Shown piece after piece: positions 1 to 64,000 of a stretch of 64,000 nt of DNA. Numbering within the stretch: position 1 is the stretch's first letter; the number at the start of each line of letters is the position of its first letter. The notes beneath the pieces are model-generated. The model was not told the origin of the DNA, did no database searches, and saw only the letters and a program-made list of their open reading frames with translations. The translations under genes and the position numbers were made by a program. This stretch comes from Prevotella sp. HUN102 (GTDB lineage: Bacteria > Bacteroidota > Bacteroidia > Bacteroidales > Bacteroidaceae). Location of the stretch: the NCBI RefSeq assembly GCF_000688375.1, contig NZ_JIAF01000004.1:744001-808000 (forward strand), in the 5' to 3' direction.

Positions 1-841
1 TAATCATTGCAATCTTGATGCAGGCACCATAGATGCCGAGTTGCGTGCGGGCTTCCTCTGCCGAACCGTCGAAAGCGTATGGAAAGATTATCTGCGACGC
101 ACATTGGTTGAGCTGTCCTGCGAGTCCCATAATCAGGAGTGGGAAGGTGTAGCCGAGCATACGCCTGCAAGTGCCCTTGTCGAAGCTGTATCGGATGCCG
201 GAAAGCTCTTTCCAGAGCATCAAAAGCATGGCAATGGTGCAGAAAAGGTTGATATAGAAAATCCAAACTACGTCGAGCGAGAAGTTGGCATCGTATATTC
301 CGAACGGATTCAGCTTGAAATAAGGCAATACAACGAGGTACAGCAGGTTGAGAACGATATTGAATGTGATGTTCAGCATCTTTAAAGTGGCAAACTTTAT
401 TGGCCTGTGCTTGCAGCGCAGATAGGCGAACGGGATGGCTGCAAAGGCATCAATGGCCACCGTTATGTACATCACGAGGATGTATTCAGGGTGGTCTGCA
501 TAGCCGAGCATTGTGGCAATAGACTGATTGAAGAGGACGATGACAGCCATAAAGAGCAATGAAGTCATTCCGACCATCTTCAGAGTGGTCGCATAAACTT
601 TGTCGGGATCCTCGCCTTCCTTGCTCATAAATCGGAAGAAAGTGGTTTCCATACCATACGTGAGCAACACGATGAGGAGTGCTACGTAGGCATAAACGTT
701 GGTAATGATGCCATACTGCCCGCCGGCAGCATTGAATTTGGCAGTTTGAATCGGCACCAACAGGTAGTTGATGAAGCGAGCCGCAATGCTGCTCAGACCG
801 TAGATTGCGGTGTCTTTTGCCAGTGATTTTAAGTTTGCCAT
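1..841 (-). CDS. Polysaccharide/oligosaccharide flippase, N-terminal part (cut by window edge)
   Basis: The reverse strand reads from an ATG at 841 off the left edge, giving about 280 residues without a stop. The protein starts MANLKSLAKDTAIYGLSSIA and is made of alternating hydrophobic helices, for example the segments around VAIDAFAAIPFAYLRC and LLIMGLAGQLNQ. This is the pattern of the MATE-like/Wzx polysaccharide biosynthesis family, which moves lipid-linked sugar units across the inner membrane. The early helix with conserved YG and R, followed by an FFRF-type segment, fits that family. The C-terminal third is outside the window, so length and exact subfamily cannot be judged. The next gene (spmAB-like) is co-directional, 77 nt upstream. 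Confidence 0.8.
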   Translation of the reverse strand, partial: MANLKSLAKDTAIYGLSSIAARFINYLLVPIQTAKFNAAGGQYGIITNVYAYVALLIVLLTYGMETTFFRFMSKEGEDPDKVYATTLKMVGMTSLLFMAVIVLFNQSIATMLGYADHPEYILVMYITVAIDAFAAIPFAYLRCKHRPIKFATLKMLNITFNIVLNLLYLVVLPYFKLNPFGIYDANFSLDVVWIFYINLFCTIAMLLMLWKELSGIRYSFDKGTCRRMLGYTFPLLIMGLAGQLNQCASQIIFPYAFDGSAEEARTQLGIYGACIKIAMI

Positions 842-918
842 TTGTATTTTGTTCTTATTTCTTTGTTGTTGATGTGCCGAATATCTGATTTTCGCCCTGA
901 AAGAAGGCTGTCTTATGG

Positions 919-2145
919 TCAGAAGAATATGTAACAGATGGCTATTGCTGCAATCACTCCGGCCAAATCGGCAAGCAGTCCGGCTGGCAAAGCGTGTCGG
1001 GTGTATCTGATACTGACACTTCCGAAGTACACTGCAAGCACGTAGAACGTGGTATCGGTAGCTCCTTGGAAGATGCAACTGAGACGACCGGCGAACGAAT
1101 CTGCGCCAAAATTCGTCATTGTTTCCTGCATCAGGCCACGTGCGCCGCTTCCCGATAGTGGCTTCATAAATGCTGTGGGCAGCGCATCAACGAATTTTGT
1201 ATCCAATCCACACATCTCCACACACCAGCGGATGCCCCCGATGAGCATATCCATCGCCCCCGAAGCTCTGAATGCTGCTACGGCCACGAGTATTGCCACG
1301 AGATACGGAATGATTCTCACGGCTGTTGTGAACCCTTCCTTGGCTCCTTCCACGAAGGAATCGTAAACATTGATGCGCTTATAGAAGCCGGCTGCAATGA
1401 AGAGCACGATAATCGACATTATAATAAGGTTGGAAGCAACCGTGCTCACCTTGTCAATCGTGGGCTGATCCATCTGTCCGAATCCCCATATTATCAGTCC
1501 TACGGAACCTGCAAGACCGAGAATCGTGCCCAGAAGGACGGGCTGAAGCAGATTGATGCGCTGCCAGAGCGACGTAATGATAATGCCGGCGATGGTGGCA
1601 ACGGTGGTTGCGAGCAGGATAGGAATGAACACATCGGTGGGCGAGGCAGCTCCGTTGCTGCTCCGGAAAGCGAGAATGCTCGTGGGAATGATGGTCAGTC
1701 CCGATGTGTTCAGCACGAGAAACATTATCATCGGATTGGTAGCCGTGTCCTTCCGTGCGTTCAGTTCCTGCATCTGTGCCATCGCCTTCAGTCCGGTAGG
1801 CGTGGCTGCGTTGTCGAGACCGAGCATATTCGATGCGATGTTCATAAAGATGGACCCCATCACGGGATGATTCCGTGGAATATCAGGGAAGAGCTTGCTG
1901 AAAACAGGGCTGAGCAGCTTTGCAAGTGCATTCACGATTCCCGCCCTTTCGCCTATCTTCATAATGCCGAGCCACAATGCCAGCACACCCGTAAGGCCGA
2001 GAGAAATTTCAAAAGCAGACTTGGAAGAGTCGGTAATGGCTTTTACCATCGTCTCGAAAATCGTGGTGTCGCCCATTGCGAGCGCAATGATTCCGAAGAT
2101 GAAGGCAATCAGAAAGAAAGCTATCCAGATATAGTTTAAAACCAT
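919..2145 (-). CDS. Fused SpmA/SpmB-type nucleoside-recognition (Gate) membrane protein
   Basis: 408 residues, almost entirely hydrophobic helices. The N-terminal half (about 1-200) resembles SpmA, with a segment carrying MGSIFMNIASNMLGLDNAA. The C-terminal half (about 215-408) resembles SpmB, with SGSGARGLMQETM and FQGATDTTFYVLAVYF. Both halves belong to the nucleoside-recognition (Gate) family. In spore formers SpmA and SpmB are separate proteins; fused versions are common in Bacteroidetes, which do not sporulate, so the spore name says nothing about function here. It is probably an inner-membrane transporter of unknown substrate. It starts at ATG 2145 and lies alone between the flippase gene and a terminator. 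Confidence 0.85.
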   Translation of the reverse strand: MVLNYIWIAFFLIAFIFGIIALAMGDTTIFETMVKAITDSSKSAFEISLGLTGVLALWLGIMKIGERAGIVNALAKLLSPVFSKLFPDIPRNHPVMGSIFMNIASNMLGLDNAATPTGLKAMAQMQELNARKDTATNPMIMFLVLNTSGLTIIPTSILAFRSSNGAASPTDVFIPILLATTVATIAGIIITSLWQRINLLQPVLLGTILGLAGSVGLIIWGFGQMDQPTIDKVSTVASNLIIMSIIVLFIAAGFYKRINVYDSFVEGAKEGFTTAVRIIPYLVAILVAVAAFRASGAMDMLIGGIRWCVEMCGLDTKFVDALPTAFMKPLSGSGARGLMQETMTNFGADSFAGRLSCIFQGATDTTFYVLAVYFGSVSIRYTRHALPAGLLADLAGVIAAIAICYIFF

Positions 2146-2240
2146 AGATAATAATGTGCTTATGCGTGCATAGAGTTGATACGATACGCAAAAGTAATAC
2201 TTTTTACCGATAATTGCAATATATAAGGTAAAAAGTAACC

Positions 2241-2282
2241 AAAAAGCCCTGCTTTGCCATTTTTGGAGCAGAGCAGGGATTT
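2241..2282 (-). terminator. Terminator downstream of the NlpE-like gene
   Basis: Read on the minus strand, CCCTGCT pairs with AGCAGGG (2247-2253 with 2272-2278). Three further pairs follow after one mismatch, and a CTTTTT run comes after the stem. It lies just past the stop of the 2313-2729 gene and before the start of the SpmA/SpmB-like gene. Confidence 0.65.
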
Positions 2283-2312
2283 TGTGTTTGTGCCGATGGA
2301 ATCGGCATCTTT

Positions 2313-2729
2313 TTACTTCTTGAGCTTCAAGTTGTAAGCCTCGCCGCTATCAGCAAGGTCAAAGCTGTTTACCATTCTTACGGTAGAATCGTTTACAATC
2401 TTGAATACAGTCGTATCGTTCTCGCCTGCGAGCTTGTAGTAAGAAGCTGAATCGGTCTTCATAACAGAGTACTTACCGTTCATAAGTTCTGTTGTGTCGG
2501 TGCCTGATTCGCGCATCTTGTAAGATCTAGCCAAGCTGTAAGTGGAATCCTTCTCTACAAGCACGAGCTTATAGTTTATTTCTGCCACGTCAGCACCCGG
2601 GAAAGTGCCTTCGTAAACTACTGAGTCAGTCTTTGTGCTGTCAGCACCTTCAGTTGCTTTCTCTGCGGGCTTGTTGTTGCAAGCCACCATTGCTGCACAC
2701 GCAGCTACCAAAAACATAATTTTCTTCAT
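2313..2729 (-). CDS. NlpE-like small lipoprotein
   Basis: The ORF is open upstream to 2786, but the ATG at 2729 gives a clean lipoprotein signal: MKKIMFLVAACAAMVAC with the lipid-bearing Cys at residue 17. The mature part carries YEGTFPGADVAEINYKLVL, which matches the N-terminal domain of NlpE (copper resistance/envelope stress lipoproteins, typically Y-x-G-x-x-P-x-A-D-C-x-G-I). The Cys normally following the AD pair is a Val, and the CxxC seen in E. coli NlpE is absent, so metal binding by that pair is not expected. 138 residues, close to one NlpE_N domain. It sits at the 3' end of a run of minus-strand lipoprotein genes behind a TonB-dependent receptor, so an envelope role linked to that locus is possible but inferred. 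Confidence 0.7.
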   Translation of the reverse strand: MKKIMFLVAACAAMVACNNKPAEKATEGADSTKTDSVVYEGTFPGADVAEINYKLVLVEKDSTYSLARSYKMRESGTDTTELMNGKYSVMKTDSASYYKLAGENDTTVFKIVNDSTVRMVNSFDLADSGEAYNLKLKK

Positions 2730-2788
2730 TGTCTTTTTTTTAATGTGGTTGATAAATATTCGTTGTTTATAACTCTGAAATTTCAATT

Positions 2789-3274
2789 TTATTGTATCAG
2801 CTTGATACTAATTGATTTTAATTCCTGATATCCCGTGATGTCGGTGGTGCGAATCATAAAATGATAATCGCCCGGCTGCACGTTGGCAGGTATCTGAATG
2901 TCTTGTCCGATAATGTAGGTCAGCGTTCCCACAGGGATTTTGAAGTCCTTATTGTAAATCCATACGTTTGCCGCAGCCTCCTTCTTTTCGTCCAACGGAC
3001 ATTCTCCGGCTTCCGTGCTGTGGCTGTGGTGGTCGAAATTATTGTGGATTTCGATGTTGTAGCTCCCTAAACCAACGTTGTCCTTCAGTACATAGCGCAC
3101 CGGAATGATGTCGCCGAGATGATATACCTGACAGTTTTCGGGCATTGCCACGATACCTTCGCCGGTGATGGTTGGCTTCTGTGAGTCGATTTCCTCGTCG
3201 TTGCTTGAGCACGAGAAGAGACCGAGTGCGAGCATTGCTGATAAAAATAATGTGCCTGTTTTCTTCATTTTCAT
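2789..3274 (-). CDS. DUF4625-type lipoprotein with histidine cluster
   Basis: Either ATG 3274 or ATG 3268 can start the protein; the reading frame extends further but only these give a lipoprotein signal (KKTGTLFLSAMLALGLFSC). The mature 140 residues form a single Ig-like domain of the DUF4625 family, a Bacteroidetes lipoprotein family often found beside TonB-dependent receptors. The stretch IEIHNNFDHHSHST puts four histidines within nine residues, and a CPLDEKKE segment follows. This supports metal binding but does not prove it. It lies between another lipoprotein gene and the NlpE-like gene, all co-directional. Confidence 0.75.
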   Translation of the reverse strand: MKMKKTGTLFLSAMLALGLFSCSSNDEEIDSQKPTITGEGIVAMPENCQVYHLGDIIPVRYVLKDNVGLGSYNIEIHNNFDHHSHSTEAGECPLDEKKEAAANVWIYNKDFKIPVGTLTYIIGQDIQIPANVQPGDYHFMIRTTDITGYQELKSISIKLIQ

Positions 3275-3406
3275 TCTTGTTATGGATTCGGGACAGGGGA
3301 ATCCGTCTTCAATCGCTGCTTGTTGTTTCCGATCAATCTCGTTAATCAGCACAGCTTCATCGGCGAAATCCCCCAGTCCGTTCCTCCGTTTTCGGGCAGA
3401 AAACGT

Positions 3407-4159
3407 TTATTTGATTTCAAAATCCTCTATTTCTGCTGTGTTTTTGTGGCCTTCAACCTCTACTGTGTAGTGGAAGTGGCACTTGCCCTTGGCTGCCTTT
3501 GCGGGAACGGTAATCTCTTCCTCGAATGTGAAGTTTGATTTACCGATATACTTTGCCAATACCGCCTCTTCAAGCTCAACCTCCCATTCGCCGGAACCGT
3601 GGAATTCGAGTTCCATTTCCGTTACAGGCTTTGCGGCATCGAGACTTGCTACGGTAGCTTTTACGATGACTTTGTCGCCTGCCTTTGCCGATGTAATGGG
3701 CTTGTGTGTAGCCTTGTCGAGAATATCGACAGAAACCTTCGCAGTCTTGATAATCAATTTTACATCGCCTGAAACCACTTTCTGCTTATTCTCCATATCG
3801 GTAACCTTGAGGAACACCTTGTAGTTGCCTTCAGCGAATGTAGAAGGAATATCGATGTGCTCGTGGAATGTTGCTGCGAGAACGCCGACATACTTGCCCG
3901 TGTCGTATTTCTTTGTCAGAACCTGCGTGCCGTCAGCCTTGGTCATCTCCACTTCGATGAGTTTAATCTTGGCATTTGTAATGATGTTCGCCTCCAAATG
4001 CATATCGCTGCCGATGGTAGCTTCGCCGTCGTGGCCGAACTTGGCATTGTTGATTTCTATGCTTGATTCTACTGGCTTGTCATCATCGCTGCAAGAGGTC
4101 ATAGACATAGTGAAAACACTCAGAAGTGCAAAAGCACCTAATAAAAATTTATTTTTCAT
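3407..4159 (-). CDS. Two-domain lipoprotein related to DUF4625
   Basis: 250 residues from ATG 4159. The signal MKNKFLLGAFALLSVFTMSM ends in a lipobox with Cys 23, followed by an acidic SDDDKP tether typical of surface-directed Bacteroidetes lipoproteins. Two beta-rich domains follow (about 30-135 and 138-250). The first has AATFHEHIDIPSTFAEGNYK, the second VPAKAAKGKCHFHYTVEVEG. In both, a short HxH motif sits just before or after the penultimate strand, which suggests an internal duplication with a metal site in each copy. It is the lipoprotein nearest the TonB-dependent receptor of locus A, separated from it by a repeat element. The function is probably capture of a ligand for the receptor (inference). 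Confidence 0.7.
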   Translation of the reverse strand: MKNKFLLGAFALLSVFTMSMTSCSDDDKPVESSIEINNAKFGHDGEATIGSDMHLEANIITNAKIKLIEVEMTKADGTQVLTKKYDTGKYVGVLAATFHEHIDIPSTFAEGNYKVFLKVTDMENKQKVVSGDVKLIIKTAKVSVDILDKATHKPITSAKAGDKVIVKATVASLDAAKPVTEMELEFHGSGEWEVELEEAVLAKYIGKSNFTFEEEITVPAKAAKGKCHFHYTVEVEGHKNTAEIEDFEIK

Positions 4160-4219
4160 TGTGATAATTTTTTGCGAGACCGAAGTCTCAAGTTTATAAA
4201 TTTAAGATCTGTAATACTC

Positions 4220-4345
4220 TCGTTGTTTTTAGATTTGTAAGTGTTTGAAAATCAGTATATATTTTCTTGGTTTTCATTCTTGCGAAGAATGCACGGCAAT
4301 CTTCGCACGTTTGCGCTGCATTTTTGCGAAGATTGTTTTGCATTT
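4220..4345. repeat. Composite GCGAAGAATG repeat element, copy 1
   Basis: The block contains TTGCGAAGAATGC, GCAATCTTCGCA and TTTTTGCGAAGATTG, i.e. alternating forward and inverted copies of one core. The left end carries the conserved flank (CTGATTTTCAAACACTTAC when read on the minus strand). It lies between the receptor stop and the start of the two-domain lipoprotein gene. Confidence 0.7.
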
Positions 4346-4427
4346 ATCGGACATTTGCAAATCATCTTGTTTTTATCTGTTTTAAAAGATCGTTTTTCTT
4401 CCGAATCGGGGCTGCGAAGTCTGCTTC

Positions 4428-6584
4428 TCAGAAGTCCAGTCCTATCATTAGCGCAATGTTTCTTCCGGGTTCCGGAACATCAATGAGGCGATAGTAGCTG
4501 GTGTGGTCGTAATACTTTCTGTTGAGCAGATTCTCTGCGTTGAGGCTTATCTTGAGCACCTTTTCTCGGAGCGTGAACTGTTTTCCCGCCGTCATATTCA
4601 GAGTGTAGTAGCCCGGAGTGGGTTCTTCGGGAGGAACAATGTCTTTCTGCGCACCCACGAAATGGGCGTTGAGCGACACATATCCCTCGTTGCCCGGCTT
4701 GTTCTGTGCGATGATATACTTGACGCTTGCATCCACGGACCACGGCGTTGAGAACGGAAGAGAGTAGCCCTTCTTCTGTCCTGAGAGCTGTTCGGCATAG
4801 AGATATTCGCCCTTCAGCTCTGCCTCGAGGTCGGTACGGATCTTCCACGTTGCGATTGCCTCGAATCCCCATCTGAACACGCGCGCCTGTGTGTAGTGAT
4901 ACAGTTGCAAGCCCTCGTAGTATTCGGGCGTCGGGTTCATATAGATGTAGTTCGGGAAATAGTTGAAGTAAGGCTCAAATTCGAACGAGAGCACGCTGTT
5001 CTGCCACGTGATGCCTGCGTCAAGCTGATAGGATTCCTCCGGTTTCAGGTTGGCATTGCCCTTTTCGTAGCGGAAGATGTTGTAGTTCACGCCGTCAGCG
5101 CCCAACTCTTTTGCCACAGGCACTCGGAAACTCTTGCCGATGTTGCTCTTGAATATCCAGTTGCCGGTGGAATAACTCAAGCCTGCCGACCAGGTAAGAC
5201 TGTTGAACGACCGGTTGATGTCGCTCGAACGTTGCTTGTAGAGCGAGTCCGTGCCGTTGTATGGGGTCTTGTACCAGTCGTTGTAGCTGTGGATTCTGGA
5301 ACGGATGTGGTCGTATCTCACTCCGGCATTCACTCGGAGGTTGTTGGATATGATGTATCGGTACATAGCATACGCACCGGATGAGAACATTTCAAAGTCG
5401 GGAACGATGAATCCCCACCCCGAACGGCGGTTGTGCTGATATTCAATGTTTGCCCCGAAGTTGAAGAACTGCGCCACGCCGAAGTTCCATTTCGTGTCGA
5501 TGTTTGCCGAATAGGTGCTCTTGTTGAACTTGCGTTCCAGTGAATCCGAGGGTTTTGGCATATAGCCGTGCGAGACAGGCTCTGAAAGTTCCTTGCGGAG
5601 ATTGTTCTGAAAGGCGAGGTTTACGGTAAAGTCGAGCTTTCCTAATGCGAAGTTCGTGATGTTCTGCACCTTGAAATGGTTTACGCTCTGGTAGGGAAGG
5701 TCGATGTCCCGTCGTCGGCTGTCGTAGTCTATATCCGAAAGTCTCACTTCTATGCCGTGTGCATTGGCGAAGAATCCACTCTTGGAATAGGAGTCTGAGA
5801 GCTTCAGAATATTCGTGAATCTGTCATTTCTGTAGCCCAGCGCAATGCTTCCGTCCCGTTCCTTGCCTGCCGTATTGCGGAGGCATTTGTCTTTTAAGTG
5901 GATATAGTAGGAATAATACTGAATGGAATCAGTTGGAACCTTGTAGTCGGCGTAGTCTATCAGCGTGAGGTTGGTTCCCCAGAAGAAGTTTCCGGTCTTG
6001 CCTTCCAGCCTTGCCGATGCGCCTAACGCCTCGTTGTTGGTACGGGAGAATAGCGAAACATAGCCCTGAAATGGCTTTTCAGGGTTGAAATAGCTGTGCA
6101 GATTGATGACTCCGGCAATGGCATCCGAACCGTAGAGAAGGGCTGAAGGACCTTTGAGTATTTCTATTCTGTCTACTGCAAACTGGTCTATTTCCAAGCC
6201 GTGGTCGTCGCCCCATTGCTGCCCCTCGTGCTTGATGCCGTCCTGTGCCACAGCCATTCGGTTGAATCCAAGCCCGCGGATGGCAGGTTTCGACTGTCCG
6301 GAGCCGATGCTCATTGCCTTTACGCCGGGGATTCCACGGAGTGTCTGCATCAGACTGCCCGAGAAATTGGTCTGCAGATAGCTGCGGTCAATATTGATTG
6401 TATTGACCGACGACCGCATTTTGGTAGCTTTTTTCTGGCTTCCGGTAACGGTAACGTTCTTCATTACCACGGTGGTGTCGAGGTCGTTTCCCGTTTTATA
6501 GGAGTTTGCAGCATTTATCGGCAGACCGATAAATGCACACAATGCAGTCATAGATAGAATAATTGCCGAGATAGCTTTATTCAT
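4428..6584 (-). CDS. TonB-dependent outer-membrane receptor (locus A)
   Basis: 718 residues. A signal peptide of about 25 residues is followed by a plug domain: VTVTGSQKKATKM, RGIPGVKAMSIGSGQSKPAI, then QQWGDDHGLEIDQFAVDRIE and ILKGPSALLYGSDAIAGVIN. The remaining ~500 residues are amphipathic barrel strands ending in GRNIALMIGLDF with the usual terminal Phe. There is no carboxypeptidase-like N-terminal extension, so it is not SusC-type. The QQWGxDHGLEID plug signature is seen in Bacteroidetes receptors for metals or metal complexes. A small Cys/His membrane protein is encoded upstream and lipoproteins with His clusters downstream, so metal uptake is the best guess. Which metal cannot be told. 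Confidence 0.88.
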   Translation of the reverse strand: MNKAISAIILSMTALCAFIGLPINAANSYKTGNDLDTTVVMKNVTVTGSQKKATKMRSSVNTINIDRSYLQTNFSGSLMQTLRGIPGVKAMSIGSGQSKPAIRGLGFNRMAVAQDGIKHEGQQWGDDHGLEIDQFAVDRIEILKGPSALLYGSDAIAGVINLHSYFNPEKPFQGYVSLFSRTNNEALGASARLEGKTGNFFWGTNLTLIDYADYKVPTDSIQYYSYYIHLKDKCLRNTAGKERDGSIALGYRNDRFTNILKLSDSYSKSGFFANAHGIEVRLSDIDYDSRRRDIDLPYQSVNHFKVQNITNFALGKLDFTVNLAFQNNLRKELSEPVSHGYMPKPSDSLERKFNKSTYSANIDTKWNFGVAQFFNFGANIEYQHNRRSGWGFIVPDFEMFSSGAYAMYRYIISNNLRVNAGVRYDHIRSRIHSYNDWYKTPYNGTDSLYKQRSSDINRSFNSLTWSAGLSYSTGNWIFKSNIGKSFRVPVAKELGADGVNYNIFRYEKGNANLKPEESYQLDAGITWQNSVLSFEFEPYFNYFPNYIYMNPTPEYYEGLQLYHYTQARVFRWGFEAIATWKIRTDLEAELKGEYLYAEQLSGQKKGYSLPFSTPWSVDASVKYIIAQNKPGNEGYVSLNAHFVGAQKDIVPPEEPTPGYYTLNMTAGKQFTLREKVLKISLNAENLLNRKYYDHTSYYRLIDVPEPGRNIALMIGLDF

Positions 6585-6594
6585 TTCAATGATT

Positions 6595-6796
6595 TAAATA
6601 TGTGAGTCTTTAATCTTGTTCGCTTACAGGCATTTGCGTCATAGCACGGTAAACGAATGGCTGTGCCTTCCCTGCTGGTTGTTTCATACCGTTATAGCCC
6701 ACAACAGTCCGAAAGGAATACTCCTTTCAGCCAATGCGCTACGATAATCCTTGGTCAGCGAAAGCGTGTTTTGGCTAAATCCGTAAAACGTCGGAC
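6595..6796 (-). pseudogene. Intergenic stretch with decayed or repeat-derived coding frame
   Basis: On the minus strand, one frame stays open for about 40 codons after the upstream gene, including SLTKDYRSALAERSIPFGL and LLWAITV. After the first stop it continues as NNQQGRHSHSFTVL, stop, RKCL, stop. It has no plausible start. The same kind of interrupted peptide is known to me as a recurrent short hypothetical protein in Prevotella genomes, which would make this a dispersed intergenic repeat rather than a gene; I could not verify this. GAAAGGA (6711-6717) and TCCTTTC (6722-6728) form a perfect 7-bp hairpin with loop ATAC inside it. Confidence 0.4.
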
Positions 6797-7147
6797 TTAT
6801 GCCAAATCGTAAACTGGTGGTCCTCTGAGGGGCAGCGTATCTTTCCCGGTGCGGTAATAGCCTACGGCGTAGAACGTGAGAGCGATACTTATAAGTATGG
6901 GAACGATGGTTCCAATGTGGATAGTGTCGGCTTTGAGGAAACTGAAGAATGCAAAATGACAGATTTGGCAGTCATCAGCGTTGTGTCCGACGGCGTGCTG
7001 TGCCGAAACGCTCGTCTGTTGAGAACTTTCTGCATACTCTTCGAGATGACAAACGTGCAGCGTTTTAACTACCATCGGCAGTGTGAAAACCACCAATAGC
7101 AGCCAAGCCATAATGGCTTTCTTCGTGCTGTGTTTGTAAATATTCAT
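6797..7147 (-). CDS. Small Cys/His-rich membrane protein (DUF2946-like), locus A
   Basis: 116 residues. An N-terminal membrane helix (about 12-28) is followed by KTLHVCHLEEY, then a loop with two more histidines and DDCQICHFAFFSF, a second helix (about 78-97) and the C-terminal tail LRGPPVYDLA. The order HxCH, CxxCH, second helix, RGPP tail matches the small DUF2946-type proteins encoded beside metal-related TonB-dependent receptors in proteobacteria; the assignment by motif is mine. It is encoded directly upstream of the receptor and has its own promoter. A second protein with the same plan is at 36371-36697 beside another receptor. Confidence 0.65.
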   Translation of the reverse strand: MNIYKHSTKKAIMAWLLLVVFTLPMVVKTLHVCHLEEYAESSQQTSVSAQHAVGHNADDCQICHFAFFSFLKADTIHIGTIVPILISIALTFYAVGYYRTGKDTLPLRGPPVYDLA

Positions 7148-7173
7148 CTGTTGGAGTTCAATATCTCAATATG

Positions 7174-7204
7174 CAAAGGTAAGAAGTTTGTGGAATTGAC
7201 CAAA
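7174..7204 (-). promoter_or_regulatory. -33/-7 promoter of locus A
   Basis: On the minus strand TTTG (7204-7201) is followed after 19 nt by TACCTTTG (7181-7174), a textbook Bacteroidetes promoter. The start codon of the small membrane protein is 26 nt downstream. Confidence 0.75.
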
Positions 7205-7341
7205 ATATTAAATGATAAACTTGTTAATTTAACAAATATTTTACCTAATTTGTTCTATATCACATTATTATATATGCTAAGGCGATACAAGACCATCTTT
7301 GATTTGCATTGTATTTGTGTTTCAACTGAAATGCAGAAAAC

Positions 7342-7383
7342 AAAAAAACTCCTGCAAACCACCCTTGGTTGCAGAAGTTTTTC
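7342..7383 (-). terminator. Terminator of pnp
   Basis: On the minus strand CTTCTGCAACC and GGTTTGCAGGAG form a stem around AAGGGT, followed by a run of seven T. It starts about 20 nt past the pnp stop. Confidence 0.8.
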
Positions 7384-7403
7384 AATTTATTCAGAGATTG
7401 TGA

Positions 7404-9647
7404 TTAATCGTTGTTCTCTTCGTTGTTGTGGCGACGGTCCTCACGGCGTGGACGACGCTCGCCACGGTCGCTGCGTTCGCCACGCGGACGACGCTGCGGC
7501 TCTACATAGCCTTCGGGCTTGTCGAGCAGACAACGGCGTGAAAGCTTGTACTTTCCGGTCTTAGGATCGATGTCAAGGAGCTTAACCTGCACCTTGTCGC
7601 CTTCCTTAATGCCTGATTCTTCAACTGTCTCAAGACGCTTCCAGTCGATTTCCGAGATGTGGAGAAGACCGTCCTTGCCGGGCAGAATCTCTACGAAGCA
7701 GCCGTAAGGCATAACCGAACGCACCGTTCCCTCGTAGGTTTCGCCGATTTCCGGTACTGCAACGATAGCCTTGATCTTGCCCAAAGCCGCGTCAATGGAG
7801 GTCTTGTTAGGAGCAGAAACCTGAATCTTGCCTACGCCATCAACCTCGTCTATCGTGATGGTGGCACCGGTATCTTCCTGCATCTGCTGGATAATCTTGC
7901 CGCCGGGACCGATGATAGCACCGATAAATTCCTTTGGAATCTCCATTGCAACAATGCGTGGAACCTGTGGTTTCATTTCTTCGCGCGGCTCTGCGATGGT
8001 TTCGGTAATCTTTCCGAGGATATGTTCGCGTGCAGCCTTAGCCTGCATCAAAGCCTTTTCAAGGATTTCAAAGGAAAGACCGTCGCACTTGATGTCCATC
8101 TGTGTGGCTGTGATACCGTCCTTTGTACCCGTTGTCTTGAAGTCCATATCGCCCAAGTGGTCCTCGTCGCCGAGAATATCGCTGAGGATAGCATACTTCT
8201 CTTCGCCCGGATTCTTGATCAGTCCCATTGCAATACCTGATACTGGCTTCTTGATTGGAACGCCGGCATCCATCAATGCAAGTGTACCGGAGCAAACCGT
8301 TGCCATAGATGACGAACCGTTTGACTCGAGAACCTGACTTACCAAGCGAATCGTGTAAGGGAAATCTTCAGGAATCATACCCTTCAAACCACGCCAAGCC
8401 AAATGACCGTGCCCGATTTCGCGACGGCCTACGCCACGCTGTGCCTTAGCTTCGCCTGTACAGAATGGAGGGAAGTTATAGTGGAGGAGGAAACGCTGAT
8501 AGCTCTTGTCGAGTACGTTGTCCACCATCTTCTCATCGAGCTTTGTACCGAGCGTACAAGTAGCCAGAGCCAATGTTTCGCCACGCTGGAAGTATGCGCT
8601 TCCGTGAGGCATTGGCAACGGACTTACCTCGCACCAGATAGGACGAATCTCATCTGTTGCACGGCCGTCCATACGCTTTCCTGTGTCGAGAACGCTGCGG
8701 CGCATAGAATCGCGCTCAACGTCTGCAAAGTAACGTTCGATCATTGCGTGTTTCTCGTCGAGGTCGTCAGCTGAAAGGTCTGCGTGCGCTGCATCGTAAG
8801 ACTCGATGAAATCTGCCAGAATCTTAGCATAAACCTCACCGCGGTGCTTCTTGTCCGCGTCGCCGCTCTGTGCCTGTGCGTAGCAGGCGTCGTAGGTTTC
8901 CTTCTTCACTTGCTCGCGGAGCTCCTCGTCGTTGGTCTCGTCGTTGTACTCGCGCTTAACGTCTGTGCCGAGTTCCTTGGCGAGTTCTTCCTGAATTTCG
9001 CACATCGGCTTGATAGCCTCGTGTGCAACCTTCAGTGCGTCGATGAGATCCTGTTCCGTTACCTCGTCCATCTCGCCTTCCACCATCATAATGTTGTCCT
9101 TTGTTGCGCCGACCATAATGTCCATATCGGCAGACTTCATTTGTTCGAAGGTAGGATTGATAACGTATTCGCCGTTTACACGGGCAACGCGAACCTCTGA
9201 AATAGGATGTTCGATTGGAATATCTGAACACTGCATTGCTGCCGATGCCGCAAAACCTGCGAGTGCATCGGGCATATCAACGCCGTCAGCGGAAAGAAGC
9301 ATTACGGTAACGAATACTTCTGTGTGATAGTCTGAGGGGAAAAGTGGACGAAGCACACGGTCTACAAGACGCGATGTCAGGATTTCGTCGTCGTTGGCTT
9401 TGCCTTCGCGCTTTGTGAATCCACCCGGGAAACGGCCTGCGGCAGCGTACTGCTCGCGATAATCTACTTGCAAAGGCATAAAGTCTGTTCCTGGAACTGC
9501 CTCTTTAGCTGCACAAACAGTAGCGAGAAGCACAGTATTGCCCATACGGAGCACTGCGGCGCCATCAGCCTGCTTTGCAACCTTTCCAGTTTCAATCGTG
9601 ATGGTTCTACCATCTGCCAATTGAAGAGTTTTCGTAATTACGTTCAT
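7404..9647 (-). CDS. pnp: Polyribonucleotide nucleotidyltransferase (PNPase)
   Basis: 747 residues with the full PNPase layout. There are two RNase PH-like domains (about 1-215 and 330-560) separated by a helical linker, then a KH domain with [13 protein letters not shown] (about 570) and an S1 domain starting near [20 protein letters not shown]. The enzyme degrades RNA 3' to 5' using phosphate and works in the cytoplasm. The second PH domain has the catalytic region [14 protein letters not shown]. The last ~35 residues are a low-complexity basic/acidic tail rich in Arg, Gly and Glu ([17 protein letters not shown]), longer than the E. coli C-terminus and common in Bacteroidetes. It starts at ATG 9647, is monocistronic and ends at a strong terminator. 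Confidence 0.97.
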
Positions 9648-10040
9648 CTAAACTTAAAAAATACTTATTGTTTTGACCTACATCTTTTAGGAAATTGTAA
9701 AAAGGTAAAAGGTAAAAAAGTATAGGGCATTTTACCTTGTGAACCACGTTACGGATTCCTCATAAAATAAAATCGCACAAATTTAATTATTAATTGTCTA
9801 ATTAACGAAGAAATATGTGTTTATTTTGCTTTGAGGTTGGTTTTTAATCACTTTTATGTGATATTTCGCCCATTGAGTGGCTTTGTTTGTCTGTGTGCTT
9901 TCACTTTTTTGTCTCCTTTCGCTTTCTCCTTATTTGGCTTCGGGGAAAGGTTGTGCGCACAGGTGCAAGATGAAAAGGATGCAGTTTTTCTCTCTTTTTC
10001 GCTTGTCGGTTTCCCGCAGTCGCAGCATCCATTTCGGGTA
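9648..10040. other. Intergenic region upstream of pnp
   Basis: AT-rich near pnp, with the short tandem GGTAAAAGGTAAAA at about 9705. No convincing gene, tRNA or promoter box could be assigned. Short frames in this stretch have no starts or coding character. The rest of the gap is occupied by the repeat at 10041-10190 and the leader of the next gene. Confidence 0.5.
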
Positions 10041-10190
10041 TGCGAAGAAACGATTTCCAATCTTGCGAAGAATGCGTTTCATTCTTCGCAAGATTGCAGT
10101 GCGTTTTTGCGAAGAATGGCGTGCAATCTTCGCAAGATTGAAAATCGATTTTTAGCCCGCTGATTATCAAGTGTTTACGAAAAGGAAAAT
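10041..10190. repeat. Composite GCGAAGAATG repeat element, copy 2
   Basis: Best copy in the window. CTTGCGAAGAATG (10063-10075) is followed by CATTCTTCGCAAG (10079-10092), then TTTGCGAAGAATG and CAATCTTCGCAAGATTG, so two successive hairpins form. After a 20-nt AT-rich spacer comes the conserved flank CTGATTATCAAGTGTTTAC. Confidence 0.8.
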
Positions 10191-10480
10191 GTTTGGTAGA
10201 TTATTGAGTATGATTCATACGTTGAAGCCCGTTCGTTCTGAGGCTAAAAAGATTTATTGATGTGGATAATGATTTAGAATAAACACAAATAAAACGCTTT
10301 CCGAAATGAGAAAAATGATGCAGCAAACGAACCGAAAGAGCTTCGTCGGCTGCATTTTTTTGTATTGCAATCATTCCTTTGCACAATGAAAAGCACATAA
10401 AAGCGAAACTTTGCAACGGTAAGGGACAGAGTTTCGGATATTTTATCTATTTTTGCAAAAGAAAATAATAACTATCAAAT

Positions 10481-11632
10481 ATGGAAAATATGATCAGAAA
10501 GACGGCACTTCCCTTACTATTGTGTGCGGTGTCATTCCTTACCAGTTGCACGGGCGAACAGTTCCACGTCGAAGGTTCGATAGCAAATGCCAAAGACTCG
10601 TTGCTGTATTTCGAGCACAATACGCTCTCCGGATTCCAGAAACTCGACTCCGTGAAGCTCGATGAAACGGGCAAGTTTGCCTTCGCAGGTGACAAGATAG
10701 ACAATCCGGAGTTCTATCGTCTGCGTATCTCGGGACAGATTATCAATATCGCTATTGACTCCACCGAAACTGTGAACGTGAAGGCTGCCTATCCCGAGAT
10801 GGCATACAAATACGAAGTGAAGGGTTCTTATGAAAACGAGAAGATAAGGGAGCTTGCCCTGAAGCAGATCGACCTGCAAAGCAGATGTCAGACTGTCTAC
10901 AATGAAAGCCCGGCAGCAGCCGATTCACTGGTTAAGGCGATGATTGCCGATTTCAAGAAAGACGTTACCACGAATTACATCTTCAAAGAACCGATGAAGG
11001 CGTATAGCTACTTTGCCCTGTTCCAGTACATCATCGTGGGCCGACAGGCGATTCCCCTGTTTGCACCTGCTCTTGACCCTGCCGACAACAAGGTGTTCGG
11101 TGCCGTTGCCACAAGCTGGGATACATTCTATCCGAACTCCGAACGTGGTCAGAATCTCCACAATATTACCATCAAGGGTATGCAGGACCAGCGCATTGTA
11201 GAGGCAAAGAATCAGGAAATAGAGTTGGAGGCTACCGAGGCAGGGCTTATCGACTTGCCTTTGCGCGACAACAAGGGCAACGAACGCCATCTTACGGACT
11301 TGAAAGGCAGGGTGGTGTTGCTCAATTTCCACACGTTCGCTGCCAAGGGTTCGCCGCAGTACATTATGAAGATGCGCGAACTCTATGCGAAATATCAGGC
11401 ACGTGGATTTGAAATTTATATGGTTTCGCTCGATGGAAACGAGCATTTCTGGAAGGAAAGCGTTGCGAGTCTGCCGTGGATAAATGTTTACGACAATAAG
11501 GATGCGAGCATCGTCTATCTAAGTCAGGCTGCTGTCTCTCCGGTAATCTATCTGATAGACAGAGAAAACAACGTGGTAAAGAATCCCTCGCAGCTCCAAA
11601 ATCTTGAAGCTGAGATTCAGGCGTTGCTGTAA
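10481..11632 (+). CDS. Thioredoxin-fold lipoprotein (TlpA-like, DUF4369-type N-terminus) lacking the CxxC
   Basis: 383 residues from ATG 10481 (ATG 10490 also possible). A lipoprotein signal ends at LTSC. The N-terminal half has the DUF4369 plan (FHVEGSIANAKDSLLYFEH, then a helical part). The C-terminal domain is a TlpA/AhpC-type thioredoxin fold: GRVVLLNFHTFAAKGSPQYI, then YAKYQARGFEIYMVSLDG and a cis-Pro loop AAVSPVIYLID. Where family members have WASWCxPC, this protein has HTFAAKGS, so both redox cysteines are missing. Disulfide reduction is therefore unlikely, and a binding or scaffold role is possible. A -7 box TATTTTTG at 10448-10455 precedes the gene. It stands alone. Confidence 0.75.
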   Translation: MENMIRKTALPLLLCAVSFLTSCTGEQFHVEGSIANAKDSLLYFEHNTLSGFQKLDSVKLDETGKFAFAGDKIDNPEFYRLRISGQIINIAIDSTETVNVKAAYPEMAYKYEVKGSYENEKIRELALKQIDLQSRCQTVYNESPAAADSLVKAMIADFKKDVTTNYIFKEPMKAYSYFALFQYIIVGRQAIPLFAPALDPADNKVFGAVATSWDTFYPNSERGQNLHNITIKGMQDQRIVEAKNQEIELEATEAGLIDLPLRDNKGNERHLTDLKGRVVLLNFHTFAAKGSPQYIMKMRELYAKYQARGFEIYMVSLDGNEHFWKESVASLPWINVYDNKDASIVYLSQAAVSPVIYLIDRENNVVKNPSQLQNLEAEIQALL

Positions 11633-11640
11633 GGGTGTTT

Positions 11641-11813
11641 GGTGGGGGGGCGAGTGGACGAGTTTACAAGTGGACAAGTGGACGAGGAAACAAGTTTACA
11701 AGTGCATAGGGCTATGATTTCACGATTTAGCTTATCTTTCCGTTGTTCTATTGGAATGATAAAGTAATATCCTTGTAAACTTGTCCCCTCGTAAACTCGT
11801 CCTCTGAATTACA
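11641..11813. repeat. GTGGACAAGT-type 3'-end repeat element, copy a
   Basis: Left arm 11651-11703 is an array of near-decamers such as GAGTGGAC, GAGTTTACAA and GTGGACAAGTGGACGAG. Right arm 11773-11808 is the inverted form (CTTGTAAACTTGTCCCCTCG). A core of about 70 nt between them differs from the core of copies c-e. It fills the gap between two convergent genes almost stop to stop. A G7 run sits at 11644-11650. Confidence 0.75.
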
Positions 11814-11815
11814 CT

Positions 11816-12409
11816 TTAGAAAGCCTTTCCGAAGCTGATGTAGGGTGCAAGTCCGAAGCGATTAACTACATCTCTGTTAGGGGTAAGCTGATAGCAGGGA
11901 GTTATACCGACCCTGAACTGGAATCCACGGGTAGATGTATAGCGATAGCCGATGTTTACAAAGGCGACTGCCGAAACGCTATTCTCTGAAATATAAGGTG
12001 TCAGCCTAACGTTATAACCGTGATGCTCTTCGTCGGGAACTATTTCGAATCCTATAAAGTGGTCGTTATACAAGCCTACATTGACACCTGCGCCCACTTC
12101 AAACCTGCTTTTCTTTTTACCTGCGAGATAGTTGATTTCCAATGGCACGCTGTAAACACGTGTGGATGTCCCCACTCCGAATAGGAAAGAGGTTTTGGAA
12201 TAGCCAAAGCCGAAACCAACACGGTAGCCCCATTGCGATCCTTCCTTGAAGCGTGCGTCGTAGTTTACGCCAATTCCGTTGGAAGCACCGCCGAGTTCGC
12301 CATAAATACTTTTGTTTAATTTGGAGTCTACTTGTCCGAATGCGGTGGTAGAACCCAAAGCAAGCAATGCGATTGCTGCAATTTTCCTTGTGGTTTTAAG
12401 TCTTTTCAT
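11816..12409 (-). CDS. Outer-membrane beta-barrel protein of unknown function
   Basis: 197 residues with a Sec signal peptide (KIAAIALLALGSTTAFG, cleavage near residue 25). The rest is a series of amphipathic strands with many aromatic and Gly residues (YGELGGASNGIGVNYDARF, WGYRVGFGFGYSKTSFLFGV) ending in APYISFGKAF, with a Phe as last residue. This fits a small 8-stranded barrel of the OmpW/PorT-like type that is widespread in Bacteroidetes. No function can be assigned. It is convergent with the TlpA-like gene. Confidence 0.65.
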   Translation of the reverse strand: MKRLKTTRKIAAIALLALGSTTAFGQVDSKLNKSIYGELGGASNGIGVNYDARFKEGSQWGYRVGFGFGYSKTSFLFGVGTSTRVYSVPLEINYLAGKKKSRFEVGAGVNVGLYNDHFIGFEIVPDEEHHGYNVRLTPYISENSVSAVAFVNIGYRYTSTRGFQFRVGITPCYQLTPNRDVVNRFGLAPYISFGKAF

Positions 12410-12556
12410 ATTTTGTTATTCTGATATTATAAATCGGTTGCAAAGATATATATTTTTCCGAAATAATGTTTTTTCTTGCTGATTATTTTTATTTGTCGGT
12501 ATAAAATAGCATTTGGGCAGATAAGTCTGAAAGTATCTTTGTCTCAAATGCGGCAT

Positions 12557-12590
12557 AAAAAACGCCGTCGGCAGAGAATTGCCGACGGCG
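12557..12590 (-). terminator. Terminator of the alpha/beta hydrolase gene
   Basis: A perfect 11-bp stem, CGCCGTCGGCA with TGCCGACGGCG, has a 6-nt loop and is followed on the minus strand by a T run. Confidence 0.88.
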
Positions 12591-12640
12591 AGTGTTATAC
12601 GTTTGTAAATGTCTTATCCTATTCTTGTTTTCCGGAAGCG

Positions 12641-13465
12641 TTAGAAGCTGCGCATCCACGCCTTGAGGTCCATCATCATTTCCTGATTGTATCGGAAACC
12701 AATCTTGCTTCCCCATCCGTGTCCACCGCCGGGATAGACGTGGAGCGAGCCGGGAACGTCGTTCTTATAAAGCTCCATATAATAGTTTACGCCGTTTGCC
12801 GGTGGCACAACGTTGTCGTCGTCGCTCAGCGCAATAAATGCACGTGGCGTTACGCGGCTCACGTTCAGGTCGGCACTGTATTTCTTCTGTTCGTGCTTGC
12901 TGGGACGCTTGCCGAGGAAGTTGTGGTAGCTTTCGTCGTGTCCGAAACCTTCCATCATAGAGATTACAGGGTAGAAAAGAATCTGGAAGTCAGGTTTAGC
13001 CTCGCCTCTGCTCTGCGTTGCGATGGTTGCCGCAAGGTGTCCGCCTGCCGAAAAGCCCATAATGCCCACCTCGTTACGGCTGATTTTCCACGCGGCAGCG
13101 TTCATTCTCGCCAGTTTCATCGCCTGTTCGGCATCGGCAACCGGCACTTCGGGCTTGCCGTTCGGCATACGGTATTTCAGCACGAGGGCTGCAATGCCCT
13201 GATTCTGGAAGTATTCGCCCCAGTCGTAGCCTTCGTTTTCTATCTCAAGATGGTTGTAGCCGCCACCCGGGCAGATGATAACTGCACGCCCGGTAGCCTC
13301 TCGGTCGTTGGGAAGATAGACACGCACCTTTGCGGTGTCGTTTTTGTTGCCATTGTTGTAAGGCACACGGCCGTTGTAGAGATTCACATCAAAAGTCTTC
13401 TGTGCGAATGCCGTAGCTGCAAAAGCCACCAAGCCTGCCATTACAAAAAGTTTTCTGAAATTCAT
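12641..13465 (-). CDS. Secreted alpha/beta hydrolase (acetyl xylan esterase/BD-FAE-like)
   Basis: 274 residues. A signal peptide (LVAFAATAFAQ, cleavage near residue 22) precedes an alpha/beta-hydrolase fold. The oxyanion motif PGGGYNHL is at 66-73, the nucleophile elbow GFSAGGH puts the catalytic Ser at 139, the acid is probably Asp 217 in SDDDNVV, and the catalytic His is 249 in PGGGHGWG. This is the pattern of small carbohydrate or feruloyl esterases common in Prevotella (BD-FAE and related families); the true substrate is unknown. The protein should be periplasmic. A -7 box (TATCTTTG on the minus strand, 13602-13595) lies about 130 nt upstream of the start. Confidence 0.82.
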   Translation of the reverse strand: MNFRKLFVMAGLVAFAATAFAQKTFDVNLYNGRVPYNNGNKNDTAKVRVYLPNDREATGRAVIICPGGGYNHLEIENEGYDWGEYFQNQGIAALVLKYRMPNGKPEVPVADAEQAMKLARMNAAAWKISRNEVGIMGFSAGGHLAATIATQSRGEAKPDFQILFYPVISMMEGFGHDESYHNFLGKRPSKHEQKKYSADLNVSRVTPRAFIALSDDDNVVPPANGVNYYMELYKNDVPGSLHVYPGGGHGWGSKIGFRYNQEMMMDLKAWMRSF

Positions 13466-13788
13466 TATCTGTTTGATATTGTTTGTTTGCGTATGTCTGA
13501 TACTTTAGGGAACTGCTGCTTGATTGTTCGGAAAGGGTTTAATGTCAGCGTGCAACTGGCTTGCTGATAAGCCGAAATCCACAACGCAGCTTTGCAAAGA
13601 TAGTGAAAAAAAGGAAAAATGAGGGCTGATGTTTAGAGTTTTTAGTATATTTGCAGCCATATACATTTAAAGCGCACAGTGTCTAAACGTATTTTAAGGG
13701 TTATGACTGTTTCATTAACACCTCATAATGACAGAGCGAACAGGGCAGGGAAGAAATTCCTTGCTTGGTTCCATTGGAAAATAGGGTT
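13466..13788. other. Divergent intergenic region with two -7 boxes
   Basis: Holds TATCTTTG on the minus strand (13602-13595) toward the esterase gene and TATATTTG (13646-13653) toward the Nudix gene. Neither has a good -33 box. A palindrome CTTTGCAAAG at 13590-13599 overlaps the first box. Nothing else was recognised. Confidence 0.45.
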
Positions 13789-14322
13789 ATGCACGTATTA
13801 GATAAGTTTGGCTACTGTCCTGTCTGTGGCAGTCAGCATTTTGAAGAACAGAGTGAGAAGAGCAAGAAGTGCGAGGCTTGTGGCTTTGAGTATTTCCTGA
13901 ATCCCAGTGCTTCCGTTGCGGCATTCATACTGAACGGGAAGGGCGAATTGCTTGTGGTAAGAAGGAAGATAAACCCCGGAAAGGGAACGCTGGACCTGCC
14001 GGGAGGATTTGCTGATATAGGCGAAACCATTGATGAGGCACTGCTTCGTGAGATAAAGGAGGAAACGAACCTTGACGTTGTGGCTGCCACCTATTTTGAA
14101 ACGGTGCCGAACAAGTATCGTTACAGCGATTTTGATATTCCCACACTCGATGCTTTTTTCGTCTGCGATGTTGCCAATGAGGAGGAACTGCGAGCAAGCG
14201 ACGACGCTTCTGAGGCTCTTTGGCTTCCCTTGAAAGATATTCATACGGAAGAGTTCGGGCTTCGCTCGATTCGCAGGGCATTGTTCGACTTTCTGAAAAT
14301 GAAGTTGGGAGAATCTAAATAA
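13789..14322 (+). CDS. Nudix hydrolase with N-terminal zinc ribbon
   Basis: 177 residues from ATG 13789, chosen because it directly precedes the zinc ribbon; a longer reading has no family support. Cys 10/13 and Cys 28/31 (CPVC and CEAC) form a four-Cys zinc ribbon as in NADH pyrophosphatase-like Nudix proteins. The Nudix box at residues 73-95 reads GFADIGETIDEALLREIKEE then TNL. It matches G-x5-E-x7-R-E-U-x-E-E-x-G-U except that the last Gly is Asn. Such enzymes hydrolyse nucleoside diphosphate-linked compounds, probably in the cytoplasm; the substrate cannot be told. It is a single gene. Confidence 0.88.
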   Translation: MHVLDKFGYCPVCGSQHFEEQSEKSKKCEACGFEYFLNPSASVAAFILNGKGELLVVRRKINPGKGTLDLPGGFADIGETIDEALLREIKEETNLDVVAATYFETVPNKYRYSDFDIPTLDAFFVCDVANEEELRASDDASEALWLPLKDIHTEEFGLRSIRRALFDFLKMKLGESK

Positions 14323-14356
14323 TGCTCCGGTTCGGAATAAGATACTAAAGAAGACG

Positions 14357-14438
14357 CTCACAGATTTTACTGACCCACGGATTATTTTCTCATTCTCTGT
14401 GGAGAAAACAACATCTGTGTTTGCGTGGATTCTGTGAG
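14357..14438. repeat. Nested inverted repeat of CACAGAT type
   Basis: Three nested arms are in register: CTCACAGA (14357-14364) with TCTGTGAG (14431-14438), CCACG (14375-14379) with CGTGG (14424-14428), and TTTTCTC (14385-14391) with GAGAAAA (14402-14408). It lies in the 320-nt gap before topA. The wording CACAGATT/CACGGATT is common in intergenic repeats of Bacteroidales. Confidence 0.6.
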
Positions 14439-14605
14439 GGATTAAGCTGAAAGGATAGGGAAAAAACAAATTTACTGGCAGTCAGTTCACTTGTACACTT
14501 GTTTGCTTATCCCGAACTCGGACAGGAATTGACATTAAAAGCCCCTTAAAACTTAAAAAAACAGAAAAGTTGCACATTATATAAGGTGTAAGAGAAAAGA
14601 TTGAT

Positions 14606-14613
14606 TACTTTTG
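14606..14613 (+). promoter_or_regulatory. -7 box of topA
   Basis: TACTTTTG fits TAnnTTTG, 30 nt before the topA start. No -33 element is at the usual distance. Confidence 0.4.
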
Positions 14614-14642
14614 CGCCCTTGAAAAAATGTACAAATGCCGTT

Positions 14643-16997
14643 ATGCAAGAAAATCTGGTAATAGTAGAGAGCCCGGCAAAGGCTAAGACAATTGAGAAAT
14701 TTTTGGGAGACGACTTTAAGGTTATGTCTTCCTACGGACATATACGCGACCTGAAAAAGAAGGAACTGAGTATCGACTTGGATACTTTGGAGCCGGATTA
14801 TGAAATTCCTGAAGAGAAGAAAAAGATAGTAGGCGAACTCAAGAAGAGTGCAAAGGCTGCCAAGAAGGTTTGGTTGGCATCCGATGAGGACCGTGAGGGG
14901 GAGGCCATCAGTTGGCACCTTTGCGAGGTTCTCGGTTTGGATGAGGCGAAGACGAGCCGTATCGTGTTCCACGAAATTACCAAGCCGGCGATTCTCGCAG
15001 CCATAGAAAGTCCACGCCGACTGGATATGAATCTCGTAAATGCACAGCAGGCGCGCAGAGTGCTCGACCGTCTGGTGGGTTTCCGTCTTTCTCCCGTGTT
15101 GTGGCGCAAGGTAAAACCCGCCTTGAGTGCCGGTCGTGTGCAGAGCGTGGCAGTACGGTTGATTGTGGAACGTGAGCGCGAGATTCAGGCTTTCGTGTCA
15201 GAACCCTACTATCGTGTGAATGCCATTTTTGCAGTAACGAGTGAAGATGGCTCAAAGAACGAAGTGAAGGCTGAACTCAGTAAGCGTTTCAAGACGCACG
15301 AAGAGGCTTTGGCATTCCTCGATTTGTGTAAGACGGCAAAATTCACGGTTTCATCGGTTGCAAAGAAGCCTTTGCAGCGCACTCCGGCAGCTCCTTTTAC
15401 CACTTCTACATTGCAGCAGGAAGCTGCGCGCAAGCTCGGATTTACGGTCAGCCAGACGATGATGGTGGCGCAGCGGCTCTACGAAGCCGGCCGCATCACG
15501 TATATGCGTACCGACAGCGTGAATCTTTCGTCGCTGGCTATCAATACGGCGAAGGCCGAAATTGCTAAGCTCTACGGTGAGGAATACAGCAAGGTACGCA
15601 ATTACCACACGAAGGCGAAGGGAGCACAGGAGGCTCACGAGGCTATTCGCCCCACTTATATGGACAATGCAACCATAGACGGAACCAGTCAGGAGAAGCG
15701 TCTCTATGATTTGATATGGAAACGCACGGTAGCGTCGCAGATGGCTGATGCACGAATCGATAAAACCACGGTAAACATCGGAATTATCGACGGAAACGGT
15801 AAGTCGGACGACAGCCTGCAATTCATTGCGACGGGCGAAGTGATTGTGTTCGACGGATTCCTGAAGGTATATCGTGAATCGACTGACGACGATGACAACA
15901 ATGCTGAAGAGCTTTCACACGCATTGCCGGTTATAAATGAGGGCGATGAATTGGAACGCCGCGACATTGTTTCTACCGAACGATATTCAATGGGGCCGAG
16001 CAGATACACCGAAGCAAGTTTGGTTCACAAACTGGAAGAGCTGGGAATCGGCCGTCCTTCCACTTATGCGCCTACAATTTCCACCATTCAGCAGCGCGAG
16101 TATGTTCAGAAAGGCGACAAGAAAGGCGACGAACGTCATTATGTTGTCGATACATTGCAGGGGTTGAAAGTCTCTTCAAAGAACAAGAAAGAGATGGTGG
16201 GCGCCGATAAGGGCAAACTCATCCCGACGGATATCGGTATCGTGGTGAACGATTTCCTCTTGAACAACTTCCCTGATATTATGGATTACAACTTCACGGC
16301 AAAGGTGGAGCAGGAATTTGACAAGATTTCGGAAGGAAAGGCAGCTTGGAATAAGGAGATGAAGAACTTCTACAAGAGTTTTGAACCCGAAGTTGAGGCT
16401 GTGATGAATGCTCGTTCGGAGCATAAGGCAGGCGAACGCGAGTTGGGAACAGACCCTGCAAGCAACAAGCCTGTGTTTGTAAAGATTGGCCGTTTTGGTC
16501 CTGTCGTGCAGATTGGTTCAGCAGACGATGAGGAAAAACCCCGCTTTGCACAGCTTCCGTCCGACAAGAGTATGGAAACGCTGACATTGGAGGATGCTTT
16601 GGAACTTTTCAAACTCCCCCGTAAGGTCGGGCAGTTCGAAGGTTCCGACGTAGTTATCGGCGCAGGAAGGTTTGGACCGTACGTGATGCACAACAAAAAA
16701 TACGTTTCCTTACCGAAGGATGAAAACCCATTGACTGTTACGCTCGACACGGCTATCCATCTGATTCAGGAAAAACGCTTGCAGGATGCACAGCGTCATC
16801 TGAAGACTTTTGCGGAAGATCCGAAGATGGAGGTAATGAACGGTCGATATGGCCCCTACATTGCATACGACGGAAAGAACTACCGTATGCCAAAGGTACT
16901 TCACGAAAAGGCTGCCGAGCTTACCTACGACGAGTGTATGGAAATCGTAAAGAACGCCCCCGAGCCGAAACCGGCACGCAGTAGGGCAAAAAAATAA
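14643..16997 (+). CDS. topA: DNA topoisomerase I (type IA)
   Basis: 784 residues from ATG 14643, where the family's usual start MQENLVIVESPAKAKTIEKF lies; the frame opens earlier. It relaxes negatively supercoiled DNA. A Toprim domain (about 3-130) has the acidic motif ASDEDREGEAISW. Domains II-IV include SAGRVQSVAVRLIV and the active-site segment AGRITYMRTDSVNLS, with the catalytic Tyr near residue 300. The C-terminal ~200 residues are Topo_C repeat-like modules (FGPVVQIGSADDEEKPRFA, GRFGPYVMHNKKY, GRYGPYIAYDGKNY). There are no CxxC zinc fingers, unlike E. coli, and a basic tail ARSRAKK closes the protein. The next gene, aroK, is co-directional 51 nt downstream. Confidence 0.97.
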   Translation: MQENLVIVESPAKAKTIEKFLGDDFKVMSSYGHIRDLKKKELSIDLDTLEPDYEIPEEKKKIVGELKKSAKAAKKVWLASDEDREGEAISWHLCEVLGLDEAKTSRIVFHEITKPAILAAIESPRRLDMNLVNAQQARRVLDRLVGFRLSPVLWRKVKPALSAGRVQSVAVRLIVEREREIQAFVSEPYYRVNAIFAVTSEDGSKNEVKAELSKRFKTHEEALAFLDLCKTAKFTVSSVAKKPLQRTPAAPFTTSTLQQEAARKLGFTVSQTMMVAQRLYEAGRITYMRTDSVNLSSLAINTAKAEIAKLYGEEYSKVRNYHTKAKGAQEAHEAIRPTYMDNATIDGTSQEKRLYDLIWKRTVASQMADARIDKTTVNIGIIDGNGKSDDSLQFIATGEVIVFDGFLKVYRESTDDDDNNAEELSHALPVINEGDELERRDIVSTERYSMGPSRYTEASLVHKLEELGIGRPSTYAPTISTIQQREYVQKGDKKGDERHYVVDTLQGLKVSSKNKKEMVGADKGKLIPTDIGIVVNDFLLNNFPDIMDYNFTAKVEQEFDKISEGKAAWNKEMKNFYKSFEPEVEAVMNARSEHKAGERELGTDPASNKPVFVKIGRFGPVVQIGSADDEEKPRFAQLPSDKSMETLTLEDALELFKLPRKVGQFEGSDVVIGAGRFGPYVMHNKKYVSLPKDENPLTVTLDTAIHLIQEKRLQDAQRHLKTFAEDPKMEVMNGRYGPYIAYDGKNYRMPKVLHEKAAELTYDECMEIVKNAPEPKPARSRAKK

Positions 16998-17009
16998 ATA
17001 TGGATTTCG

Positions 17010-17033
17010 CCTCCTTCTCGCTTGAGAGGGAGG
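17010..17033. other. Hairpin between topA and aroK
   Basis: A 10-bp stem (one G-U pair), CCTCCTTCTC with GAGAGGGAGG, has loop GCTT. No T run follows, so it may be an RNA processing or attenuation point rather than a terminator. Confidence 0.5.
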
Positions 17034-17048
17034 TTGAAATGTTTTAAG

Positions 17049-17600
17049 ATGGCAGAGTATCAGCAGCGGACAGCAAGACGAATCATCATTATCGGCTATA
17101 TGGGAGCCGGTAAGACCACCGTTGGCAAGGCTTTGGCAAAGGAACTTGGCATACCTTTCTATGATTTGGACTGGTACATAGAGAGCCGTATGCGCAAAAC
17201 CGTAAAGCAGATATTCGATGAAAAGGGCGAAGAAGGCTTCCGCCGGATAGAAAGGAATATGCTGCACGAGGTTGCTGAATTTGAGAATGTGGTGGTTTCC
17301 TGTGGTGGAGGCACGCCTTGTTTCTTCGATAATATGGATTATATGAATGAAAAAGGCGATACGCTCTATCTGAAGGCAACGCCGGAAGTGCTCTATGGCC
17401 ATCTGAAAATGGGAAAATCGGTGCGCCCTCTTCTGCTGAACAAGACACCGGAAGAAGTAAAGACCTTCATCGCCGAGCAGATGAAACACCGCGAACCCTA
17501 CTATATGAAAGCTAAACACGTGCTGGACGTGAACCTGATGGACGATTACAAGAAAATCAAAATATCAGTAGAGGAAGCCAGAAAACTCCTCAATCTTTGA
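17049..17600 (+). CDS. aroK: Shikimate kinase
   Basis: 183 residues from ATG 17049. Walker A GYMGAGKTT is at 16-24; the shikimate-binding Asp follows in PFYDLDWYIE; Arg in EGFRRIERNML and the CGGGTP loop (near residue 88) complete the substrate site; the lid region KSVRPLL carries the catalytic Arg. It phosphorylates shikimate at the 3-position in aromatic amino-acid synthesis, in the cytoplasm. The length is normal for the family. It is probably co-transcribed with topA, since only a short gap with a hairpin separates them. Confidence 0.95.
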   Translation: MAEYQQRTARRIIIIGYMGAGKTTVGKALAKELGIPFYDLDWYIESRMRKTVKQIFDEKGEEGFRRIERNMLHEVAEFENVVVSCGGGTPCFFDNMDYMNEKGDTLYLKATPEVLYGHLKMGKSVRPLLLNKTPEEVKTFIAEQMKHREPYYMKAKHVLDVNLMDDYKKIKISVEEARKLLNL

Positions 17601-17661
17601 CCCAAGTGCGTGAAACATTGCTGCATAGTGTGAAAACGTAGGAACAGCAGTGCAAAAACGC

Positions 17662-17701
17662 CGATGAAATGGCGAAAAATATCGATGAAATGGCGAAAAA
17701 T
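17662..17701 (+). repeat. Tandem 19-bp direct repeat
   Basis: CGATGAAATGGCGAAAAAT occurs at 17662-17680 and again at 17683-17701, separated by AT (period 21). It lies in the gap between aroK and speA. Confidence 0.8.
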
Positions 17702-17815
17702 CATTTCTGAACATTTGAAAAGATAGAATATAATTACAATACTTTTTTTACTTCAGAGGCATTTGTTCCCTGTGTGAGCGGAATGGATTCTCGTTAGGAT
17801 TGGACCTGTTTGAAT

Positions 17816-19708
17816 ATGAAAAAATGGACAATTGAAGACTCGAAGGAACTCTACAACATCAACGGTTGGGGTACTTCTTACTTTGGCATCAATGAAACCG
17901 GCGATGTCTACGTAACTCCCTGTAAGGATAACGTACAGGTGGATTTGCGCGATGTAATGGACGAACTGATTCTCCGCGACGTTACTCCTCCGGTGCTCCT
18001 TCGCTTCCCCGATATTCTCGACAACCGTATCGAGAAGACTTCTTCCTGTTTCGACAAGGCAAAGAAGGAATACGATTATAAAGGCGACAACTTCATTATC
18101 TATCCAATCAAGGTCAATCAGATGCAGCCGGTGGTGGAAGAGATTATCTCGCACGGCAAAAAGTTCAACCTCGGACTGGAAGCCGGCTCCAAACCGGAGT
18201 TGCACGCAGTGCTTGCAGTGCAGTGTCAGAGCGATTCGCTGATTATCTGCAACGGATATAAGGATCAAAGCTACATTGAATTGGCGTTGCTTGCACAGAA
18301 GATGGGCAAGCGCATCTTCATCGTTGTGGAGAAACTGAACGAAATCGACATTATCGCCAAGGCTGCAAAGAAGCTCAATGTGAAGCCAAACCTCGGTATT
18401 CGCATCAAGTTGGCATCCACCGGTTCGGGCAAATGGTCGGAAAGTGGAGGCGATGCGTCGAAGTTTGGTCTTACGTCAGCCGAACTTTTGCGTGCCCTTT
18501 CCATCCTCGAAGACAAGGATCTGAAGGACAGCGTGCGACTGATTCACTTCCATATCGGATCGCAGATAACGAAAATCCGCCGCATTCAGACGGCACTTAC
18601 CGAGGCTGCACAGTATTATGTGAACCTCAGAAAGATGGGCTACAACGTAGATTTCGTGGATTGTGGAGGCGGTCTCGGCGTAGATTACGACGGAACACGC
18701 TCTTCAAGCAGCGAGAGTTCCGTGAATTACAGTATTCAGGAATACGTGAACGACTGTGTTTACACATTCGTTGATGCGGCAAACAAGAACGACATTCCCC
18801 ACCCGAACGTAATCACGGAGAGCGGCCGCAGCCTTGCCGCCCACCATTCCATCCTCGTAATCGACGTGCTGGAAACGGCATCGCTGCCCGAAATGCCCGA
18901 AGAATTCGAGGCAAAGGAGACCGATCATCAGCTTGTGCGCGAACTTTACAAGATATGGGACAATCTCGACTCGCGCAATATGCTGGAAGACTGGCACGAT
19001 GCCGAGCAGATCCGCGAGGAATGTCTCGAACTTTTCTCTCACGGAATGGTAGACCTGAAGACCCGTGCAGAGATAGAAGCGATGTACTGGAGCGTCTGCA
19101 ACGAAATAAACACGCTGGCAAAGAATATGAAGCACGCCCCCGAAGAACTGCGCAGTCTCGACAAACTGCTGGCAGATAAATACTTCTGCAACTTCTCTCT
19201 GTTCCAGTCGCTTCCCGACAGTTGGGCAATCGACCAGCTTTTCCCCGTGATGCCGATACAGCGGCTGAACGAGCGTCCTACGCGCAAGGCCACCTTGCAG
19301 GACATAACCTGCGACAGCGACGGCAAGATATCCAATTTCGTAGCGGGAGGCCGTGCCAGTCATGTACTTCCGGTGCATACGCTGAAGCGCAACGAACCTT
19401 ATTATCTCGGTGTTTTCCTCGTAGGAGCCTATCAGGAAATCCTCGGCGACCTGCACAATCTCTTTGGAGATACCAATGCCGTTCATCTTTCCGTGAAAGA
19501 CGGCAGCTATCACATCGACCAGATATTCGACGGAGAAACCGTGGAAGAAGTATTGGAGTACGTGCAGTACAATCCGAAGAAACTTGTCCGTCAGTTGGAA
19601 ATCTGGGTTACGAAGAGCGTTAAGCAGGGAAAAATCTCGCTCGAGGAAGGCAAGGAGTTCCTGAGCACCTACCGGAATGGGCTTTACGGCTACACCTATC
19701 TGGAATAG
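17816..19708 (+). CDS. speA: Biosynthetic arginine decarboxylase
   Basis: 630 residues from ATG 17816; a TTG six bases earlier is less likely. It is a fold III PLP-dependent decarboxylase that converts arginine to agmatine, the first step of polyamine synthesis. The PLP-binding Lys is in IIYPIKVNQMQPVVEE (near residue 100). Further conserved blocks are LGLEAGSKPELHAV, LIHFHIGSQITKIRRI, VDCGGGLGVDYDGT and ITESGRSLAAHHS. The C-terminal half has the inserted helical region typical of the long SpeA family. The length equals that of Bacteroides homologues. It is monocistronic, with no polyamine genes adjacent. Confidence 0.96.
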   Translation: MKKWTIEDSKELYNINGWGTSYFGINETGDVYVTPCKDNVQVDLRDVMDELILRDVTPPVLLRFPDILDNRIEKTSSCFDKAKKEYDYKGDNFIIYPIKVNQMQPVVEEIISHGKKFNLGLEAGSKPELHAVLAVQCQSDSLIICNGYKDQSYIELALLAQKMGKRIFIVVEKLNEIDIIAKAAKKLNVKPNLGIRIKLASTGSGKWSESGGDASKFGLTSAELLRALSILEDKDLKDSVRLIHFHIGSQITKIRRIQTALTEAAQYYVNLRKMGYNVDFVDCGGGLGVDYDGTRSSSSESSVNYSIQEYVNDCVYTFVDAANKNDIPHPNVITESGRSLAAHHSILVIDVLETASLPEMPEEFEAKETDHQLVRELYKIWDNLDSRNMLEDWHDAEQIREECLELFSHGMVDLKTRAEIEAMYWSVCNEINTLAKNMKHAPEELRSLDKLLADKYFCNFSLFQSLPDSWAIDQLFPVMPIQRLNERPTRKATLQDITCDSDGKISNFVAGGRASHVLPVHTLKRNEPYYLGVFLVGAYQEILGDLHNLFGDTNAVHLSVKDGSYHIDQIFDGETVEEVLEYVQYNPKKLVRQLEIWVTKSVKQGKISLEEGKEFLSTYRNGLYGYTYLE

Positions 19709-19885
19709 AAGAATGAGAAAGTGAACGGATTGACAAGCCGAAAAGCAAACCGGCAAACTGCCTGCGCCTCTTTTCCGTTCACCTCTAACGAATCTTTATA
19801 GTGATAATGAATGTTAAATTTGAGAGAAAACAGCCTTTCTCCTGTAACTTTACCCCATAGAAAATCGTCATTTATTCAGTAGAGG

Positions 19886-20398
19886 ATGAAAAAAGTCAGT
19901 TTCAGAAACGATGTGCTGCCTTTGAAGAACGAACTCTTCAGGCTTGCCCTTCGCATCACGCTCAATAGAGAAGAAGCCGAGGACGTCGTGCAAGATACGC
20001 TGATAAAGGTCTGGGACAAGCGATATGAGTGGGATACGATAGACTCGATAGAGGCTTTCAGCCTGAGAATCTGCCACAACCTCTCGCTCGACCGGATAAA
20101 AAAGAAGGACAACAATAACGGTTCTCTCGAAGACGAACACGTCAGCGAGCCGCGGGGTTCCTCCAATCCTCAGGAATTGATGATTCAGCAAGACCGCGTA
20201 AGACTGGTAAGGGAAATCATCGATTCGCTTCCCGAAAAGCAAAGAAGCTGTATGCAGCTCCGAGAGTTTGAAGGAAAGCAATACAAGGAAATTGCCGATA
20301 TACTCGGAATTACTGAAGAACAGGTTAAGGTAAACATCTTCAGAGCCCGACAAACGGTAAAGCAAAGGTATCAGAAAATAGACAATTATGGATTATAA
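19886..20398 (+). CDS. ECF-type RNA polymerase sigma factor
   Basis: 170 residues. Region 2 (about 20-90) includes EEAEDVVQDTLIKVWDKRYE and SLRICHNLSLDRIK. Region 4 (about 118-165) includes LPEKQRSCMQLREFEGKQYK and the helix-turn-helix ADILGITEEQVKVNIFRARQ. No region 1 or 3 is present, as in extracytoplasmic-function sigmas. A TAAATTTG box (19815-19822) and a TAACTTTA stretch precede it. The stop overlaps the start of the next gene by 11 nt, so the two are translationally linked. The downstream product has one membrane helix and is probably its anti-sigma partner. Confidence 0.92.
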   Translation: MKKVSFRNDVLPLKNELFRLALRITLNREEAEDVVQDTLIKVWDKRYEWDTIDSIEAFSLRICHNLSLDRIKKKDNNNGSLEDEHVSEPRGSSNPQELMIQQDRVRLVREIIDSLPEKQRSCMQLREFEGKQYKEIADILGITEEQVKVNIFRARQTVKQRYQKIDNYGL

Positions 20399-20867
20399 GT
20401 ACATAGAACAGCTACTGGAACGCTATTGGCGTTGCGAGACTTCTCTTCAGGAAGAAGAGATTCTCCGTGCATTCTTCGCTCAGGAGGATGTGCCTGCCGG
20501 CTTGTTGCCTTACAAGGACCTGTTCACTTTCGGACAGACCGAAAAGGAAACAGCAGTGCTGGGCGATGACTTTGACCAGAAAATACTCGGAATGATTGCC
20601 GAGGATGAACCCGTAAAGGCCCGCACCATCACAATGCGTCAGCGTTTTATGCCCTTCTTCAAGGCTGCTGCCGTCGTGGCAATCGTTCTGACGCTCGGCA
20701 ATGCCGTTCAGAGCGCACTCGACACACAGGACACAACCGTGCATCGCAGTGGAATGGCTGAGATGGGCAAGCCTACCGAAGGTCCATCTGTGGCAAAAGC
20801 CGATTCTGCACGTACCGATTCTGCCACCAAGGCAGCAGTCATTCAGGTGCAGAAGCAGACAAACTGA
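20388..20867 (+). CDS. Putative anti-sigma factor (single-pass membrane protein)
   Basis: 159 residues. An acidic N-terminal cytoplasmic part (DYKYIEQLLERYWRCETSLQ, a helical segment) is followed by one membrane helix (FFKAAAVVAIVLTLGNAVQ, about 88-107). A low-complexity periplasmic tail is rich in Ser, Ala, Thr and Lys. The protein has no recognised domain, and homologues in Prevotella often carry misleading automatic names. The anti-sigma role is inferred from the 11-nt overlap with the ECF sigma gene and from the topology. A terminator follows 110 nt after the stop. Confidence 0.6.
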   Translation: MDYKYIEQLLERYWRCETSLQEEEILRAFFAQEDVPAGLLPYKDLFTFGQTEKETAVLGDDFDQKILGMIAEDEPVKARTITMRQRFMPFFKAAAVVAIVLTLGNAVQSALDTQDTTVHRSGMAEMGKPTEGPSVAKADSARTDSATKAAVIQVQKQTN

Positions 20868-20976
20868 AAAGACAATTTCAATGCTTTCTCTATAAAATAA
20901 ATCAAGTTTAGTAAAACAACAACGAAACTGTGAAGTTTCAATTCTCTCAAATTTTTATACCATATTAACGTGGAAA

Positions 20977-21010
20977 GGACCAATACTCAGCAATGGGCAT
21001 TGGTCTTTTT
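20977..21010 (+). terminator. Terminator of the ECF sigma operon
   Basis: GACCAAT (20978-20984) pairs with ATTGGTC (20999-21005), followed directly by TTTTT. Confidence 0.75.
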
Positions 21011-21652
21011 GCGTTATAGGCATAAGATGCTAAAAATATTCCGAAATCAGCGAGCCGCCAGTCTCCTCTCAGATTCTTGTAAAGCTCCTCTCTCTATGCG
21101 AATATTCTTTACAAAACGCACTTCATAATTCCATTATTTTGAGCAAAATATTTTTATTTTTCAAATACGCTTGTAATGAGTGTGCAGATTCAATCCTCTG
21201 TCTATCAGTACTCTGCCTCTTTCTGTTGAGTTTCTGTGCAACATATTCTCTGAAAAAACTTCGCAAATAGACTAACAAAACCGTGTTATCTGCAATCTTT
21301 CTCGCGCCAATCCTCGTCTATTCCGTTTCCATTCTTGCGACAATCGCCCTGCATTCTTCGCAAAAACGCCTTTCCATCTTCGTGTTATTGCCTTCCCGTC
21401 TTCCTGAAAACGCTTTTCAAGCATCAGGAAATGCTTCAAAAATCTCTGGTTGGAAGAAAAATAAACGTGCTTTTTCAGTAATTATTTATGACAATTATAT
21501 TGCGATTTCCTAAGTTTGGAATGGTTTTTCGGAAATATAAGTAAAGGACTTTACAGGCAAATTCATTCTAATCAATACTTTATAGTCTTGTTTTTCCGTT
21601 ATATCCTTGGCTATACGAGATAAATCTCTCGCTAATTTTTCTGTTTTTCTAC
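21011..21652. other. Gene-free stretch with a degenerate GCGAAGA repeat
   Basis: No gene or RNA was recognised. At 21329-21384 there are ATTCTTGCGA, GCATTCTTCGCAAAAACGCC and CCATCTTCG, a degenerate relative of the composite GCGAAGAATG element but without its CTGATTWTCAAG flank. Confidence 0.5.
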
Positions 21653-21695
21653 TTTTAGCTATGAATTTGGGATAAGACCAAATTCATAGCTAAAA
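21653..21695 (-). terminator. Perfect 18-bp inverted repeat past the fructokinase gene
   Basis: TTTTAGCTATGAATTTGG (21653-21670) and its exact complement CCAAATTCATAGCTAAAA (21678-21695) flank a 7-nt loop. It lies 25 nt past the fructokinase stop. The plus-strand side is followed by GTTTTTT, the minus-strand side by GTAGAAAAAC, so it would terminate better in the plus direction. Confidence 0.65.
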
Positions 21696-21720
21696 GTTTT
21701 TTAGTCTCTGCCTTGTCGTT

Positions 21721-22602
21721 TTACTTCACTCTTTCGAGGATGTGTTGTGGCAGAATGGGCATAGCACCGTTCTTTGTGCATACGAAGGCACTGGCTTCAA
21801 CGGCGATCTTGTGGGCTTCAGTAATAGGCATACCGGAGAGTATGGCAGCCGTGAATGTACCCGTGAATGAGTCGCCTGCACCTACTGTGTCGGCCACTTC
21901 CACCTTTGGCGTTTCCTGAAACGAGAGGGTGTTCGGTGCAAAGACATAGGAGCCGTTTGTACCACAAGTGAGCACCACGATGTCAAGGTTGTACTTTCCG
22001 AGCAGAAGCCAGCAGGTATCTTCGAAGCTCAACCCCTGCCAACCGAACATATCGGCTACGATTTTGATTTCATCGTCGTTTATTTTCAGTACATTGCATT
22101 GCTTCAAAGAATTTGTGATAATTTCTTTGCCGTAGAAATGCTGACGAAGATTGATGTCGAAAATCTTCAGACAGTCCATTGGGGTGGAGTCGAGGAACTT
22201 CTGAATGGTTTCTCTTGAAACCTTGTTGCGCTGCGCCAGCGAGCCAAAACAAACGGCACGTGTGGTCTTTGCAATCTCTTCTATTTCCGGAGTGAACGGA
22301 ATATTGTCCCAGGCCACGCCTTCCTTGATTTCATAGGTTGGAATACCGGCGGCATCGAGCGTAACGTTTACGGTTCCTGTCGGGAAATCCACTCTCGGCA
22401 TCACGTAGTGAACGTTCATAGAGTCGAATTTCGCCAATGTTTCTGTTCCCAGTCCATCAGTACCTACTGCGCTGATGGCTATTGTGTCGTGGCCGAACTG
22501 TCCTGCGTGGAATGCAAAGTTAGCAGGTGCGCCACCTATTTTCTTTCCTTCGGGTAGGCAATCCCAGAGTGCCTCGCCGAGTCCTACGATTACTTGTTTC
22601 AT
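21721..22602 (-). CDS. Fructokinase (PfkB-family carbohydrate kinase)
   Basis: 293 residues from ATG 22602; the longer frame lacks family support. It phosphorylates fructose to fructose 6-phosphate in the cytoplasm. N-terminal IVGLGEALWDCLPEGKKIGG and APANFAFHAGQFGHD match PfkB signature 1. The C-terminal VADTVGAGDSFTGTF is signature 2 with the catalytic Asp in GAGD. The gene closes the fructan locus: transporter, GH32 and SusCD genes lie upstream on the same strand, as in the levan locus of Bacteroides thetaiotaomicron, where the corresponding kinase is BT1757. No second kinase is present. Confidence 0.9.
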   Translation of the reverse strand: MKQVIVGLGEALWDCLPEGKKIGGAPANFAFHAGQFGHDTIAISAVGTDGLGTETLAKFDSMNVHYVMPRVDFPTGTVNVTLDAAGIPTYEIKEGVAWDNIPFTPEIEEIAKTTRAVCFGSLAQRNKVSRETIQKFLDSTPMDCLKIFDINLRQHFYGKEIITNSLKQCNVLKINDDEIKIVADMFGWQGLSFEDTCWLLLGKYNLDIVVLTCGTNGSYVFAPNTLSFQETPKVEVADTVGAGDSFTGTFTAAILSGMPITEAHKIAVEASAFVCTKNGAMPILPQHILERVK

Positions 22603-22678
22603 TGTATAGTTAATATCCACGTCCAGTTGCTCGGAAAAGGAGCGCAACTGATATGTGCCGTGTGGTGCGGTTTTTAAG

Positions 22679-23833
22679 TTATTTTACTTTCGGTATGTAT
22701 GTAAACAGGTATGCAACGCCGATTGCCATTACGATGACTGCGCCGATCTGGCCTATTGCGTCGCTTGCAAATCCCATAAAGAGAGGGAAGATTGTTCCTC
22801 CGAAGAGTCCCATAATCATTAAGCCACTTACTTCATTCTGCTTGTCGGGCAGGCTTTGCAAGGCACGTGCCAATACCATTGAGAAGACGTTGCTGTTGCC
22901 ATAACCTACGAGTGCTATTGCAATGTAGAGAATGGTCTTGCTTTCTCCGATGTAAAGTCCTGCCATACTCATTGCCATCATCGTGATAGAGATCGCGAAG
23001 AAGAGACGGTTGTTGATGGTACGGAGGAAGAAGGAGCCAGTCAGGCAGCCGATGGTGCGGAAGATGAAGTAGAGCGATGTTGCAAAGGCAGCTTCGTCCA
23101 GTTCCATTCCGAGGCGTTCCATCAGAATCTTGGGTGCTGTGGTGTTCGTACCGACATCAATGCCCACGTGGCACATAATGCCGATGAAACTAAGCAGAAC
23201 GATGGGTTTGCCCAGTAGTTTGATGCAGTCGATGAATGAACTTGGCTTGCCTTCGATGGGTTCTTCTTCAATGGGTGTGCAGAAGAGAAGCAAGGTGGCG
23301 AGGATTCCGATGATAAGATAAATAGGGAACAGTATGCGCCAACCGAGACCGAAGAAGGAATCGGTCATATCTGTTCCCCACATTGCTATATAAGGGGCGA
23401 GGAATGAGGCGATAGCCTTTACGAACTGTCCGAATGTGAAAGTGGAAGCAAGGTTGCCTCCTTTCAATACGGTAATTACGAGTGGATTCAAGGAGGTCTG
23501 CATCAAAGCGTTTCCAATGCCAAGCAGGGAGAACGAAATGAGCATCAGTTCGTATGAATTGCCAAAAATAGGTGATAATAATGAGAATACGGTAACGATG
23601 AGACTGAGCAAAACAGTCTTCTTGCGTCCGATTTTATTCATCAGCATTCCCGTTGGAATGGAGAAAATCAAGAACCAGAAGAATACCAAGGATGGAAATA
23701 CGTTGGCCGTGGCATCCGAGAGTCCGAGGTCCTTCTGTACAAAGTTGGATGCAATGCCTACAAGGTCTACAAAGCCCATTGCAAAGAAGCAGAACATCAC
23801 AGGGATAATGGATAGTTTGTTGGTTTTCGACAT
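22679..23833 (-). CDS. MFS sugar transporter (FucP-like), probably fructose importer
   Basis: 384 residues from ATG 23833; a TTG nine bases upstream is an alternative. Twelve hydrophobic helices are predicted. The loop between helices 2 and 3 has MLMNKIGRKKTVLL, the MFS signature, and helix 4 carries LLGIGNALMQTSLNPLV, typical of the FucP sugar:proton symporter group. The C-terminus is YLFTYIPKVK. In Bacteroides fructan loci a carrier of this group (BT1758) moves fructose across the inner membrane, and the neighbours here support the same role. Gap to fructokinase 76 nt, so an operon is likely. A TAAATTTG -7 box lies at 23889-23882 (minus). Confidence 0.88.
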   Translation of the reverse strand: MSKTNKLSIIPVMFCFFAMGFVDLVGIASNFVQKDLGLSDATANVFPSLVFFWFLIFSIPTGMLMNKIGRKKTVLLSLIVTVFSLLSPIFGNSYELMLISFSLLGIGNALMQTSLNPLVITVLKGGNLASTFTFGQFVKAIASFLAPYIAMWGTDMTDSFFGLGWRILFPIYLIIGILATLLLFCTPIEEEPIEGKPSSFIDCIKLLGKPIVLLSFIGIMCHVGIDVGTNTTAPKILMERLGMELDEAAFATSLYFIFRTIGCLTGSFFLRTINNRLFFAISITMMAMSMAGLYIGESKTILYIAIALVGYGNSNVFSMVLARALQSLPDKQNEVSGLMIMGLFGGTIFPLFMGFASDAIGQIGAVIVMAIGVAYLFTYIPKVK

Positions 23834-23917
23834 AATATTCAAATGTTGTTAGGATTCAGTAAATGATTTTTGTTTCGACTGCAAATTTAGCTTGCAATCG
23901 ATGCAATCGGTGTAAAA

Positions 23918-23978
23918 TTCCGTTCATTTGATGTAAGATATTGTTATTTTGCTCAGTTCTTGCACCTAATGAACGGAA
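23918..23978 (-). terminator. Long inverted repeat between GH32 and transporter genes
   Basis: TTCCGTTCATT (23918-23928) and AATGAACGGAA (23968-23978) are a perfect 11-bp pair with a 39-nt loop, placed just past the GH32 stop. It may partly terminate transcription or mark an RNA processing site. Confidence 0.4.
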
Positions 23979-23985
23979 AATTACA

Positions 23986-25683
23986 TTACTTCAACTGATA
24001 GATTTTGGTCTTGCAGCCTGTTGCTGTGAGCTTGTTGTAAGGTTCGTTGGGGAACACGAGGTTTGTCATTGCCATTTTTCCGTCTGCATCGAATGCCTCG
24101 ATGCTGTTGTGGTCTATGAATATCAATACAGATTTCAGCGTTCCATAGGTAGGTGCCACGGTTACTGTCTTGAACTCATTGCTGAAGTCGGTCTGTCCGC
24201 TGTTGTTGCGGTCCATTGCGAATGTTTCTTTCTTTGCGTCGTATGTCATCACTACCTTTTCGCCCTTTGCGTTGGAAAGTGTGATGGTTGCGCCGTGCTT
24301 CAGGTTGTTGGCTTCGATGTAGCAGGTAGCTGTGAGCTTGTTGTCGGGCTTTGAGGCGAAGGCATTGAACACTTCAGGCGAGGGTTTCGTGGTAAGATAG
24401 CTCTCGCCTTTGTAGCTGAACAGTCCGAGGTCGCGTGGCAAGCCATTGGCAGAACGGAACTGCTTGGTCGGAACCTGATTGGCATACTGCCAGTTGCTCA
24501 TCCAAGGAAGCACCACGTGGCGGCCGTCAGGGGCGTTGTTGAATGATACGGTGGCATAGTGGTCCTTGCCGTAATCCATCCATTTGGTTGTGGTCGGTGC
24601 GCTTTCACAGGTAAACTTGTGTCCGTCGAAGTCTCCGACGAAATATTGTGCTGCGCTGCCACCGAAAGGTCCGCCGGGATTGATGTTGCAGATGAGCACC
24701 CATTTGCCGCCGATGTTTATCAGGTCGGGACATTCCCACACGCCGGCGTGGCTTCCGTAGCCTTCTCCGAAGGTGCTTTCAAGTGTCCAGTCCTTCAGAT
24801 TTGTCGAACTGCGAATCTCCATCTGCTGTCCGGCTGCAAGAATCATTATCCACTTTTGAGTCTCTTCGTGCCAGAATATGTTTGGATCGCGGAAGTCGGG
24901 AAGGTTTGAGGTAATGACAGGATTGGCTTCATACTTGGTAAAGGTCATTCCGTTGTCGGTGCTGTAAGCCATACTCTGGGTTTGTGCTGCGCCTGCTGAG
25001 GTGTAATACGACACGATTGCGCCCTTGCCGAAGCCTGCTGTGTTTTTGTTATCCACGACGCTGCTGCCGCTGAAAATGGTTCCGATGGCATCTGGCTGGA
25101 TAGCTTCACCTTCAAATTTCCAGTTGATGAGGTCAGTCGATGTGCTGTGTCCCCACGTCATATTCTCCCACTGTGAGCCGTAGGGATTGTATTGAAAGTA
25201 CAGATGCCATACGCCGTCTTTGTGGAACATTCCATTGGGATCGTTCATCCAGCCCCACAGAGGAGTATGATGATAGGCTGAGCGATACTTCTCACGGTTT
25301 GAAGTGTCGAAAGTGTCAGACGTTTTCATTTCATTCCAACAGGCATAATCCTTTATTTCGCTCGTCTTTCTCTTCTCTCCGTGGAATTGGATATCGAGCA
25401 GAACGTCGTCTCCAAACTCGTTCAGGTTCAGAGGAACGCTGTAATCGGTTCTGTTGATGGCCAGTTTGCAGTTGAATTCTTTTACAACTTTGTTGTTCTT
25501 GATTACACGAATGTGGCTGTAATCAACTGTTTCTTCAACTGGCAGCAGAAGATATTTTTGCTGTGTCTGCACTCTTTTCATTACGTGTGAATCACTTAAA
25601 AATGAGTTTTGTGCCACTGCCGGAGTGAGCAGTACGGAGAGCGACAGTCCCATTGTCGCCAATAAGGCTTTCTTGCTTATCAT
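23986..25683 (-). CDS. Glycoside hydrolase family 32 (exo-fructanase/levanase/inulinase)
   Basis: 565 residues. The signal peptide (LSLSVLLTPAVAQ) has no lipobox Cys, so the enzyme is probably periplasmic. The five-bladed propeller carries the three GH32 acidic motifs: WMNDPN with nucleophile Asp 148, RDPN at 265-268 as transition-state stabiliser, and ECPD with acid/base Glu 317. A C-terminal beta-sandwich (about 440-565) follows. An N-terminal extension of about 110 residues before the catalytic domain is also seen in Bacteroides GH32 enzymes. It releases fructose from levan or inulin; linkage preference cannot be read from the sequence. It has its own -7 box and the shared 11-mer operator upstream. 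Only one GH32 gene lies in this window, whereas the B. theta locus has several. Confidence 0.95.
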   Translation of the reverse strand: MISKKALLATMGLSLSVLLTPAVAQNSFLSDSHVMKRVQTQQKYLLLPVEETVDYSHIRVIKNNKVVKEFNCKLAINRTDYSVPLNLNEFGDDVLLDIQFHGEKRKTSEIKDYACWNEMKTSDTFDTSNREKYRSAYHHTPLWGWMNDPNGMFHKDGVWHLYFQYNPYGSQWENMTWGHSTSTDLINWKFEGEAIQPDAIGTIFSGSSVVDNKNTAGFGKGAIVSYYTSAGAAQTQSMAYSTDNGMTFTKYEANPVITSNLPDFRDPNIFWHEETQKWIMILAAGQQMEIRSSTNLKDWTLESTFGEGYGSHAGVWECPDLINIGGKWVLICNINPGGPFGGSAAQYFVGDFDGHKFTCESAPTTTKWMDYGKDHYATVSFNNAPDGRHVVLPWMSNWQYANQVPTKQFRSANGLPRDLGLFSYKGESYLTTKPSPEVFNAFASKPDNKLTATCYIEANNLKHGATITLSNAKGEKVVMTYDAKKETFAMDRNNSGQTDFSNEFKTVTVAPTYGTLKSVLIFIDHNSIEAFDADGKMAMTNLVFPNEPYNKLTATGCKTKIYQLK

Positions 25684-25717
25684 AATGGATTGTTGTTAAT
25701 ATTTAAGTTTTATGGTG

Positions 25718-25798
25718 CAAATCTACTGAAAAAGATGAAATGCGGCTATATCAAATCTTCCAATCGCTGCAACTTTTGTTGCAACGCCGAGATTTGCA
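25718..25798 (-). promoter_or_regulatory. GH32 promoter with candidate regulator site
   Basis: On the minus strand the -7 box TAGATTTG (25725-25718) has no TTTG at the proper distance, as expected for an activated promoter. TTTTGTTGCAA (25774-25784, plus strand) begins exactly 49 nt beyond the box edge and is identical to the motif upstream of susC. Here it is part of a palindrome TGCAAC-TTTT-GTTGCA (25768-25783). A further TTGCA is at 25794. Confidence 0.6.
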
Positions 25799-25949
25799 CG
25801 CCCGGAATGTGGTTCAGAATGTAGTATGCTATTCTTTCTGGCGCAATGTTCGTCCCTCAATGTGTGTAAGTTGAGGGATGGATATTAAGGAGTGAGGGAA
25901 AGAAAACAAGGAGAGGATGGAATAAGGAAGTGAGGAACAGGTAAAAAAC

Positions 25950-26034
25950 AACAAGGGAACAAATAGACTCGTAAATTACTTTTATCTTAGTAAATACTTG
26001 TAAACTTGTTCCCTCGGCAACTTGTTATCGCTTT
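25950..26034. repeat. GTGGACAAGT-type repeat element, copy b (short)
   Basis: Left arm AACAAGGGAACAAATAGACTCG, right arm CTTGTAAACTTGTTCCCTCG, about 45 nt apart. It abuts the stop of the DUF4960 gene at 26037. Confidence 0.6.
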
Positions 26035-26036
26035 TC

Positions 26037-27584
26037 CTATCTGGTCTTCAGATATTCGAGAGCGTTGTGTGCCATCTTTTCGATGTTATCCTGATATTGG
26101 TTGTTTTTAGGGTGCGCACTTACGTCTGCTGTTCCGTCAGCATTTCTTAGTGAAAATTCGCATCCACCGTTTCCTATACAGATAATGGTTCCCTTGAAAT
26201 CTGAATTGCCCTGCTGTGCTTCCCAAACGTTGAGTTGGGAAATGTAGGCTGTCTGACTGTCCCAAGTCCCCAATGGATAGATACCGTAGGTTTGTGTCAA
26301 TGCGTTGTAGCAGTTCTCGTCCTGATTGCCAAAACCAGTAAGCGTGGCAGGGAGATTAAAATAGAGACAATTGTGGTCTTCTGTCCATCCCGGACCCTTT
26401 ACTGCAAGCAGTTTGGTACCGTTGGCTCCGTTTTCAATGTTCAGTCCACGATAAATCGGATGAGTAGAGAAATCTGCCGAGAATTTTCCGCCGGGATTGG
26501 CAGAGACGGCCATCTTCCACGTGTCGCCGTTGCTGCTCCCCAGTCCGAAGCTGAATGTGTGGTCGTTTCCTTGCAGCATCGTCTTGTCTATACGGCCGAG
26601 GTCGCCTATGAACGGAGTTGCGTGGCTCCATAGGAGCATACTTCCTCCGGCCTTATACCATTCTCTGATGAATGGAGTGGCAGCCTGAACGCTTGCAGGC
26701 ATATTCCATACGTCGTTTTCGGTAACACCTTCGAGGTCGCGCAACCAGAAGAGCACACGATATTCCTCGATGTCGGCAGCACTTGCAATGCTGCTGAACG
26801 GGACAAAGGAGCCGTTTGGATACTGTTCGTGGAACCAAAGCCACGCCGATGCTTCGTCGTCGTCGCCATTAGAAACCAATTCCGAAGGAGAATTGTAGAT
26901 GGAGAGGAAGCCGATGGCAGTCTTTCCGATATGCAGGGAAGCAGTTGTTGGGAGCGATGCTCCTTCGGCGTTCTTAGCTACGATGGTTACAGTCCAGTCC
27001 TCGTTGTAGCGCACGTCTGTGATGGTGTATTCAGTCTGAGATACCGGTAGCGTTTCGGTTATGATTCTGCCGTTTCCGTTGGTTGCCGTGAAGAGGATGG
27101 AAGTGGCATTGGCAGGTGCGTTCCAAATTACTTTTGCATCATATCCTGAAGCTTTCTCAATCTGTGAGAGCGAAAGACCGGTAACGCTGGCTGCACCCGG
27201 ACGTGTATAGCTCTTGATGACACCAGAAGAAAGGTTGGTTCCATCAGACACCTTGAACACAAATTCGTAAGCCACGCCCGTAGGTACTGATTTCTGTGTG
27301 TAGCTTGTTCCGTTTACGATTTCAGCAGCGTAGAAAGTGCCATTGCGGTAGACAGCAACCTGCATCGTTTGTCCTTCTTTCAGTGCTGGCCATGTGAGAA
27401 CATAGTCGTCGCCTTGCAACTGTCCTGAAATATTCTCTGCTTCTACGGGAGCGAGAATCATATCAGCACGGTCTATATCATTGTCCTGACAAGAGGAGAG
27501 AAACATTGTCAGCATAAGAAGCAATGCCGTTGCCACTCCTTTTGAGAACTGCACGTTCTTGATTTCATTGATGATAGTATTCAT
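26037..27584 (-). CDS. DUF4960 surface glycan-binding lipoprotein of the fructan locus
   Basis: 515 residues. A lipoprotein signal ends at SSC (Cys about 33), followed by the acidic QDNDIDRAD tether. Two fibronectin-like or Ig-like domains (about 45-130 and 135-225) precede a C-terminal ~290-residue DUF4960 domain containing DDEASAWLWFHEQYPNGSFV, RVLFWLRDLEG and LLWSHATPFIGDLGRIDKT. In the levan locus of B. theta the protein at this position (BT1761) is a surface levan-binding lipoprotein, so the same role is inferred. The gene follows susD on the same strand with a 77-nt gap, so it is part of the susCD operon. Confidence 0.82.
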   Translation of the reverse strand: MNTIINEIKNVQFSKGVATALLLMLTMFLSSCQDNDIDRADMILAPVEAENISGQLQGDDYVLTWPALKEGQTMQVAVYRNGTFYAAEIVNGTSYTQKSVPTGVAYEFVFKVSDGTNLSSGVIKSYTRPGAASVTGLSLSQIEKASGYDAKVIWNAPANATSILFTATNGNGRIITETLPVSQTEYTITDVRYNEDWTVTIVAKNAEGASLPTTASLHIGKTAIGFLSIYNSPSELVSNGDDDEASAWLWFHEQYPNGSFVPFSSIASAADIEEYRVLFWLRDLEGVTENDVWNMPASVQAATPFIREWYKAGGSMLLWSHATPFIGDLGRIDKTMLQGNDHTFSFGLGSSNGDTWKMAVSANPGGKFSADFSTHPIYRGLNIENGANGTKLLAVKGPGWTEDHNCLYFNLPATLTGFGNQDENCYNALTQTYGIYPLGTWDSQTAYISQLNVWEAQQGNSDFKGTIICIGNGGCEFSLRNADGTADVSAHPKNNQYQDNIEKMAHNALEYLKTR

Positions 27585-27661
27585 ATTATTATTGTTTTTC
27601 TGTTGGATTGTAAAAGCCCCGGATTGGATATATCCGCAACCGGGGTTCTTTACTTTTATTA

Positions 27662-29392
27662 TTAATAACCCTTGTTCTGCTTGTAGAGTCCGGGAACGTA
27701 GTACAACTGATTGTAAGGAATCGGGTAGAACTCGTTCTTTTCAGGAGTGTAGTGAGCGTCCTTGTAATACTGACCGTATTTCTGGCCGTCGTAAACGTCG
27801 TTCTGCTCCTTTTCAAAGTAAGCGTTGAGTGTTTTTGAAGCCATACCCCAACGGCGCAGGTCAAAGTAACGGCTGCCCTCCATACCCAATTCAAGACGGC
27901 GTTCCCAACGGAGACACTGGCGTGCCTGTTCCTTTGTCTGGAAGTAAGAAGCCGGATAAAGCTCAATGCTGCACTGATTGTCGGCATAGCCGATGTGCTT
28001 CGCAATAGAGTTCTTTGCACGCTGACGGATGTCGTTGATAATCGTGCGGGCTTCTTCCAGTCTGTTTGACTCTATCAATGCCTCGGCGCGCATCAGCATT
28101 ACATCCGTGTAGCGGAATACATAGTCGTTCATAGCAAATGCCTGCCAAGGAGTGTTGAATGTTTCGCCCTTTGAACGCTGTGGCACTTCCTTCATAGAGC
28201 AGTAGTAACCATAGGTGTTAGGGTTTCGGCTGTTCTCCTTTGTCAGTGTGTACTGGCTTTCATACTTGTAAGGGAATGTAGGCATACCCACGGTGTGGAA
28301 GAGTCTCGGATCCCACTTCTGGCTGTTTGCTGCGCCGTTTACAGGATAGTCAATACTGTCGTCATATCCGTTGAAATCAGGAAGGCCGTTTACGGTCTTG
28401 AAAGCATTTACGAAATCCTGTGAGGGCTTATGGAAATCCCATCCTCCCGACCAGATTCCCCATACACCGTTCAGCATATTGCTCCAGTTTGCGCGGCCGT
28501 AGACGGTGTTGTCGTCCTGATAGTCGGAATGCTGCACTGCAAAGATGCTTTCCTTTGAGTTCTTGTGCTCGGGGAGGAAAATGTCTCCGTAGTCTTCAAG
28601 ATAGCCATATTTCGAGTTCTTTACCACATCCGTGTATTCAATAACCTTTGCTATGTATTGGCTGTTGATGTGATCGTAGCCTGTTGTAGATTCGTATCCA
28701 TCGCCGTAAGCAAGGTTCAGATAGCATTTTGCAAGATAAGATGCTGCGGCAATCTTATTGGCACGGCCGCCGTCTTTCTGTTCGACAGGCAGGTTGTTGT
28801 ATGCCTCCTCAAAGTCCTTTATCACCTTTCCGAAGAGTTCCTCGTAGGTAAATTCTGTATTGGTGGTCTTTTCTGAAGTCTTATTTTTGTAAACCTCTTC
28901 GTCAATCCAAGGCACCTGACGGAACATCTGAAGCAGCTTGTAATAGAAATGTGCACGGAGGAACTTCACTTCTGCCACTCTTTGTGTGGTTCTTTCAGCA
29001 CCAAGCTCCTTCTCGCCGCTCGTTTCCAAAGCCACCAATGCCCTGTTGCAGCGGCTTACAGCCTCGTATAAGTGGAACCAAAGCTCATCGAACTCGCCCG
29101 GACGGGAAGTCAATGTAGACCAAATCTCCATTGGATGATAGCCCGTGTCCGTTGTTCCCGAACCACCTTTCAGACAGTCGTCTGATGCCATATCGCCGTA
29201 AGGCCATAGGTTGAAAGGATATGAATACCAATCGTTGCCCAACATTGCGTAGGCCGAATGAACCATTTCTTCTGGACTCTCGTTGGCTTTCTTTTCATCA
29301 ACGACACCTTGTGGGTCTACATCAATGAAATCGCTGCACGATGTGGTCATCAGACCAAAAGTCGCGGCAAAAATAATATATTTAAGTTTCAT
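27662..29392 (-). CDS. SusD/RagB-family nutrient-binding lipoprotein
   Basis: 576 residues. The signal peptide ends in a lipobox with Cys 19 (MTTSC), then SDFIDVDPQG, the usual SusD N-terminus. Helical TPR-like repeats contain RVAEVKFLRAHFYYKLLQMF and AASYLAKCYLNLA. The C-terminal part carries YRYTDVMLMRAEALIE and RRWGMASK-type RagB/SusD motifs (RWERRLELGMEGSRYFDLRR). It sits on the cell surface as the lid of the SusC barrel and binds the fructan. 32 nt separate it from susC, so they are one transcription unit. Confidence 0.95.
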   Translation of the reverse strand: MKLKYIIFAATFGLMTTSCSDFIDVDPQGVVDEKKANESPEEMVHSAYAMLGNDWYSYPFNLWPYGDMASDDCLKGGSGTTDTGYHPMEIWSTLTSRPGEFDELWFHLYEAVSRCNRALVALETSGEKELGAERTTQRVAEVKFLRAHFYYKLLQMFRQVPWIDEEVYKNKTSEKTTNTEFTYEELFGKVIKDFEEAYNNLPVEQKDGGRANKIAAASYLAKCYLNLAYGDGYESTTGYDHINSQYIAKVIEYTDVVKNSKYGYLEDYGDIFLPEHKNSKESIFAVQHSDYQDDNTVYGRANWSNMLNGVWGIWSGGWDFHKPSQDFVNAFKTVNGLPDFNGYDDSIDYPVNGAANSQKWDPRLFHTVGMPTFPYKYESQYTLTKENSRNPNTYGYYCSMKEVPQRSKGETFNTPWQAFAMNDYVFRYTDVMLMRAEALIESNRLEEARTIINDIRQRAKNSIAKHIGYADNQCSIELYPASYFQTKEQARQCLRWERRLELGMEGSRYFDLRRWGMASKTLNAYFEKEQNDVYDGQKYGQYYKDAHYTPEKNEFYPIPYNQLYYVPGLYKQNKGY

Positions 29393-29424
29393 TGTTTTAA
29401 TCTTTTATTTGTTAGTGTCTTGTG

Positions 29425-32400
29425 TTAGAATCCTACCTGCAAGCCGAATGACAGAGAAGTTGAATGTGGATATGCCCAACTTCCGTTCTCTGGGTCAGCA
29501 ACGGTAAATCCATTGCTCTTGAGGGTAAAGAGATTGTTGGCTGAAAGATAAAGACGCGCCGATGTCATATGGAGCTTGTCCATAAGCTGTGGTGCGAAGT
29601 TGTAGCCCACCTGAAGGCTGCGCATCTTCATCCAACTGCCGTGTTCAACAAAGTAAGTAGAGGCACGGCCTTCATCGCCTGTGTTGTTTGTTGTAAGTGC
29701 AGGGATGGTGGAAGACGTATTGTTCGTTGTCCACGCTCCGAGCATACGGCTGCCCTTGTTTGAACCCGGGTCTGTGATGCTGAAGAAGTCGGTCTGGAAC
29801 TTCTGGTTGTTGTAAACGTCCACGCCGCTCACACCTTGGAAGAACATAGCCAAATCGAAGTTCTTGTATGTAAACTCAAAGTTCAAGCCCCAGTTGAAGT
29901 TTGGAACCGGATTGTAAATCCAATCCTGATCGGCTTCGGTAATTCTTCCGTTACCGTCGAGGTCGACATACTTCAGACCGCCCACACGTGCATTTTCCTG
30001 ACCGGAAGCCAATACTTCCTCGCGGTTCTGATACAATCCATCAACTACATAACCGACCACTGAGCCGTAAGGCTTTTCTGCTTCCACAAGGTTCTGACGT
30101 GTTGTGTGAGCGTATGAACCGGTAGTTGTTGAAGGCAGGTAGGTTACCTTGTTGCGGTAGAAGTCGAGATTACCACTGATGTTGTAGCCCAAGCCGTATG
30201 CGGTAGTATGGCGATAGCCAGCTTGGAACTCCATACCCACGTTTTTCAGCGACGGACCATTGCTCCACATATTGCCACCTTCGCCGGTTGCACCGAGGAA
30301 AGCAGGCAGGATAAGCATATCCTTAACTTCCTTTATGTAGGCATCAATGCTACCGTAGAAACTGTTGTGGAACATATTGAAGTCCACGCCGGCATTCCAC
30401 TGGTAGGTAGTTTCCCACTTCAGATTCTTGTTCTCTGTCTGAGTGGCACGGAAACCTGATGGGAAGATACCTGAACCTGCAAGATACAAGTCGTATGCAG
30501 TAGATGATTCGCGGGCATCGCCGTAGTCGGCAACATAAAGGCCGTAGCGGGCTGTGTTTGAGATAGCCTGATTACCCGTAGCACCCCAAGACAGACGAAG
30601 TTTCAATTCATCGAGCCAGTCGGCTTTGATGTGCTTTGACAAACGATAACCGAGCGTGAAAGCAGGGAATGTGGCATATCTGTTGTTTTCACCGAAGCGG
30701 GAACTGCCGTCGTGTCGGATAGTGAAACTTGCGAGCAGCAAGTCTTTCCAGTTGTAGTCAATCTTACCGAAGAAAGAAACAAGATTGTAGCCTGAACCGA
30801 TACCGGTTGCGCGCTGCGTGCCTGTTGAGGCATCAGGCCACATATATTCATAATTCTCAAGTGCGAAAGTTTCAGCGTATGCACCCATATCCTCACGGTT
30901 CTGATGATAGAGTTCCATACCTCCGAGAACAGAGAACGTATGCTGATTCCACAGTGTGAAGTTATAGTTGGCAGTATTGCTCCAAGTCCACTTCAAGTCA
31001 TCGGCCGCACTGAGCGTTGTGTTGGCAGTACCGTTCTTCACAACATCCGATTTGAAAGTGTGGATAACGTGATGTATGAAGCTGTGGTCGAAGTCGATAC
31101 CGAAGTTGGAACGAATCAGCAAGTTGTCGATAGGTTTGATGTCGATGTAGGCATTACCGAACACACGCCAGATTTTCTGACGGTTGTCGCGGTTCATATA
31201 AAGTTCGCGCAATGGGTTCTGACGGTCGCTCATACCACCGACAGGACCGCCGAATGTTGTGCCGTCTTCTTCGTAGAGAGGAACGGTAGGCGACATCTTC
31301 AAGGCATTCTCCATTGGGAAGAGGTTCACCTGATCCGTGTATGTGATGGTGGAATTCTCGCCGATGGTAACATGCTTGTTGAGATTGTAAGAGGTGTTGA
31401 TACGTGCGGAGAAGTTCTCGAAATCGGTGTATTTCAAGACACCGTTAGACTTCTTGTAGCCCAAAGAGAACAGAGCCGTGAACTTGTCTGTGGCGTTTGA
31501 GAGCGAGAGGTCGTAAGCCTGAGAGAAGCCGGTACGGGAAATGGCATCGAGCCAGTCGGTATCGGAAAGTTTCATAGTCTTCCTTGAGTTGATGTAGCCG
31601 TCGTATGCGCCATTCACGGTATAGCTGTTGTACTTGCCGGCAGCCGGATCCCATACGCTGATACCGAAACCTTCGGCAGCATTGAGGTCAAGACCATAGT
31701 TGCGTGAGTAGACAACCGGGTCGAATCCGTCGTTCAGTGCAGCCTGCGCCATTGCTGTTGCATATTCCTTTGAATTGCTGAGCTTCATCATTGACTGTGA
31801 GTTGTAGAACTGTGCAGTGAGGTTTGAGGAGAAGTTGATCTTTACCTTGTCGCCCTTCTTTCCCTTTCGTGTCGTGATGATGATGACACCGTTGGCAGCA
31901 CGGCTACCGTAGATAGAAGCCGAAGCCGCATCCTTGAGCACCTGCATACTCTCAATGTCGTTCATATTGAGCGAGTTGAGACTTGCAGTAGTTGGTACAC
32001 CGTCGATAACGTACAATGGATCCTGTGAAGAATTGAACGAACCGATACCACGGATGCGCACAGTACCTGTGCCAGATGGAGAACCGTCGGTGGAGATAGT
32101 CATACCGGGAACCTTACCCTGCAACGTACGCATAGGGTCAGGGTCGGAACTTGACTTGAGGTCTTTGGTCTGCACTACTGCCACAGAGCCGGTAAGGTCG
32201 GCCTTGCGCTGTGTCTGATAACCCGTAACCACTACTTCAGTCAGTTCGCTTGCATTTTCCTTGAGCACGATGCTCATATTGGCATTGGCTGGCATTTCTA
32301 TCGTTTCGTAGCCGATGTAAGAGATGATGATGATTGAACCTTTTGCAGCAGAAAGCGCAAAATTACCGTCTATGTCTGTAACAACACCGTTGGAAGTGCC

Positions 32401-32541
32401 TTTCACCAATACGGTGGCACCAATCATCGGTTCGCCTGTTGCATCCTTAACGGTTCCAGTAACATTAATATCTTGCGCACTGACAATGGCGCAAAACATT
32501 AAGAGCATAGTGCTCAATAGAATTTTCTTTAGGTTTTCCAT
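29425..32541 (-). CDS. SusC/RagA-family TonB-linked outer-membrane transporter
   Basis: 1038 residues from ATG 32541, chosen because MENLKKILLSTMLLMFCAIV is a proper signal peptide; the frame extends upstream without support. A carboxypeptidase-like domain (about 25-105, VTGTVKDATGEPMIGATVLV) is followed by the TonB-box region ELTEVVVTGYQTQ and a plug with the SusC signature DPLYVIDGVPT and SIYGSRAANGVIIITT. A barrel of about 22 strands ends in SLSFGLQVGF. It imports the bound fructo-oligosaccharides into the periplasm using TonB energy. First gene of the susCD-DUF4960 operon. The promoter region has a TTTCTTTG -7 box (32592-32585, minus) and the shared 11-mer at 32641. Confidence 0.96.
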   Translation of the reverse strand: MENLKKILLSTMLLMFCAIVSAQDINVTGTVKDATGEPMIGATVLVKGTSNGVVTDIDGNFALSAAKGSIIIISYIGYETIEMPANANMSIVLKENASELTEVVVTGYQTQRKADLTGSVAVVQTKDLKSSSDPDPMRTLQGKVPGMTISTDGSPSGTGTVRIRGIGSFNSSQDPLYVIDGVPTTASLNSLNMNDIESMQVLKDAASASIYGSRAANGVIIITTRKGKKGDKVKINFSSNLTAQFYNSQSMMKLSNSKEYATAMAQAALNDGFDPVVYSRNYGLDLNAAEGFGISVWDPAAGKYNSYTVNGAYDGYINSRKTMKLSDTDWLDAISRTGFSQAYDLSLSNATDKFTALFSLGYKKSNGVLKYTDFENFSARINTSYNLNKHVTIGENSTITYTDQVNLFPMENALKMSPTVPLYEEDGTTFGGPVGGMSDRQNPLRELYMNRDNRQKIWRVFGNAYIDIKPIDNLLIRSNFGIDFDHSFIHHVIHTFKSDVVKNGTANTTLSAADDLKWTWSNTANYNFTLWNQHTFSVLGGMELYHQNREDMGAYAETFALENYEYMWPDASTGTQRATGIGSGYNLVSFFGKIDYNWKDLLLASFTIRHDGSSRFGENNRYATFPAFTLGYRLSKHIKADWLDELKLRLSWGATGNQAISNTARYGLYVADYGDARESSTAYDLYLAGSGIFPSGFRATQTENKNLKWETTYQWNAGVDFNMFHNSFYGSIDAYIKEVKDMLILPAFLGATGEGGNMWSNGPSLKNVGMEFQAGYRHTTAYGLGYNISGNLDFYRNKVTYLPSTTTGSYAHTTRQNLVEAEKPYGSVVGYVVDGLYQNREEVLASGQENARVGGLKYVDLDGNGRITEADQDWIYNPVPNFNWGLNFEFTYKNFDLAMFFQGVSGVDVYNNQKFQTDFFSITDPGSNKGSRMLGAWTTNNTSSTIPALTTNNTGDEGRASTYFVEHGSWMKMRSLQVGYNFAPQLMDKLHMTSARLYLSANNLFTLKSNGFTVADPENGSWAYPHSTSLSFGLQVGF

Positions 32542-32584
32542 TCGAAACTTTTTTGGATTAGTTAGATGATTTAAATTTCTGCTG

Positions 32585-32668
32585 CAAAGAAAACAAAAGT
32601 CCGATGGAATGGGCATAAAATTTAAATCGCAATGTATAAATTTTGTTGCAATGAAACAAAAATGCAAT
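32585..32668 (-). promoter_or_regulatory. susC promoter with candidate regulator site
   Basis: The weak -7 box TTTCTTTG on the minus strand (32592-32585) lacks a -33 box. TTTTGTTGCAA at 32641-32651 (plus) starts 49 nt from the box, the same distance as in the GH32 promoter. A second TGCAA is at 32663. Confidence 0.6.
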
Positions 32669-32734
32669 ACACGGATTTTGTTTTGCGAGCGTGGGTTGCC
32701 CTGCATTTTCAGCTTACAGATAATTCAGTGGATA

Positions 32735-32853
32735 ATTGCTTGAAAATCAGATGATAAAAAAGCCGTTTCCAAACGTGCGAAGAATGCAATCCATTCTTCG
32801 CAAGAATACAATGCAATCTTGCGAAGATTGCACGCTATTCTTCGGTTACTTGG
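32735..32853. repeat. Composite GCGAAGAATG repeat element, copy 4
   Basis: GTGCGAAGAATGC, CCATTCTTCGCAAG, CAATCTTGCGAAGATTGC and TATTCTTCGG alternate. On the left lies the flank, CTGATTTTCAAGCAATTATC on the minus strand. It occupies the gap between the regulator stop and the susC control region. Confidence 0.75.
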
Positions 32854-33062
32854 AAATTGCCTGAAATTGGATTGGAATGAGTGGAAGAATGGAGAGAAGA
32901 AAAGAGTGTTTGAATGGTTTCGGAAAAGATTGAAAAATGGGTGGGCAAACAAGGTTATATGTGGATAACTGGATTCTTGGCTGTTCAGAAAATCACGGAG
33001 AGGAGGTGTGCTTAATGGCACTCCCTCCTTCTTTGCTCGTCCCTTTGTTTCCTTGTTTTCTC

Positions 33063-35726
33063 CTACTGCCTTGGATTCTTTTCATTCGGGGTTCGCCCGA
33101 AGTGCTCACGGTAGCACTTTGTGAAATAGGATGGGGAAGAGAATCCAACTTCATAGGCTATCTCGGAAATGGATTTGTCGGTGGTTTCCAGCAGTCGGTC
33201 GGCGCGTTTCAGACGTGCCTCACGGATGATATCAACAGGCGATGTGCCCGTCAGGGATTTTATCTTTCGGTAGAGCTGGGCACGGCTGATGCCCATATCC
33301 GCACTGATACGGTCTACGTTCAGGTCGGAATTGCCGAGATTGTCCTGTATCACTTTACGGAACTTGTCTACAAACTGGCTCTCGGCACTCTTCGGCGCAG
33401 TGGTTTCTTCCTGTTGTGAAGCGTCGCTGCCGAAGGCAATCTTCATCAGTTTTCGGTTGTCGAGCAGATTCTTTACGCGGGCTTTCAGTACATCGCCGTT
33501 GAAAGGCTTCGTAAGGTAGGCATCGGCACCGAACTCATAGCCTGCCGCGCGATGCTCTTCGAGTGTCTTGGCAGTAAGAAGAATTACGGGAATGTGGCTC
33601 GTGAGCGCATCGTTCTTTACGCGTTGGCAAAATTCCAGACCATCCATTACGGGCATCATCACGTCGCAGACAATGATGTCGGGTACTTCGCGGATGGCTT
33701 TTTTCAGTCCCTCGTTGCCGTCGGCAGCCTGAAGAATGTTGTATTTGTCGCCAAGCAGCGTCATCACGTAGGCACGTATGTCGGCATTGTCGTCGATAAC
33801 GAGCAGCGACGGCTTCTCGCCCTTGTCCGTAGTGGTGATTTTGTCCGTCATTATCTCTGTCGAGATGTTCGTGGCTGCATTGTCTTCTATGGCTTTCTCG
33901 TTCAGGGTGTAGGCCTCTTGCACATCCACTATATTGTCGCCGGCAACGGTCTGGGGCAGCGTGATGATGAAGTTGGCACCCTTTCCTTCCTCACTTTCCA
34001 CACGGGCCTTACCCCCTTGCAGTTCGGAAAATGCCTTCACGATGGCCAGTCCGATGCCGGTACCGCCCTTGCTGCCTCCCTTTACCTGATAGAATCTGTC
34101 GAATATGTGCTGGGTTTCATTGCGCGGGATGCCCTTTCCGGTATCGGCAACGCTGATTTCCACCTTGTCGCCGACTTTTTTGGCGGCAAATACTATCCGT
34201 CCGCCTTCGTTGGTGTATTTCAGCGCATTGCTGAGCAGGTTGTAGCAAATGCGTTCCACCTTATATATGTCGGCTCTCACGCTGATGTTTTCGGGTGCGT
34301 TCAGTTCTATTTTGATTTTCTTTCTTTCTGCTGAGGCTTCAAACACGTTGAGCCATTGCTGCATATATCCTGTAAGTTCGAAATCGCTGAGCGTGAGTTT
34401 CATCTTCTTGTCCTGCATCTTTCGGAAGTCAAGAATCTCATTCACGAGTCGGGTGAGCACGTTTACGTTTCTGCTCACAATCTGAAGCATATTGCGTTGC
34501 TGCTTGTTCAGGTTGTCATCTCGGATGATATTGTCGATTGGGTCGGCAATCAGCGTGAGCGGCGTGCGGAGTTCGTGGCTGATATTCGTGAAGAATTGCA
34601 GCTTGGCGTTGGTGGCTTCCTCTTCCATCTGCCGTTTCATAACGATAGTACGGTAGATGTAGACAACGATTCCGATGAGCAGAAAGGTAATGATGCCCGA
34701 GAGAACGAGATAGACTTTCTGATGGTTGTACTGTGCCAGATAGTTGTCTACCTTGCCGTGGAGGCTGGCAAGGCGTCCGCGTTCCTTGTTCAGTTCCTCG
34801 TTTTGCAGCAGAAGTACGGGGGCGTTATTCTTCGTTACGAGTGCTCCCTTGAGATAATTGTCGCGCTCAAAAGGCTTATTTTCGAGAATGTTGGCAGCCA
34901 GTTGCATAACGAGGTCGCCACGGGTAGGGTAGATGTATGAGGCGGCGAGATGCCCGTCCCTTACATTTTCCAGTCCGCCGCCGGGAACAGGAAGTGCATC
35001 GATGCCCACGTATTGAATGTTTCTGATGCCTCTTTTCTCGGCAGCCTGCAATGCACCTATGGCCATTCTGTCGTTCTGTGCAAATATGAGGTCGATGTCG
35101 GGAGTCTTGTTGAGAATGCTGTCCATCATCACTTGCCCGCGCTCTTTTAGCCAGTCAGCCGATTTGCGGTTTACGATACTGATGCCCGGATGCTTGCTGA
35201 TGGCATCCATAAATCCTTTATGGCGTTCGATGGCCGGCGAAGAACCCTCCAGTCCGGCAATTTCGGCAATTTGTCCGTTTCCGTTCAGTTGTTGAACAAC
35301 AAACTCTCCTATTGCTCTTCCGGCCTCAAAATTGTCGGCACCGATGAAAGCCGTGTATTTTTCCGAGTCGGTTTTCCGGTCGAACAGGATTACAGGAATG
35401 CCTTTGTCGTAGGCTTCGTCGATGGCCGACGATACGGTATGAACCTGATTGGGCGATACAATGAGCAGATCCACGCCTTCGTCTACGAACTTCTTGATCT
35501 GTTCTTTCTGCAATTTGTCGTTATCGTTGGCCGATGCAAATTTCAGGTCTATGTTTTCATACTGGTAAGTGCCCATCACAAGCTCGTCGTTGAGCTTGTC
35601 GCGCCAGATATCCTCGGAGCATTGCGATACGCCGACAGTAAACCGGCGTTCATTCTTTCCGCAGCTGCACAATAAAAGAATGAGTGCTATATATAATAGG
35701 TGTAGTCGTCCAACTTTCATTTTCAT
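33063..35726 (-). CDS. Hybrid two-component sensor-regulator with periplasmic sugar-binding domain (BT1754-like)
   Basis: 887 residues. A signal or anchor segment (1-22, with CSC at 20-22) is followed by a LacI/RbsB-type periplasmic binding domain (28-310; LFDRKTD, IGADNFEAGRAIGEF, AQNDRMAIGALQAA). A membrane helix lies at 338-358. HisKA has His 384 in NISHELRTPL, then the HATPase (NLLSNALKYT, DTGKGIP, GGTGIGLAIVK). The receiver domain (640-755) has Asp 688 in CDVMMPVMDG, and an AraC-type DNA-binding domain covers 785-880. In B. theta BT1754 this layout senses fructose and activates the levan locus; the same role is expected here. Start ATG 35726 or 35720. It is transcribed separately from susC, 521 nt away. 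Confidence 0.94.
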   Translation of the reverse strand: MKMKVGRLHLLYIALILLLCSCGKNERRFTVGVSQCSEDIWRDKLNDELVMGTYQYENIDLKFASANDNDKLQKEQIKKFVDEGVDLLIVSPNQVHTVSSAIDEAYDKGIPVILFDRKTDSEKYTAFIGADNFEAGRAIGEFVVQQLNGNGQIAEIAGLEGSSPAIERHKGFMDAISKHPGISIVNRKSADWLKERGQVMMDSILNKTPDIDLIFAQNDRMAIGALQAAEKRGIRNIQYVGIDALPVPGGGLENVRDGHLAASYIYPTRGDLVMQLAANILENKPFERDNYLKGALVTKNNAPVLLLQNEELNKERGRLASLHGKVDNYLAQYNHQKVYLVLSGIITFLLIGIVVYIYRTIVMKRQMEEEATNAKLQFFTNISHELRTPLTLIADPIDNIIRDDNLNKQQRNMLQIVSRNVNVLTRLVNEILDFRKMQDKKMKLTLSDFELTGYMQQWLNVFEASAERKKIKIELNAPENISVRADIYKVERICYNLLSNALKYTNEGGRIVFAAKKVGDKVEISVADTGKGIPRNETQHIFDRFYQVKGGSKGGTGIGLAIVKAFSELQGGKARVESEEGKGANFIITLPQTVAGDNIVDVQEAYTLNEKAIEDNAATNISTEIMTDKITTTDKGEKPSLLVIDDNADIRAYVMTLLGDKYNILQAADGNEGLKKAIREVPDIIVCDVMMPVMDGLEFCQRVKNDALTSHIPVILLTAKTLEEHRAAGYEFGADAYLTKPFNGDVLKARVKNLLDNRKLMKIAFGSDASQQEETTAPKSAESQFVDKFRKVIQDNLGNSDLNVDRISADMGISRAQLYRKIKSLTGTSPVDIIREARLKRADRLLETTDKSISEIAYEVGFSSPSYFTKCYREHFGRTPNEKNPRQ

Positions 35727-36211
35727 TTTGTTGGGTATGTAAAAAGATTCAGTTTAAATTCTGCTTAATTGCAAACTTACATATTTTTTGCGACTTATAA
35801 AACTTTTGTTACGACTTTTTGCTGCAAAATAGGGTAAAATAGAAGAAAAAAGTGCAGTTTTTAAAGTTTTTGCGTTTTCGTTAAGATGACGATAAAAGCA
35901 GCAGAATACCCTTTGAAGAGATTTGCAGAATCCCTCTTGATACCAAATTACTGGTATTTGTTCCGTCAGCATCGTCTCGGTATATTTGCTTGATTTCGCC
36001 ATTCTTCCGTTTTCATCCGGAATTTCTTAGAAGAAAACATGCAGAAAAATCAGTTGTTTTTATAATTTAATTTATTTTGATATAATAAATAGGATAAATT
36101 ATATATGTGTTGTTTTTAAATAAATCTCTAAATATATTCTCAGATACAGGGAATTGCAGATAGTTCTTTAATAATGGATGTGGTTAAAAGGAGTTAAAAC
36201 AATTAGGGATT
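35727..36211. other. AT-rich intergenic region between regulator and locus B
   Basis: No gene recognised. A small hairpin ATACCA-AATTAC-TGGTAT is at 35940-35957. The stretch from 36040 to 36130 is very AT-rich. The last part before 36371 carries the locus B promoter described separately. Confidence 0.5.
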
Positions 36212-36212
36212 C

Positions 36213-36255
36213 TTGCAAATTTAGGAGTAAAATCAATATATTTGCAGCATTGATT
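36213..36255 (+). promoter_or_regulatory. Locus B promoter overlapped by an inverted repeat
   Basis: TTG (36213-36215) and TATATTTG (36237-36244) are 21 nt apart, a fair -33/-7 promoter. AATCAAT (36231-36237) and ATTGATT (36249-36255) form a perfect 7-bp inverted repeat with 11-nt spacer that straddles the -7 box, a position suited to a repressor. Confidence 0.6.
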
Positions 36256-36370
36256 CCAAATTGTGGCGTGAAAATCGCATTGCAATGATAGAATTAAGAC
36301 AACCACAAACCAGCACGGAGGCATAACCACGCCTTCTTGCCCATTAAAAGAACCAACGACAAGGAACTTG

Positions 36371-36697
36371 ATGAAAAAGTCGAACCTTATGCGCATTATG
36401 ATGGCTTGGATGTTATTATTGACATTCACGGCTGCGCTTGCCATTAAGGAACTTCACGTTCATCAGGACGTATGCCATCATACGGAGAAATCTACGGCAG
36501 CGCATCAGGCTGAAGTGGACGCCGTTTGCTTCGTATGCGATTTCACGATGCACAAAGCCGGGGAAATAAAGGCATTTGAATATATCCCCGTAAAGACTTA
36601 TACCAAGATACATAAACCACAGATTTTCACTTCAATTCTTGTTTACAGGTCCGTTGAGTCTGTAAATGCCCACGCACCACCTTGTTGTGTAGGGTAG
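36371..36697 (+). CDS. Small Cys/His-rich membrane protein (DUF2946-like), locus B
   Basis: 108 residues from ATG 36371; the TTG one codon earlier is not needed. An N-terminal membrane helix (MMAWMLLLTFTAALAI) is followed by KELHVHQDVCHH, a loop with further histidines, then AVCFVCDFTMHKA and the C-terminal tail NAHAPPCCVG. The order of motifs equals that of the locus A protein at 6797-7147 (HVCH / CQICHF / RGPP), though overall identity is low and no clear second helix is present here. The Cys and His content suggests metal binding at the periplasmic face. It is followed by a TonB-dependent receptor, 239 nt downstream. Confidence 0.6.
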   Translation: MKKSNLMRIMMAWMLLLTFTAALAIKELHVHQDVCHHTEKSTAAHQAEVDAVCFVCDFTMHKAGEIKAFEYIPVKTYTKIHKPQIFTSILVYRSVESVNAHAPPCCVG

Positions 36698-36936
36698 GTA
36701 ATGAGTGAATGAGCGGACACGGAAAGGAATAGACTGGAATACAAGTCTGTTGTAGATGTGTTTGTATGTCATAGGTTGGTATGAACGTATCTCAATCTTT
36801 CAATTCTTATTTGAAACAATGAGATAGTTCTTCTGATGCTTCCATTCACTGACTTACTTGATATTATGGGTTCGGTATGTGCTGAACTCAATACCTTTCG
36901 TACATTTTTATTTTGATAATTACGTAAAATACTGAT

Positions 36937-39027
36937 ATGCACAAATTACGCCTATTGGTTATTTCTGCCGTAGTCATCGGGCTACAACCCTATGCCTATG
37001 CGCAGAAGCCAGAGAAGTCTAAGGAAACGCAGCGTCTTGCCGAAGTTACGGTAATGGGAGAAGGCAAGAAAGCGAGCGTGAATGCCGTGTCTGCCACCAT
37101 CAGCAAACAGAACATCACGCAGGCAATGGGTAAGAGCCTTGCCGCTATGCTTGAGCAGGTGAGCGGCGTCAGTTCCATTCAGACAGGAACAACGGTGGCG
37201 AAACCTGTTATCCACGGTATGTATGGAAACAGAATCCTGATGGTAAACAATGGTGCCCGGCTTACCGGGCAGCAATGGGGAGCCGACCATGCACCCGAAG
37301 TGGACAAGAACAGTGCGCAGCGCATTGAGGTTGTGAAAGGAGCCGAGAGTGTAAGATACGGTTCGGAAGCCCTCGGCGGCATTATCTTGATGGAACAGCA
37401 GACTTTGCCATACGGGGCAACGGCTGCGCACGGAAATCTCTCCGCAATGTATGGCACGAACGGAAAACGCTATTCCTTCGTGGGAATGGCAGAAGGAACG
37501 ATGCCGAAACTCTCTGATTTTGCTTGGCGAGTGCAGGCTACTTACGGGAACAGCGGCGACCAGCGTTCGGCAAAATATATTCTGAACAATACGGGATACC
37601 GTGAAATGAACCTGTCGGCAGCACTTGGCTATCGCTGGCGCAGCTTCAGAATGGAGGGATTTTACAGCTTGTTCGGCCATAAAATCGGGGTAATGCAGAG
37701 TGCGCAGATGGGAAATGAGAATCTGTTGCTGGAGCGAATCCTCATCGGACAGCCGGTAGAGTTTACCCCTTACAGCCGTTCCATCGGTTATCCCCATCAA
37801 AAGATAACGCATCATACGGCTATACTGAAATTGTTTTACGACTCAGAAAAGTTCGGAAACTTTGCTTGGCAGACTTCCTTTCAGAAAGACGACCGCAGAG
37901 AAAACCGTATCCGGCGTATGAACAACTCCGATGTTCCCACGGTCAGCCTTCGTTTGCAGTCTTTGCAGAATGCGCTCAACTGGCATAAGAGTTATGGCGA
38001 TTGGCGGACGGATGCCGGAATACAGTTGCTGAATGTGGAAAATCACAGCGAACGCGGTACGGGAGTAGTGCCGATCATACCGAACTATACTGAGTTTGCG
38101 CTCGGTGCATTTGGCGTACAGCGATACAGAAAGGAAAAGTGGGGTGCCGAAATGGGCGCACGGTTCGACTATCAGCACACGGAAGCCGACGGTTACGACT
38201 GGACTGGCGAACGATATGGTGGCAACAAGAACTTCACGAACTTCACTTACAGTCTGGGCGGACACTACCGACCCGACAGCCATTGGCGGTTTACGGGCAA
38301 TTTCGGCGTAGCTTGGCGTGCGCCTCACGTGTATGAGCTTTACAGCAACGGCAACGAACTCGGTTCGGGAATGTATGTTATCGGCAAGGACGACCTGAAA
38401 TCAGAACAGAGCTACAAGTGGATTGTGTCTGTGCAATATAAGAACAGCTTTGTGAATGTAAGGCTCGACGGCTATTTGCAGTGGATAAACAATTACATCT
38501 ACGACGAACCTACGGGACGGAACATCGTCGTTGTGGCCGGAGCGTTCCCCATTTTCCAGTACAAACAGACCTCGGCATTCTTCAGAGGGATGGACTTAGA
38601 CCTTCACATTACGCCGGTTCGTTCATTCGATTACCATCTTGTAACGGCGATGATATGGGCGAATGAGCGCAACACCGGGCGTTATTTGCCCTACATTCCT
38701 TCGGCAAGATTCACACAGGCTATCAGTTGGAGACCACAGATGAACGGACGTTTGAAGCCGTGGGTGGGAGTAAACCACCGGTTTGTGGCGCATCAGAACC
38801 GTTTCGACCCGAAGACAGACCTCGTTTTCTTCGCACCTGCATCCTACAATCTCTTCGGGCTTGAAGCCGGTGTGGATTGGCGGATGAGCGATTCGCAGTC
38901 GCTGCGTGTGGCGTTGATGGGCGAAAACATCTTCAACAAGGAATACAAGGAGTACACGAACCGAAGCAGATATTACTCGCACGATATAGGAAGAGACATT
39001 CGCTGTACGGCAACGTGGACTTTCTGA
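36937..39027 (+). CDS. TonB-dependent outer-membrane receptor (locus B)
   Basis: 696 residues. The signal peptide ends near AYAQ (residue 22). The plug has LAEVTVMGEGKKASVNAV, EQVSGVSSIQTGTTVAKPVI, LTGQQWGADHAPEVDKNSAQ and RIEVVKGAESVRYGSEALGG. The barrel ends in IRCTATWTF with terminal Phe. There is no carboxypeptidase-like extension. The QQWGADH motif parallels QQWGDDH in the locus A receptor, supporting a related ligand class, but the two proteins differ widely in the barrel. A possible promoter of its own is TTG at 36868 with TACCTTTC at 36892. A run of His-containing lipoproteins follows. Confidence 0.88.
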   Translation: MHKLRLLVISAVVIGLQPYAYAQKPEKSKETQRLAEVTVMGEGKKASVNAVSATISKQNITQAMGKSLAAMLEQVSGVSSIQTGTTVAKPVIHGMYGNRILMVNNGARLTGQQWGADHAPEVDKNSAQRIEVVKGAESVRYGSEALGGIILMEQQTLPYGATAAHGNLSAMYGTNGKRYSFVGMAEGTMPKLSDFAWRVQATYGNSGDQRSAKYILNNTGYREMNLSAALGYRWRSFRMEGFYSLFGHKIGVMQSAQMGNENLLLERILIGQPVEFTPYSRSIGYPHQKITHHTAILKLFYDSEKFGNFAWQTSFQKDDRRENRIRRMNNSDVPTVSLRLQSLQNALNWHKSYGDWRTDAGIQLLNVENHSERGTGVVPIIPNYTEFALGAFGVQRYRKEKWGAEMGARFDYQHTEADGYDWTGERYGGNKNFTNFTYSLGGHYRPDSHWRFTGNFGVAWRAPHVYELYSNGNELGSGMYVIGKDDLKSEQSYKWIVSVQYKNSFVNVRLDGYLQWINNYIYDEPTGRNIVVVAGAFPIFQYKQTSAFFRGMDLDLHITPVRSFDYHLVTAMIWANERNTGRYLPYIPSARFTQAISWRPQMNGRLKPWVGVNHRFVAHQNRFDPKTDLVFFAPASYNLFGLEAGVDWRMSDSQSLRVALMGENIFNKEYKEYTNRSRYYSHDIGRDIRCTATWTF

Positions 39028-39079
39028 GAATCGAAATGACAAAGAAGAACAAAGAAAAAAACATTAAACACAAACAAAT

Positions 39080-39829
39080 ATGAATACAAAATTATGGTTT
39101 AAATCGGCATTCAGCCTCACACTTGGGGTTTTGCTTGCATTGGGAATAGCTTCTTGCAGCCCCGATGCGCCTGAAAATGAAATCAATCACAAGCTGCACG
39201 AAGACCCTTTCAAAGCCGTGCTTACCTTGCAGGAAGGCAAACTGATAGGTGGAAAGTTCAATGCCAATCCCGAGATGAAGCACTTCGAGGCATCGCCTGT
39301 CGTAGAGCAGAAGGTGGTTTGGGATACACAGAAAGGCAAGGGATGGACGATTACCAGTCCGGCAAAGTCGTTCAAGGTAAAGAACATCGAGCAGAATCCC
39401 GACGTGGTTTATTGCCTGAAGTTTGAATACTTCAACCTCAAGGGCGAACCGATGAACTATCAGTTCTTCGACAACGGTCAGGACAAGATTCATCAGCACT
39501 TCTTCTCTGTTTATAAACCGGTTACTTTGCCCGATGGCAGCAAGGGAAATATAAGAGAAACGAAGAAGGAAAACCTTCCGTTTGACTACAACTATGCCGA
39601 CGAATACAACGGAAACTACATTGCCGCAACGAATCCGATGGGCTTTCAGGGCTTCATCCGTTTCGTTCAGCCTGCCACCAACTTCGATCTGACCATCGAA
39701 CTTCTGCATTCCGCAAAGTCGAAGCTCGAAGACGACGGCACGCCTTCGCCCTTCTATCTCCCATCGCGCACGAACAGAAGCACGGGACTGTGGGATATTA
39801 ACATCACGATTCCAATAGAGATAGAATAA
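39080..39829 (+). CDS. Lipoprotein with HQHFF motif (locus B, first paralogue)
   Basis: 249 residues. The lipoprotein signal ends at IASC (Cys about 26), followed by SPDAPENEINHKLHED. The body is beta-rich, with DNGQDKIHQHFFSVYKP in the middle and a GFQGFIRFVQPATNFDLTIE segment near the end. The family was not recognised. The downstream gene encodes a paralogue with the same order of motifs (NGENEHYQHFFVA, then KGYFHFVTPYKKFNLEI), so both probably bind the same kind of ligand. It lies 52 nt after the receptor gene. A metal-binding or substrate-capture role at the surface is inferred from the His motif and the context. Confidence 0.65.
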   Translation: MNTKLWFKSAFSLTLGVLLALGIASCSPDAPENEINHKLHEDPFKAVLTLQEGKLIGGKFNANPEMKHFEASPVVEQKVVWDTQKGKGWTITSPAKSFKVKNIEQNPDVVYCLKFEYFNLKGEPMNYQFFDNGQDKIHQHFFSVYKPVTLPDGSKGNIRETKKENLPFDYNYADEYNGNYIAATNPMGFQGFIRFVQPATNFDLTIELLHSAKSKLEDDGTPSPFYLPSRTNRSTGLWDINITIPIEIE

Positions 39830-39832
39830 GTG

Positions 39833-40012
39833 GGGAAGTTTACAAGTTCACAAGTAGACGAGTTTACGAGTAGATTTTTTCATTCATCTTACTGTTTGCA
39901 GTCTTACGCTTCTGATATTCTTCTGAACATAAGAAGTAACTTACTTGTCTCCTCGTCGACTTGTAACCTTGTCCACTCGTCCACTTATAACCTCGTCCTC
40001 TGACACATTCAT
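39833..40012. repeat. GTGGACAAGT-type repeat element, copy c
   Basis: Left arm 39837-39872 (AAGTTTACAAGTTCACAAG, ACGAGTTTACGAG), right arm 39945-40002 (TTGTCTCCTCGTCGACTTG, GTCCACTCGTCCACTT). The core with TACTGTTTGCAGTCTTACG and TTCTTCTGAACATAAG is shared with copies d and e. It begins 3 nt after the stop of the preceding gene. Confidence 0.8.
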
Positions 40013-40078
40013 TAATCACAGCTTGAACCCTAAAAAGACAAAACGGGCGATAGCCAAACTAAAAACAACTATAAAATT

Positions 40079-41131
40079 ATGAAAACAAAATGGTTTAAGT
40101 CTGCTCTTTACCTCGCAGTAGGAGCAATGATTACATTAGGTGCGGCATCTTGCAGCAAAGACGATCCTGTTGATCCGAAAGTAAACCCTGACCCGAAGGA
40201 AAAACCGGGCGACAAACCCGGAGAGAAGCCCGGCGAAAAGCCTAAGACTGCGAAGATGCTGATGCCGGCATCGGTGGAAATCTACGTTTACGACGGCCAT
40301 CTGCACGGCAAGAAGAAGTTCCACCAGAACTCACACGCGGCGCAGTTGAAGTATTTGGGCAAGACCTACAAGCTCGTCTATACGCTCGTAGACGGAAAAT
40401 GGGTGGCAAACAAGGACAACAAGACCGTAAACCTTCTCGGCGATACCACTCCGATAGAGCAGGCCGCCAAGGTGGGTGGCGGCGTTGCTGCATTCGACAT
40501 CCACTATTTCGACAAGGATCACAACGAAATTACCGGCGATTATATCGTGAACGGCGAGAACGAGCACTATCAGCACTTCTTCGTTGCTTCCGACATCAAG
40601 CCGGGTTATGCAGATGTTGAGAAGAAGGAGGCCGTGAACGGACTGAAATTCTTCGGCTACGAATACTGCGACACAGACCCTTGGAACGCAACAAACCATT
40701 CCGGCAAGGCCAAGTTTGTCAGCGAAAACCTTTACGTGGGTATGAAGGGGTATTTCCACTTCGTCACTCCCTACAAGAAGTTCAACCTCGAAATCAAGCT
40801 GATGCGTGCCGAGAACAAGCTCGTGGACGGCAAGCTCTCGCCATTCTGTCTCCCTACTGCCGACCAGACGGCAAAGGCTGAATGGCTGCCGAGCATTGTA
40901 GTGCCCGTGAATCTCTTTATGGCTACTTCCGACCTTGAACTGGAGGTGGACGGCTTTGACGACGAATCCATCATCTCAAGGCCTGAAAGCGAGTTCAGCG
41001 AGCGCGATCGTCTCGTTATCCATTCGCTGATGGACGCTTACGGCATCAAGGACTTCCACGAAGCCGTGGCGGAATTCTTCTGGAACATCGCCGGTGGAGG
41101 TGCCCACGATATGGACAACTTCTGGTTCTAA
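40079..41131 (+). CDS. Lipoprotein with HYQHFF motif and PGEK linker (locus B, second paralogue)
   Basis: 350 residues. The lipoprotein signal (AASC, Cys about 25) is followed by a low-complexity tether, KEKPGDKPGEKPGEKP, which would lift the domain off the membrane. The first domain resembles the product of the preceding gene (NGENEHYQHFFVA, GYFHFVTPYKKFNLEIKLM). An N-terminal DGHLHGKKKFHQNSH stretch adds four histidines. The C-terminal ~70 residues (ERDRLVIHSLMDAYGIKDFH, GGGAHDMDNFWF) form an extra acidic segment not found in the paralogue. The histidines suggest a metal-binding surface protein. The operon ends at the strong hairpin 41140-41185. Confidence 0.65.
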   Translation: MKTKWFKSALYLAVGAMITLGAASCSKDDPVDPKVNPDPKEKPGDKPGEKPGEKPKTAKMLMPASVEIYVYDGHLHGKKKFHQNSHAAQLKYLGKTYKLVYTLVDGKWVANKDNKTVNLLGDTTPIEQAAKVGGGVAAFDIHYFDKDHNEITGDYIVNGENEHYQHFFVASDIKPGYADVEKKEAVNGLKFFGYEYCDTDPWNATNHSGKAKFVSENLYVGMKGYFHFVTPYKKFNLEIKLMRAENKLVDGKLSPFCLPTADQTAKAEWLPSIVVPVNLFMATSDLELEVDGFDDESIISRPESEFSERDRLVIHSLMDAYGIKDFHEAVAEFFWNIAGGGAHDMDNFWF

Positions 41132-41139
41132 GCCCCTCA

Positions 41140-41185
41140 TTCAGGCTGCCCTTTGCTGTTCCGTATCGGACAAGGGCAGCCTGAA
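41140..41185 (+). terminator. Terminator-like hairpin ending locus B
   Basis: TTCAGGCTGCCCTT and AAGGGCAGCCTGAA are perfectly complementary over 14 bp, with an 18-nt loop containing TCCG-TAT-CGGA. No T run follows directly. Confidence 0.7.
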
Positions 41186-41242
41186 CTGCATTGAAGCGCA
41201 GCGCATTTTTGATGATGCTTTGAAAAAAGATTCGGCTTTCCC

Positions 41243-41273
41243 TTGCTGTTTCAAATAAAAAGGTGTAGCTTTG
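41243..41273 (+). promoter_or_regulatory. -33/-7 promoter of the G-tract ORF and probably of the BspA-like gene
   Basis: TTG (41243-41245) and TAGCTTTG (41266-41273) are separated by 20 nt. The predicted start of transcription is about 40 nt before the small ORF at 41319. Confidence 0.65.
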
Positions 41274-41318
41274 TACGCGAATTTCAAATAATAAGTTTAG
41301 CTTACAAAGTACATCACA

Positions 41319-41459
41319 ATGAAACGACAGGCCATTACGGAAAAGACGTGTCTGTATCACAGCGAAAACAATCGCATAAACACGCTTTTTATCCTCTCTG
41401 ACGGACGTTCTCTGCTGTTCGGGGGGGGGCGACCGTTTAGTCGTTTCGGACGATTCTGA
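41319..41459 (+). CDS. Small ORF containing a G9 tract (possible phase-variable leader)
   Basis: 46 codons from ATG 41319: MKRQAITEKTCLYHSENNRI followed by a hydrophobic part LFILSDGRSLLF, then GGG encoded by the nine G at 41421-41429, and a short tail to TGA 41457. If the tract lost one G (or gained two), the frame would stay open to TAA 41620-41622, giving about 100 residues and ending 31 nt before the BspA-like gene. A gain of one G gives an early stop. It matches no family I know and lies directly behind a good promoter. It may be a coding gene, a translated leader, or chance; the evidence is positional only. Confidence 0.35.
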   Translation: MKRQAITEKTCLYHSENNRINTLFILSDGRSLLFGGGRPFSRFGRF

Positions 41460-41653
41460 AGCATTTTGTAGAAACTCGGATTTATTAATAATTGTGTACG
41501 GAAGGCTCCGTCTGCATCTCTATTGTAAGGAGGTGCGGGCGGGGCCTTCTGCATTTCCGTCCGTCTATGCACAACAGGCAGTAGACGGAGACGCTCAAGC
41601 CCGATACCAAATACTCAAATAAATATTTACAACCTTTAATAAAATAAAGAAAG
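41460..41653 (+). other. Leader region of the BspA-like gene
   Basis: No separate gene in the present frame. Contains GGAAGGCTCCGTCTGCA and, further on, GGGGCCTTCTGCATTTCCG and CCGTCCGTC, which could pair with each other. The last 35 nt are A/T-rich, as usual before Bacteroidetes start codons. Confidence 0.4.
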
Positions 41654-43570
41654 ATGAAAACAAATTTATTCAAGAACACGACGGCAGCGATAGCTGCACT
41701 GTTCATTGCAATCTTTGCCCTGCCCACAGCGGCGCAGGCACAGGGAAAGGAAGCCTATGCGGTGCTGAATGGCACGGACAAGACTTTCAACCTCTACTAC
41801 GATGGCAACAAGGAGACTCACACCGAAGGCACCGTGTATGCCCTGCCTGCATCGGGTAAGCCGGAATGGAGCTCGTCCGATCAGATTAAGCAAGTTACCA
41901 CCGTAACCTTTGACAAGTCAATGGCAGACTATCATCCTGTTACCACGGCAAGTTGGTTTTCCAAATTCTACAAACTTACTGCCATCATCGACATTGAAAA
42001 CCTCAAGACTGACCAAGTAACCGATATGAGCTATATGTTCAATAGCTGTTCGTCTCTGAGATTACTTGACGTATCGAGTTTCGACACAAAGAAAGTTACC
42101 AATATGGATTGGATGTTCGCTTTCTGCCGTAAGCTGAAGAGAATTTACTGCAACGACGCTTGGACGTGTGAAAAATCCAACTATATGTTCAAAGGCATCG
42201 AAAACCTGAAGGGAGCGGCAGAGAAGTTTGACGAAAACAAAGGTGTCGAAATGGCAAATCCCACCACGGGCTACTTTACCAAGAAAGGCACTATGGAAGC
42301 ATACGCGGTGCTGAATGCTGCCGACAAGACCTTCACATTCTATTATGACGGCAAGAAACCTACCCACACCGAAGGCAATATATACGACCTTACATCGGGC
42401 AAGCCAGAATGGCAAGAACAAATATATGCCAAGAAAGGGTATGGTTGGGTTCGTGATCCGGATCTAAGCGAAGTCATTACCGTGGCATTTGACAAATCAA
42501 TGGCTGACTATCATCCTGTCAGCACGGCATTCTGGTTTGCCGATTTCGAGAAACTCACCACCATCAACGGTATGGAAAATCTCAAGACCGACGAGGTTGG
42601 CAGTATGAGCCATATGTTTACCGGATGCAGCAACCTGACCGCTCTTGACTTATCGACGTTCAATACAGAAAAGGTAACAGCTATGCACTATATGTTCCAT
42701 AATTGTTCAGGTCTTAAATCACTCAACGTGTCAAAATTCAACACGGGGAAAGTAACCAATATGAGCAGTATGTTTGAAAATTGCCGTGTGCTGCCAACGC
42801 TCGACATATCGAATTTCAATACAGAGAACGTAACGAATATGAACGCTATGTTTGCAAATTGCCGTGCGCTGACCAAGCTTGATGTTACAAAATTCAATAC
42901 ATCAAAAGTTACTAATATGGGACTTATGTTCAGCGTATGTGCTCGCCTTACATCGCTTGATGTAACGGGATTCAATACGGAGAATGTAACCTATATGTCC
43001 AATATGTTCAATAACTGCCAGGGCCTTACATCGATTGATGTATCGAAATTCAATACCTCGAAAGTAACGGCTATGAGAAATATGTTCAATGCCTGCATTT
43101 CATTAACTTCGCTCGACGTGTCGAATTTCAACACGGAAAATGCAGATGAAATAATAGGTATGTTTGCCTACTGTCAGTCCTTGACTTCAATCGACTTGTC
43201 GAATTTCAATACGGCGAAGGTAAAATATATATACGAAATGTTCAAGGGCTGCAAAGAACTTACCACGATTTACTGCGACGATGACTGGAACCGTGAGGGA
43301 ATGAAGTCGAACGATATGTTTAAGGACTGCGCCAAGCTGAAAGGTGCTGCGGCATACGACGGAAGCAAGACGGACGTAACGATGGCGAACCCCACCACGG
43401 GCTACTTTACCAAGAAGGGGGCTACGGCTATTCAGCAGACCGTTGCCGACGACGTGGCTGCAAGGAAGCAGGACATCTACAACCTGAACGGCGTGCGTAT
43501 GGGCAATGACCTCGACCGTCTGCCAAAGGGAGTGTATATCGTGAGCGGCAAGAAGGTAGTGAAGAGGTAA
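41654..43570 (+). CDS. BspA-type leucine-rich-repeat surface protein with two modules
   Basis: 638 residues. A signal peptide (IFALPTAAQAQ, cleavage near 30) precedes DUF285/BspA-like repeats of about 26 residues with the pattern MxxMFxxCxxLxxLDVSxFNT-xxVT. Two modules are visible. Each starts with EAYAVLN...DKTF...YYDG and ends with ANPTTGYFTKKG. Module 1 (about 30-215) has two repeats; module 2 (about 217-585) has nine or ten. The C-terminus, IYNLNGVRM ... LPKGVYIVSGKKVVKR, resembles the sorting region of Prevotella secreted proteins (type IX-like). BspA proteins mediate adhesion to host proteins and other bacteria. A G9 tract in the upstream ORF may vary its expression. Confidence 0.9.
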   Translation: MKTNLFKNTTAAIAALFIAIFALPTAAQAQGKEAYAVLNGTDKTFNLYYDGNKETHTEGTVYALPASGKPEWSSSDQIKQVTTVTFDKSMADYHPVTTASWFSKFYKLTAIIDIENLKTDQVTDMSYMFNSCSSLRLLDVSSFDTKKVTNMDWMFAFCRKLKRIYCNDAWTCEKSNYMFKGIENLKGAAEKFDENKGVEMANPTTGYFTKKGTMEAYAVLNAADKTFTFYYDGKKPTHTEGNIYDLTSGKPEWQEQIYAKKGYGWVRDPDLSEVITVAFDKSMADYHPVSTAFWFADFEKLTTINGMENLKTDEVGSMSHMFTGCSNLTALDLSTFNTEKVTAMHYMFHNCSGLKSLNVSKFNTGKVTNMSSMFENCRVLPTLDISNFNTENVTNMNAMFANCRALTKLDVTKFNTSKVTNMGLMFSVCARLTSLDVTGFNTENVTYMSNMFNNCQGLTSIDVSKFNTSKVTAMRNMFNACISLTSLDVSNFNTENADEIIGMFAYCQSLTSIDLSNFNTAKVKYIYEMFKGCKELTTIYCDDDWNREGMKSNDMFKDCAKLKGAAAYDGSKTDVTMANPTTGYFTKKGATAIQQTVADDVAARKQDIYNLNGVRMGNDLDRLPKGVYIVSGKKVVKR

Positions 43571-43589
43571 TTGTTTTGGGGAGAATGAC

Positions 43590-43815
43590 TTAAAGGAGTT
43601 AAGGAGTTGGAGAGAAGGAGTTAAAGGAGTTAAGGAGTTAAAAGGAGTTAGAGGACAAATGTTCCGTCTCTCAAGGCTTTTGCAATACTCCAAATCGAAA
43701 GGACAATACTCCCACTCATTCAAGGCTTCCGCAATGCGACGAAAAGAGCTGTTGTCCTTTAACTCCTTAGTGAGCGAAGCGAGCGATAACTCCCTTTAAC
43801 TCCTTAACTCCCTTC
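43590..43815. repeat. GGAGTTAAA array with inverted right arm
   Basis: Left arm 43593-43652: eight or so copies of GGAGTTAAA/GGAGTTAAG. Right arm 43758-43808: the complement TTTAACTCC three times. The spacer of about 100 nt contains two related segments (CTCAAGGCTTTTGCAATACTCC and CATTCAAGGCTTCCGCAATG). It starts 20 nt past the BspA-like stop. Confidence 0.75.
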
Positions 43816-43820
43816 TATAA

Positions 43821-43970
43821 TTTAAAAGGAGTTGTCCCAAAATCGTCTTCACGCCCAAGTCGCAGATGTGCGATGCTGCCAAGAACGTGGAACTGAGCGT
43901 GGACAATCCCGAGCGCAGAAAGAAACAGGACGGAGGCACGACGCAGGACAGCGACGAGGAGAATCCGTAA
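43821..43970 (+). pseudogene. Orphan 3' coding fragment
   Basis: A frame of 49 codons without a start reads KIVFTPKSQMCDAAKNVELS then VDNPERRKK and an acidic/Gly tail QDGGTTQDSDEENP to TAA 43968-43970. Composition is clearly coding-like, unlike the surrounding repeats. The tail resembles the ends of HU/IHF-like DNA-binding proteins of Bacteroidales (guess). The upstream part of the gene is gone, replaced by the GGAGTTAAA array, so this is a remnant. Confidence 0.4.
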
Positions 43971-43980
43971 TTAAAAAACA

Positions 43981-44108
43981 CGTTTTGCAATTAACCGAAG
44001 AATGGCATTCAATCTTCGGTTAATTGCTTTCCATTTTTGCGAAGAATGGAATGCAATCTTCGCAAGATTGAAAACGAGAGTATTGTTTCTTGATTGTCAG
44101 CTACTTAT
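43981..44108. repeat. Composite GCGAAGAATG repeat element, copy 5
   Basis: GCAATTAACCGAAGAATGG and CAATCTTCGGTTAATTGC form a long hairpin with compensating changes relative to other copies (CCGAAGA/TCTTCGG). A second pair follows, TTTGCGAAGAATGG with CAATCTTCGCAAGATTG. The flank reads CTTGATTGTCAGCTACTTA. Confidence 0.75.
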
Positions 44109-44164
44109 GGATATCGTTTGTGTTCGGTAATCGTGTGTTTTTGGGTTTACCCTTATCTCTCACA

Positions 44165-44318
44165 GAATTCACAAGTTCACAAGGTTACAAGTGGACGAGT
44201 TTACGAGTAGATTTGTTCATTTATCATACAGTTTGCATCTTACAAATCTGATATTCTTTTGAACATAAGTGGTAACTTACTTGTTCACTCGTCCACTTGT
44301 CCCTTGTTCACTTGATCT
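44165..44318. repeat. GTGGACAAGT-type repeat element, copy d
   Basis: Left arm 44169-44212 (CACAAGTTCACAAGG, GTGGACGAGTTTACGAG), right arm 44281-44318 (TTGTTCACTCGTCCACTTG). The core is nearly the same as in copy c. The right arm is inside the last codons of the CPBP protease gene. Confidence 0.8.
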
Positions 44319-45137
44319 CATCCTCAATGCCAACTGGAAGATGGAGGGAACGAGGATGCAGAGCGAGAAGAAGAGTCCGCCGTACATTATCCGGGTGTCG
44401 TGGTGGAAGAGGTCGATGAGCTTTCCGTCGGCCATCTGCGGCATAAGGTTGAACATCAGGTAGGCCACGGAGTTGTTTACCCAATGGAGCACGATGCCGG
44501 GAATGATGCTGCGTGTGCGGCAGTACATCCATCCGAGCAGTATTCCCATAATGAAGCCGTGTATGCCCTGTGCGGGATTCAGGTGTATGGCTCCGAAGAT
44601 GGTTGCCGAAAGGAAGACGGCGAGCCACGTGCCTTTGCGTCCGAAGGCGTCGAGGAGCGCCCGGAGGATGGCTCCACGGAAGATGAGTTCCTCGGCTATG
44701 GGCACGAAGATGCCTACTGCCACATACCCCCACGGTTCTTTCATAATGCCTTCAAAGAGTTGGCGCGTGTTTTCGGGCATTGCTATCTGGAGTTGCTCGT
44801 AGACGTATTCCATCGGGAGGATGGTGCCCAATGCCAACAAGCCCGACCAGCAGAGCACTGCCCACGGTCTGGTCTTGAGGTAGGTGCGCGATACGGGTGC
44901 CCACTGGGTTTTAGTGAAGAGGACTATCGTGATGAGGCTGCTCAGCACGCTGCTCACGGCAACGACCGAACTGTATCTGCCCTGTTGCATTCCGTTTATT
45001 ATCTCTTCTATTCCCGGCTTTTCCAGATAGGCATACACGCCTATGGCAAGGTATTGCACGAGCATCTGTATCAGATAGAATACTGCTATGAAGAGGACTA
45101 CGTATAGGATGGCCCTGATGATGTTGTTCTTATCCAT
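44277..45137 (-). CDS. CPBP-family intramembrane metalloprotease
   Basis: 286 residues, six to eight membrane helices. The family's three motifs are present: EELIFRG (Glu-Glu-x3-Arg, near residue 145), FGAIHLNPAQG (Phe-x3-His) and VLHWVNNSVAYL (His-x3-Asn). These place a zinc-type site inside the membrane, as in CAAX-processing and bacteriocin-immunity proteases; the substrate is unknown. The last ~12 residues (SSEQGTSGRVNK) are encoded by a GTGGACAAGT repeat arm, so the natural C-terminus was probably altered by the repeat. The gene overlaps ribF by 8 nt and is probably translated from the same mRNA. Confidence 0.88.
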   Translation of the reverse strand: MDKNNIIRAILYVVLFIAVFYLIQMLVQYLAIGVYAYLEKPGIEEIINGMQQGRYSSVVAVSSVLSSLITIVLFTKTQWAPVSRTYLKTRPWAVLCWSGLLALGTILPMEYVYEQLQIAMPENTRQLFEGIMKEPWGYVAVGIFVPIAEELIFRGAILRALLDAFGRKGTWLAVFLSATIFGAIHLNPAQGIHGFIMGILLGWMYCRTRSIIPGIVLHWVNNSVAYLMFNLMPQMADGKLIDLFHHDTRIMYGGLFFSLCILVPSIFQLALRMRSSEQGTSGRVNK

Positions 45138-46077
45138 TTTTCTCTGTCTTTAATATCTTTTCTATGTCTTTCCTGTCTTTTGAGAGTTGGGCTGCAAGCT
45201 CGTCTGTACTTCCGAATTTGCGCTCTTCCCTGATTCGTTCGATGAATGCCACTTCGAGTTTCTTGCCGTAAAGGTCGCCCTCAAAGCCGAACAGGTTCAC
45301 TTCCATCGACTGTTCTCTGCCGTTGAAGGTGGGTCGGATGCCTACGTTCAGCATTCCCCCATAGGTTGCTCCGTCGTCCGTTGTTTTCACGGTTACGGCA
45401 TAGACGCCCGGTGCGGGAATCAGCCTGAACGTCTCAGAGGTGTCTACATTTGCGGTGGGGAATCCGAGTTTTCTGCCGTTCTGATAGCCCGAGACCACGT
45501 TTCCTGAAATCCGGTAGGCTTCTCCGAGGCATCGGTTGGCAGTTCTGATGTCGCCCCCTTCGATGTGTCTGCGAATGACGGACGAGCTCACGCTGGTGTT
45601 CTCTACCAGTAATGCCGTGTCTTTGATGATTTCTATTCCGAGTTCTTTGCCGAAATGTACGTAATCATCGAAGGTTTCGGTCTTGTTGTGTCCGAATCTG
45701 TTGTCGTAGCCCATTACGAGTTTGCACACGTTCAGTTGCTCTTTCAGCACGCTTTTCATAAAATTCTGGGCAGAGAGCGCAGCGAGTTCTTTTGTGAAAT
45801 GCAGCACCACAATGCTGTCTACGGCTGTCTTTTGCAGTTTCTCCAGTTTCTCTTCGAGCGACGAGAGCAGCCGGGGCTGATAGTCGGCGTGGAGCACCTG
45901 CCGGGGATGACGGTCGAAGGTGATGACGGTGGTCTTCAGTTGTGCTGCCTTTCCTTGCTTTATGATGTTGCTGATAAGGAACTGATGCCCGAGATGCACG
46001 CCATCGAAAAAGCCTATGGTGGCAATCGACGGGCTGATATCCAGTTCTTTGGTGTTTTCTAAATATATTATTCTCAT
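45130..46077 (-). CDS. ribF: Bifunctional riboflavin kinase/FAD synthetase
   Basis: 315 residues. The N-terminal adenylyltransferase domain (1-180) has ATIGFFDGVHLGHQFLI and the SSVIRRHIEGGDI motif. The C-terminal flavokinase domain (185-310) has GRKLGFPTANVDTSE with the ATP-binding Thr/Asn pair and MEVNLFGFEGDLYGKKLEVA. The enzyme converts riboflavin to FMN and then FAD in the cytoplasm. Length is typical (about 310). It starts at ATG 46077 and is the first gene of a two-gene unit with the CPBP protease. Confidence 0.96.
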   Translation of the reverse strand: MRIIYLENTKELDISPSIATIGFFDGVHLGHQFLISNIIKQGKAAQLKTTVITFDRHPRQVLHADYQPRLLSSLEEKLEKLQKTAVDSIVVLHFTKELAALSAQNFMKSVLKEQLNVCKLVMGYDNRFGHNKTETFDDYVHFGKELGIEIIKDTALLVENTSVSSSVIRRHIEGGDIRTANRCLGEAYRISGNVVSGYQNGRKLGFPTANVDTSETFRLIPAPGVYAVTVKTTDDGATYGGMLNVGIRPTFNGREQSMEVNLFGFEGDLYGKKLEVAFIERIREERKFGSTDELAAQLSKDRKDIEKILKTEKNG

Positions 46078-46084
46078 TTTTTCT

Positions 46085-46318
46085 TTGTTTTGGGTAAGGG
46101 AACAAGGAGACGAGGGAACGAGTGGACAAGATTATAAGTGGACAAGTGAACCAGTAGACCAGTAGACCAGTGGACGAGAGGACAAGTGGACAAGCAGGTT
46201 ACCTCTTATGTTCAGAAGAATGTCAGGAGCGTAAGGCTGCAAACAGTATGATGAATGAACAAATTTACTTGTCCCCTCGTGAACTTGTAAACTTGTCTCC
46301 TCGTCCTCTTGTAAACTT
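46085..46318. repeat. GTGGACAAGT-type repeat element, copy e (inverted core)
   Basis: Left arm 46096-46198 is the longest array in the window, e.g. GAGTGGACAAG, AGTGGACAAGTGAACCAGTA, GACCAGTGGACGAGAGG. Right arm 46269-46317 is TTGTCCCCTCGTGAACTTG and TTGTCTCCTCGTCCTCTTG. The core reads TCTTATGTTCAGAAGAATG, the opposite orientation of copies c and d. It touches the stop codon of the HAD gene. Confidence 0.8.
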
Positions 46319-46934
46319 ACCTCAAATCCATCCAATCGTCAGGTTCGGCATTGAGGAAAGTCTGTATTCCCACTTTCGCTGCCCCTTCGCAATTCTCCTT
46401 CCGGTCGTCTATGAAGAGCGTTTCCTCAGCTTTCAGCCCTGCCTGAGAGAGCGTTTCACGGAAAATCTTTTCATCGGGCTTGATAAGGTGCATTTCGTAG
46501 GAAAGGAAAACACGGTCGAAATAGTCCTCTGTGCCATACGGTCCGTATGGGAAGAAGTCTTCTGCGCATTTGCGCCAGTGCATCTCGTTGGTGTTCGACA
46601 AAAGAAAGACTTTGTATTTCTTGCGCAATTCCAACAGTCTCGCTTTCTTTTCGTCGGGAATACCGGTCAGGAGTTCGTTCCAAGCCCACACGATTTCCTC
46701 GTCTGTCAGTGGCTTCCCTGCCAGTTTCCTTATCCGTTCGCAGAAGATGTGTTCGTTGATGTTGCCCACTTCCGTGTCGAAAAACAAACCTTTCAACTGT
46801 TGTTCCTTTATGGTCTTTGCCAAATCCTCGCCTCCGATTTTACGGAATGCGTCGATGCAACGCTGTCCGTCGAGATTCACGAGCACGTTTCCGAGGTCGA
46901 AGATGATGTTTCTAATATTCTTTTCCATTGCCAT
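46317..46934 (-). CDS. HAD-superfamily phosphatase (subfamily IA, YihX/HAD-like)
   Basis: 205 residues from ATG 46934 (ATG 46928, MEKNIRNIIFDLGNVLV, is equally good). The first motif is DLGNV instead of DxDGT, as in YihX-type sugar phosphatases, with the nucleophile Asp at residue 13 of this start. Motif II Ser is in FLLSNTNEMH, the Lys of motif III in LIKPDEKIF, and the acidic pair in TLFIDDRKEN. A small helical cap lies in between. A phosphomonoesterase of unknown substrate, cytoplasmic. A minus-strand TACCTTTG (47106-47099) with TTG at 47132 may be the promoter. Confidence 0.85.
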   Translation of the reverse strand: MAMEKNIRNIIFDLGNVLVNLDGQRCIDAFRKIGGEDLAKTIKEQQLKGLFFDTEVGNINEHIFCERIRKLAGKPLTDEEIVWAWNELLTGIPDEKKARLLELRKKYKVFLLSNTNEMHWRKCAEDFFPYGPYGTEDYFDRVFLSYEMHLIKPDEKIFRETLSQAGLKAEETLFIDDRKENCEGAAKVGIQTFLNAEPDDWMDLR

Positions 46935-47201
46935 CCGTACATTCAGCAAGCCATATTCTGTACTCATAAGTCCTCTTGTCTGTCAAATGAAAGCCCTTCT
47001 AGTTAGTGGTGTGGGGCTGTTCGGGTAGAGAGTTGCAATAACCTGTACCCTCATAATCAGTAAGAGAAGGCGCAGATGGCTTGAAAATGATTGTCTTGCA
47101 AAGGTACATCAAATCAGCGTCATAGCGTGCAATGCGTACGCAAAATGTGTTAAAACGCTAAAAATATCCCCTTTCCTTTTCCGTATTTCCATTTATTTCA
47201 T

Positions 47202-47209
47202 TATCTTTG
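47202..47209 (+). promoter_or_regulatory. -7 box of the tRNA gene
   Basis: TATCTTTG, a perfect TAnnTTTG, 21 nt before the tRNA. The -33 element is weak. Confidence 0.6.
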
Positions 47210-47230
47210 CACCCGAATTATTAAAATTCA

Positions 47231-47304
47231 GGACTTGTAGCTCAGTTGGTTAGAGCAACAGACTCATAATCTGGAGGTCCCTGGTTCAAGCCCAGGCTGG
47301 TCCA
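47231..47304 (+). tRNA. tRNA-Met (anticodon CAU)
   Basis: Cloverleaf: acceptor GGACTTG with CTGGTCC (one U-U mismatch at 6-67, G-U at 5-68), D-arm GCTC/GAGC, anticodon loop CTCATAA, T-arm CCTGG-TTCAAGC-CCAGG. CCA is not encoded. The anticodon stem has a mismatch at its top pair. The elongator Met identity is more likely than tRNA-Ile2, but this cannot be told for certain from CAU alone. Confidence 0.9.
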
Positions 47305-47310
47305 CAAACA

Positions 47311-47342
47311 AAAGGAGTTACAGACAGGTAGCTCCTTTTTAT
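47311..47342 (+). terminator. Terminator of the tRNA gene
   Basis: AAAGGAGTTAC and GTAGCTCCTTTTT pair around AGACAG, followed by the T run. Confidence 0.75.
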
Positions 47343-47487
47343 TTGTCTTTATGTGAAATGCGAATGGAGAGAGTTGGGACTTGTTTTATTGCTGAATTGC
47401 AGGGCATTGCATAACAATAATAACGCTTCTCAATTTTACATTAAAGAAAGACGGCTCGCTTCAGTATACTTGCAATCTATGATATAA

Positions 47488-48423
47488 ATGAAGATGGAAA
47501 TAAAAGATAAATTCAATGGTACACTCTTTGGACAAGCTATCGGCGACGCACTGGGCTTGGGTACAGAGTTTATGACCAAGACGGAAGCAAAAGAGAAATA
47601 TCCTGATGGTTTAAAGGAATACAGCCAAATAATCAGAGATTATCACCGTTCCAAATTCCAGCAAGGAATGTGGAGTGATGATACGGATATGATGCTGTGC
47701 ATAGCCAATGCCATCATAGAGGACAAGGGGATAAATCTGCATACGATAGCAAGGAAATTTAAGAACTGGCTCTATGCTCCCGATACCAGAGGTGTGGGAC
47801 AAACTACTTATAAGGTGTTGGCAATAGCCAACTATGTAGAGAATCCTCAGCAGGTGGCGGAACTGATTTGGAGGATGTCGCGTACAAAGAATGCTGCCAA
47901 TGGTGCCATAATGAGGACTGCCGTAATAGGACTGTTGAAAGATAATGTGGCAAAGACAGCCGAAGATGTATGCAAGCTAACCCACTTTGATCCTCGTTGT
48001 GTAGGTTCGTGTGTTATCATTTCTGAAATCATCAGCCATTTAGTTTGGAAAAACGAAAAACTCTCTTACGCTCAAATACTCGCTATCGGAAATCAATATG
48101 ATAAAAGCATAGCTGAATATATTGACAAAGCATATTATAATGGTATAGAGAGTTTGGAACTTGACGAGCCTTCAAGCATTGGCTATACGCTGAAAGTTTT
48201 GGGAGCTGCATTGTGGTGCTTTTTTAATGCACACGATTTTGAAGAAGGATTGCTGTCGGTCGTAAACGAAGCAGGCGATGCCGACACGAATGCCGCTGTT
48301 GCCTGTGCTGTGTTAGGAGCTGAATTTGGATATGAAGCTATTCCGAAAAGATATATTGATGGATTGATGAAACGTGAGTATTTATCAAAAGTAATTAATG
48401 ACTTGATGGCAGTGCTTGCATAA
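47488..48423 (+). CDS. ADP-ribosylglycohydrolase family protein
   Basis: 311 residues. The metal-binding motifs of the DraG/ARH fold are present: FGQAIGDALGLGTEF (near 14), GMWSDDTDMML (near 60) and EAGDADTNAAVACAV (near 260), which together bind two Mg ions. AANGAIMRTAVIGLL is also conserved. It removes ADP-ribose from proteins or other acceptors; the target is unknown and no ADP-ribosyltransferase gene is adjacent. Base composition is lower in G+C than the neighbours and the gene stands alone between a tRNA and an orphan lipoprotein gene, so acquisition by transfer is possible. Confidence 0.88.
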   Translation: MKMEIKDKFNGTLFGQAIGDALGLGTEFMTKTEAKEKYPDGLKEYSQIIRDYHRSKFQQGMWSDDTDMMLCIANAIIEDKGINLHTIARKFKNWLYAPDTRGVGQTTYKVLAIANYVENPQQVAELIWRMSRTKNAANGAIMRTAVIGLLKDNVAKTAEDVCKLTHFDPRCVGSCVIISEIISHLVWKNEKLSYAQILAIGNQYDKSIAEYIDKAYYNGIESLELDEPSSIGYTLKVLGAALWCFFNAHDFEEGLLSVVNEAGDADTNAAVACAVLGAEFGYEAIPKRYIDGLMKREYLSKVINDLMAVLA

Positions 48424-48452
48424 CCTGAATTTCTCAATTCATATTAAAGAAT

Positions 48453-48490
48453 AAGGAGGACGAACTGCACGTTTGCAGCTCGTCCTCCTT
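48453..48490. terminator. Bidirectional terminator
   Basis: AAGGAGGACGA and TCGTCCTCCTT (11 bp), one mismatch, then CTGCA/TGCAG around CGTT. It lies between two convergent genes. Confidence 0.88.
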
Positions 48491-48511
48491 GTTTCTGTGC
48501 ATCCATAAACT

Positions 48512-49501
48512 CTAATCAAAGTCTACGAGCCAGTCCACGGTCTCCGTAGTCATTGTGCTGTCCTCTTCCTCCAGATCAATGATAGTTGCAGGGGGATTCT
48601 TCATTTCAATATTCACGGTGGTGGTAACATTCCGTTTCAAGGTAATTGTTTTGGTTGCTTTCTTCACGGTTCCATCGGCACGCATCCACTTTACGGTAAT
48701 GACGGTGTTGCCGCCATATCCATCTTCGCACGCCTTCGCAATCTGATTGAACGAATACACCGACATCCTGTCGTATTTCTCATCGGTGGAATTTACCGTT
48801 ATCTCCCTCTTCAGAAACGAGATATCGAGTTTACCCTCTGTCGGAGGCGTTACAGAAAGGTGCAGTCCGAACACAACACGCTTTGCCTTTATGTGTGCTG
48901 ATGTGGAAGAAGCGGGATTGAAGTCGTCGAGTGTTCCGTAGAATTTATAGACGCGGGGGTACATTACTTTCTCCTTGTCGGATATGTTCGTTGTTCCGCT
49001 TGTCAATCCTGTGAAGTTTGCCGACGAGGATTTCACGAATTTGTTATCGCTCTTTGCAGGCGTTTCCTTGCTTCCGACGAGGAACGGTGAGAGATACTCC
49101 CCATCCTTGTTATATACCTTGTCTTCATTGTCGGCTACGATGAGACATTCGAACTGATAGAGATTGCCTTCGGTGAGCATAATGGCGATTGCGGAAGGAT
49201 CCGTAAACAGTCCGTAGGCATACTTGGAATAGGATTTTGCACCGTTTTTCTTTTCATACACGTTCACGGCATACACTTTCCCGGGCGCACCGGCACGCAC
49301 CGTCGGTTTACCAGCAAATGCCATCGGTTCCTCGGAGAGCGTGATGCTCTCTTCATCCAACGCCAGTTCTACAAGCCGTTTTGCCTGTTTCTTGCTTCCT
49401 GTCTGTCCGTTGTCATCCGTTTCGGCGATAACTCCCTTTTCACAGGATGCGAAGCAGAAGCTCAACAGGGCTGCTAAAATAATGAAGGTTAGTTTTTTCA
49501 T
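48512..49501 (-). CDS. Orphan fimbrillin-like lipoprotein
   Basis: 329 residues. The signal FIILAALLSFCFASC has its lipid-bearing Cys near 20, followed by a Lys/Gln/Gly-rich tether. The N-terminal strand region carries FAGKPTVRAGAPGKVYAVNV, where an Arg-Ala pair precedes a strand, as in fimbrillins of this window. It continues with a Bacteroidetes fimbrillin-like pattern (GLFTDPSAIAIMLTEGNLYQ) and a C-terminal Ig-like domain (VITVKWMRADGTVKKATKTI). No exact family can be named. It is not in an operon and ends at a bidirectional terminator. Confidence 0.5.
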   Translation of the reverse strand: MKKLTFIILAALLSFCFASCEKGVIAETDDNGQTGSKKQAKRLVELALDEESITLSEEPMAFAGKPTVRAGAPGKVYAVNVYEKKNGAKSYSKYAYGLFTDPSAIAIMLTEGNLYQFECLIVADNEDKVYNKDGEYLSPFLVGSKETPAKSDNKFVKSSSANFTGLTSGTTNISDKEKVMYPRVYKFYGTLDDFNPASSTSAHIKAKRVVFGLHLSVTPPTEGKLDISFLKREITVNSTDEKYDRMSVYSFNQIAKACEDGYGGNTVITVKWMRADGTVKKATKTITLKRNVTTTVNIEMKNPPATIIDLEEEDSTMTTETVDWLVDFD

Positions 49502-49707
49502 AATGAATTAAGATTGAGATAATTAATGCAAATATACAGAATGTAAATGAGAAAAGCAAATATTACAGAGATTTTTCAGATAAAGGGACGAAGAACTGTT
49601 GGAAAACATTTCCGTTTTCCGTAGAAATATCTGTTATTGATGAAAAAATATTTGTTATTATTAAGATAATCTGCTTGTAAATCTGTTTGCTCGTTGCCCT
49701 TTTCCTT

Positions 49708-50508
49708 TCAATCCAAATACGAGGTCTTGGAATTGTTCAGCCACGCAAATACAAGGCCGATGAGCAGACCTCCTCCAATGTAGTTGCCTATGTAGGCGAA
49801 CGTCCATTGACGGATGGTATTGAGGAAAGTCAGTCCGTCCGTACCGGCGAAAGCATTGAAGATAGCGAGAGAGAAGGATGCGAAATTGGCAATAACGTGG
49901 TCGAGACCGAAGAACACGAACATAAAGATGGCAGAGAGCACGATGGCTATCTTTGCTCCCGACTCCTTGATGAGGATGAACGACATTATGGCTACGTTTA
50001 TGAACATATTGGCAAGAATTGCTTCCCAGAGAATCGTCGGACTGGACTTGCCGAGCTTGCCTTCCACTATCTCCACAATCATACTGTGGTCGGTAAATCC
50101 CTGAAACGCCGATGCCTGATTGAACATCCATCCTGTAATCAGCGCACCAATGAGATTGAAGAGGGTGCAGGTGGAAAGAATGTAGACGGCCTTCTTTATG
50201 CTCAGACGTTTGTGATAGACACCTGCTGTGAGATAGAGCATATTGGAGGTGGCAAGTTCGCTGTTCAGGAAAAGAATGTAGATCAATCCCCACGCAAAGA
50301 GAAAAGCAAAGGCGAATTTGCCGAGATTGTGGTCGATGTGGTTCAGCTTGTCGCCGGCTATGGCTCCTACTGCCGTTGTCATTGTAAGGAAAGCACCGGC
50401 ATAGGCAGAGCGTGCGGCGTATCGCCAGAAACTTTCTTCTATCAGCTCAACCTTCTTCTGGCATACCACTTCTATCTTGTGCTTGAATACTGAAATATTT
50501 CCTTCCAT
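49708..50508 (-). CDS. Formate/nitrite transporter family channel (FocA/NirC-type)
   Basis: 266 residues from ATG 50508; ATG 50517 and 50535 are possible alternatives. Six membrane helices. The family motifs are present in altered form: AYAGAFLTMTTAVGAI in helix 1, NSELATSNMLYLTAG after helix 2 and FVFFGLDHVIANFASFSLAI in helix 5, with the central His of FNT channels in DHVIANF. It carries small monovalent anions such as formate or nitrite, or bisulfide-like ions, across the inner membrane. Single gene. Confidence 0.88.
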   Translation of the reverse strand: MEGNISVFKHKIEVVCQKKVELIEESFWRYAARSAYAGAFLTMTTAVGAIAGDKLNHIDHNLGKFAFAFLFAWGLIYILFLNSELATSNMLYLTAGVYHKRLSIKKAVYILSTCTLFNLIGALITGWMFNQASAFQGFTDHSMIVEIVEGKLGKSSPTILWEAILANMFINVAIMSFILIKESGAKIAIVLSAIFMFVFFGLDHVIANFASFSLAIFNAFAGTDGLTFLNTIRQWTFAYIGNYIGGGLLIGLVFAWLNNSKTSYLD

Positions 50509-50535
50509 TTCTATCATTTGTTTATTTGCCTGCAA

Positions 50536-50774
50536 AGAAAAGATAAGGATAATATCTCATAAAATCCAATCGTACGGACGTTTGTGGGGGATTTTTGAGA
50601 TAAGCACTTCATTCTGTATCTCTTTGGAATCCTTTTCGCATAAAAAAGATAATAATGTTTGAATATTGTGAAATGGATTGAAAGCAGATGAGCGTCAAAG
50701 TGTTTTTCTTATCCCGAAATCAGATTCGTTTAATTACTAATTTACAGTTTTATGTTAATAGTGGTTAAATATAT
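50536..50774. other. Divergent intergenic region upstream of the fimbrial promoter
   Basis: No gene recognised. The stretch is AT-rich; the FNT gene reads away to the left. No clear promoter box was found for the FNT gene. Confidence 0.4.
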
Positions 50775-50785
50775 GGGGGGGGGGG
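50775..50785 (+). repeat. Homopolymeric G11 tract
   Basis: Eleven consecutive G in an otherwise AT-rich stretch, ending 19 nt before the -33 box of the fimbrial promoter. Such tracts change length by slipped-strand mispairing. Confidence 0.95.
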
Positions 50786-50804
50786 AATTTTTCATTAAAT
50801 TAAT

Positions 50805-50836
50805 TTTGGTAAATCATTCTAAATAATCTACCTTTG
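50805..50836 (+). promoter_or_regulatory. -33/-7 promoter of the fimbrial operon
   Basis: TTTG (50805-50808), 20 nt, TACCTTTG (50829-50836): full consensus. The leader to the first gene is about 245 nt. It contains a 7-codon ORF at 50848-50871 and a CAGGTT-GCC-AACCTG hairpin at 50892-50906. Confidence 0.8.
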
Positions 50837-51087
50837 CACTTACCTTTATGAAAAGGGTAACGCTTATGTAAAATTGAGTTATAAAAGGATGCAGGTTGCC
50901 AACCTGTGGTTTCAAAAAATACTTGGCTCTTAGCTGTATAATTAATATAGAATATATTTTCCCGATAACAACGACTGTTTAAGGATTTTATAGCAAGGGC
51001 TGTAAAATAATCAAATAATATACTATATACCATAATATATATGGGTATTATTACGAAAAAATAATTAAAAATAAAATATATGTCATT

Positions 51088-51663
51088 ATGCAAATGAGAT
51101 TGCTCGCTATTTTGTTATGCGTCTCCCTGTTTTCGCTTCGAGGCAAGGCACAGGAGATAGCATTGAAGACAAACGTGTTGGCAGATGCGGCTTTGCCAGC
51201 ACCCAACTTTTCTGTCGAAATGAGTCTGGGAAAGAAACACACGCTCGACGTGATGGGCGTTCTGAATCCCTTTACTTACAGCGACAACAAGAAAATGAAG
51301 GTGTGGGCCGTTCAGCCTGAATGGCGTTATTGGTTCTGCTCCTCCTTCAATGGATGGTTCGTAGGTGCCCATGCACATACCGGACAATTCAACGTAGGCA
51401 ACTACAAGTTGCCCGCAGGCTTGTTCCCTTCCACGAAAGAACACCGTTACGAAGGTTGGATGGTGGGAGCCGGCGTTTCCGTAGGCTATCAGTGGGCTAT
51501 GTCCAAGCACTGGGGGATTGAGATGGAAATCGGGGCTGGATACACCTATTTCGATTACGACCGTTACAAGTGTGTGAAGTGTGGAGTGAAGGAAGGCAGC
51601 GAAAAGAAAGGCTTTTGGGGACCTACCAAGGCCGCAGTTTCACTGGTTTATATGATTAAATAA
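51088..51663 (+). CDS. DUF3575 protein, first gene of the fimbrial operon
   Basis: 191 residues with a signal peptide (LLCVSLFSLRGKAQ, about 21 residues). The mature protein has the DUF3575 pattern: EIALKTNVLADAALPAPNFS, SLGKKHTLDVMGVLNPF, WAVQPEWRYWFC and HWGIEMEIGAGYTYFDYDRY. This is an eight-stranded-barrel-like outer-membrane protein. Genes of this family regularly sit at the head of fimbrial (Mfa/Fim) clusters in Bacteroidetes and are thought to serve assembly or regulation of pili; the exact role is not established. The gap to the next gene is 11 nt. Confidence 0.8.
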   Translation: MQMRLLAILLCVSLFSLRGKAQEIALKTNVLADAALPAPNFSVEMSLGKKHTLDVMGVLNPFTYSDNKKMKVWAVQPEWRYWFCSSFNGWFVGAHAHTGQFNVGNYKLPAGLFPSTKEHRYEGWMVGAGVSVGYQWAMSKHWGIEMEIGAGYTYFDYDRYKCVKCGVKEGSEKKGFWGPTKAAVSLVYMIK

Positions 51664-51674
51664 GTTTAGATGCT

Positions 51675-53123
51675 ATGATGAGAAATATCATTAAGAACTG
51701 TTTGATGGCCTCGTTGGCATTGTGCCCTCTGTTGGGTTTTGCCGCAGAGGGAGGAGGGCCGCGCTTTAAAATACAGAAAGGTTATCTTGATGGCGACTCA
51801 GTCAAAGCCAAGATGACTGTGGTGTTGGACGACGTGAAGCTCAAGGAACAGACACTCCTTGTGCTGACGCCCAGTCTCGAAGCCGACAATAGTGGGCGGG
51901 TGTATGAATTTCCACCTATTTATATAGGAAGACACAATGCATTGGTTCAGTATAAGCGTCAGGCGAAGAAACTCGACCGTGGAGTAAAGCCGCTCGCAGT
52001 GGTTCGTCGCCATAACGGAAAACCACAGGAAGTAGAGGTAATACTCGCTGCTCCTTATAGCACTTGGATGGCAGATGCTGCCGTGAAAGTGGACGAAAGA
52101 GCTCGTGGCTGTGCAGGATGCGATTTGGGCGAAGACAATTACGACGTGGCTCAAAGACTTTTCGGCGATCCTTATACTCCTCAATACCAATTGGCTTACA
52201 TTGAGCCTAAGGTTGAGATGAACAAGGTAAGAAACGAGAGGTTTGCTGCTCATTTCGCTTTTACCGTCTCTAATTCTACCCTGATGCGCAGCTATCGCAA
52301 CAACAAGGTCGAGCTTGACCGTGTAGACAGTATTACCAACAGCATTCTGATGAACAAGGATCTCAAGGTTTCCGACATTTCCATTGATGGATATGCATCG
52401 CCCGAGGGAAACGAGAAAACCAATCTCGACTTGTCGAAAAACAGAGCGCAAGCCTTGGTTAAATATCTTGTGGACAAATATAAGCTGCCCGTGAATATGT
52501 TCCACGTGCAGGGACACGGAGAAGACTGGAACGGACTGCTACAGTTGGTCAAAAACTCTGAAATGGAATGGAAGAACGATGCGCTGACCATCATTAACAA
52601 TTATAATGGTAAGATGCGCAAGGAGAAACTGGTAGCCGTACACGAGGGATTGCCCTATCGTTTTCTGCTCCTCAACTTCTATCCGCTCCTCCGTCGCACC
52701 GAATACACCTTGAAATATAGCGTGAAAGACTTCAACCTTGAAGAAGCAAAGGCTTATATGGGCACCAAACCTCACTTGTTGAGTCTGAACGAAATGTATA
52801 TGGTGGCAAACAGCTACCCCGCAGGTAGTAAGGAGAGGAACGAAGTTTTCCGCACGGCTGCCTCCATTTACCCTAACGACCCTGTGAGTATGGCGAACCT
52901 CGCTGCTATGAAGATTTCGGAAGGTAGTGTGGACAATTCCATAGAAAACTTACTGAAGGGCGCATCTACCCACCCTCAAGCCATCAACAGCCTTGCTGTG
53001 CTCTATGCCAAGAAGGGCAATTGGGAAAAAGCAAAGGAACTTTTCAAGCAGGTGGCTGATATGCCTGAGGCACAAAACAATATGAAGGAAATGCAGAAGG
53101 TGCTCGAAAGCATTGGTCTGTAA
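51675..53123 (+). CDS. DUF3868/OmpA-like/TPR fimbrial accessory protein
   Basis: 482 residues. A signal peptide (LALCPLLGFA) is followed by a DUF3868 N-terminal domain (about 25-170). An OmpA-like peptidoglycan-binding segment (about 195-330) contains SDISIDGYASPEGNEKTNLD and LSKNRAQALVKYLVD. The C-terminal ~130 residues hold TPR-like helices (AINSLAVLYAKKGNWEKAKE). The combination suggests a periplasmic or outer-membrane protein that links the pilus machinery to the cell wall. It is encoded between the DUF3575 protein and the major pilin, the usual order in Bacteroidetes fimbrial clusters. Start ATG 51675 or 51678. Confidence 0.8.
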   Translation: MMRNIIKNCLMASLALCPLLGFAAEGGGPRFKIQKGYLDGDSVKAKMTVVLDDVKLKEQTLLVLTPSLEADNSGRVYEFPPIYIGRHNALVQYKRQAKKLDRGVKPLAVVRRHNGKPQEVEVILAAPYSTWMADAAVKVDERARGCAGCDLGEDNYDVAQRLFGDPYTPQYQLAYIEPKVEMNKVRNERFAAHFAFTVSNSTLMRSYRNNKVELDRVDSITNSILMNKDLKVSDISIDGYASPEGNEKTNLDLSKNRAQALVKYLVDKYKLPVNMFHVQGHGEDWNGLLQLVKNSEMEWKNDALTIINNYNGKMRKEKLVAVHEGLPYRFLLLNFYPLLRRTEYTLKYSVKDFNLEEAKAYMGTKPHLLSLNEMYMVANSYPAGSKERNEVFRTAASIYPNDPVSMANLAAMKISEGSVDNSIENLLKGASTHPQAINSLAVLYAKKGNWEKAKELFKQVADMPEAQNNMKEMQKVLESIGL

Positions 53124-53168
53124 GATAAAATAGAGAAAAAACAAGTAAGTATTATTTTTTAATTTTTT

Positions 53169-54914
53169 ATGTACAAAATCAGAACAAAAGTAATGGCTGC
53201 CTTGGTCCTTGGATTAGGATTCTTGACAGCATGTTCAAACAATGACGATTTGGACAACGGAGGCGGAACTGCGCCTAACGGTAGCACTTACATGTCTGTT
53301 GCTATCAATTTGGCTACTGGTGCTGGCACTCGTGCTGACAACCAGAAGGACACAGGGAATGGCGACAATCCTGACTACAACTTCGTAGGTAAGTGGGCAG
53401 GTCAGGACAAGGTTAATGCTATCGATGTCTATGTATTTAACGATGCTGACAACCTCGAGGCTTATCAGAACTTCCCTGCTGGCCAGTTCGAGGTTAAGGG
53501 TGCCGCTGCTGACCACACAGTAACGATTACTCCTTCTAAGGGTATCAAAGTGCTTCCTGGTACAAAGACTGTTTATGTAGTGGTTAATCCAACTACAGAT
53601 ACACAGAGCTTCTTGCCTAGCACATTGAATACGACTACACTCGTAGCTTTCAAGGAGAAGTATGAGAATGTAGCTAGCGCATCTACTAACTTCTTCAAGC
53701 TTGCCAATAGTGGTAACAACCAGACTAATGTTGAGACTTCTGCTGATAAGCTTGCTAAGGTAGACGCTAACAATGACGTTATCACTATGACAGCTATTGA
53801 GGCTGCTACAAACGTGGATGTAAAGGATAACGTAAGCGAGGCTGCTACTTTGGCTGGTAACACTACCAACCGTGCTAAGCTCACAGTAAAGCGTGCCGTA
53901 GCTCGTGTTATGGTTACAACAAAGGAAAATAGCTTTGAAGTAAAGGGCGACGATCCTTTGACAGCTGAGGTAGAAACCGATGCGGTGCTGGGTACTGTTA
54001 AGGACATTAAGTATGTTGTGGCTCAGGGAGAGCAGGCTATGTACTTTATGCAGCGCGATGGTGCTTCTGCTGATTTGACCTATAAGACTCCATTCTCTGA
54101 CTATGTAGCTAATGCTACCAACTACACATGGGCTTTGGCTGGTGCACAGTATGACTACTCTGGTCTGTGGAAGAATTATAACGCTAATGGTATTGGCGGT
54201 GTTACTGTTCCTACTAAGGAACTTTATAAGAAAAATGACAATCCTACTACACTGGGTAACATTTCACAGGCTTTGAAGGATCAGTTGAATGGTGAGTTCA
54301 TTTTGCCTAACACCCATAAGTGGGGTGCTAATCAGGATGCTTCTGGCTATCGCAAGGGTAACACAGCTTATGTCCTCGTACGTGCTCTGTTCGTACCTAA
54401 GAAGGTCGTGATGGAAGATGGTTCTATTAATCAGAGCTATCCAGAAGGCAAGACATTCTTTATGGGTGCCAATGGTGTATTCTATGAAAATGTAAAGGCT
54501 GCTCGCGATGCTGCTAACAAGGGTGTGGCTAAGCAGACTGCTGCTCAGTATGTAAATGGTAAGACTATCTATTTTGCTTGGGTAAATCCTGATCACGCAG
54601 ATGATGGTAAGTGGATTAACTCTCCTGTAAATCGTAACAACATCTATCACATTCAGATTGATGGCTTCAAGAGAATAGGTTCTAACTGGAACCCATTGGT
54701 TCCTAATGATCCTAACCACCCTAACGATCCAACAGAAAATCCTAACAACCCTGACCCAAAACCAAAGGATGGTAATCCTAGCGAACCTAACGAGCCAAAC
54801 GAACCTCCTGTAAAGCCAGACGATCCATTGACTCCGAAGGAAACTTGGATGTCTGTTCAGACAACAATCCTTCCTTGGAATGTTCACTCTTACTCTGTTG
54901 TCCTTGACATGTAA
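53169..54914 (+). CDS. Major fimbrillin, Mfa1-type lipoprotein
   Basis: 581 residues. Lipobox with Cys 22 (FLTAC). The first strand STYMSVAINLATGAGTRADN has Arg 55, the expected protease site that frees a groove for the donor strand of the next subunit, as in P. gingivalis type V pili. Two beta-sandwich domains follow (about 60-260 and 270-500) with VDAIDVYVFN- and ARVMV-like fimbrillin motifs. The linker 510-560 is rich in Pro, Asn, Asp and Glu, and the C-terminal donor strand is TTILPWNVHSYSVVLDM. Codons are strongly biased (GCT, GGT, AAG), more than in neighbours, pointing to very high expression. A terminator follows, so it is expected to be the most abundant subunit. Confidence 0.9.
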   Translation: MYKIRTKVMAALVLGLGFLTACSNNDDLDNGGGTAPNGSTYMSVAINLATGAGTRADNQKDTGNGDNPDYNFVGKWAGQDKVNAIDVYVFNDADNLEAYQNFPAGQFEVKGAAADHTVTITPSKGIKVLPGTKTVYVVVNPTTDTQSFLPSTLNTTTLVAFKEKYENVASASTNFFKLANSGNNQTNVETSADKLAKVDANNDVITMTAIEAATNVDVKDNVSEAATLAGNTTNRAKLTVKRAVARVMVTTKENSFEVKGDDPLTAEVETDAVLGTVKDIKYVVAQGEQAMYFMQRDGASADLTYKTPFSDYVANATNYTWALAGAQYDYSGLWKNYNANGIGGVTVPTKELYKKNDNPTTLGNISQALKDQLNGEFILPNTHKWGANQDASGYRKGNTAYVLVRALFVPKKVVMEDGSINQSYPEGKTFFMGANGVFYENVKAARDAANKGVAKQTAAQYVNGKTIYFAWVNPDHADDGKWINSPVNRNNIYHIQIDGFKRIGSNWNPLVPNDPNHPNDPTENPNNPDPKPKDGNPSEPNEPNEPPVKPDDPLTPKETWMSVQTTILPWNVHSYSVVLDM

Positions 54915-54949
54915 TTGCGTCGTTCCAGTTAGATAAACTATATATAAAT

Positions 54950-54984
54950 CGGGAGGGGGACACCCTGTCGTCCTCCCGGTTTTA
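54950..54984 (+). terminator. Terminator or attenuator after the major fimbrillin gene
   Basis: CGGGAGG (54950-54956) pairs with CCTCCCG (54972-54978), followed by GTTTT. The downstream genes have no promoter of their own that I can see, so partial read-through would explain lower expression of minor subunits. Confidence 0.7.
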
Positions 54985-55024
54985 ATAAAAAAGATATTCC
55001 GAAGTATTTATAACAGCAGAAAAG

Positions 55025-56005
55025 ATGAAGCATTTTAACAAGATATTATTGGCAATATTCACGTTGGCGACAATTATAGGGTGTGACAGCCTGATCTATG
55101 ATGACAATAAGGATTGTCCCCAAGGTGTATATGTGAGCTTTTATTCCCAAACACCTTGTGAGGAAGAGCCCGTCTATCCTTCTGTTGAACACTTGGAAGT
55201 ATTTGCATTCGATGAAAATGGAATATTGGCCGGGATGCAGGAGGTAGAGAATCCTAAGCTGGCGGCTGATTACGAAATATATATGCCATTGCCACAAGGT
55301 GCTTATACTTTTGTGGCGTGGACAGGACTGGACGCTGACCGACTGGAACGCAGCCTCTTGAAAGTGGGCAGCACAAAGAAGTCGGATCTCTTGTTCAGCC
55401 TCAAGGAAAAGGCAGTTTTTGCCGATGCTAACCCTGAACCGGGATTCAAAATCTATCAGGGCGAAAGCGAAAAGATTTATCTGCCGTCCAGCGAAGACAA
55501 CGGTACGGTAGAAATACATACGAAGGTCAATCTTATGGAGCAGACCAATCGTATCAAGGTTTCCCTCGTTGGTGTGAAGGAACCTAACAATTTCGAGATA
55601 AGAGTTTATTCTGCCAATGGAAGCTCAAATGTCGATGGAAATATGCCATTGAACAACAAGGTTATGCAGTATCCGGGCATTGCAACTGCCAACCCCAGCG
55701 ATACGGTGCTTGTGAGCAAATTCAACACGCTGAAGCTGAAGACTGGCTACAAAAACACACTGGAAGTCTACGATAAGTTCCAGAATAAGGTGATATTCCG
55801 TGCCGACCTGATTGGCTCAATACTCTTGAGCAAGTCTGACGACCACGACACCAACATCAATCTCGACTGTACGCACGATTTCGACGTGAAGCTGTACGTA
55901 AGAGATGTATGCAACTGCGATGACTATACAGTCATTGCCTGCGAAGTAAATTTAATTAAATGGAGCGTCCATAGCTATAGTATAGACTTGGGTGGAGTTT
56001 ATTAA
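55025..56005 (+). CDS. FimB/Mfa2-family anchor lipoprotein
   Basis: 326 residues. Lipobox with Cys 20 (TIIGC). The FimB/Mfa2 pattern follows: DCPQGVYVSFYSQTPCEE, VEHLEVFAFDENG, LPQGAYTFVAWTGLD and VKLYVRDVCNCDDYTVIACE. Family members cap the pilus base, fix it to the outer membrane and limit its length. Unlike all other fimbrillins here, it has no Thr-Arg site after its first strand, which fits an uncleaved anchor. The C-terminus LIKWSVHSYSIDLGG repeats the W-x-V-H-S-Y-S motif of the major pilin. A 17-nt gap to the next gene. Confidence 0.9.
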   Translation: MKHFNKILLAIFTLATIIGCDSLIYDDNKDCPQGVYVSFYSQTPCEEEPVYPSVEHLEVFAFDENGILAGMQEVENPKLAADYEIYMPLPQGAYTFVAWTGLDADRLERSLLKVGSTKKSDLLFSLKEKAVFADANPEPGFKIYQGESEKIYLPSSEDNGTVEIHTKVNLMEQTNRIKVSLVGVKEPNNFEIRVYSANGSSNVDGNMPLNNKVMQYPGIATANPSDTVLVSKFNTLKLKTGYKNTLEVYDKFQNKVIFRADLIGSILLSKSDDHDTNINLDCTHDFDVKLYVRDVCNCDDYTVIACEVNLIKWSVHSYSIDLGGVY

Positions 56006-56021
56006 TCACTGAAACATTATA

Positions 56022-57524
56022 ATGATGAGTTATAAAAAGATATTTCAAGGTTACTTGGTGTGGATGGCGGCTTCGCTTCTACTCTTTTCCTGTTCCTCCA
56101 ACGTGGAGGGACCGGACGAGGACGTGGAGGGCAAGGCTCCGCACTGGCTTGCCATATCTGTCAGCTTGCCACACTTCGCCCAGACAAGAGCCGGAGTAGC
56201 TGATAAAGGCAACGACCAGTCTTATGACGGTTCGGCAAACGACCAGAAGGTGGACTCTGCGCGTGTTGTCCTGTACGATGACAACAGTATGGCCGTTTAC
56301 TCTTTCGACATTACTTCTACGGATGTAGCCGTAGGATCATTTACCCACGCTCCTTTCACTATCAAGGCAAGAGCACTCAAGAAGGCCAATTATTCGGTCT
56401 TGGTGCTCCTGAATCCCAGCGACAAAGTGAAGGCCGTTACGAACAAAGGCAACGTAAAATCGCAGTTTGAAGCTGCTGCCAGTATAGGCATCAACGATCT
56501 TGCCTCTAATGCCAACGGCGTGTTTATGACAAACGCTTACGGCTATGTGCCTACGGCCGATGGCAACTGGAAGGAAACCCAAGCCGAGGCAGAGGCAACG
56601 AACGTGCCTGTTGAGGTAAAGGTGGAGCGTGCCGTGGGCAAGGTGTTTGTTTCTCCTGCCCAAGGAGCAGACGTGCCTGTCGAAGGTGGTGCGGAGGTCG
56701 GCAAGGCTACGATGAGCGACTTTGCTCTCGACGTTACCAACCTGAAAACCTACTGGATGCGTAAGCCCGGTAAGAGTCTTACAGGCAATGGCACAGCCGA
56801 TGCCGAAGCACCCACAGCCGATGAGACCAACACCACACCACATTACTATCAGTACGCCATCGACCCTAATATGGGCGTGTCGGCAGTTACTGAATTTAGC
56901 AATGCCGTGGAGTATCCTCAGGCCTTCTCAACTGGTGGATGGGAAGATTCCAAGGGTATCTATGTTGTCGAGAATACGATGGATGCCACAGCCCAAAAGC
57001 GCAACAACTCAACTCGAGTGCTGGTGCGCCTCACATATTTGCCAGCCTCGCTGATTTTCGCCCCTGCCGGCGATAAGAGTTGGGCAGACTACCGAGGCAA
57101 GGTAATGACGCTCAAGGAGCTGAAAGAGAAAATCAACGATGCGGCCACGAAGACCGACGAGGAGATGAAGATGCCCGTAGGTTTCAAGGAAGATGTGGCT
57201 AAACTTAGCAATGAGGAAAAGACTTTCGCCAAGTCATTCGTCAGCCACAACCTGAAATACTACCATCAGGGACAGAACATATATGCTACTTATATCCGCC
57301 ATTTCGATGATGCGAAGCAGCCTAAGTTTATGGCTTATGGCAGGTATGGCGTAGTGCGAAACCACATCTATAAGATAGAGGTTACCAAGGTGATGGGGCC
57401 CGGCTCGCCCGTTCCACCCAAGCCTGACGACAATCCCGACGACAACACCGCTACTTATATAGCTGTGAAAACGGTTGTTGTGCCGTGGGGTACGAGAGAC
57501 CTCAAGAATATCATACTTGACTAA
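56022..57524 (+). CDS. Accessory fimbrillin (Mfa1-like), first
   Basis: 500 residues. Lipobox Cys 24 (LLFSC), then the first strand WLAISVSLPHFAQTRAGVAD with Arg 56 as cleavage site. Fimbrillin motifs: ARVVLYDDNSMAVYSFDI, KKANYSVLVLLNPSD and VEVKVERAVGKVFV. The C-terminal strand is TYIAVKTVVVPWGTRDLKNI followed by ILD. It differs from the major pilin in codon use and length and is probably a shaft-associated or adaptor subunit. Co-directional with the anchor gene, 17 nt away. No other function was visible. Confidence 0.85.
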   Translation: MMSYKKIFQGYLVWMAASLLLFSCSSNVEGPDEDVEGKAPHWLAISVSLPHFAQTRAGVADKGNDQSYDGSANDQKVDSARVVLYDDNSMAVYSFDITSTDVAVGSFTHAPFTIKARALKKANYSVLVLLNPSDKVKAVTNKGNVKSQFEAAASIGINDLASNANGVFMTNAYGYVPTADGNWKETQAEAEATNVPVEVKVERAVGKVFVSPAQGADVPVEGGAEVGKATMSDFALDVTNLKTYWMRKPGKSLTGNGTADAEAPTADETNTTPHYYQYAIDPNMGVSAVTEFSNAVEYPQAFSTGGWEDSKGIYVVENTMDATAQKRNNSTRVLVRLTYLPASLIFAPAGDKSWADYRGKVMTLKELKEKINDAATKTDEEMKMPVGFKEDVAKLSNEEKTFAKSFVSHNLKYYHQGQNIYATYIRHFDDAKQPKFMAYGRYGVVRNHIYKIEVTKVMGPGSPVPPKPDDNPDDNTATYIAVKTVVVPWGTRDLKNIILD

Positions 57525-57531
57525 AAGACAA

Positions 57532-59037
57532 ATGACTCTATTCAAAGTGAAACAGAAGATTGACGGCCATTTCCATCGGGCAATATTTGATGCTTGCCTG
57601 ATGATGTTGGTAGCTCTTGCCGCCCTATCGTGTTCAAATCACGATGAGGCAGAGCCGGAGAATCTGCACGGTGGGGTGGGCTATATGGCCATTTCTACGC
57701 GAGCACAGGGAACAGCAGGCTCTCTCAACAAAGATACGAAGGACTATGAAGACAAGGTGGTAGACCTTCGACTCATAGCCTTTGAACATGCAACAGGAAA
57801 GGCTGTGTACAATAAGAAGCACGCCATTGCCGACTTTACCGACTATGCCGTTAAGGTGCCTATGCGCACCGGTGAATACGACTTCTGCTTCGTTGCCAAC
57901 GAGACAACGGAAATGACAGCTGCGCTCGATAAGGTTGCCTTCAAGGACGGACTTTACTACGACGATGTACTGACAAAGATTCCCTACAAGGGCGTCAATG
58001 ATAAGCCGCAGACTTTTCTTATGACAGCAGAAGTAACGAATACCGTTGTTGCCAACAATACACAGAACAATCCCCTCAAGCTCGATGTGGAGCTGATTCG
58101 TTGCTTGGCAAAGGTGGACATCAATATGCTCTACAAGGAGAATATGAACGCTAAGGAGAAGGAAGCCACCAAGGGGTTGCGCCTTACTGCCGTACAGTTC
58201 AAGAATCTGCCCAAGACCTATTCTCTCTTTCCTCCGAAGACGGCGTATGCCGGCGAGCTGGTGGAAGACAACTATGAGGGCTACAAGGACGCAAAGTATA
58301 GTGAAGACGGCACCAACCCCGTACTGCGCAAGGCGGTCTATGTACCCGAGTATCTTCGTGCTGCCACTTCCCCTGAGGATAAGAAAAGCACGATAGGCGT
58401 GCACTACGAGAAGCACGGTATCGATCGTGTCCACACTGTGGATATCGACCATCAGGATTTTAATAAGGGAGGCTACAAGCCTGCCATAGCAGACCAATTA
58501 AGCACCAAGAGCATTGTCCGCAATACTGCCTATTCCCTTTCGGGCGAGCTGAAAGGCTGGATAGAAGAATCAATAACCTTCAACTGGGAGATCCTACCGT
58601 GGACGGTGGTAGCTTCGGAGAAAGAGTTCTCAGCTGTTGCCGTGCAGGTAAAAGACCCTAAGCAGCCCAACTTGGATATTCAGGGCGAGGGTGGAAACGA
58701 ACTGGTTTGGCATTCCGGTGCAGCCGGTGGTCTGAAGCTGACGTTCGATATACAGGAGCCGGCAGGTGGCGTATGGCGTTTTACCATTACCAACCGCAAC
58801 GACTTCGACCTCAAGGGGAAAATGGTAAATAGTGGACTCGAAGCCGTTACAGGTGTTGCAGGCAGCGGTCCTGTGGAACTGACCATCACTCCGCTAAAGC
58901 CGTGGACGGGAATCATCCGTTCCACCGAGCTTTACCTCACTATCAACGGTGTGGAGGTGCAGATTGTTCCGAAGTTTATCGAGAACAAGATTGAACCGGG
59001 ACCTACTAAAAGATATTTGATCAAACAAGCCAATTAA
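57532..59037 (+). CDS. Accessory fimbrillin, second
   Basis: 501 residues from ATG 57532, chosen because the earlier start would overlap the preceding gene. Lipobox Cys 34 (AALSC), first strand GYMAISTRAQGT with Arg 57. Fimbrillin-like strands include VVDLRLIAFEHATGKAVY and TGEYDFCFVANETTEMTA. The C-terminal ~130 residues (after ITFNWEILPWTVVASEKEF) form an extra beta-sandwich domain that the other subunits lack (WRFTITNRNDFDLKGKMVNS). This extra domain suggests a tip-proximal or adaptor subunit. Seven nt lie between the previous stop and this start. Confidence 0.8.
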   Translation: MTLFKVKQKIDGHFHRAIFDACLMMLVALAALSCSNHDEAEPENLHGGVGYMAISTRAQGTAGSLNKDTKDYEDKVVDLRLIAFEHATGKAVYNKKHAIADFTDYAVKVPMRTGEYDFCFVANETTEMTAALDKVAFKDGLYYDDVLTKIPYKGVNDKPQTFLMTAEVTNTVVANNTQNNPLKLDVELIRCLAKVDINMLYKENMNAKEKEATKGLRLTAVQFKNLPKTYSLFPPKTAYAGELVEDNYEGYKDAKYSEDGTNPVLRKAVYVPEYLRAATSPEDKKSTIGVHYEKHGIDRVHTVDIDHQDFNKGGYKPAIADQLSTKSIVRNTAYSLSGELKGWIEESITFNWEILPWTVVASEKEFSAVAVQVKDPKQPNLDIQGEGGNELVWHSGAAGGLKLTFDIQEPAGGVWRFTITNRNDFDLKGKMVNSGLEAVTGVAGSGPVELTITPLKPWTGIIRSTELYLTINGVEVQIVPKFIENKIEPGPTKRYLIKQAN

Positions 59038-59040
59038 GCA

Positions 59041-61281
59041 ATGAAGATATCAAGCTATATATACGCAGCCATCGCCTCAGTATTCTTGCTGACACTGAGT
59101 GCCTGTCGGGCGGAAGACGAGCTTCCTACCATCGATAAGGAGAATTCTTACCAAATACAGTTTGGATTGTCCATCCTCCCTCCACAGACCCGTGCCGTGG
59201 AGCCGGGAATTGATGATCCCCTCAACGAGAATAAGATAACGAAGATGGACGCCTTCCTCTACGATGATGCGGGCGTGCAGCAGGGACATTATTCTACGGA
59301 AAAGGGCGACTTGGTCGTATCCAATGCTACTGCCGTCTCAGGCACGGCTACCATCTATGTACCCAAGACTTCCAATTTATCGGGCAGATATACGGGACAC
59401 GATTATCATCTTTATGTACTCGTAAACTATCACGGTACAGAATCCCTGACCGGCAAGACGCTCGACCAGTTGAAGGCCGTTAAGCTGACTTCTGTCTCGC
59501 TTGTGCAGACTCCTGATATTCAGCCGCAGGCCGACTTCCTTATGGATGGAACGGTAAAGACGGGAGCGATGACGTGGGCTACAAGCAATAACTACACAGT
59601 AGGGCAGACCGTGAAGCTGTCTCGTGCTGCCGCTAAAATCAGAATTCGCTTGGATACGGATATCGTGATACAGGATAAGGAAGACACGTATGAAGTTGTC
59701 GGCGCGCCCACTATAACGCTCAAAAGCTATACCAACCAGACCAACCTGTTGGCAGGCTCTCCTTTGGCTACGCCCCAATACAAGTCTATGGACGATGCTC
59801 AGGGACAGCCAATGGTACAGGCAGAGTATAATGGCAAGCATTTTTGGGCGCGTCAAACGCCCTATTACAGCTACGAGAACGATTGGAGTTATGATGGCAA
59901 GGTGCGCACATACGCTGTTATCAAGTTGCACGTTAAGGGAAAAAATAACAAAAAGGACCTCGACACCTATTATAGCATTCCTCTGAACTATCTTGCCGTT
60001 AAGGACGGTATGACCAAAGAGGAGATTGCAGGCATGTCGAAACTTCAGCGCAACCATCTCTACGACATACAGTGCAGAATCAAGGAGTTTGGTAGTGCCG
60101 AGCCTACCAAGCCCGTTGATATCCCCCTTGGGTATATTGCCATAGAGGACTGGAACACGCCCGATGCCATCGATGCTGCCATTACCAAAGCCCACTATCT
60201 CGTGGTAAAGGAACTTAAGCCCGAGATGCTGAACGTGAATGAGCGTCTTGTTGAATATATCTCCGACTTGGATATTGATGTTCCGAAGATGAACGGAACC
60301 GTTGAGTATGAATATACACAATATGAAAGGAATGGCTCTACTACACAGATTAAAGGAAAAGGCAGTGAAAAAAATATTACGATAGAGACGATTACTCAGG
60401 GCTATAAAAAGTACCTGAAGATAAAGAGTCCTATCCCCGACAATTATGTGCCTCTTACCATCCGTTTCAGAGTTGAGCAGATAAAGGATCCCGATGACCC
60501 AACAGCCACCCCTCTATGGAAGGATGTCGAGGTAACGCAGTATCCACCTGTATATGTAACGGCAAAGAAATCTAAGGGTACTGAAATCTATTGGTATTCT
60601 ACTTTTACAGCTTGGAACAATTTGGGAGCAAATGGACGAGGCTATCAGAGCAACGGCACATTGTTTAAAGTTACAACGCTTGCACCTTTGGATGGTCAGA
60701 TTGTTGGAGATCCTACGTTTGGTACTGATAGAACAGATAGAGGTGAAGAAGCTAATAAAATTACGTCTCCTCAGTTTATTGTAGCTTCGCAATGGGGTAT
60801 GAGTACGGCTGTTCCCCAATATTCTGATTCTAATAACGACTTAGGGTGGATACAAGATAGTTATAATTATGAAGCAGCTACAGGCAAAGTAGATGCGTAT
60901 AAAACTAGTGGAGATTATTCTTATAGATATCGTAATTATTCTAATGCAGAGAATCGTGCCTATAATTATTGGGAAGATGATTATGGAGTTTCCGGGAATA
61001 GAACTATACAAACATTAAGGCAGGGCTACTATTGGGCTGAGGAAAAGAATTTAAAATTTAAGTACGAAGGTCATTGGCGCATCCCTACTTTGGCTGAATT
61101 AGCATTGATTGTAAAAATTCAAAAAGACCCCAATAGTGCTGTAAAGAGTCTTCTGTGGGGGCATCAATACTGGTCAGCACAAACGGATATGGGGTATGAC
61201 TTTGATAATGCAAGAAACTATCCCACCAACGGTACTTTATCCATCCGTCCTGTCTTTGATACATATAACAAGAGTGAATAA
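59041..61281 (+). CDS. Large fimbrial (tip?) subunit with WRIPT-type C-terminal domain
   Basis: 746 residues. Lipobox Cys 22 (LSAC), first strand IQFGLSILPPQTRAVEPG with Arg 51. Fimbrillin motifs (ITKMDAFLYDDAG, DYHLYVLVNYHG, VKLSRAAAKIRI) fill the first 380 residues. From about 425 a separate module follows, ending with RQGYYWAEEKNLKFKY, GHWRIPTLAELALIVKI and QYWSAQTDMGYDFDNA. This W-R-(I/L)-P-T pattern is seen in DUF1566/FISUMP-like C-type-lectin-fold domains of bacterial surface proteins. The coding DNA of that part is clearly AT-richer than the rest. A C-terminal binding domain at the pilus tip is the likely role (inference). The stop overlaps the next start. Confidence 0.75.
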   Translation: MKISSYIYAAIASVFLLTLSACRAEDELPTIDKENSYQIQFGLSILPPQTRAVEPGIDDPLNENKITKMDAFLYDDAGVQQGHYSTEKGDLVVSNATAVSGTATIYVPKTSNLSGRYTGHDYHLYVLVNYHGTESLTGKTLDQLKAVKLTSVSLVQTPDIQPQADFLMDGTVKTGAMTWATSNNYTVGQTVKLSRAAAKIRIRLDTDIVIQDKEDTYEVVGAPTITLKSYTNQTNLLAGSPLATPQYKSMDDAQGQPMVQAEYNGKHFWARQTPYYSYENDWSYDGKVRTYAVIKLHVKGKNNKKDLDTYYSIPLNYLAVKDGMTKEEIAGMSKLQRNHLYDIQCRIKEFGSAEPTKPVDIPLGYIAIEDWNTPDAIDAAITKAHYLVVKELKPEMLNVNERLVEYISDLDIDVPKMNGTVEYEYTQYERNGSTTQIKGKGSEKNITIETITQGYKKYLKIKSPIPDNYVPLTIRFRVEQIKDPDDPTATPLWKDVEVTQYPPVYVTAKKSKGTEIYWYSTFTAWNNLGANGRGYQSNGTLFKVTTLAPLDGQIVGDPTFGTDRTDRGEEANKITSPQFIVASQWGMSTAVPQYSDSNNDLGWIQDSYNYEAATGKVDAYKTSGDYSYRYRNYSNAENRAYNYWEDDYGVSGNRTIQTLRQGYYWAEEKNLKFKYEGHWRIPTLAELALIVKIQKDPNSAVKSLLWGHQYWSAQTDMGYDFDNARNYPTNGTLSIRPVFDTYNKSE

Positions 61282-63722
61282 TGGTTATGAAGAAACGAAG
61301 TAAATACTATATAGCTATGGTGGTAGGCATACTGATGCTGCTTACCTCCTGCACGAACGACATCTTTGAGTCGTTAGGTGGCGAAGACGGCACCGACGGC
61401 GTGCCCGTAACGCTTACTTTCGCTACGGCACTCCCCGGAGGAGCTGTGAAGACGAGGTCGCCTCGCGACATTAACAACCTTACCTTGTTGGTCTTCAACG
61501 ACAAACACCGCTACCTTTATCGTGCCAAGGCTGCCCTTAAAAGAGTGATTACGAAACCTGCCGGTATTGTTTTCGAGCCTGAACTTGCAAGAAAAGAAAT
61601 TGTTGGCGACGAAGTCTATGAGTTTACTGTTACGTTGATGACGAGCACTAAGCCCCGCATCATTCACTTTGTTGCCGATTACGACAAGCTAGATGAAGCC
61701 TTGGGCGAAGACCATACGTTGAAAGATGCCGACGAGGGCGAGATAATGCCTCGCATTATCAGTCAGGACCAAAATAGTTATACCTATTGGCAGTCGTTCT
61801 TTTTCAGCAAGATAGACAATACCATTTTCAACAACAAGGGTTTCAAGCTCTTGCGAAATAAGGCGAAGTTTACCATAAAGGATGAGGTGCCCAACGACCA
61901 GTTTGAGCTGAAAGGCTTCAGCATTCACAATGCACCCGATCGTGGCACCGTGGTTTCGTACGCTCCTAAAACGGAGCTGAACCCGAATGGTCCGCGCCCG
62001 TTCTATCGCGACGTGCTCTATACTTTCCCTATCGACCCTACCGAAACGACGATGCCGTCAGATATAAAGCTCGACAATTTGGGAGATACGAAAAAGAATC
62101 TCGACGCTATCTCTGTATTCGAATACAGCAACAGCCAGGCCGACCCCGATAAGCAGATGTCTATCATTCTGTACGGAAGAGGAAAGGCCGACAAAGCCGA
62201 TTCGTATTATAAGCTCGACATCACGCGCGATATTTATGCCGATCCCGATACGAAGCAGAAGTTTATCGGTACGCAGCGATTCGATGTTATCCGTAACTAT
62301 AATTACATTATCAGAATTAAGTCTGCCAACGGTAAGGGTTATCCCACCTACGACGAGGCTGTGCGCAACCCTGCCAGCAACAATCTCTTCGGTTCGGTGG
62401 AGTTGGAGAATTATTCCGACGTTACCGATGGTGAGTACACCCTCATTGTGGATAACACCAAAGCCATCATGACCCTTCCGGGCCACTTCTATTCGCCCAT
62501 CACGTTTGCAGGTACAAACCTCGAGAAACCTTCTGAGCATGTGGACGTCTATCTGAACGGGAAGGAATGTAACGGCCATATAGATGGCGATCCATACATC
62601 GACCATGCCGAATATAACAAAACCACGGGTGTGCTCGATGTGAATGTGAAGGATATTCCTACTGCCGAGGATAAGCACTATGTGTTTAATGTTGTGGCGA
62701 CAGCTCCCAACAAGACCACTCATATCCAGCGTACCATTGAGCTGATTCTGCGTAAGCGGTATGATTTTAAGATGCGTCTGGAAGAGAAAACCACGAGCAG
62801 GGCGCAAGGCAGCGAGGTCGATGTGGTGCTGACCATTCCCGGTACGCTCCCGGCAACGCTCTATCCTTTCGATGTCTACATCGCTGCCGATCAGTTGAGT
62901 CCGTTGGTTACTTCCGCCATCAACGACCAAATGAAGGTGCTCAAGTATGGCAAGCGCACCTATTATGTCTATACGGTCCGCACGGCGTCTACGACCGATC
63001 AGGAGGTTACGCTCCACTTCCAGCGTACCCGTAGCAACGGCACTTGCGACGTTACTGCCATCTCCGACAACTTCTACAATGCCGATGCCATATTGCCCAA
63101 TGATAACAGCACCCAGACCGATAATCGGGGCTTGCTCACCTATACAGGCATCAGCTATACTGTGCCAAAGGTGGTGCCCAGTGAGTACCGTACGAAGCTG
63201 AGTCTTACGGGTACAGGATCAGCCGGCGTTACGGCCAAGATGGCATCTGCCGGTTATGTGGAGTTTGGAGGTGCAGGTTGGGCCAACGCTGCCGGCAGCC
63301 TTACCCTCACTGCTACGATGGAGTTGGGCAATGGTGTCGTGAAGGCCACGAAGATGCTCTCTGCAGACGAGTGGAGGCAACAACTGAAAGACAGGAAGAC
63401 CATCAACTTGGATATTACCGATGTTACGGTGGAGGAAAAGGCGCAATACAAGGAGTCTAACGCTGCCATTTATAAGCAGGTACCTGGCGGTACTCAGTTC
63501 AAGGTAAGAACCAGTGATGCCTCAGGGAAAGTCAATGTTGATATCCAATCTACGGGAGTGGGTACATACAAGATGATTGTTACAGGGCTTAAAGATCTGA
63601 AGACGCCTATTGCGTTCACTTGCGAAGCAACGATTTACAGGAAGAAGTATGAAACGAACTCCATTTATCTGTCCAAGATATTCGATGCTCCAGTTATGTA
63701 TCTGACGCCTCACTTTAATTAA
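61281..63722 (+). CDS. Large fimbrial subunit, DUF4906-like with Ig-like domains
   Basis: 813 residues, start ATG 61281 overlapping the previous stop (TAATG); ATG 61287 is possible. Lipobox Cys 24 (LLTSC), then VPVTLTFATALPGGAVKTRS with Arg 59 at the expected cleavage position. The N-terminal fimbrillin-like domain has INNLTLLVFNDKHRYLYRA. The C-terminal half consists of several Ig-like modules (TLIVDNTKAIMTLPGHFYSP, VDVVLTIPGTLPATLYPFDV, LSLTGTGSAGVTAKMASAGY). DUF4906-type proteins occupy the same place in other Bacteroidetes fimbrial clusters. Probably a large tip adhesin component; no ligand can be named. Confidence 0.72.
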   Translation: MVMKKRSKYYIAMVVGILMLLTSCTNDIFESLGGEDGTDGVPVTLTFATALPGGAVKTRSPRDINNLTLLVFNDKHRYLYRAKAALKRVITKPAGIVFEPELARKEIVGDEVYEFTVTLMTSTKPRIIHFVADYDKLDEALGEDHTLKDADEGEIMPRIISQDQNSYTYWQSFFFSKIDNTIFNNKGFKLLRNKAKFTIKDEVPNDQFELKGFSIHNAPDRGTVVSYAPKTELNPNGPRPFYRDVLYTFPIDPTETTMPSDIKLDNLGDTKKNLDAISVFEYSNSQADPDKQMSIILYGRGKADKADSYYKLDITRDIYADPDTKQKFIGTQRFDVIRNYNYIIRIKSANGKGYPTYDEAVRNPASNNLFGSVELENYSDVTDGEYTLIVDNTKAIMTLPGHFYSPITFAGTNLEKPSEHVDVYLNGKECNGHIDGDPYIDHAEYNKTTGVLDVNVKDIPTAEDKHYVFNVVATAPNKTTHIQRTIELILRKRYDFKMRLEEKTTSRAQGSEVDVVLTIPGTLPATLYPFDVYIAADQLSPLVTSAINDQMKVLKYGKRTYYVYTVRTASTTDQEVTLHFQRTRSNGTCDVTAISDNFYNADAILPNDNSTQTDNRGLLTYTGISYTVPKVVPSEYRTKLSLTGTGSAGVTAKMASAGYVEFGGAGWANAAGSLTLTATMELGNGVVKATKMLSADEWRQQLKDRKTINLDITDVTVEEKAQYKESNAAIYKQVPGGTQFKVRTSDASGKVNVDIQSTGVGTYKMIVTGLKDLKTPIAFTCEATIYRKKYETNSIYLSKIFDAPVMYLTPHFN

Positions 63723-63729
63723 ACATATA

Positions 63730-64000
63730 ATGCAAGACAAAAGATTCCTGCGTGGTATTGGCACCGTCTGCGTGCTATTGCTTCTCTGCCTGCTGCCCTC
63801 TGCGGCAAGCGCACAGAAAGCCACGGCGCAAGAGTCCTTTGTCTTTTCTTTTCCCTCTATTCCAGATTCTCTTACTTCGGTAGGCAGCCGTGCTTCCTAT
63901 TTGGTAAGCCACTATTGGGACAAGGCTTCTTTCCCTGCCGCCTTGTCTTCAGCCGACAATGATTCCATAGAACAGGCTTGGGTCAATTATTGCGACCTTT
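63730..64000 (+). CDS. Exported protein, N-terminal part (DUF5106-like), cut by window edge
   Basis: Reads from ATG 63730 to the right edge, about 90 residues. A signal peptide (GTVCVLLLLCLLPSAASAQ) precedes SYLVSHYWDKASFPAALSSA and DNDSIEQAWVNYCDL, which resembles the DUF5106 domain found at the N-terminus of some Bacteroidetes thioredoxin-like proteins (HFWDxFDF pattern). The rest is outside the window, so the assignment is tentative. It follows the fimbrial genes with 7 nt between stop and start, so it belongs to the same operon and may assist folding of subunits. Confidence 0.55.
   Translation, partial: MQDKRFLRGIGTVCVLLLLCLLPSAASAQKATAQESFVFSFPSIPDSLTSVGSRASYLVSHYWDKASFPAALSSADNDSIEQAWVNYCDL

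Follow-up and report, generated by a model that had tools for sequence, protein, structure and literature searches.

The fimbrial operon and its promoter region

The window, which is the whole stretch of 64,000 nucleotides of Prevotella sp. HUN102 DNA that was analysed, was found to contain open reading frames that continued on the same strand from 51088 to its end. The following genes were identified:

51088..51663, + strand: DUF3575 gene, the first of the operon (PF12099, 1.9e-71)
51675..53123, + strand: OmpA-domain gene, with DUF3868 and TPR matches below the cut-off (Pfam)
53169..54914, + strand: fimbrillin with Fimbrillin_C domain (PF15495)
55025..56005, + strand: Mfa2-type anchor protein (PF08842)
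56022..57524, + strand: fimbrillin with Fimbrillin_C and FimA domains (PF15495, PF06321)
57532..59037, + strand: FimA-type subunit (PF06321)
59041..61281, + strand: FimA-type subunit of 746 aa (PF06321)
61281..63722, + strand: co-directional gene of 813 aa without a Pfam match (ORF list and Pfam scan)

Genes with fimbrillin/FimA and Mfa2 domains were found together in one operon, which is the mark of a type V fimbrial operon, and the type V (FimA/Mfa) reading was backed by Pfam for five of the first eight ORFs. The original prediction had counted at least eight fimbrial genes, which held for the operon as a whole, whereas only five genes were fimbrial by domain. The type V operons (FimA/Mfa) of Porphyromonas and Bacteroides likewise combine fimbrillin, FimA and Mfa2 domains within a single operon, whereas the operon of the window was found to be led by a DUF3575 gene and an OmpA-type gene with a G tract ahead of them.

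The promoter consensus described for Bacteroidales contains a -33 TTTG element and a -7 TAnnTTTG box (PMC7366714). The region ahead of the operon was found to contain the following elements:

50755..50758, + strand: distal TTAA of a TTAA-N6-TTAA pair, presumed operator (from the sequence; an excess of pairs with 10-bp spacing precedes the genus tracts)
50765..50768, + strand: proximal TTAA, with the tract 10 nt on and TAATTTTG 36 nt on
50775..50785, + strand: G11 tract, presumed slippable ruler, covering the expected -33 place of P1 (G10 in P. dentasini)
50801..50808, + strand: TAATTTTG, the -7 box proposed for P1, the tract-ruled promoter (distance 36, genus peak 36-38; conserved)
50805..50808, + strand: TTTG, -33 element of P2, common to the P1 box (from the sequence; conserved in P. 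dentasini)
50829..50836, + strand: TACCTTTG, -7 box of P2 (from the sequence; conserved in P. dentasini)
50837..51087, + strand: leader of about 250 nt ahead of the first gene, without an Rfam match

The predicted order of a G11 tract at 50775-50785, followed by 19 nt and by the presence of TTTG-N20-TACCTTTG (P2), was confirmed on the sequence, the P2 spacer of 20 being the usual spacing. The tract was the only 11-G run of the window (0.02 expected by dinucleotide shuffling, with such a run in 1 of 100 shuffled sequences) and places a homopolymer of at least 8 in the promoter region, as in homopolymer promoter-spacing contingency loci. The distance from the proximal TTAA was found to be 36 nt to TAATTTTG (10+11+15) and 64 nt to TACCTTTG. 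The -33 place of P1 contained G bases and not TTTG, followed just downstream by the overlapping P2, which uses the TTTG of the P1 box. A similar tandem promoter arrangement was found in L090 without the TTAA. The sole Rfam match at gathering thresholds in 44-64 kb was the tRNA at 47231-47304. Two G9 runs (41421-41429 of the window and L039:4001-4009) were found in GC-rich DNA without a fitting -7 box, and both precede secreted proteins with a similar AQGKEAY start.

Most descriptions of phase variation in Bacteroidales concern DNA inversion, as the original prediction had also stated, and the surface loci of Bacteroides contain invertible promoters, with phase-variable structures that include fimbriae (PMC12632263). 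These promoters use site-specific inversion, whereas the inverted repeats found between 50500 and 51150 were all imperfect and 10-21 nt long (up to 21 nt at 71%), and a recombinase was encoded by none of 10 ORFs scanned at 48.5-63.7 kb, in agreement with the earlier statement that neither is present at this promoter. Promoter inversion as the control of the operon was therefore ruled against, there being no suitable flanking repeats or, among the ORFs scanned, a neighbouring recombinase, and is considered extremely improbable.

Conservation and recurrence of the tract promoter

Judged by the first operon gene, the closest named relative was Prevotella dentasini JCM 15908 (90% protein identity), which was found to contain a G10 tract at the equivalent place instead of the G11 of the window, and only four tracts of at least 8 in 2.5 Mb. 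Upstream of the tract the two sequences were poorly alike except for GTTAAAT adjoining the tract, and downstream of it TTAAATTAATTTTGGTAAA and TACCTTTGCA were common to both. P. dentasini contained one TTAA only, at 37 nt from the -7 box and at 65 nt from TACCTTTG, the 37 nt being reached from different parts (6+10+21) than the 36 nt of the window. Since the surroundings of the tract differ too, slippage alone does not explain G11 against G10. Because the TTAA spacing rule fits 36/37 and not 64/65, TAATTTTG was chosen over TACCTTTG as the tract-ruled -7 box and, from its position, is likely to be the -7 box of P1. The conservation of P2 and its usual spacing would suit an operon driven by TTTG-N20-TACCTTTG alone with a neutral or chance tract; the tract, however, was conserved at an otherwise diverged site. 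A search for close relatives of the promoter DNA matched 10 of 397 other genus genomes, all as fragments of at most 70 bases with E 7e-5 or worse, and thus yielded neither a second strain nor a near species. In two of those ten genomes 24 of 24 bases matched 51021-51044 of the window, but these do not have the look of a common leader.

The HUN102 genome (3.32 Mb in four contigs) was found to contain 15 G/C tracts of at least 8 (merged rows), whereas about 49 are predicted by arithmetic from the window base frequencies with independent bases. A long G run is thus unremarkable genome-wide, as a neutral tract would have it, and the remarkable points are the place and conservation of the G11 and not the mere presence of a long run. 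Ten tracts were of at least 9 (one G16, the G11 of the window, one G10 and seven G9). At eight G, two tracts (L125/L180 and L187/L181) agree with the TTAA-to-box module at 36 nt, and others were found in coding or GC-rich DNA or without a -7 box nearby. The longest tract, the G16 (L036:14259-14274; C4:1017258-1017273 of the genome), was located upstream of a BspA-type leucine-rich-repeat protein gene with a TTAA pair ahead and a TACCTTTG box 80 nt away. The G10, a C10 tract on the coding strand (L037:4347-4356, near 2106346 of C4), was found inside an HsdS-type gene (L037:3818-4876, PF01420) that adjoins an N6 methylase gene; an HsdS-type specificity gene is a classical place for slippage, and this is likely a phase-variable restriction-modification system.

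Among the 30 best DUF3575 loci of 150 genus genomes (window included), nine were found to contain a coding-strand G8-G11 within 450 nt upstream, and a tenth (L072) contained C8 runs only, in GC-rich DNA. Three of 20 further loci contained a G tract in promoter context, a fourth (L117) contained G/C runs in a different setting, and one genome, G318, accounted for 13 of the 20. Such a tract was missing from 38 of the 50 loci (window included), which again would suit a neutral tract. The 13 DUF3575 genes of G318 (L100-L112) had many very similar upstream regions, none with a G tract. Against neutrality, the tract recurs at related operons and is rare elsewhere in the loci: the 26 loci with full flanks contained seven G runs of at least 8 in 11,960 upstream nt and one in 80,451 nt elsewhere, and their C runs numbered 2 upstream and 4 elsewhere. 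These 26 were drawn from the 29 loci other than the window, three with incomplete flanks being left out.

The layout G8-TAA-N14-43-TAnnTTTG was found 73 times in 49 of 249 genus genomes, against one match of the reversed control. When at least six G were required, 73 matches were obtained from 150 genomes, with 5 in the control, and 46 matches in the same 150 contained at least eight G, so that match numbers hold up with tract length, unlike chance. The 73 matches of the first search correspond to 72 tracts (one overlapping pair), of which 67 were fetched; the other five were that of G297 and those of L077, L080, L099 and L119, which belong to the protein-chosen set. Together with two G7 tracts and one duplicate (L196 = L146), 70 rows were obtained, 69 of them distinct and 68 with full upstream sequence. 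The tract was G7 in 2 rows, G8 in 44, G9 in 20 and G10 in 4. The downstream proteins (n=58 of 61 frames, L196, L209 and L212 being dropped by eye as duplicate or chance) included 7 carboxypeptidase-regulatory-like, 6 TonB plug, 5 DUF3575, 4 BspA-type LRR, 2 NusG and 2 arginyl-tRNA synthetase proteins, in a tally of the 25 commonest of 60 families. The two NusG-like genes after tract promoters (PF02357; L130:703-1269 and L214:477-1016) possibly encode antitermination regulators of surface polysaccharide loci.

The genus tracts were preceded by TTAA pairs 10 bp apart, 40 of which were found in the 68 upstream stretches, against 1.2 expected and a maximum of 5 in 200 dinucleotide shuffles; the pair was present in 38 of the 69 distinct rows. 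Of the 69 rows, 49 had a TTAA within 17 nt and a gap no longer than 30, and in 23 of these the nearest TTAA was located 36-38 nt from the -7 box, against a permuted mean of 11.6 (P ~1e-4; range chosen post hoc). The compensation tests on this distance were non-significant (spread P 0.13, correlation P 0.20), and helical clustering of the distance gave no clear pattern. At the protein-chosen fimbrial loci the distance was 37, 36, 37 and 37, also 53, 44, 42 and 54, and three loci were without TTAA. A TTAA-N6-TTAA pair with a box at 36-37 nt was found at six sites in 301,696 bases (window, DUF3575 loci, and stretches of the own genome and of P. dentasini); five contained a G8-G11 and L095 none, and the sole such site of the window was the fimbrial locus. 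Ten of those stretches had been selected for tracts, and none of the six sites falls in them. There is good support for the G tract as a functional component of a promoter module that recurs, and the TTAA pair would be a regulator site. The paired motif and its distance rule also speak against a neutral or chance tract, which is considered very improbable. A spacing switch requires just such an arrangement, in which the tract separates TTAA-N6-TTAA from a -7 box and a preferred distance is kept between the two.

Tract lengths among relatives and in Alistipes

The main rival of a spacing switch is a quasi-fixed operator, in which the G run would be a structural or recognition part of a TTAA-N6-TTAA-G8-TAA regulator site, with small length differences tolerated or neutral and without switching on a biological time scale. 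It accords with the narrow length range of the genus (64 of 70 tracts G8 or G9) and with the recurrent flanks, TTAA upstream and TAA downstream, of which the TAA had been specified in the search, the protein-chosen loci excepted. The lengths nevertheless span G7-G11, and the G16 before the BspA-type gene was without a box at the usual distance. Among Prevotella-group relatives, three cross-species pairs (L189/L219, L120/L144 and L199/L218) were found to differ by one G at an equal tract-to-box gap, which counts against the quasi-fixed operator, whereas at least four pairs of equal tract length (L135/L220, L124/L224, L145/L221 and L206/L215) count for it; pairing was decided by visual comparison of protein starts and flanks, and for L206/L215 of the flanks only. 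Tract and gap both differed in L203/L207, and the paralogues L192/L193 of one genome contained G8 and G10 with the gap differing by one base. Searches of viral contigs for tract variation within populations gave 34 and 66 matches at listing level.

Two DUF3575 loci of Alistipes MAGs were found to contain G11 and G9 between TTTG and TATATTTG. In the genus Alistipes, a G7-G11 inside the -33/-7 spacer was found in 67 of 180 genomes (112 matches, control 0), at least one match (in G545:C132) being chance-like. The G run length was 9 in 84 of the 112 matches, and the spacer was 18 in 64, 19 in 11, 20 in 5, 21 in 14, 22 in 7 and elsewhere in 11. The ordinary promoters of one Alistipes genome, taken as the only yardstick with 100 of 116 places listed, had a spacer of 19-20 in 69 of 97, whereas the tract promoters had it in 16 of 112 (Fisher 2e-17, relatedness ignored). 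Small sets of loci agree with 19-20 as the ordinary spacing, so that the tract promoters were mostly one base short of it (18 vs 19-20). Of the 33 downstream frames (L226-L258), 30 were scanned, L228, L231 and L247 being set aside on inspection as duplicate or chance; the 30 encoded mainly proteins of the outer membrane or secreted ones, 2 of them DUF3575.

With identical flanks, the Alistipes tract lengths were found to vary in four groups (11/9/10/11; 10/8 in one genome; 9/10; 10/9/9), the first of which counts against a quasi-fixed operator, whereas the other eight multi-member flank groups were constant at 9, as that rival would have it. Alistipes shows tract-length change at conserved promoters, in a related lineage with a different layout, which is no proof for the window. 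The quasi-fixed operator is considered possible but rather doubtful.

Across the order, G9 with TAnnTTTG 4-20 nt on was hardly enriched: 16 of 295 genomes contained 29 matches, several of which overlapped, and the control gave 19. The spacer-type layout with G8 was found in 0 of 291 genomes, its control giving 4 matches. Since these layouts show no order-wide enrichment, the G-tract design is confined to certain genera and does not extend to the order. G235, from another family of the order, had G9 a short way ahead of TAnnTTTG boxes in six matches, which correspond to five tracts, and is possibly a third lineage with tract promoters.

A proposed slippable spacer and its significance

As the best reading, we judge it somewhat more probable than not that slippage in the G11 would alter operator-promoter spacing and so vary expression of the fimbrial operon. 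A factor, or a part of RNA polymerase, would bind TTAA-N6-TTAA on one face of the DNA, with 36 nt separating the proximal TTAA from the P1 box TAATTTTG and with the expected -33 stretch occupied by the G run. Strand slippage in the G11 would shift distance and helical phase one base at a time, so that transcription of the type V operon would go up or down in a heritable and reversible manner, and P2, overlapping just downstream, may supply a basal level. TTAA binding, use of the -7 box, length-dependent expression and within-species switching are what we infer from this arrangement. The G16 before the BspA-type gene and the C10 inside the HsdS-type gene of the same genome are further points in favour of this reading. 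The original prediction of a G-tract spacing switch stood in that the tract was kept, recurrent and located at the preferred TTAA-to-box distance; G11 against G10, the recurrence at DUF3575 loci and the length differences in relatives speak for it. It did not stand as to the promoter, the tract-ruled one more likely being that of TAATTTTG than P2, which was conserved too. A counterpoint to a slippable ruler is that most genus tracts were G8 (44/70) or G9 (20/70), short for fast slippage, and the quasi-fixed operator is retained for this reason.

The repeat unit of nadA in Neisseria meningitidis is other than a G homopolymer. The upstream repeats of nadA alter operator spacing (PMC2791445), and the repeat of the window is likewise found between a putative upstream regulator site and the promoter; nadA has the repressor NadR, whereas the window has a G homopolymer and a putative binder. 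The nearest known design is the poly(C) spacing switch of Bordetella pertussis fim3 (PMC10172299). In fim2/fim3, as described there, the poly(C) length sets the distance of an activator site or core element to RNA polymerase, and several tract lengths occur in one culture. Like these, the window contains a homopolymer in a fimbrial promoter, whereas its core promoter is of Bacteroidales type (TTTG/TAnnTTTG), it contains TTAA-N6-TTAA and not BvgA sites, its fimbriae are of type V and not chaperone-usher, and the typical tract of the Prevotella layout is 8-11 against 11-16 in B. pertussis.

A term search of the main text of a Bacteroidales review (PMC12632263), which treats inversion, found neither 'slipped' nor 'homopolymer', and another phase variation review names the Bacteroides inversions (PMC11868660). 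Searches of open-licence papers gave none whose title or abstract start described a homopolymer, poly-G or slipped-strand system for Prevotella, Alistipes, Bacteroides or Porphyromonas. A slippage system would escape inversion finders, and the assembly consensus would partly hide tract variation.

More tentatively, and with some doubt, Bacteroidales may have evolved G-tract-ruled sets of surface-gene promoters at least twice: in Prevotella with a slippable G8-G11 between TTAA-N6-TTAA and a -7 box kept about 37 nt away, and in Alistipes with G8-G11 filling the -33/-7 spacer, usually one base off the optimum, where single slips would turn the promoter on. If true, fimbriae, TonB receptors and BspA-type proteins would be phase-variable without a recombinase, in an order noted for inversion. 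The reading yields simple predictions for archived sequencing reads, and TTAA-N6-TTAA is a named operator motif whose binder can be sought. Slippage would offer gut and oral commensals a second possible means of diversifying their fimbriae and receptors.
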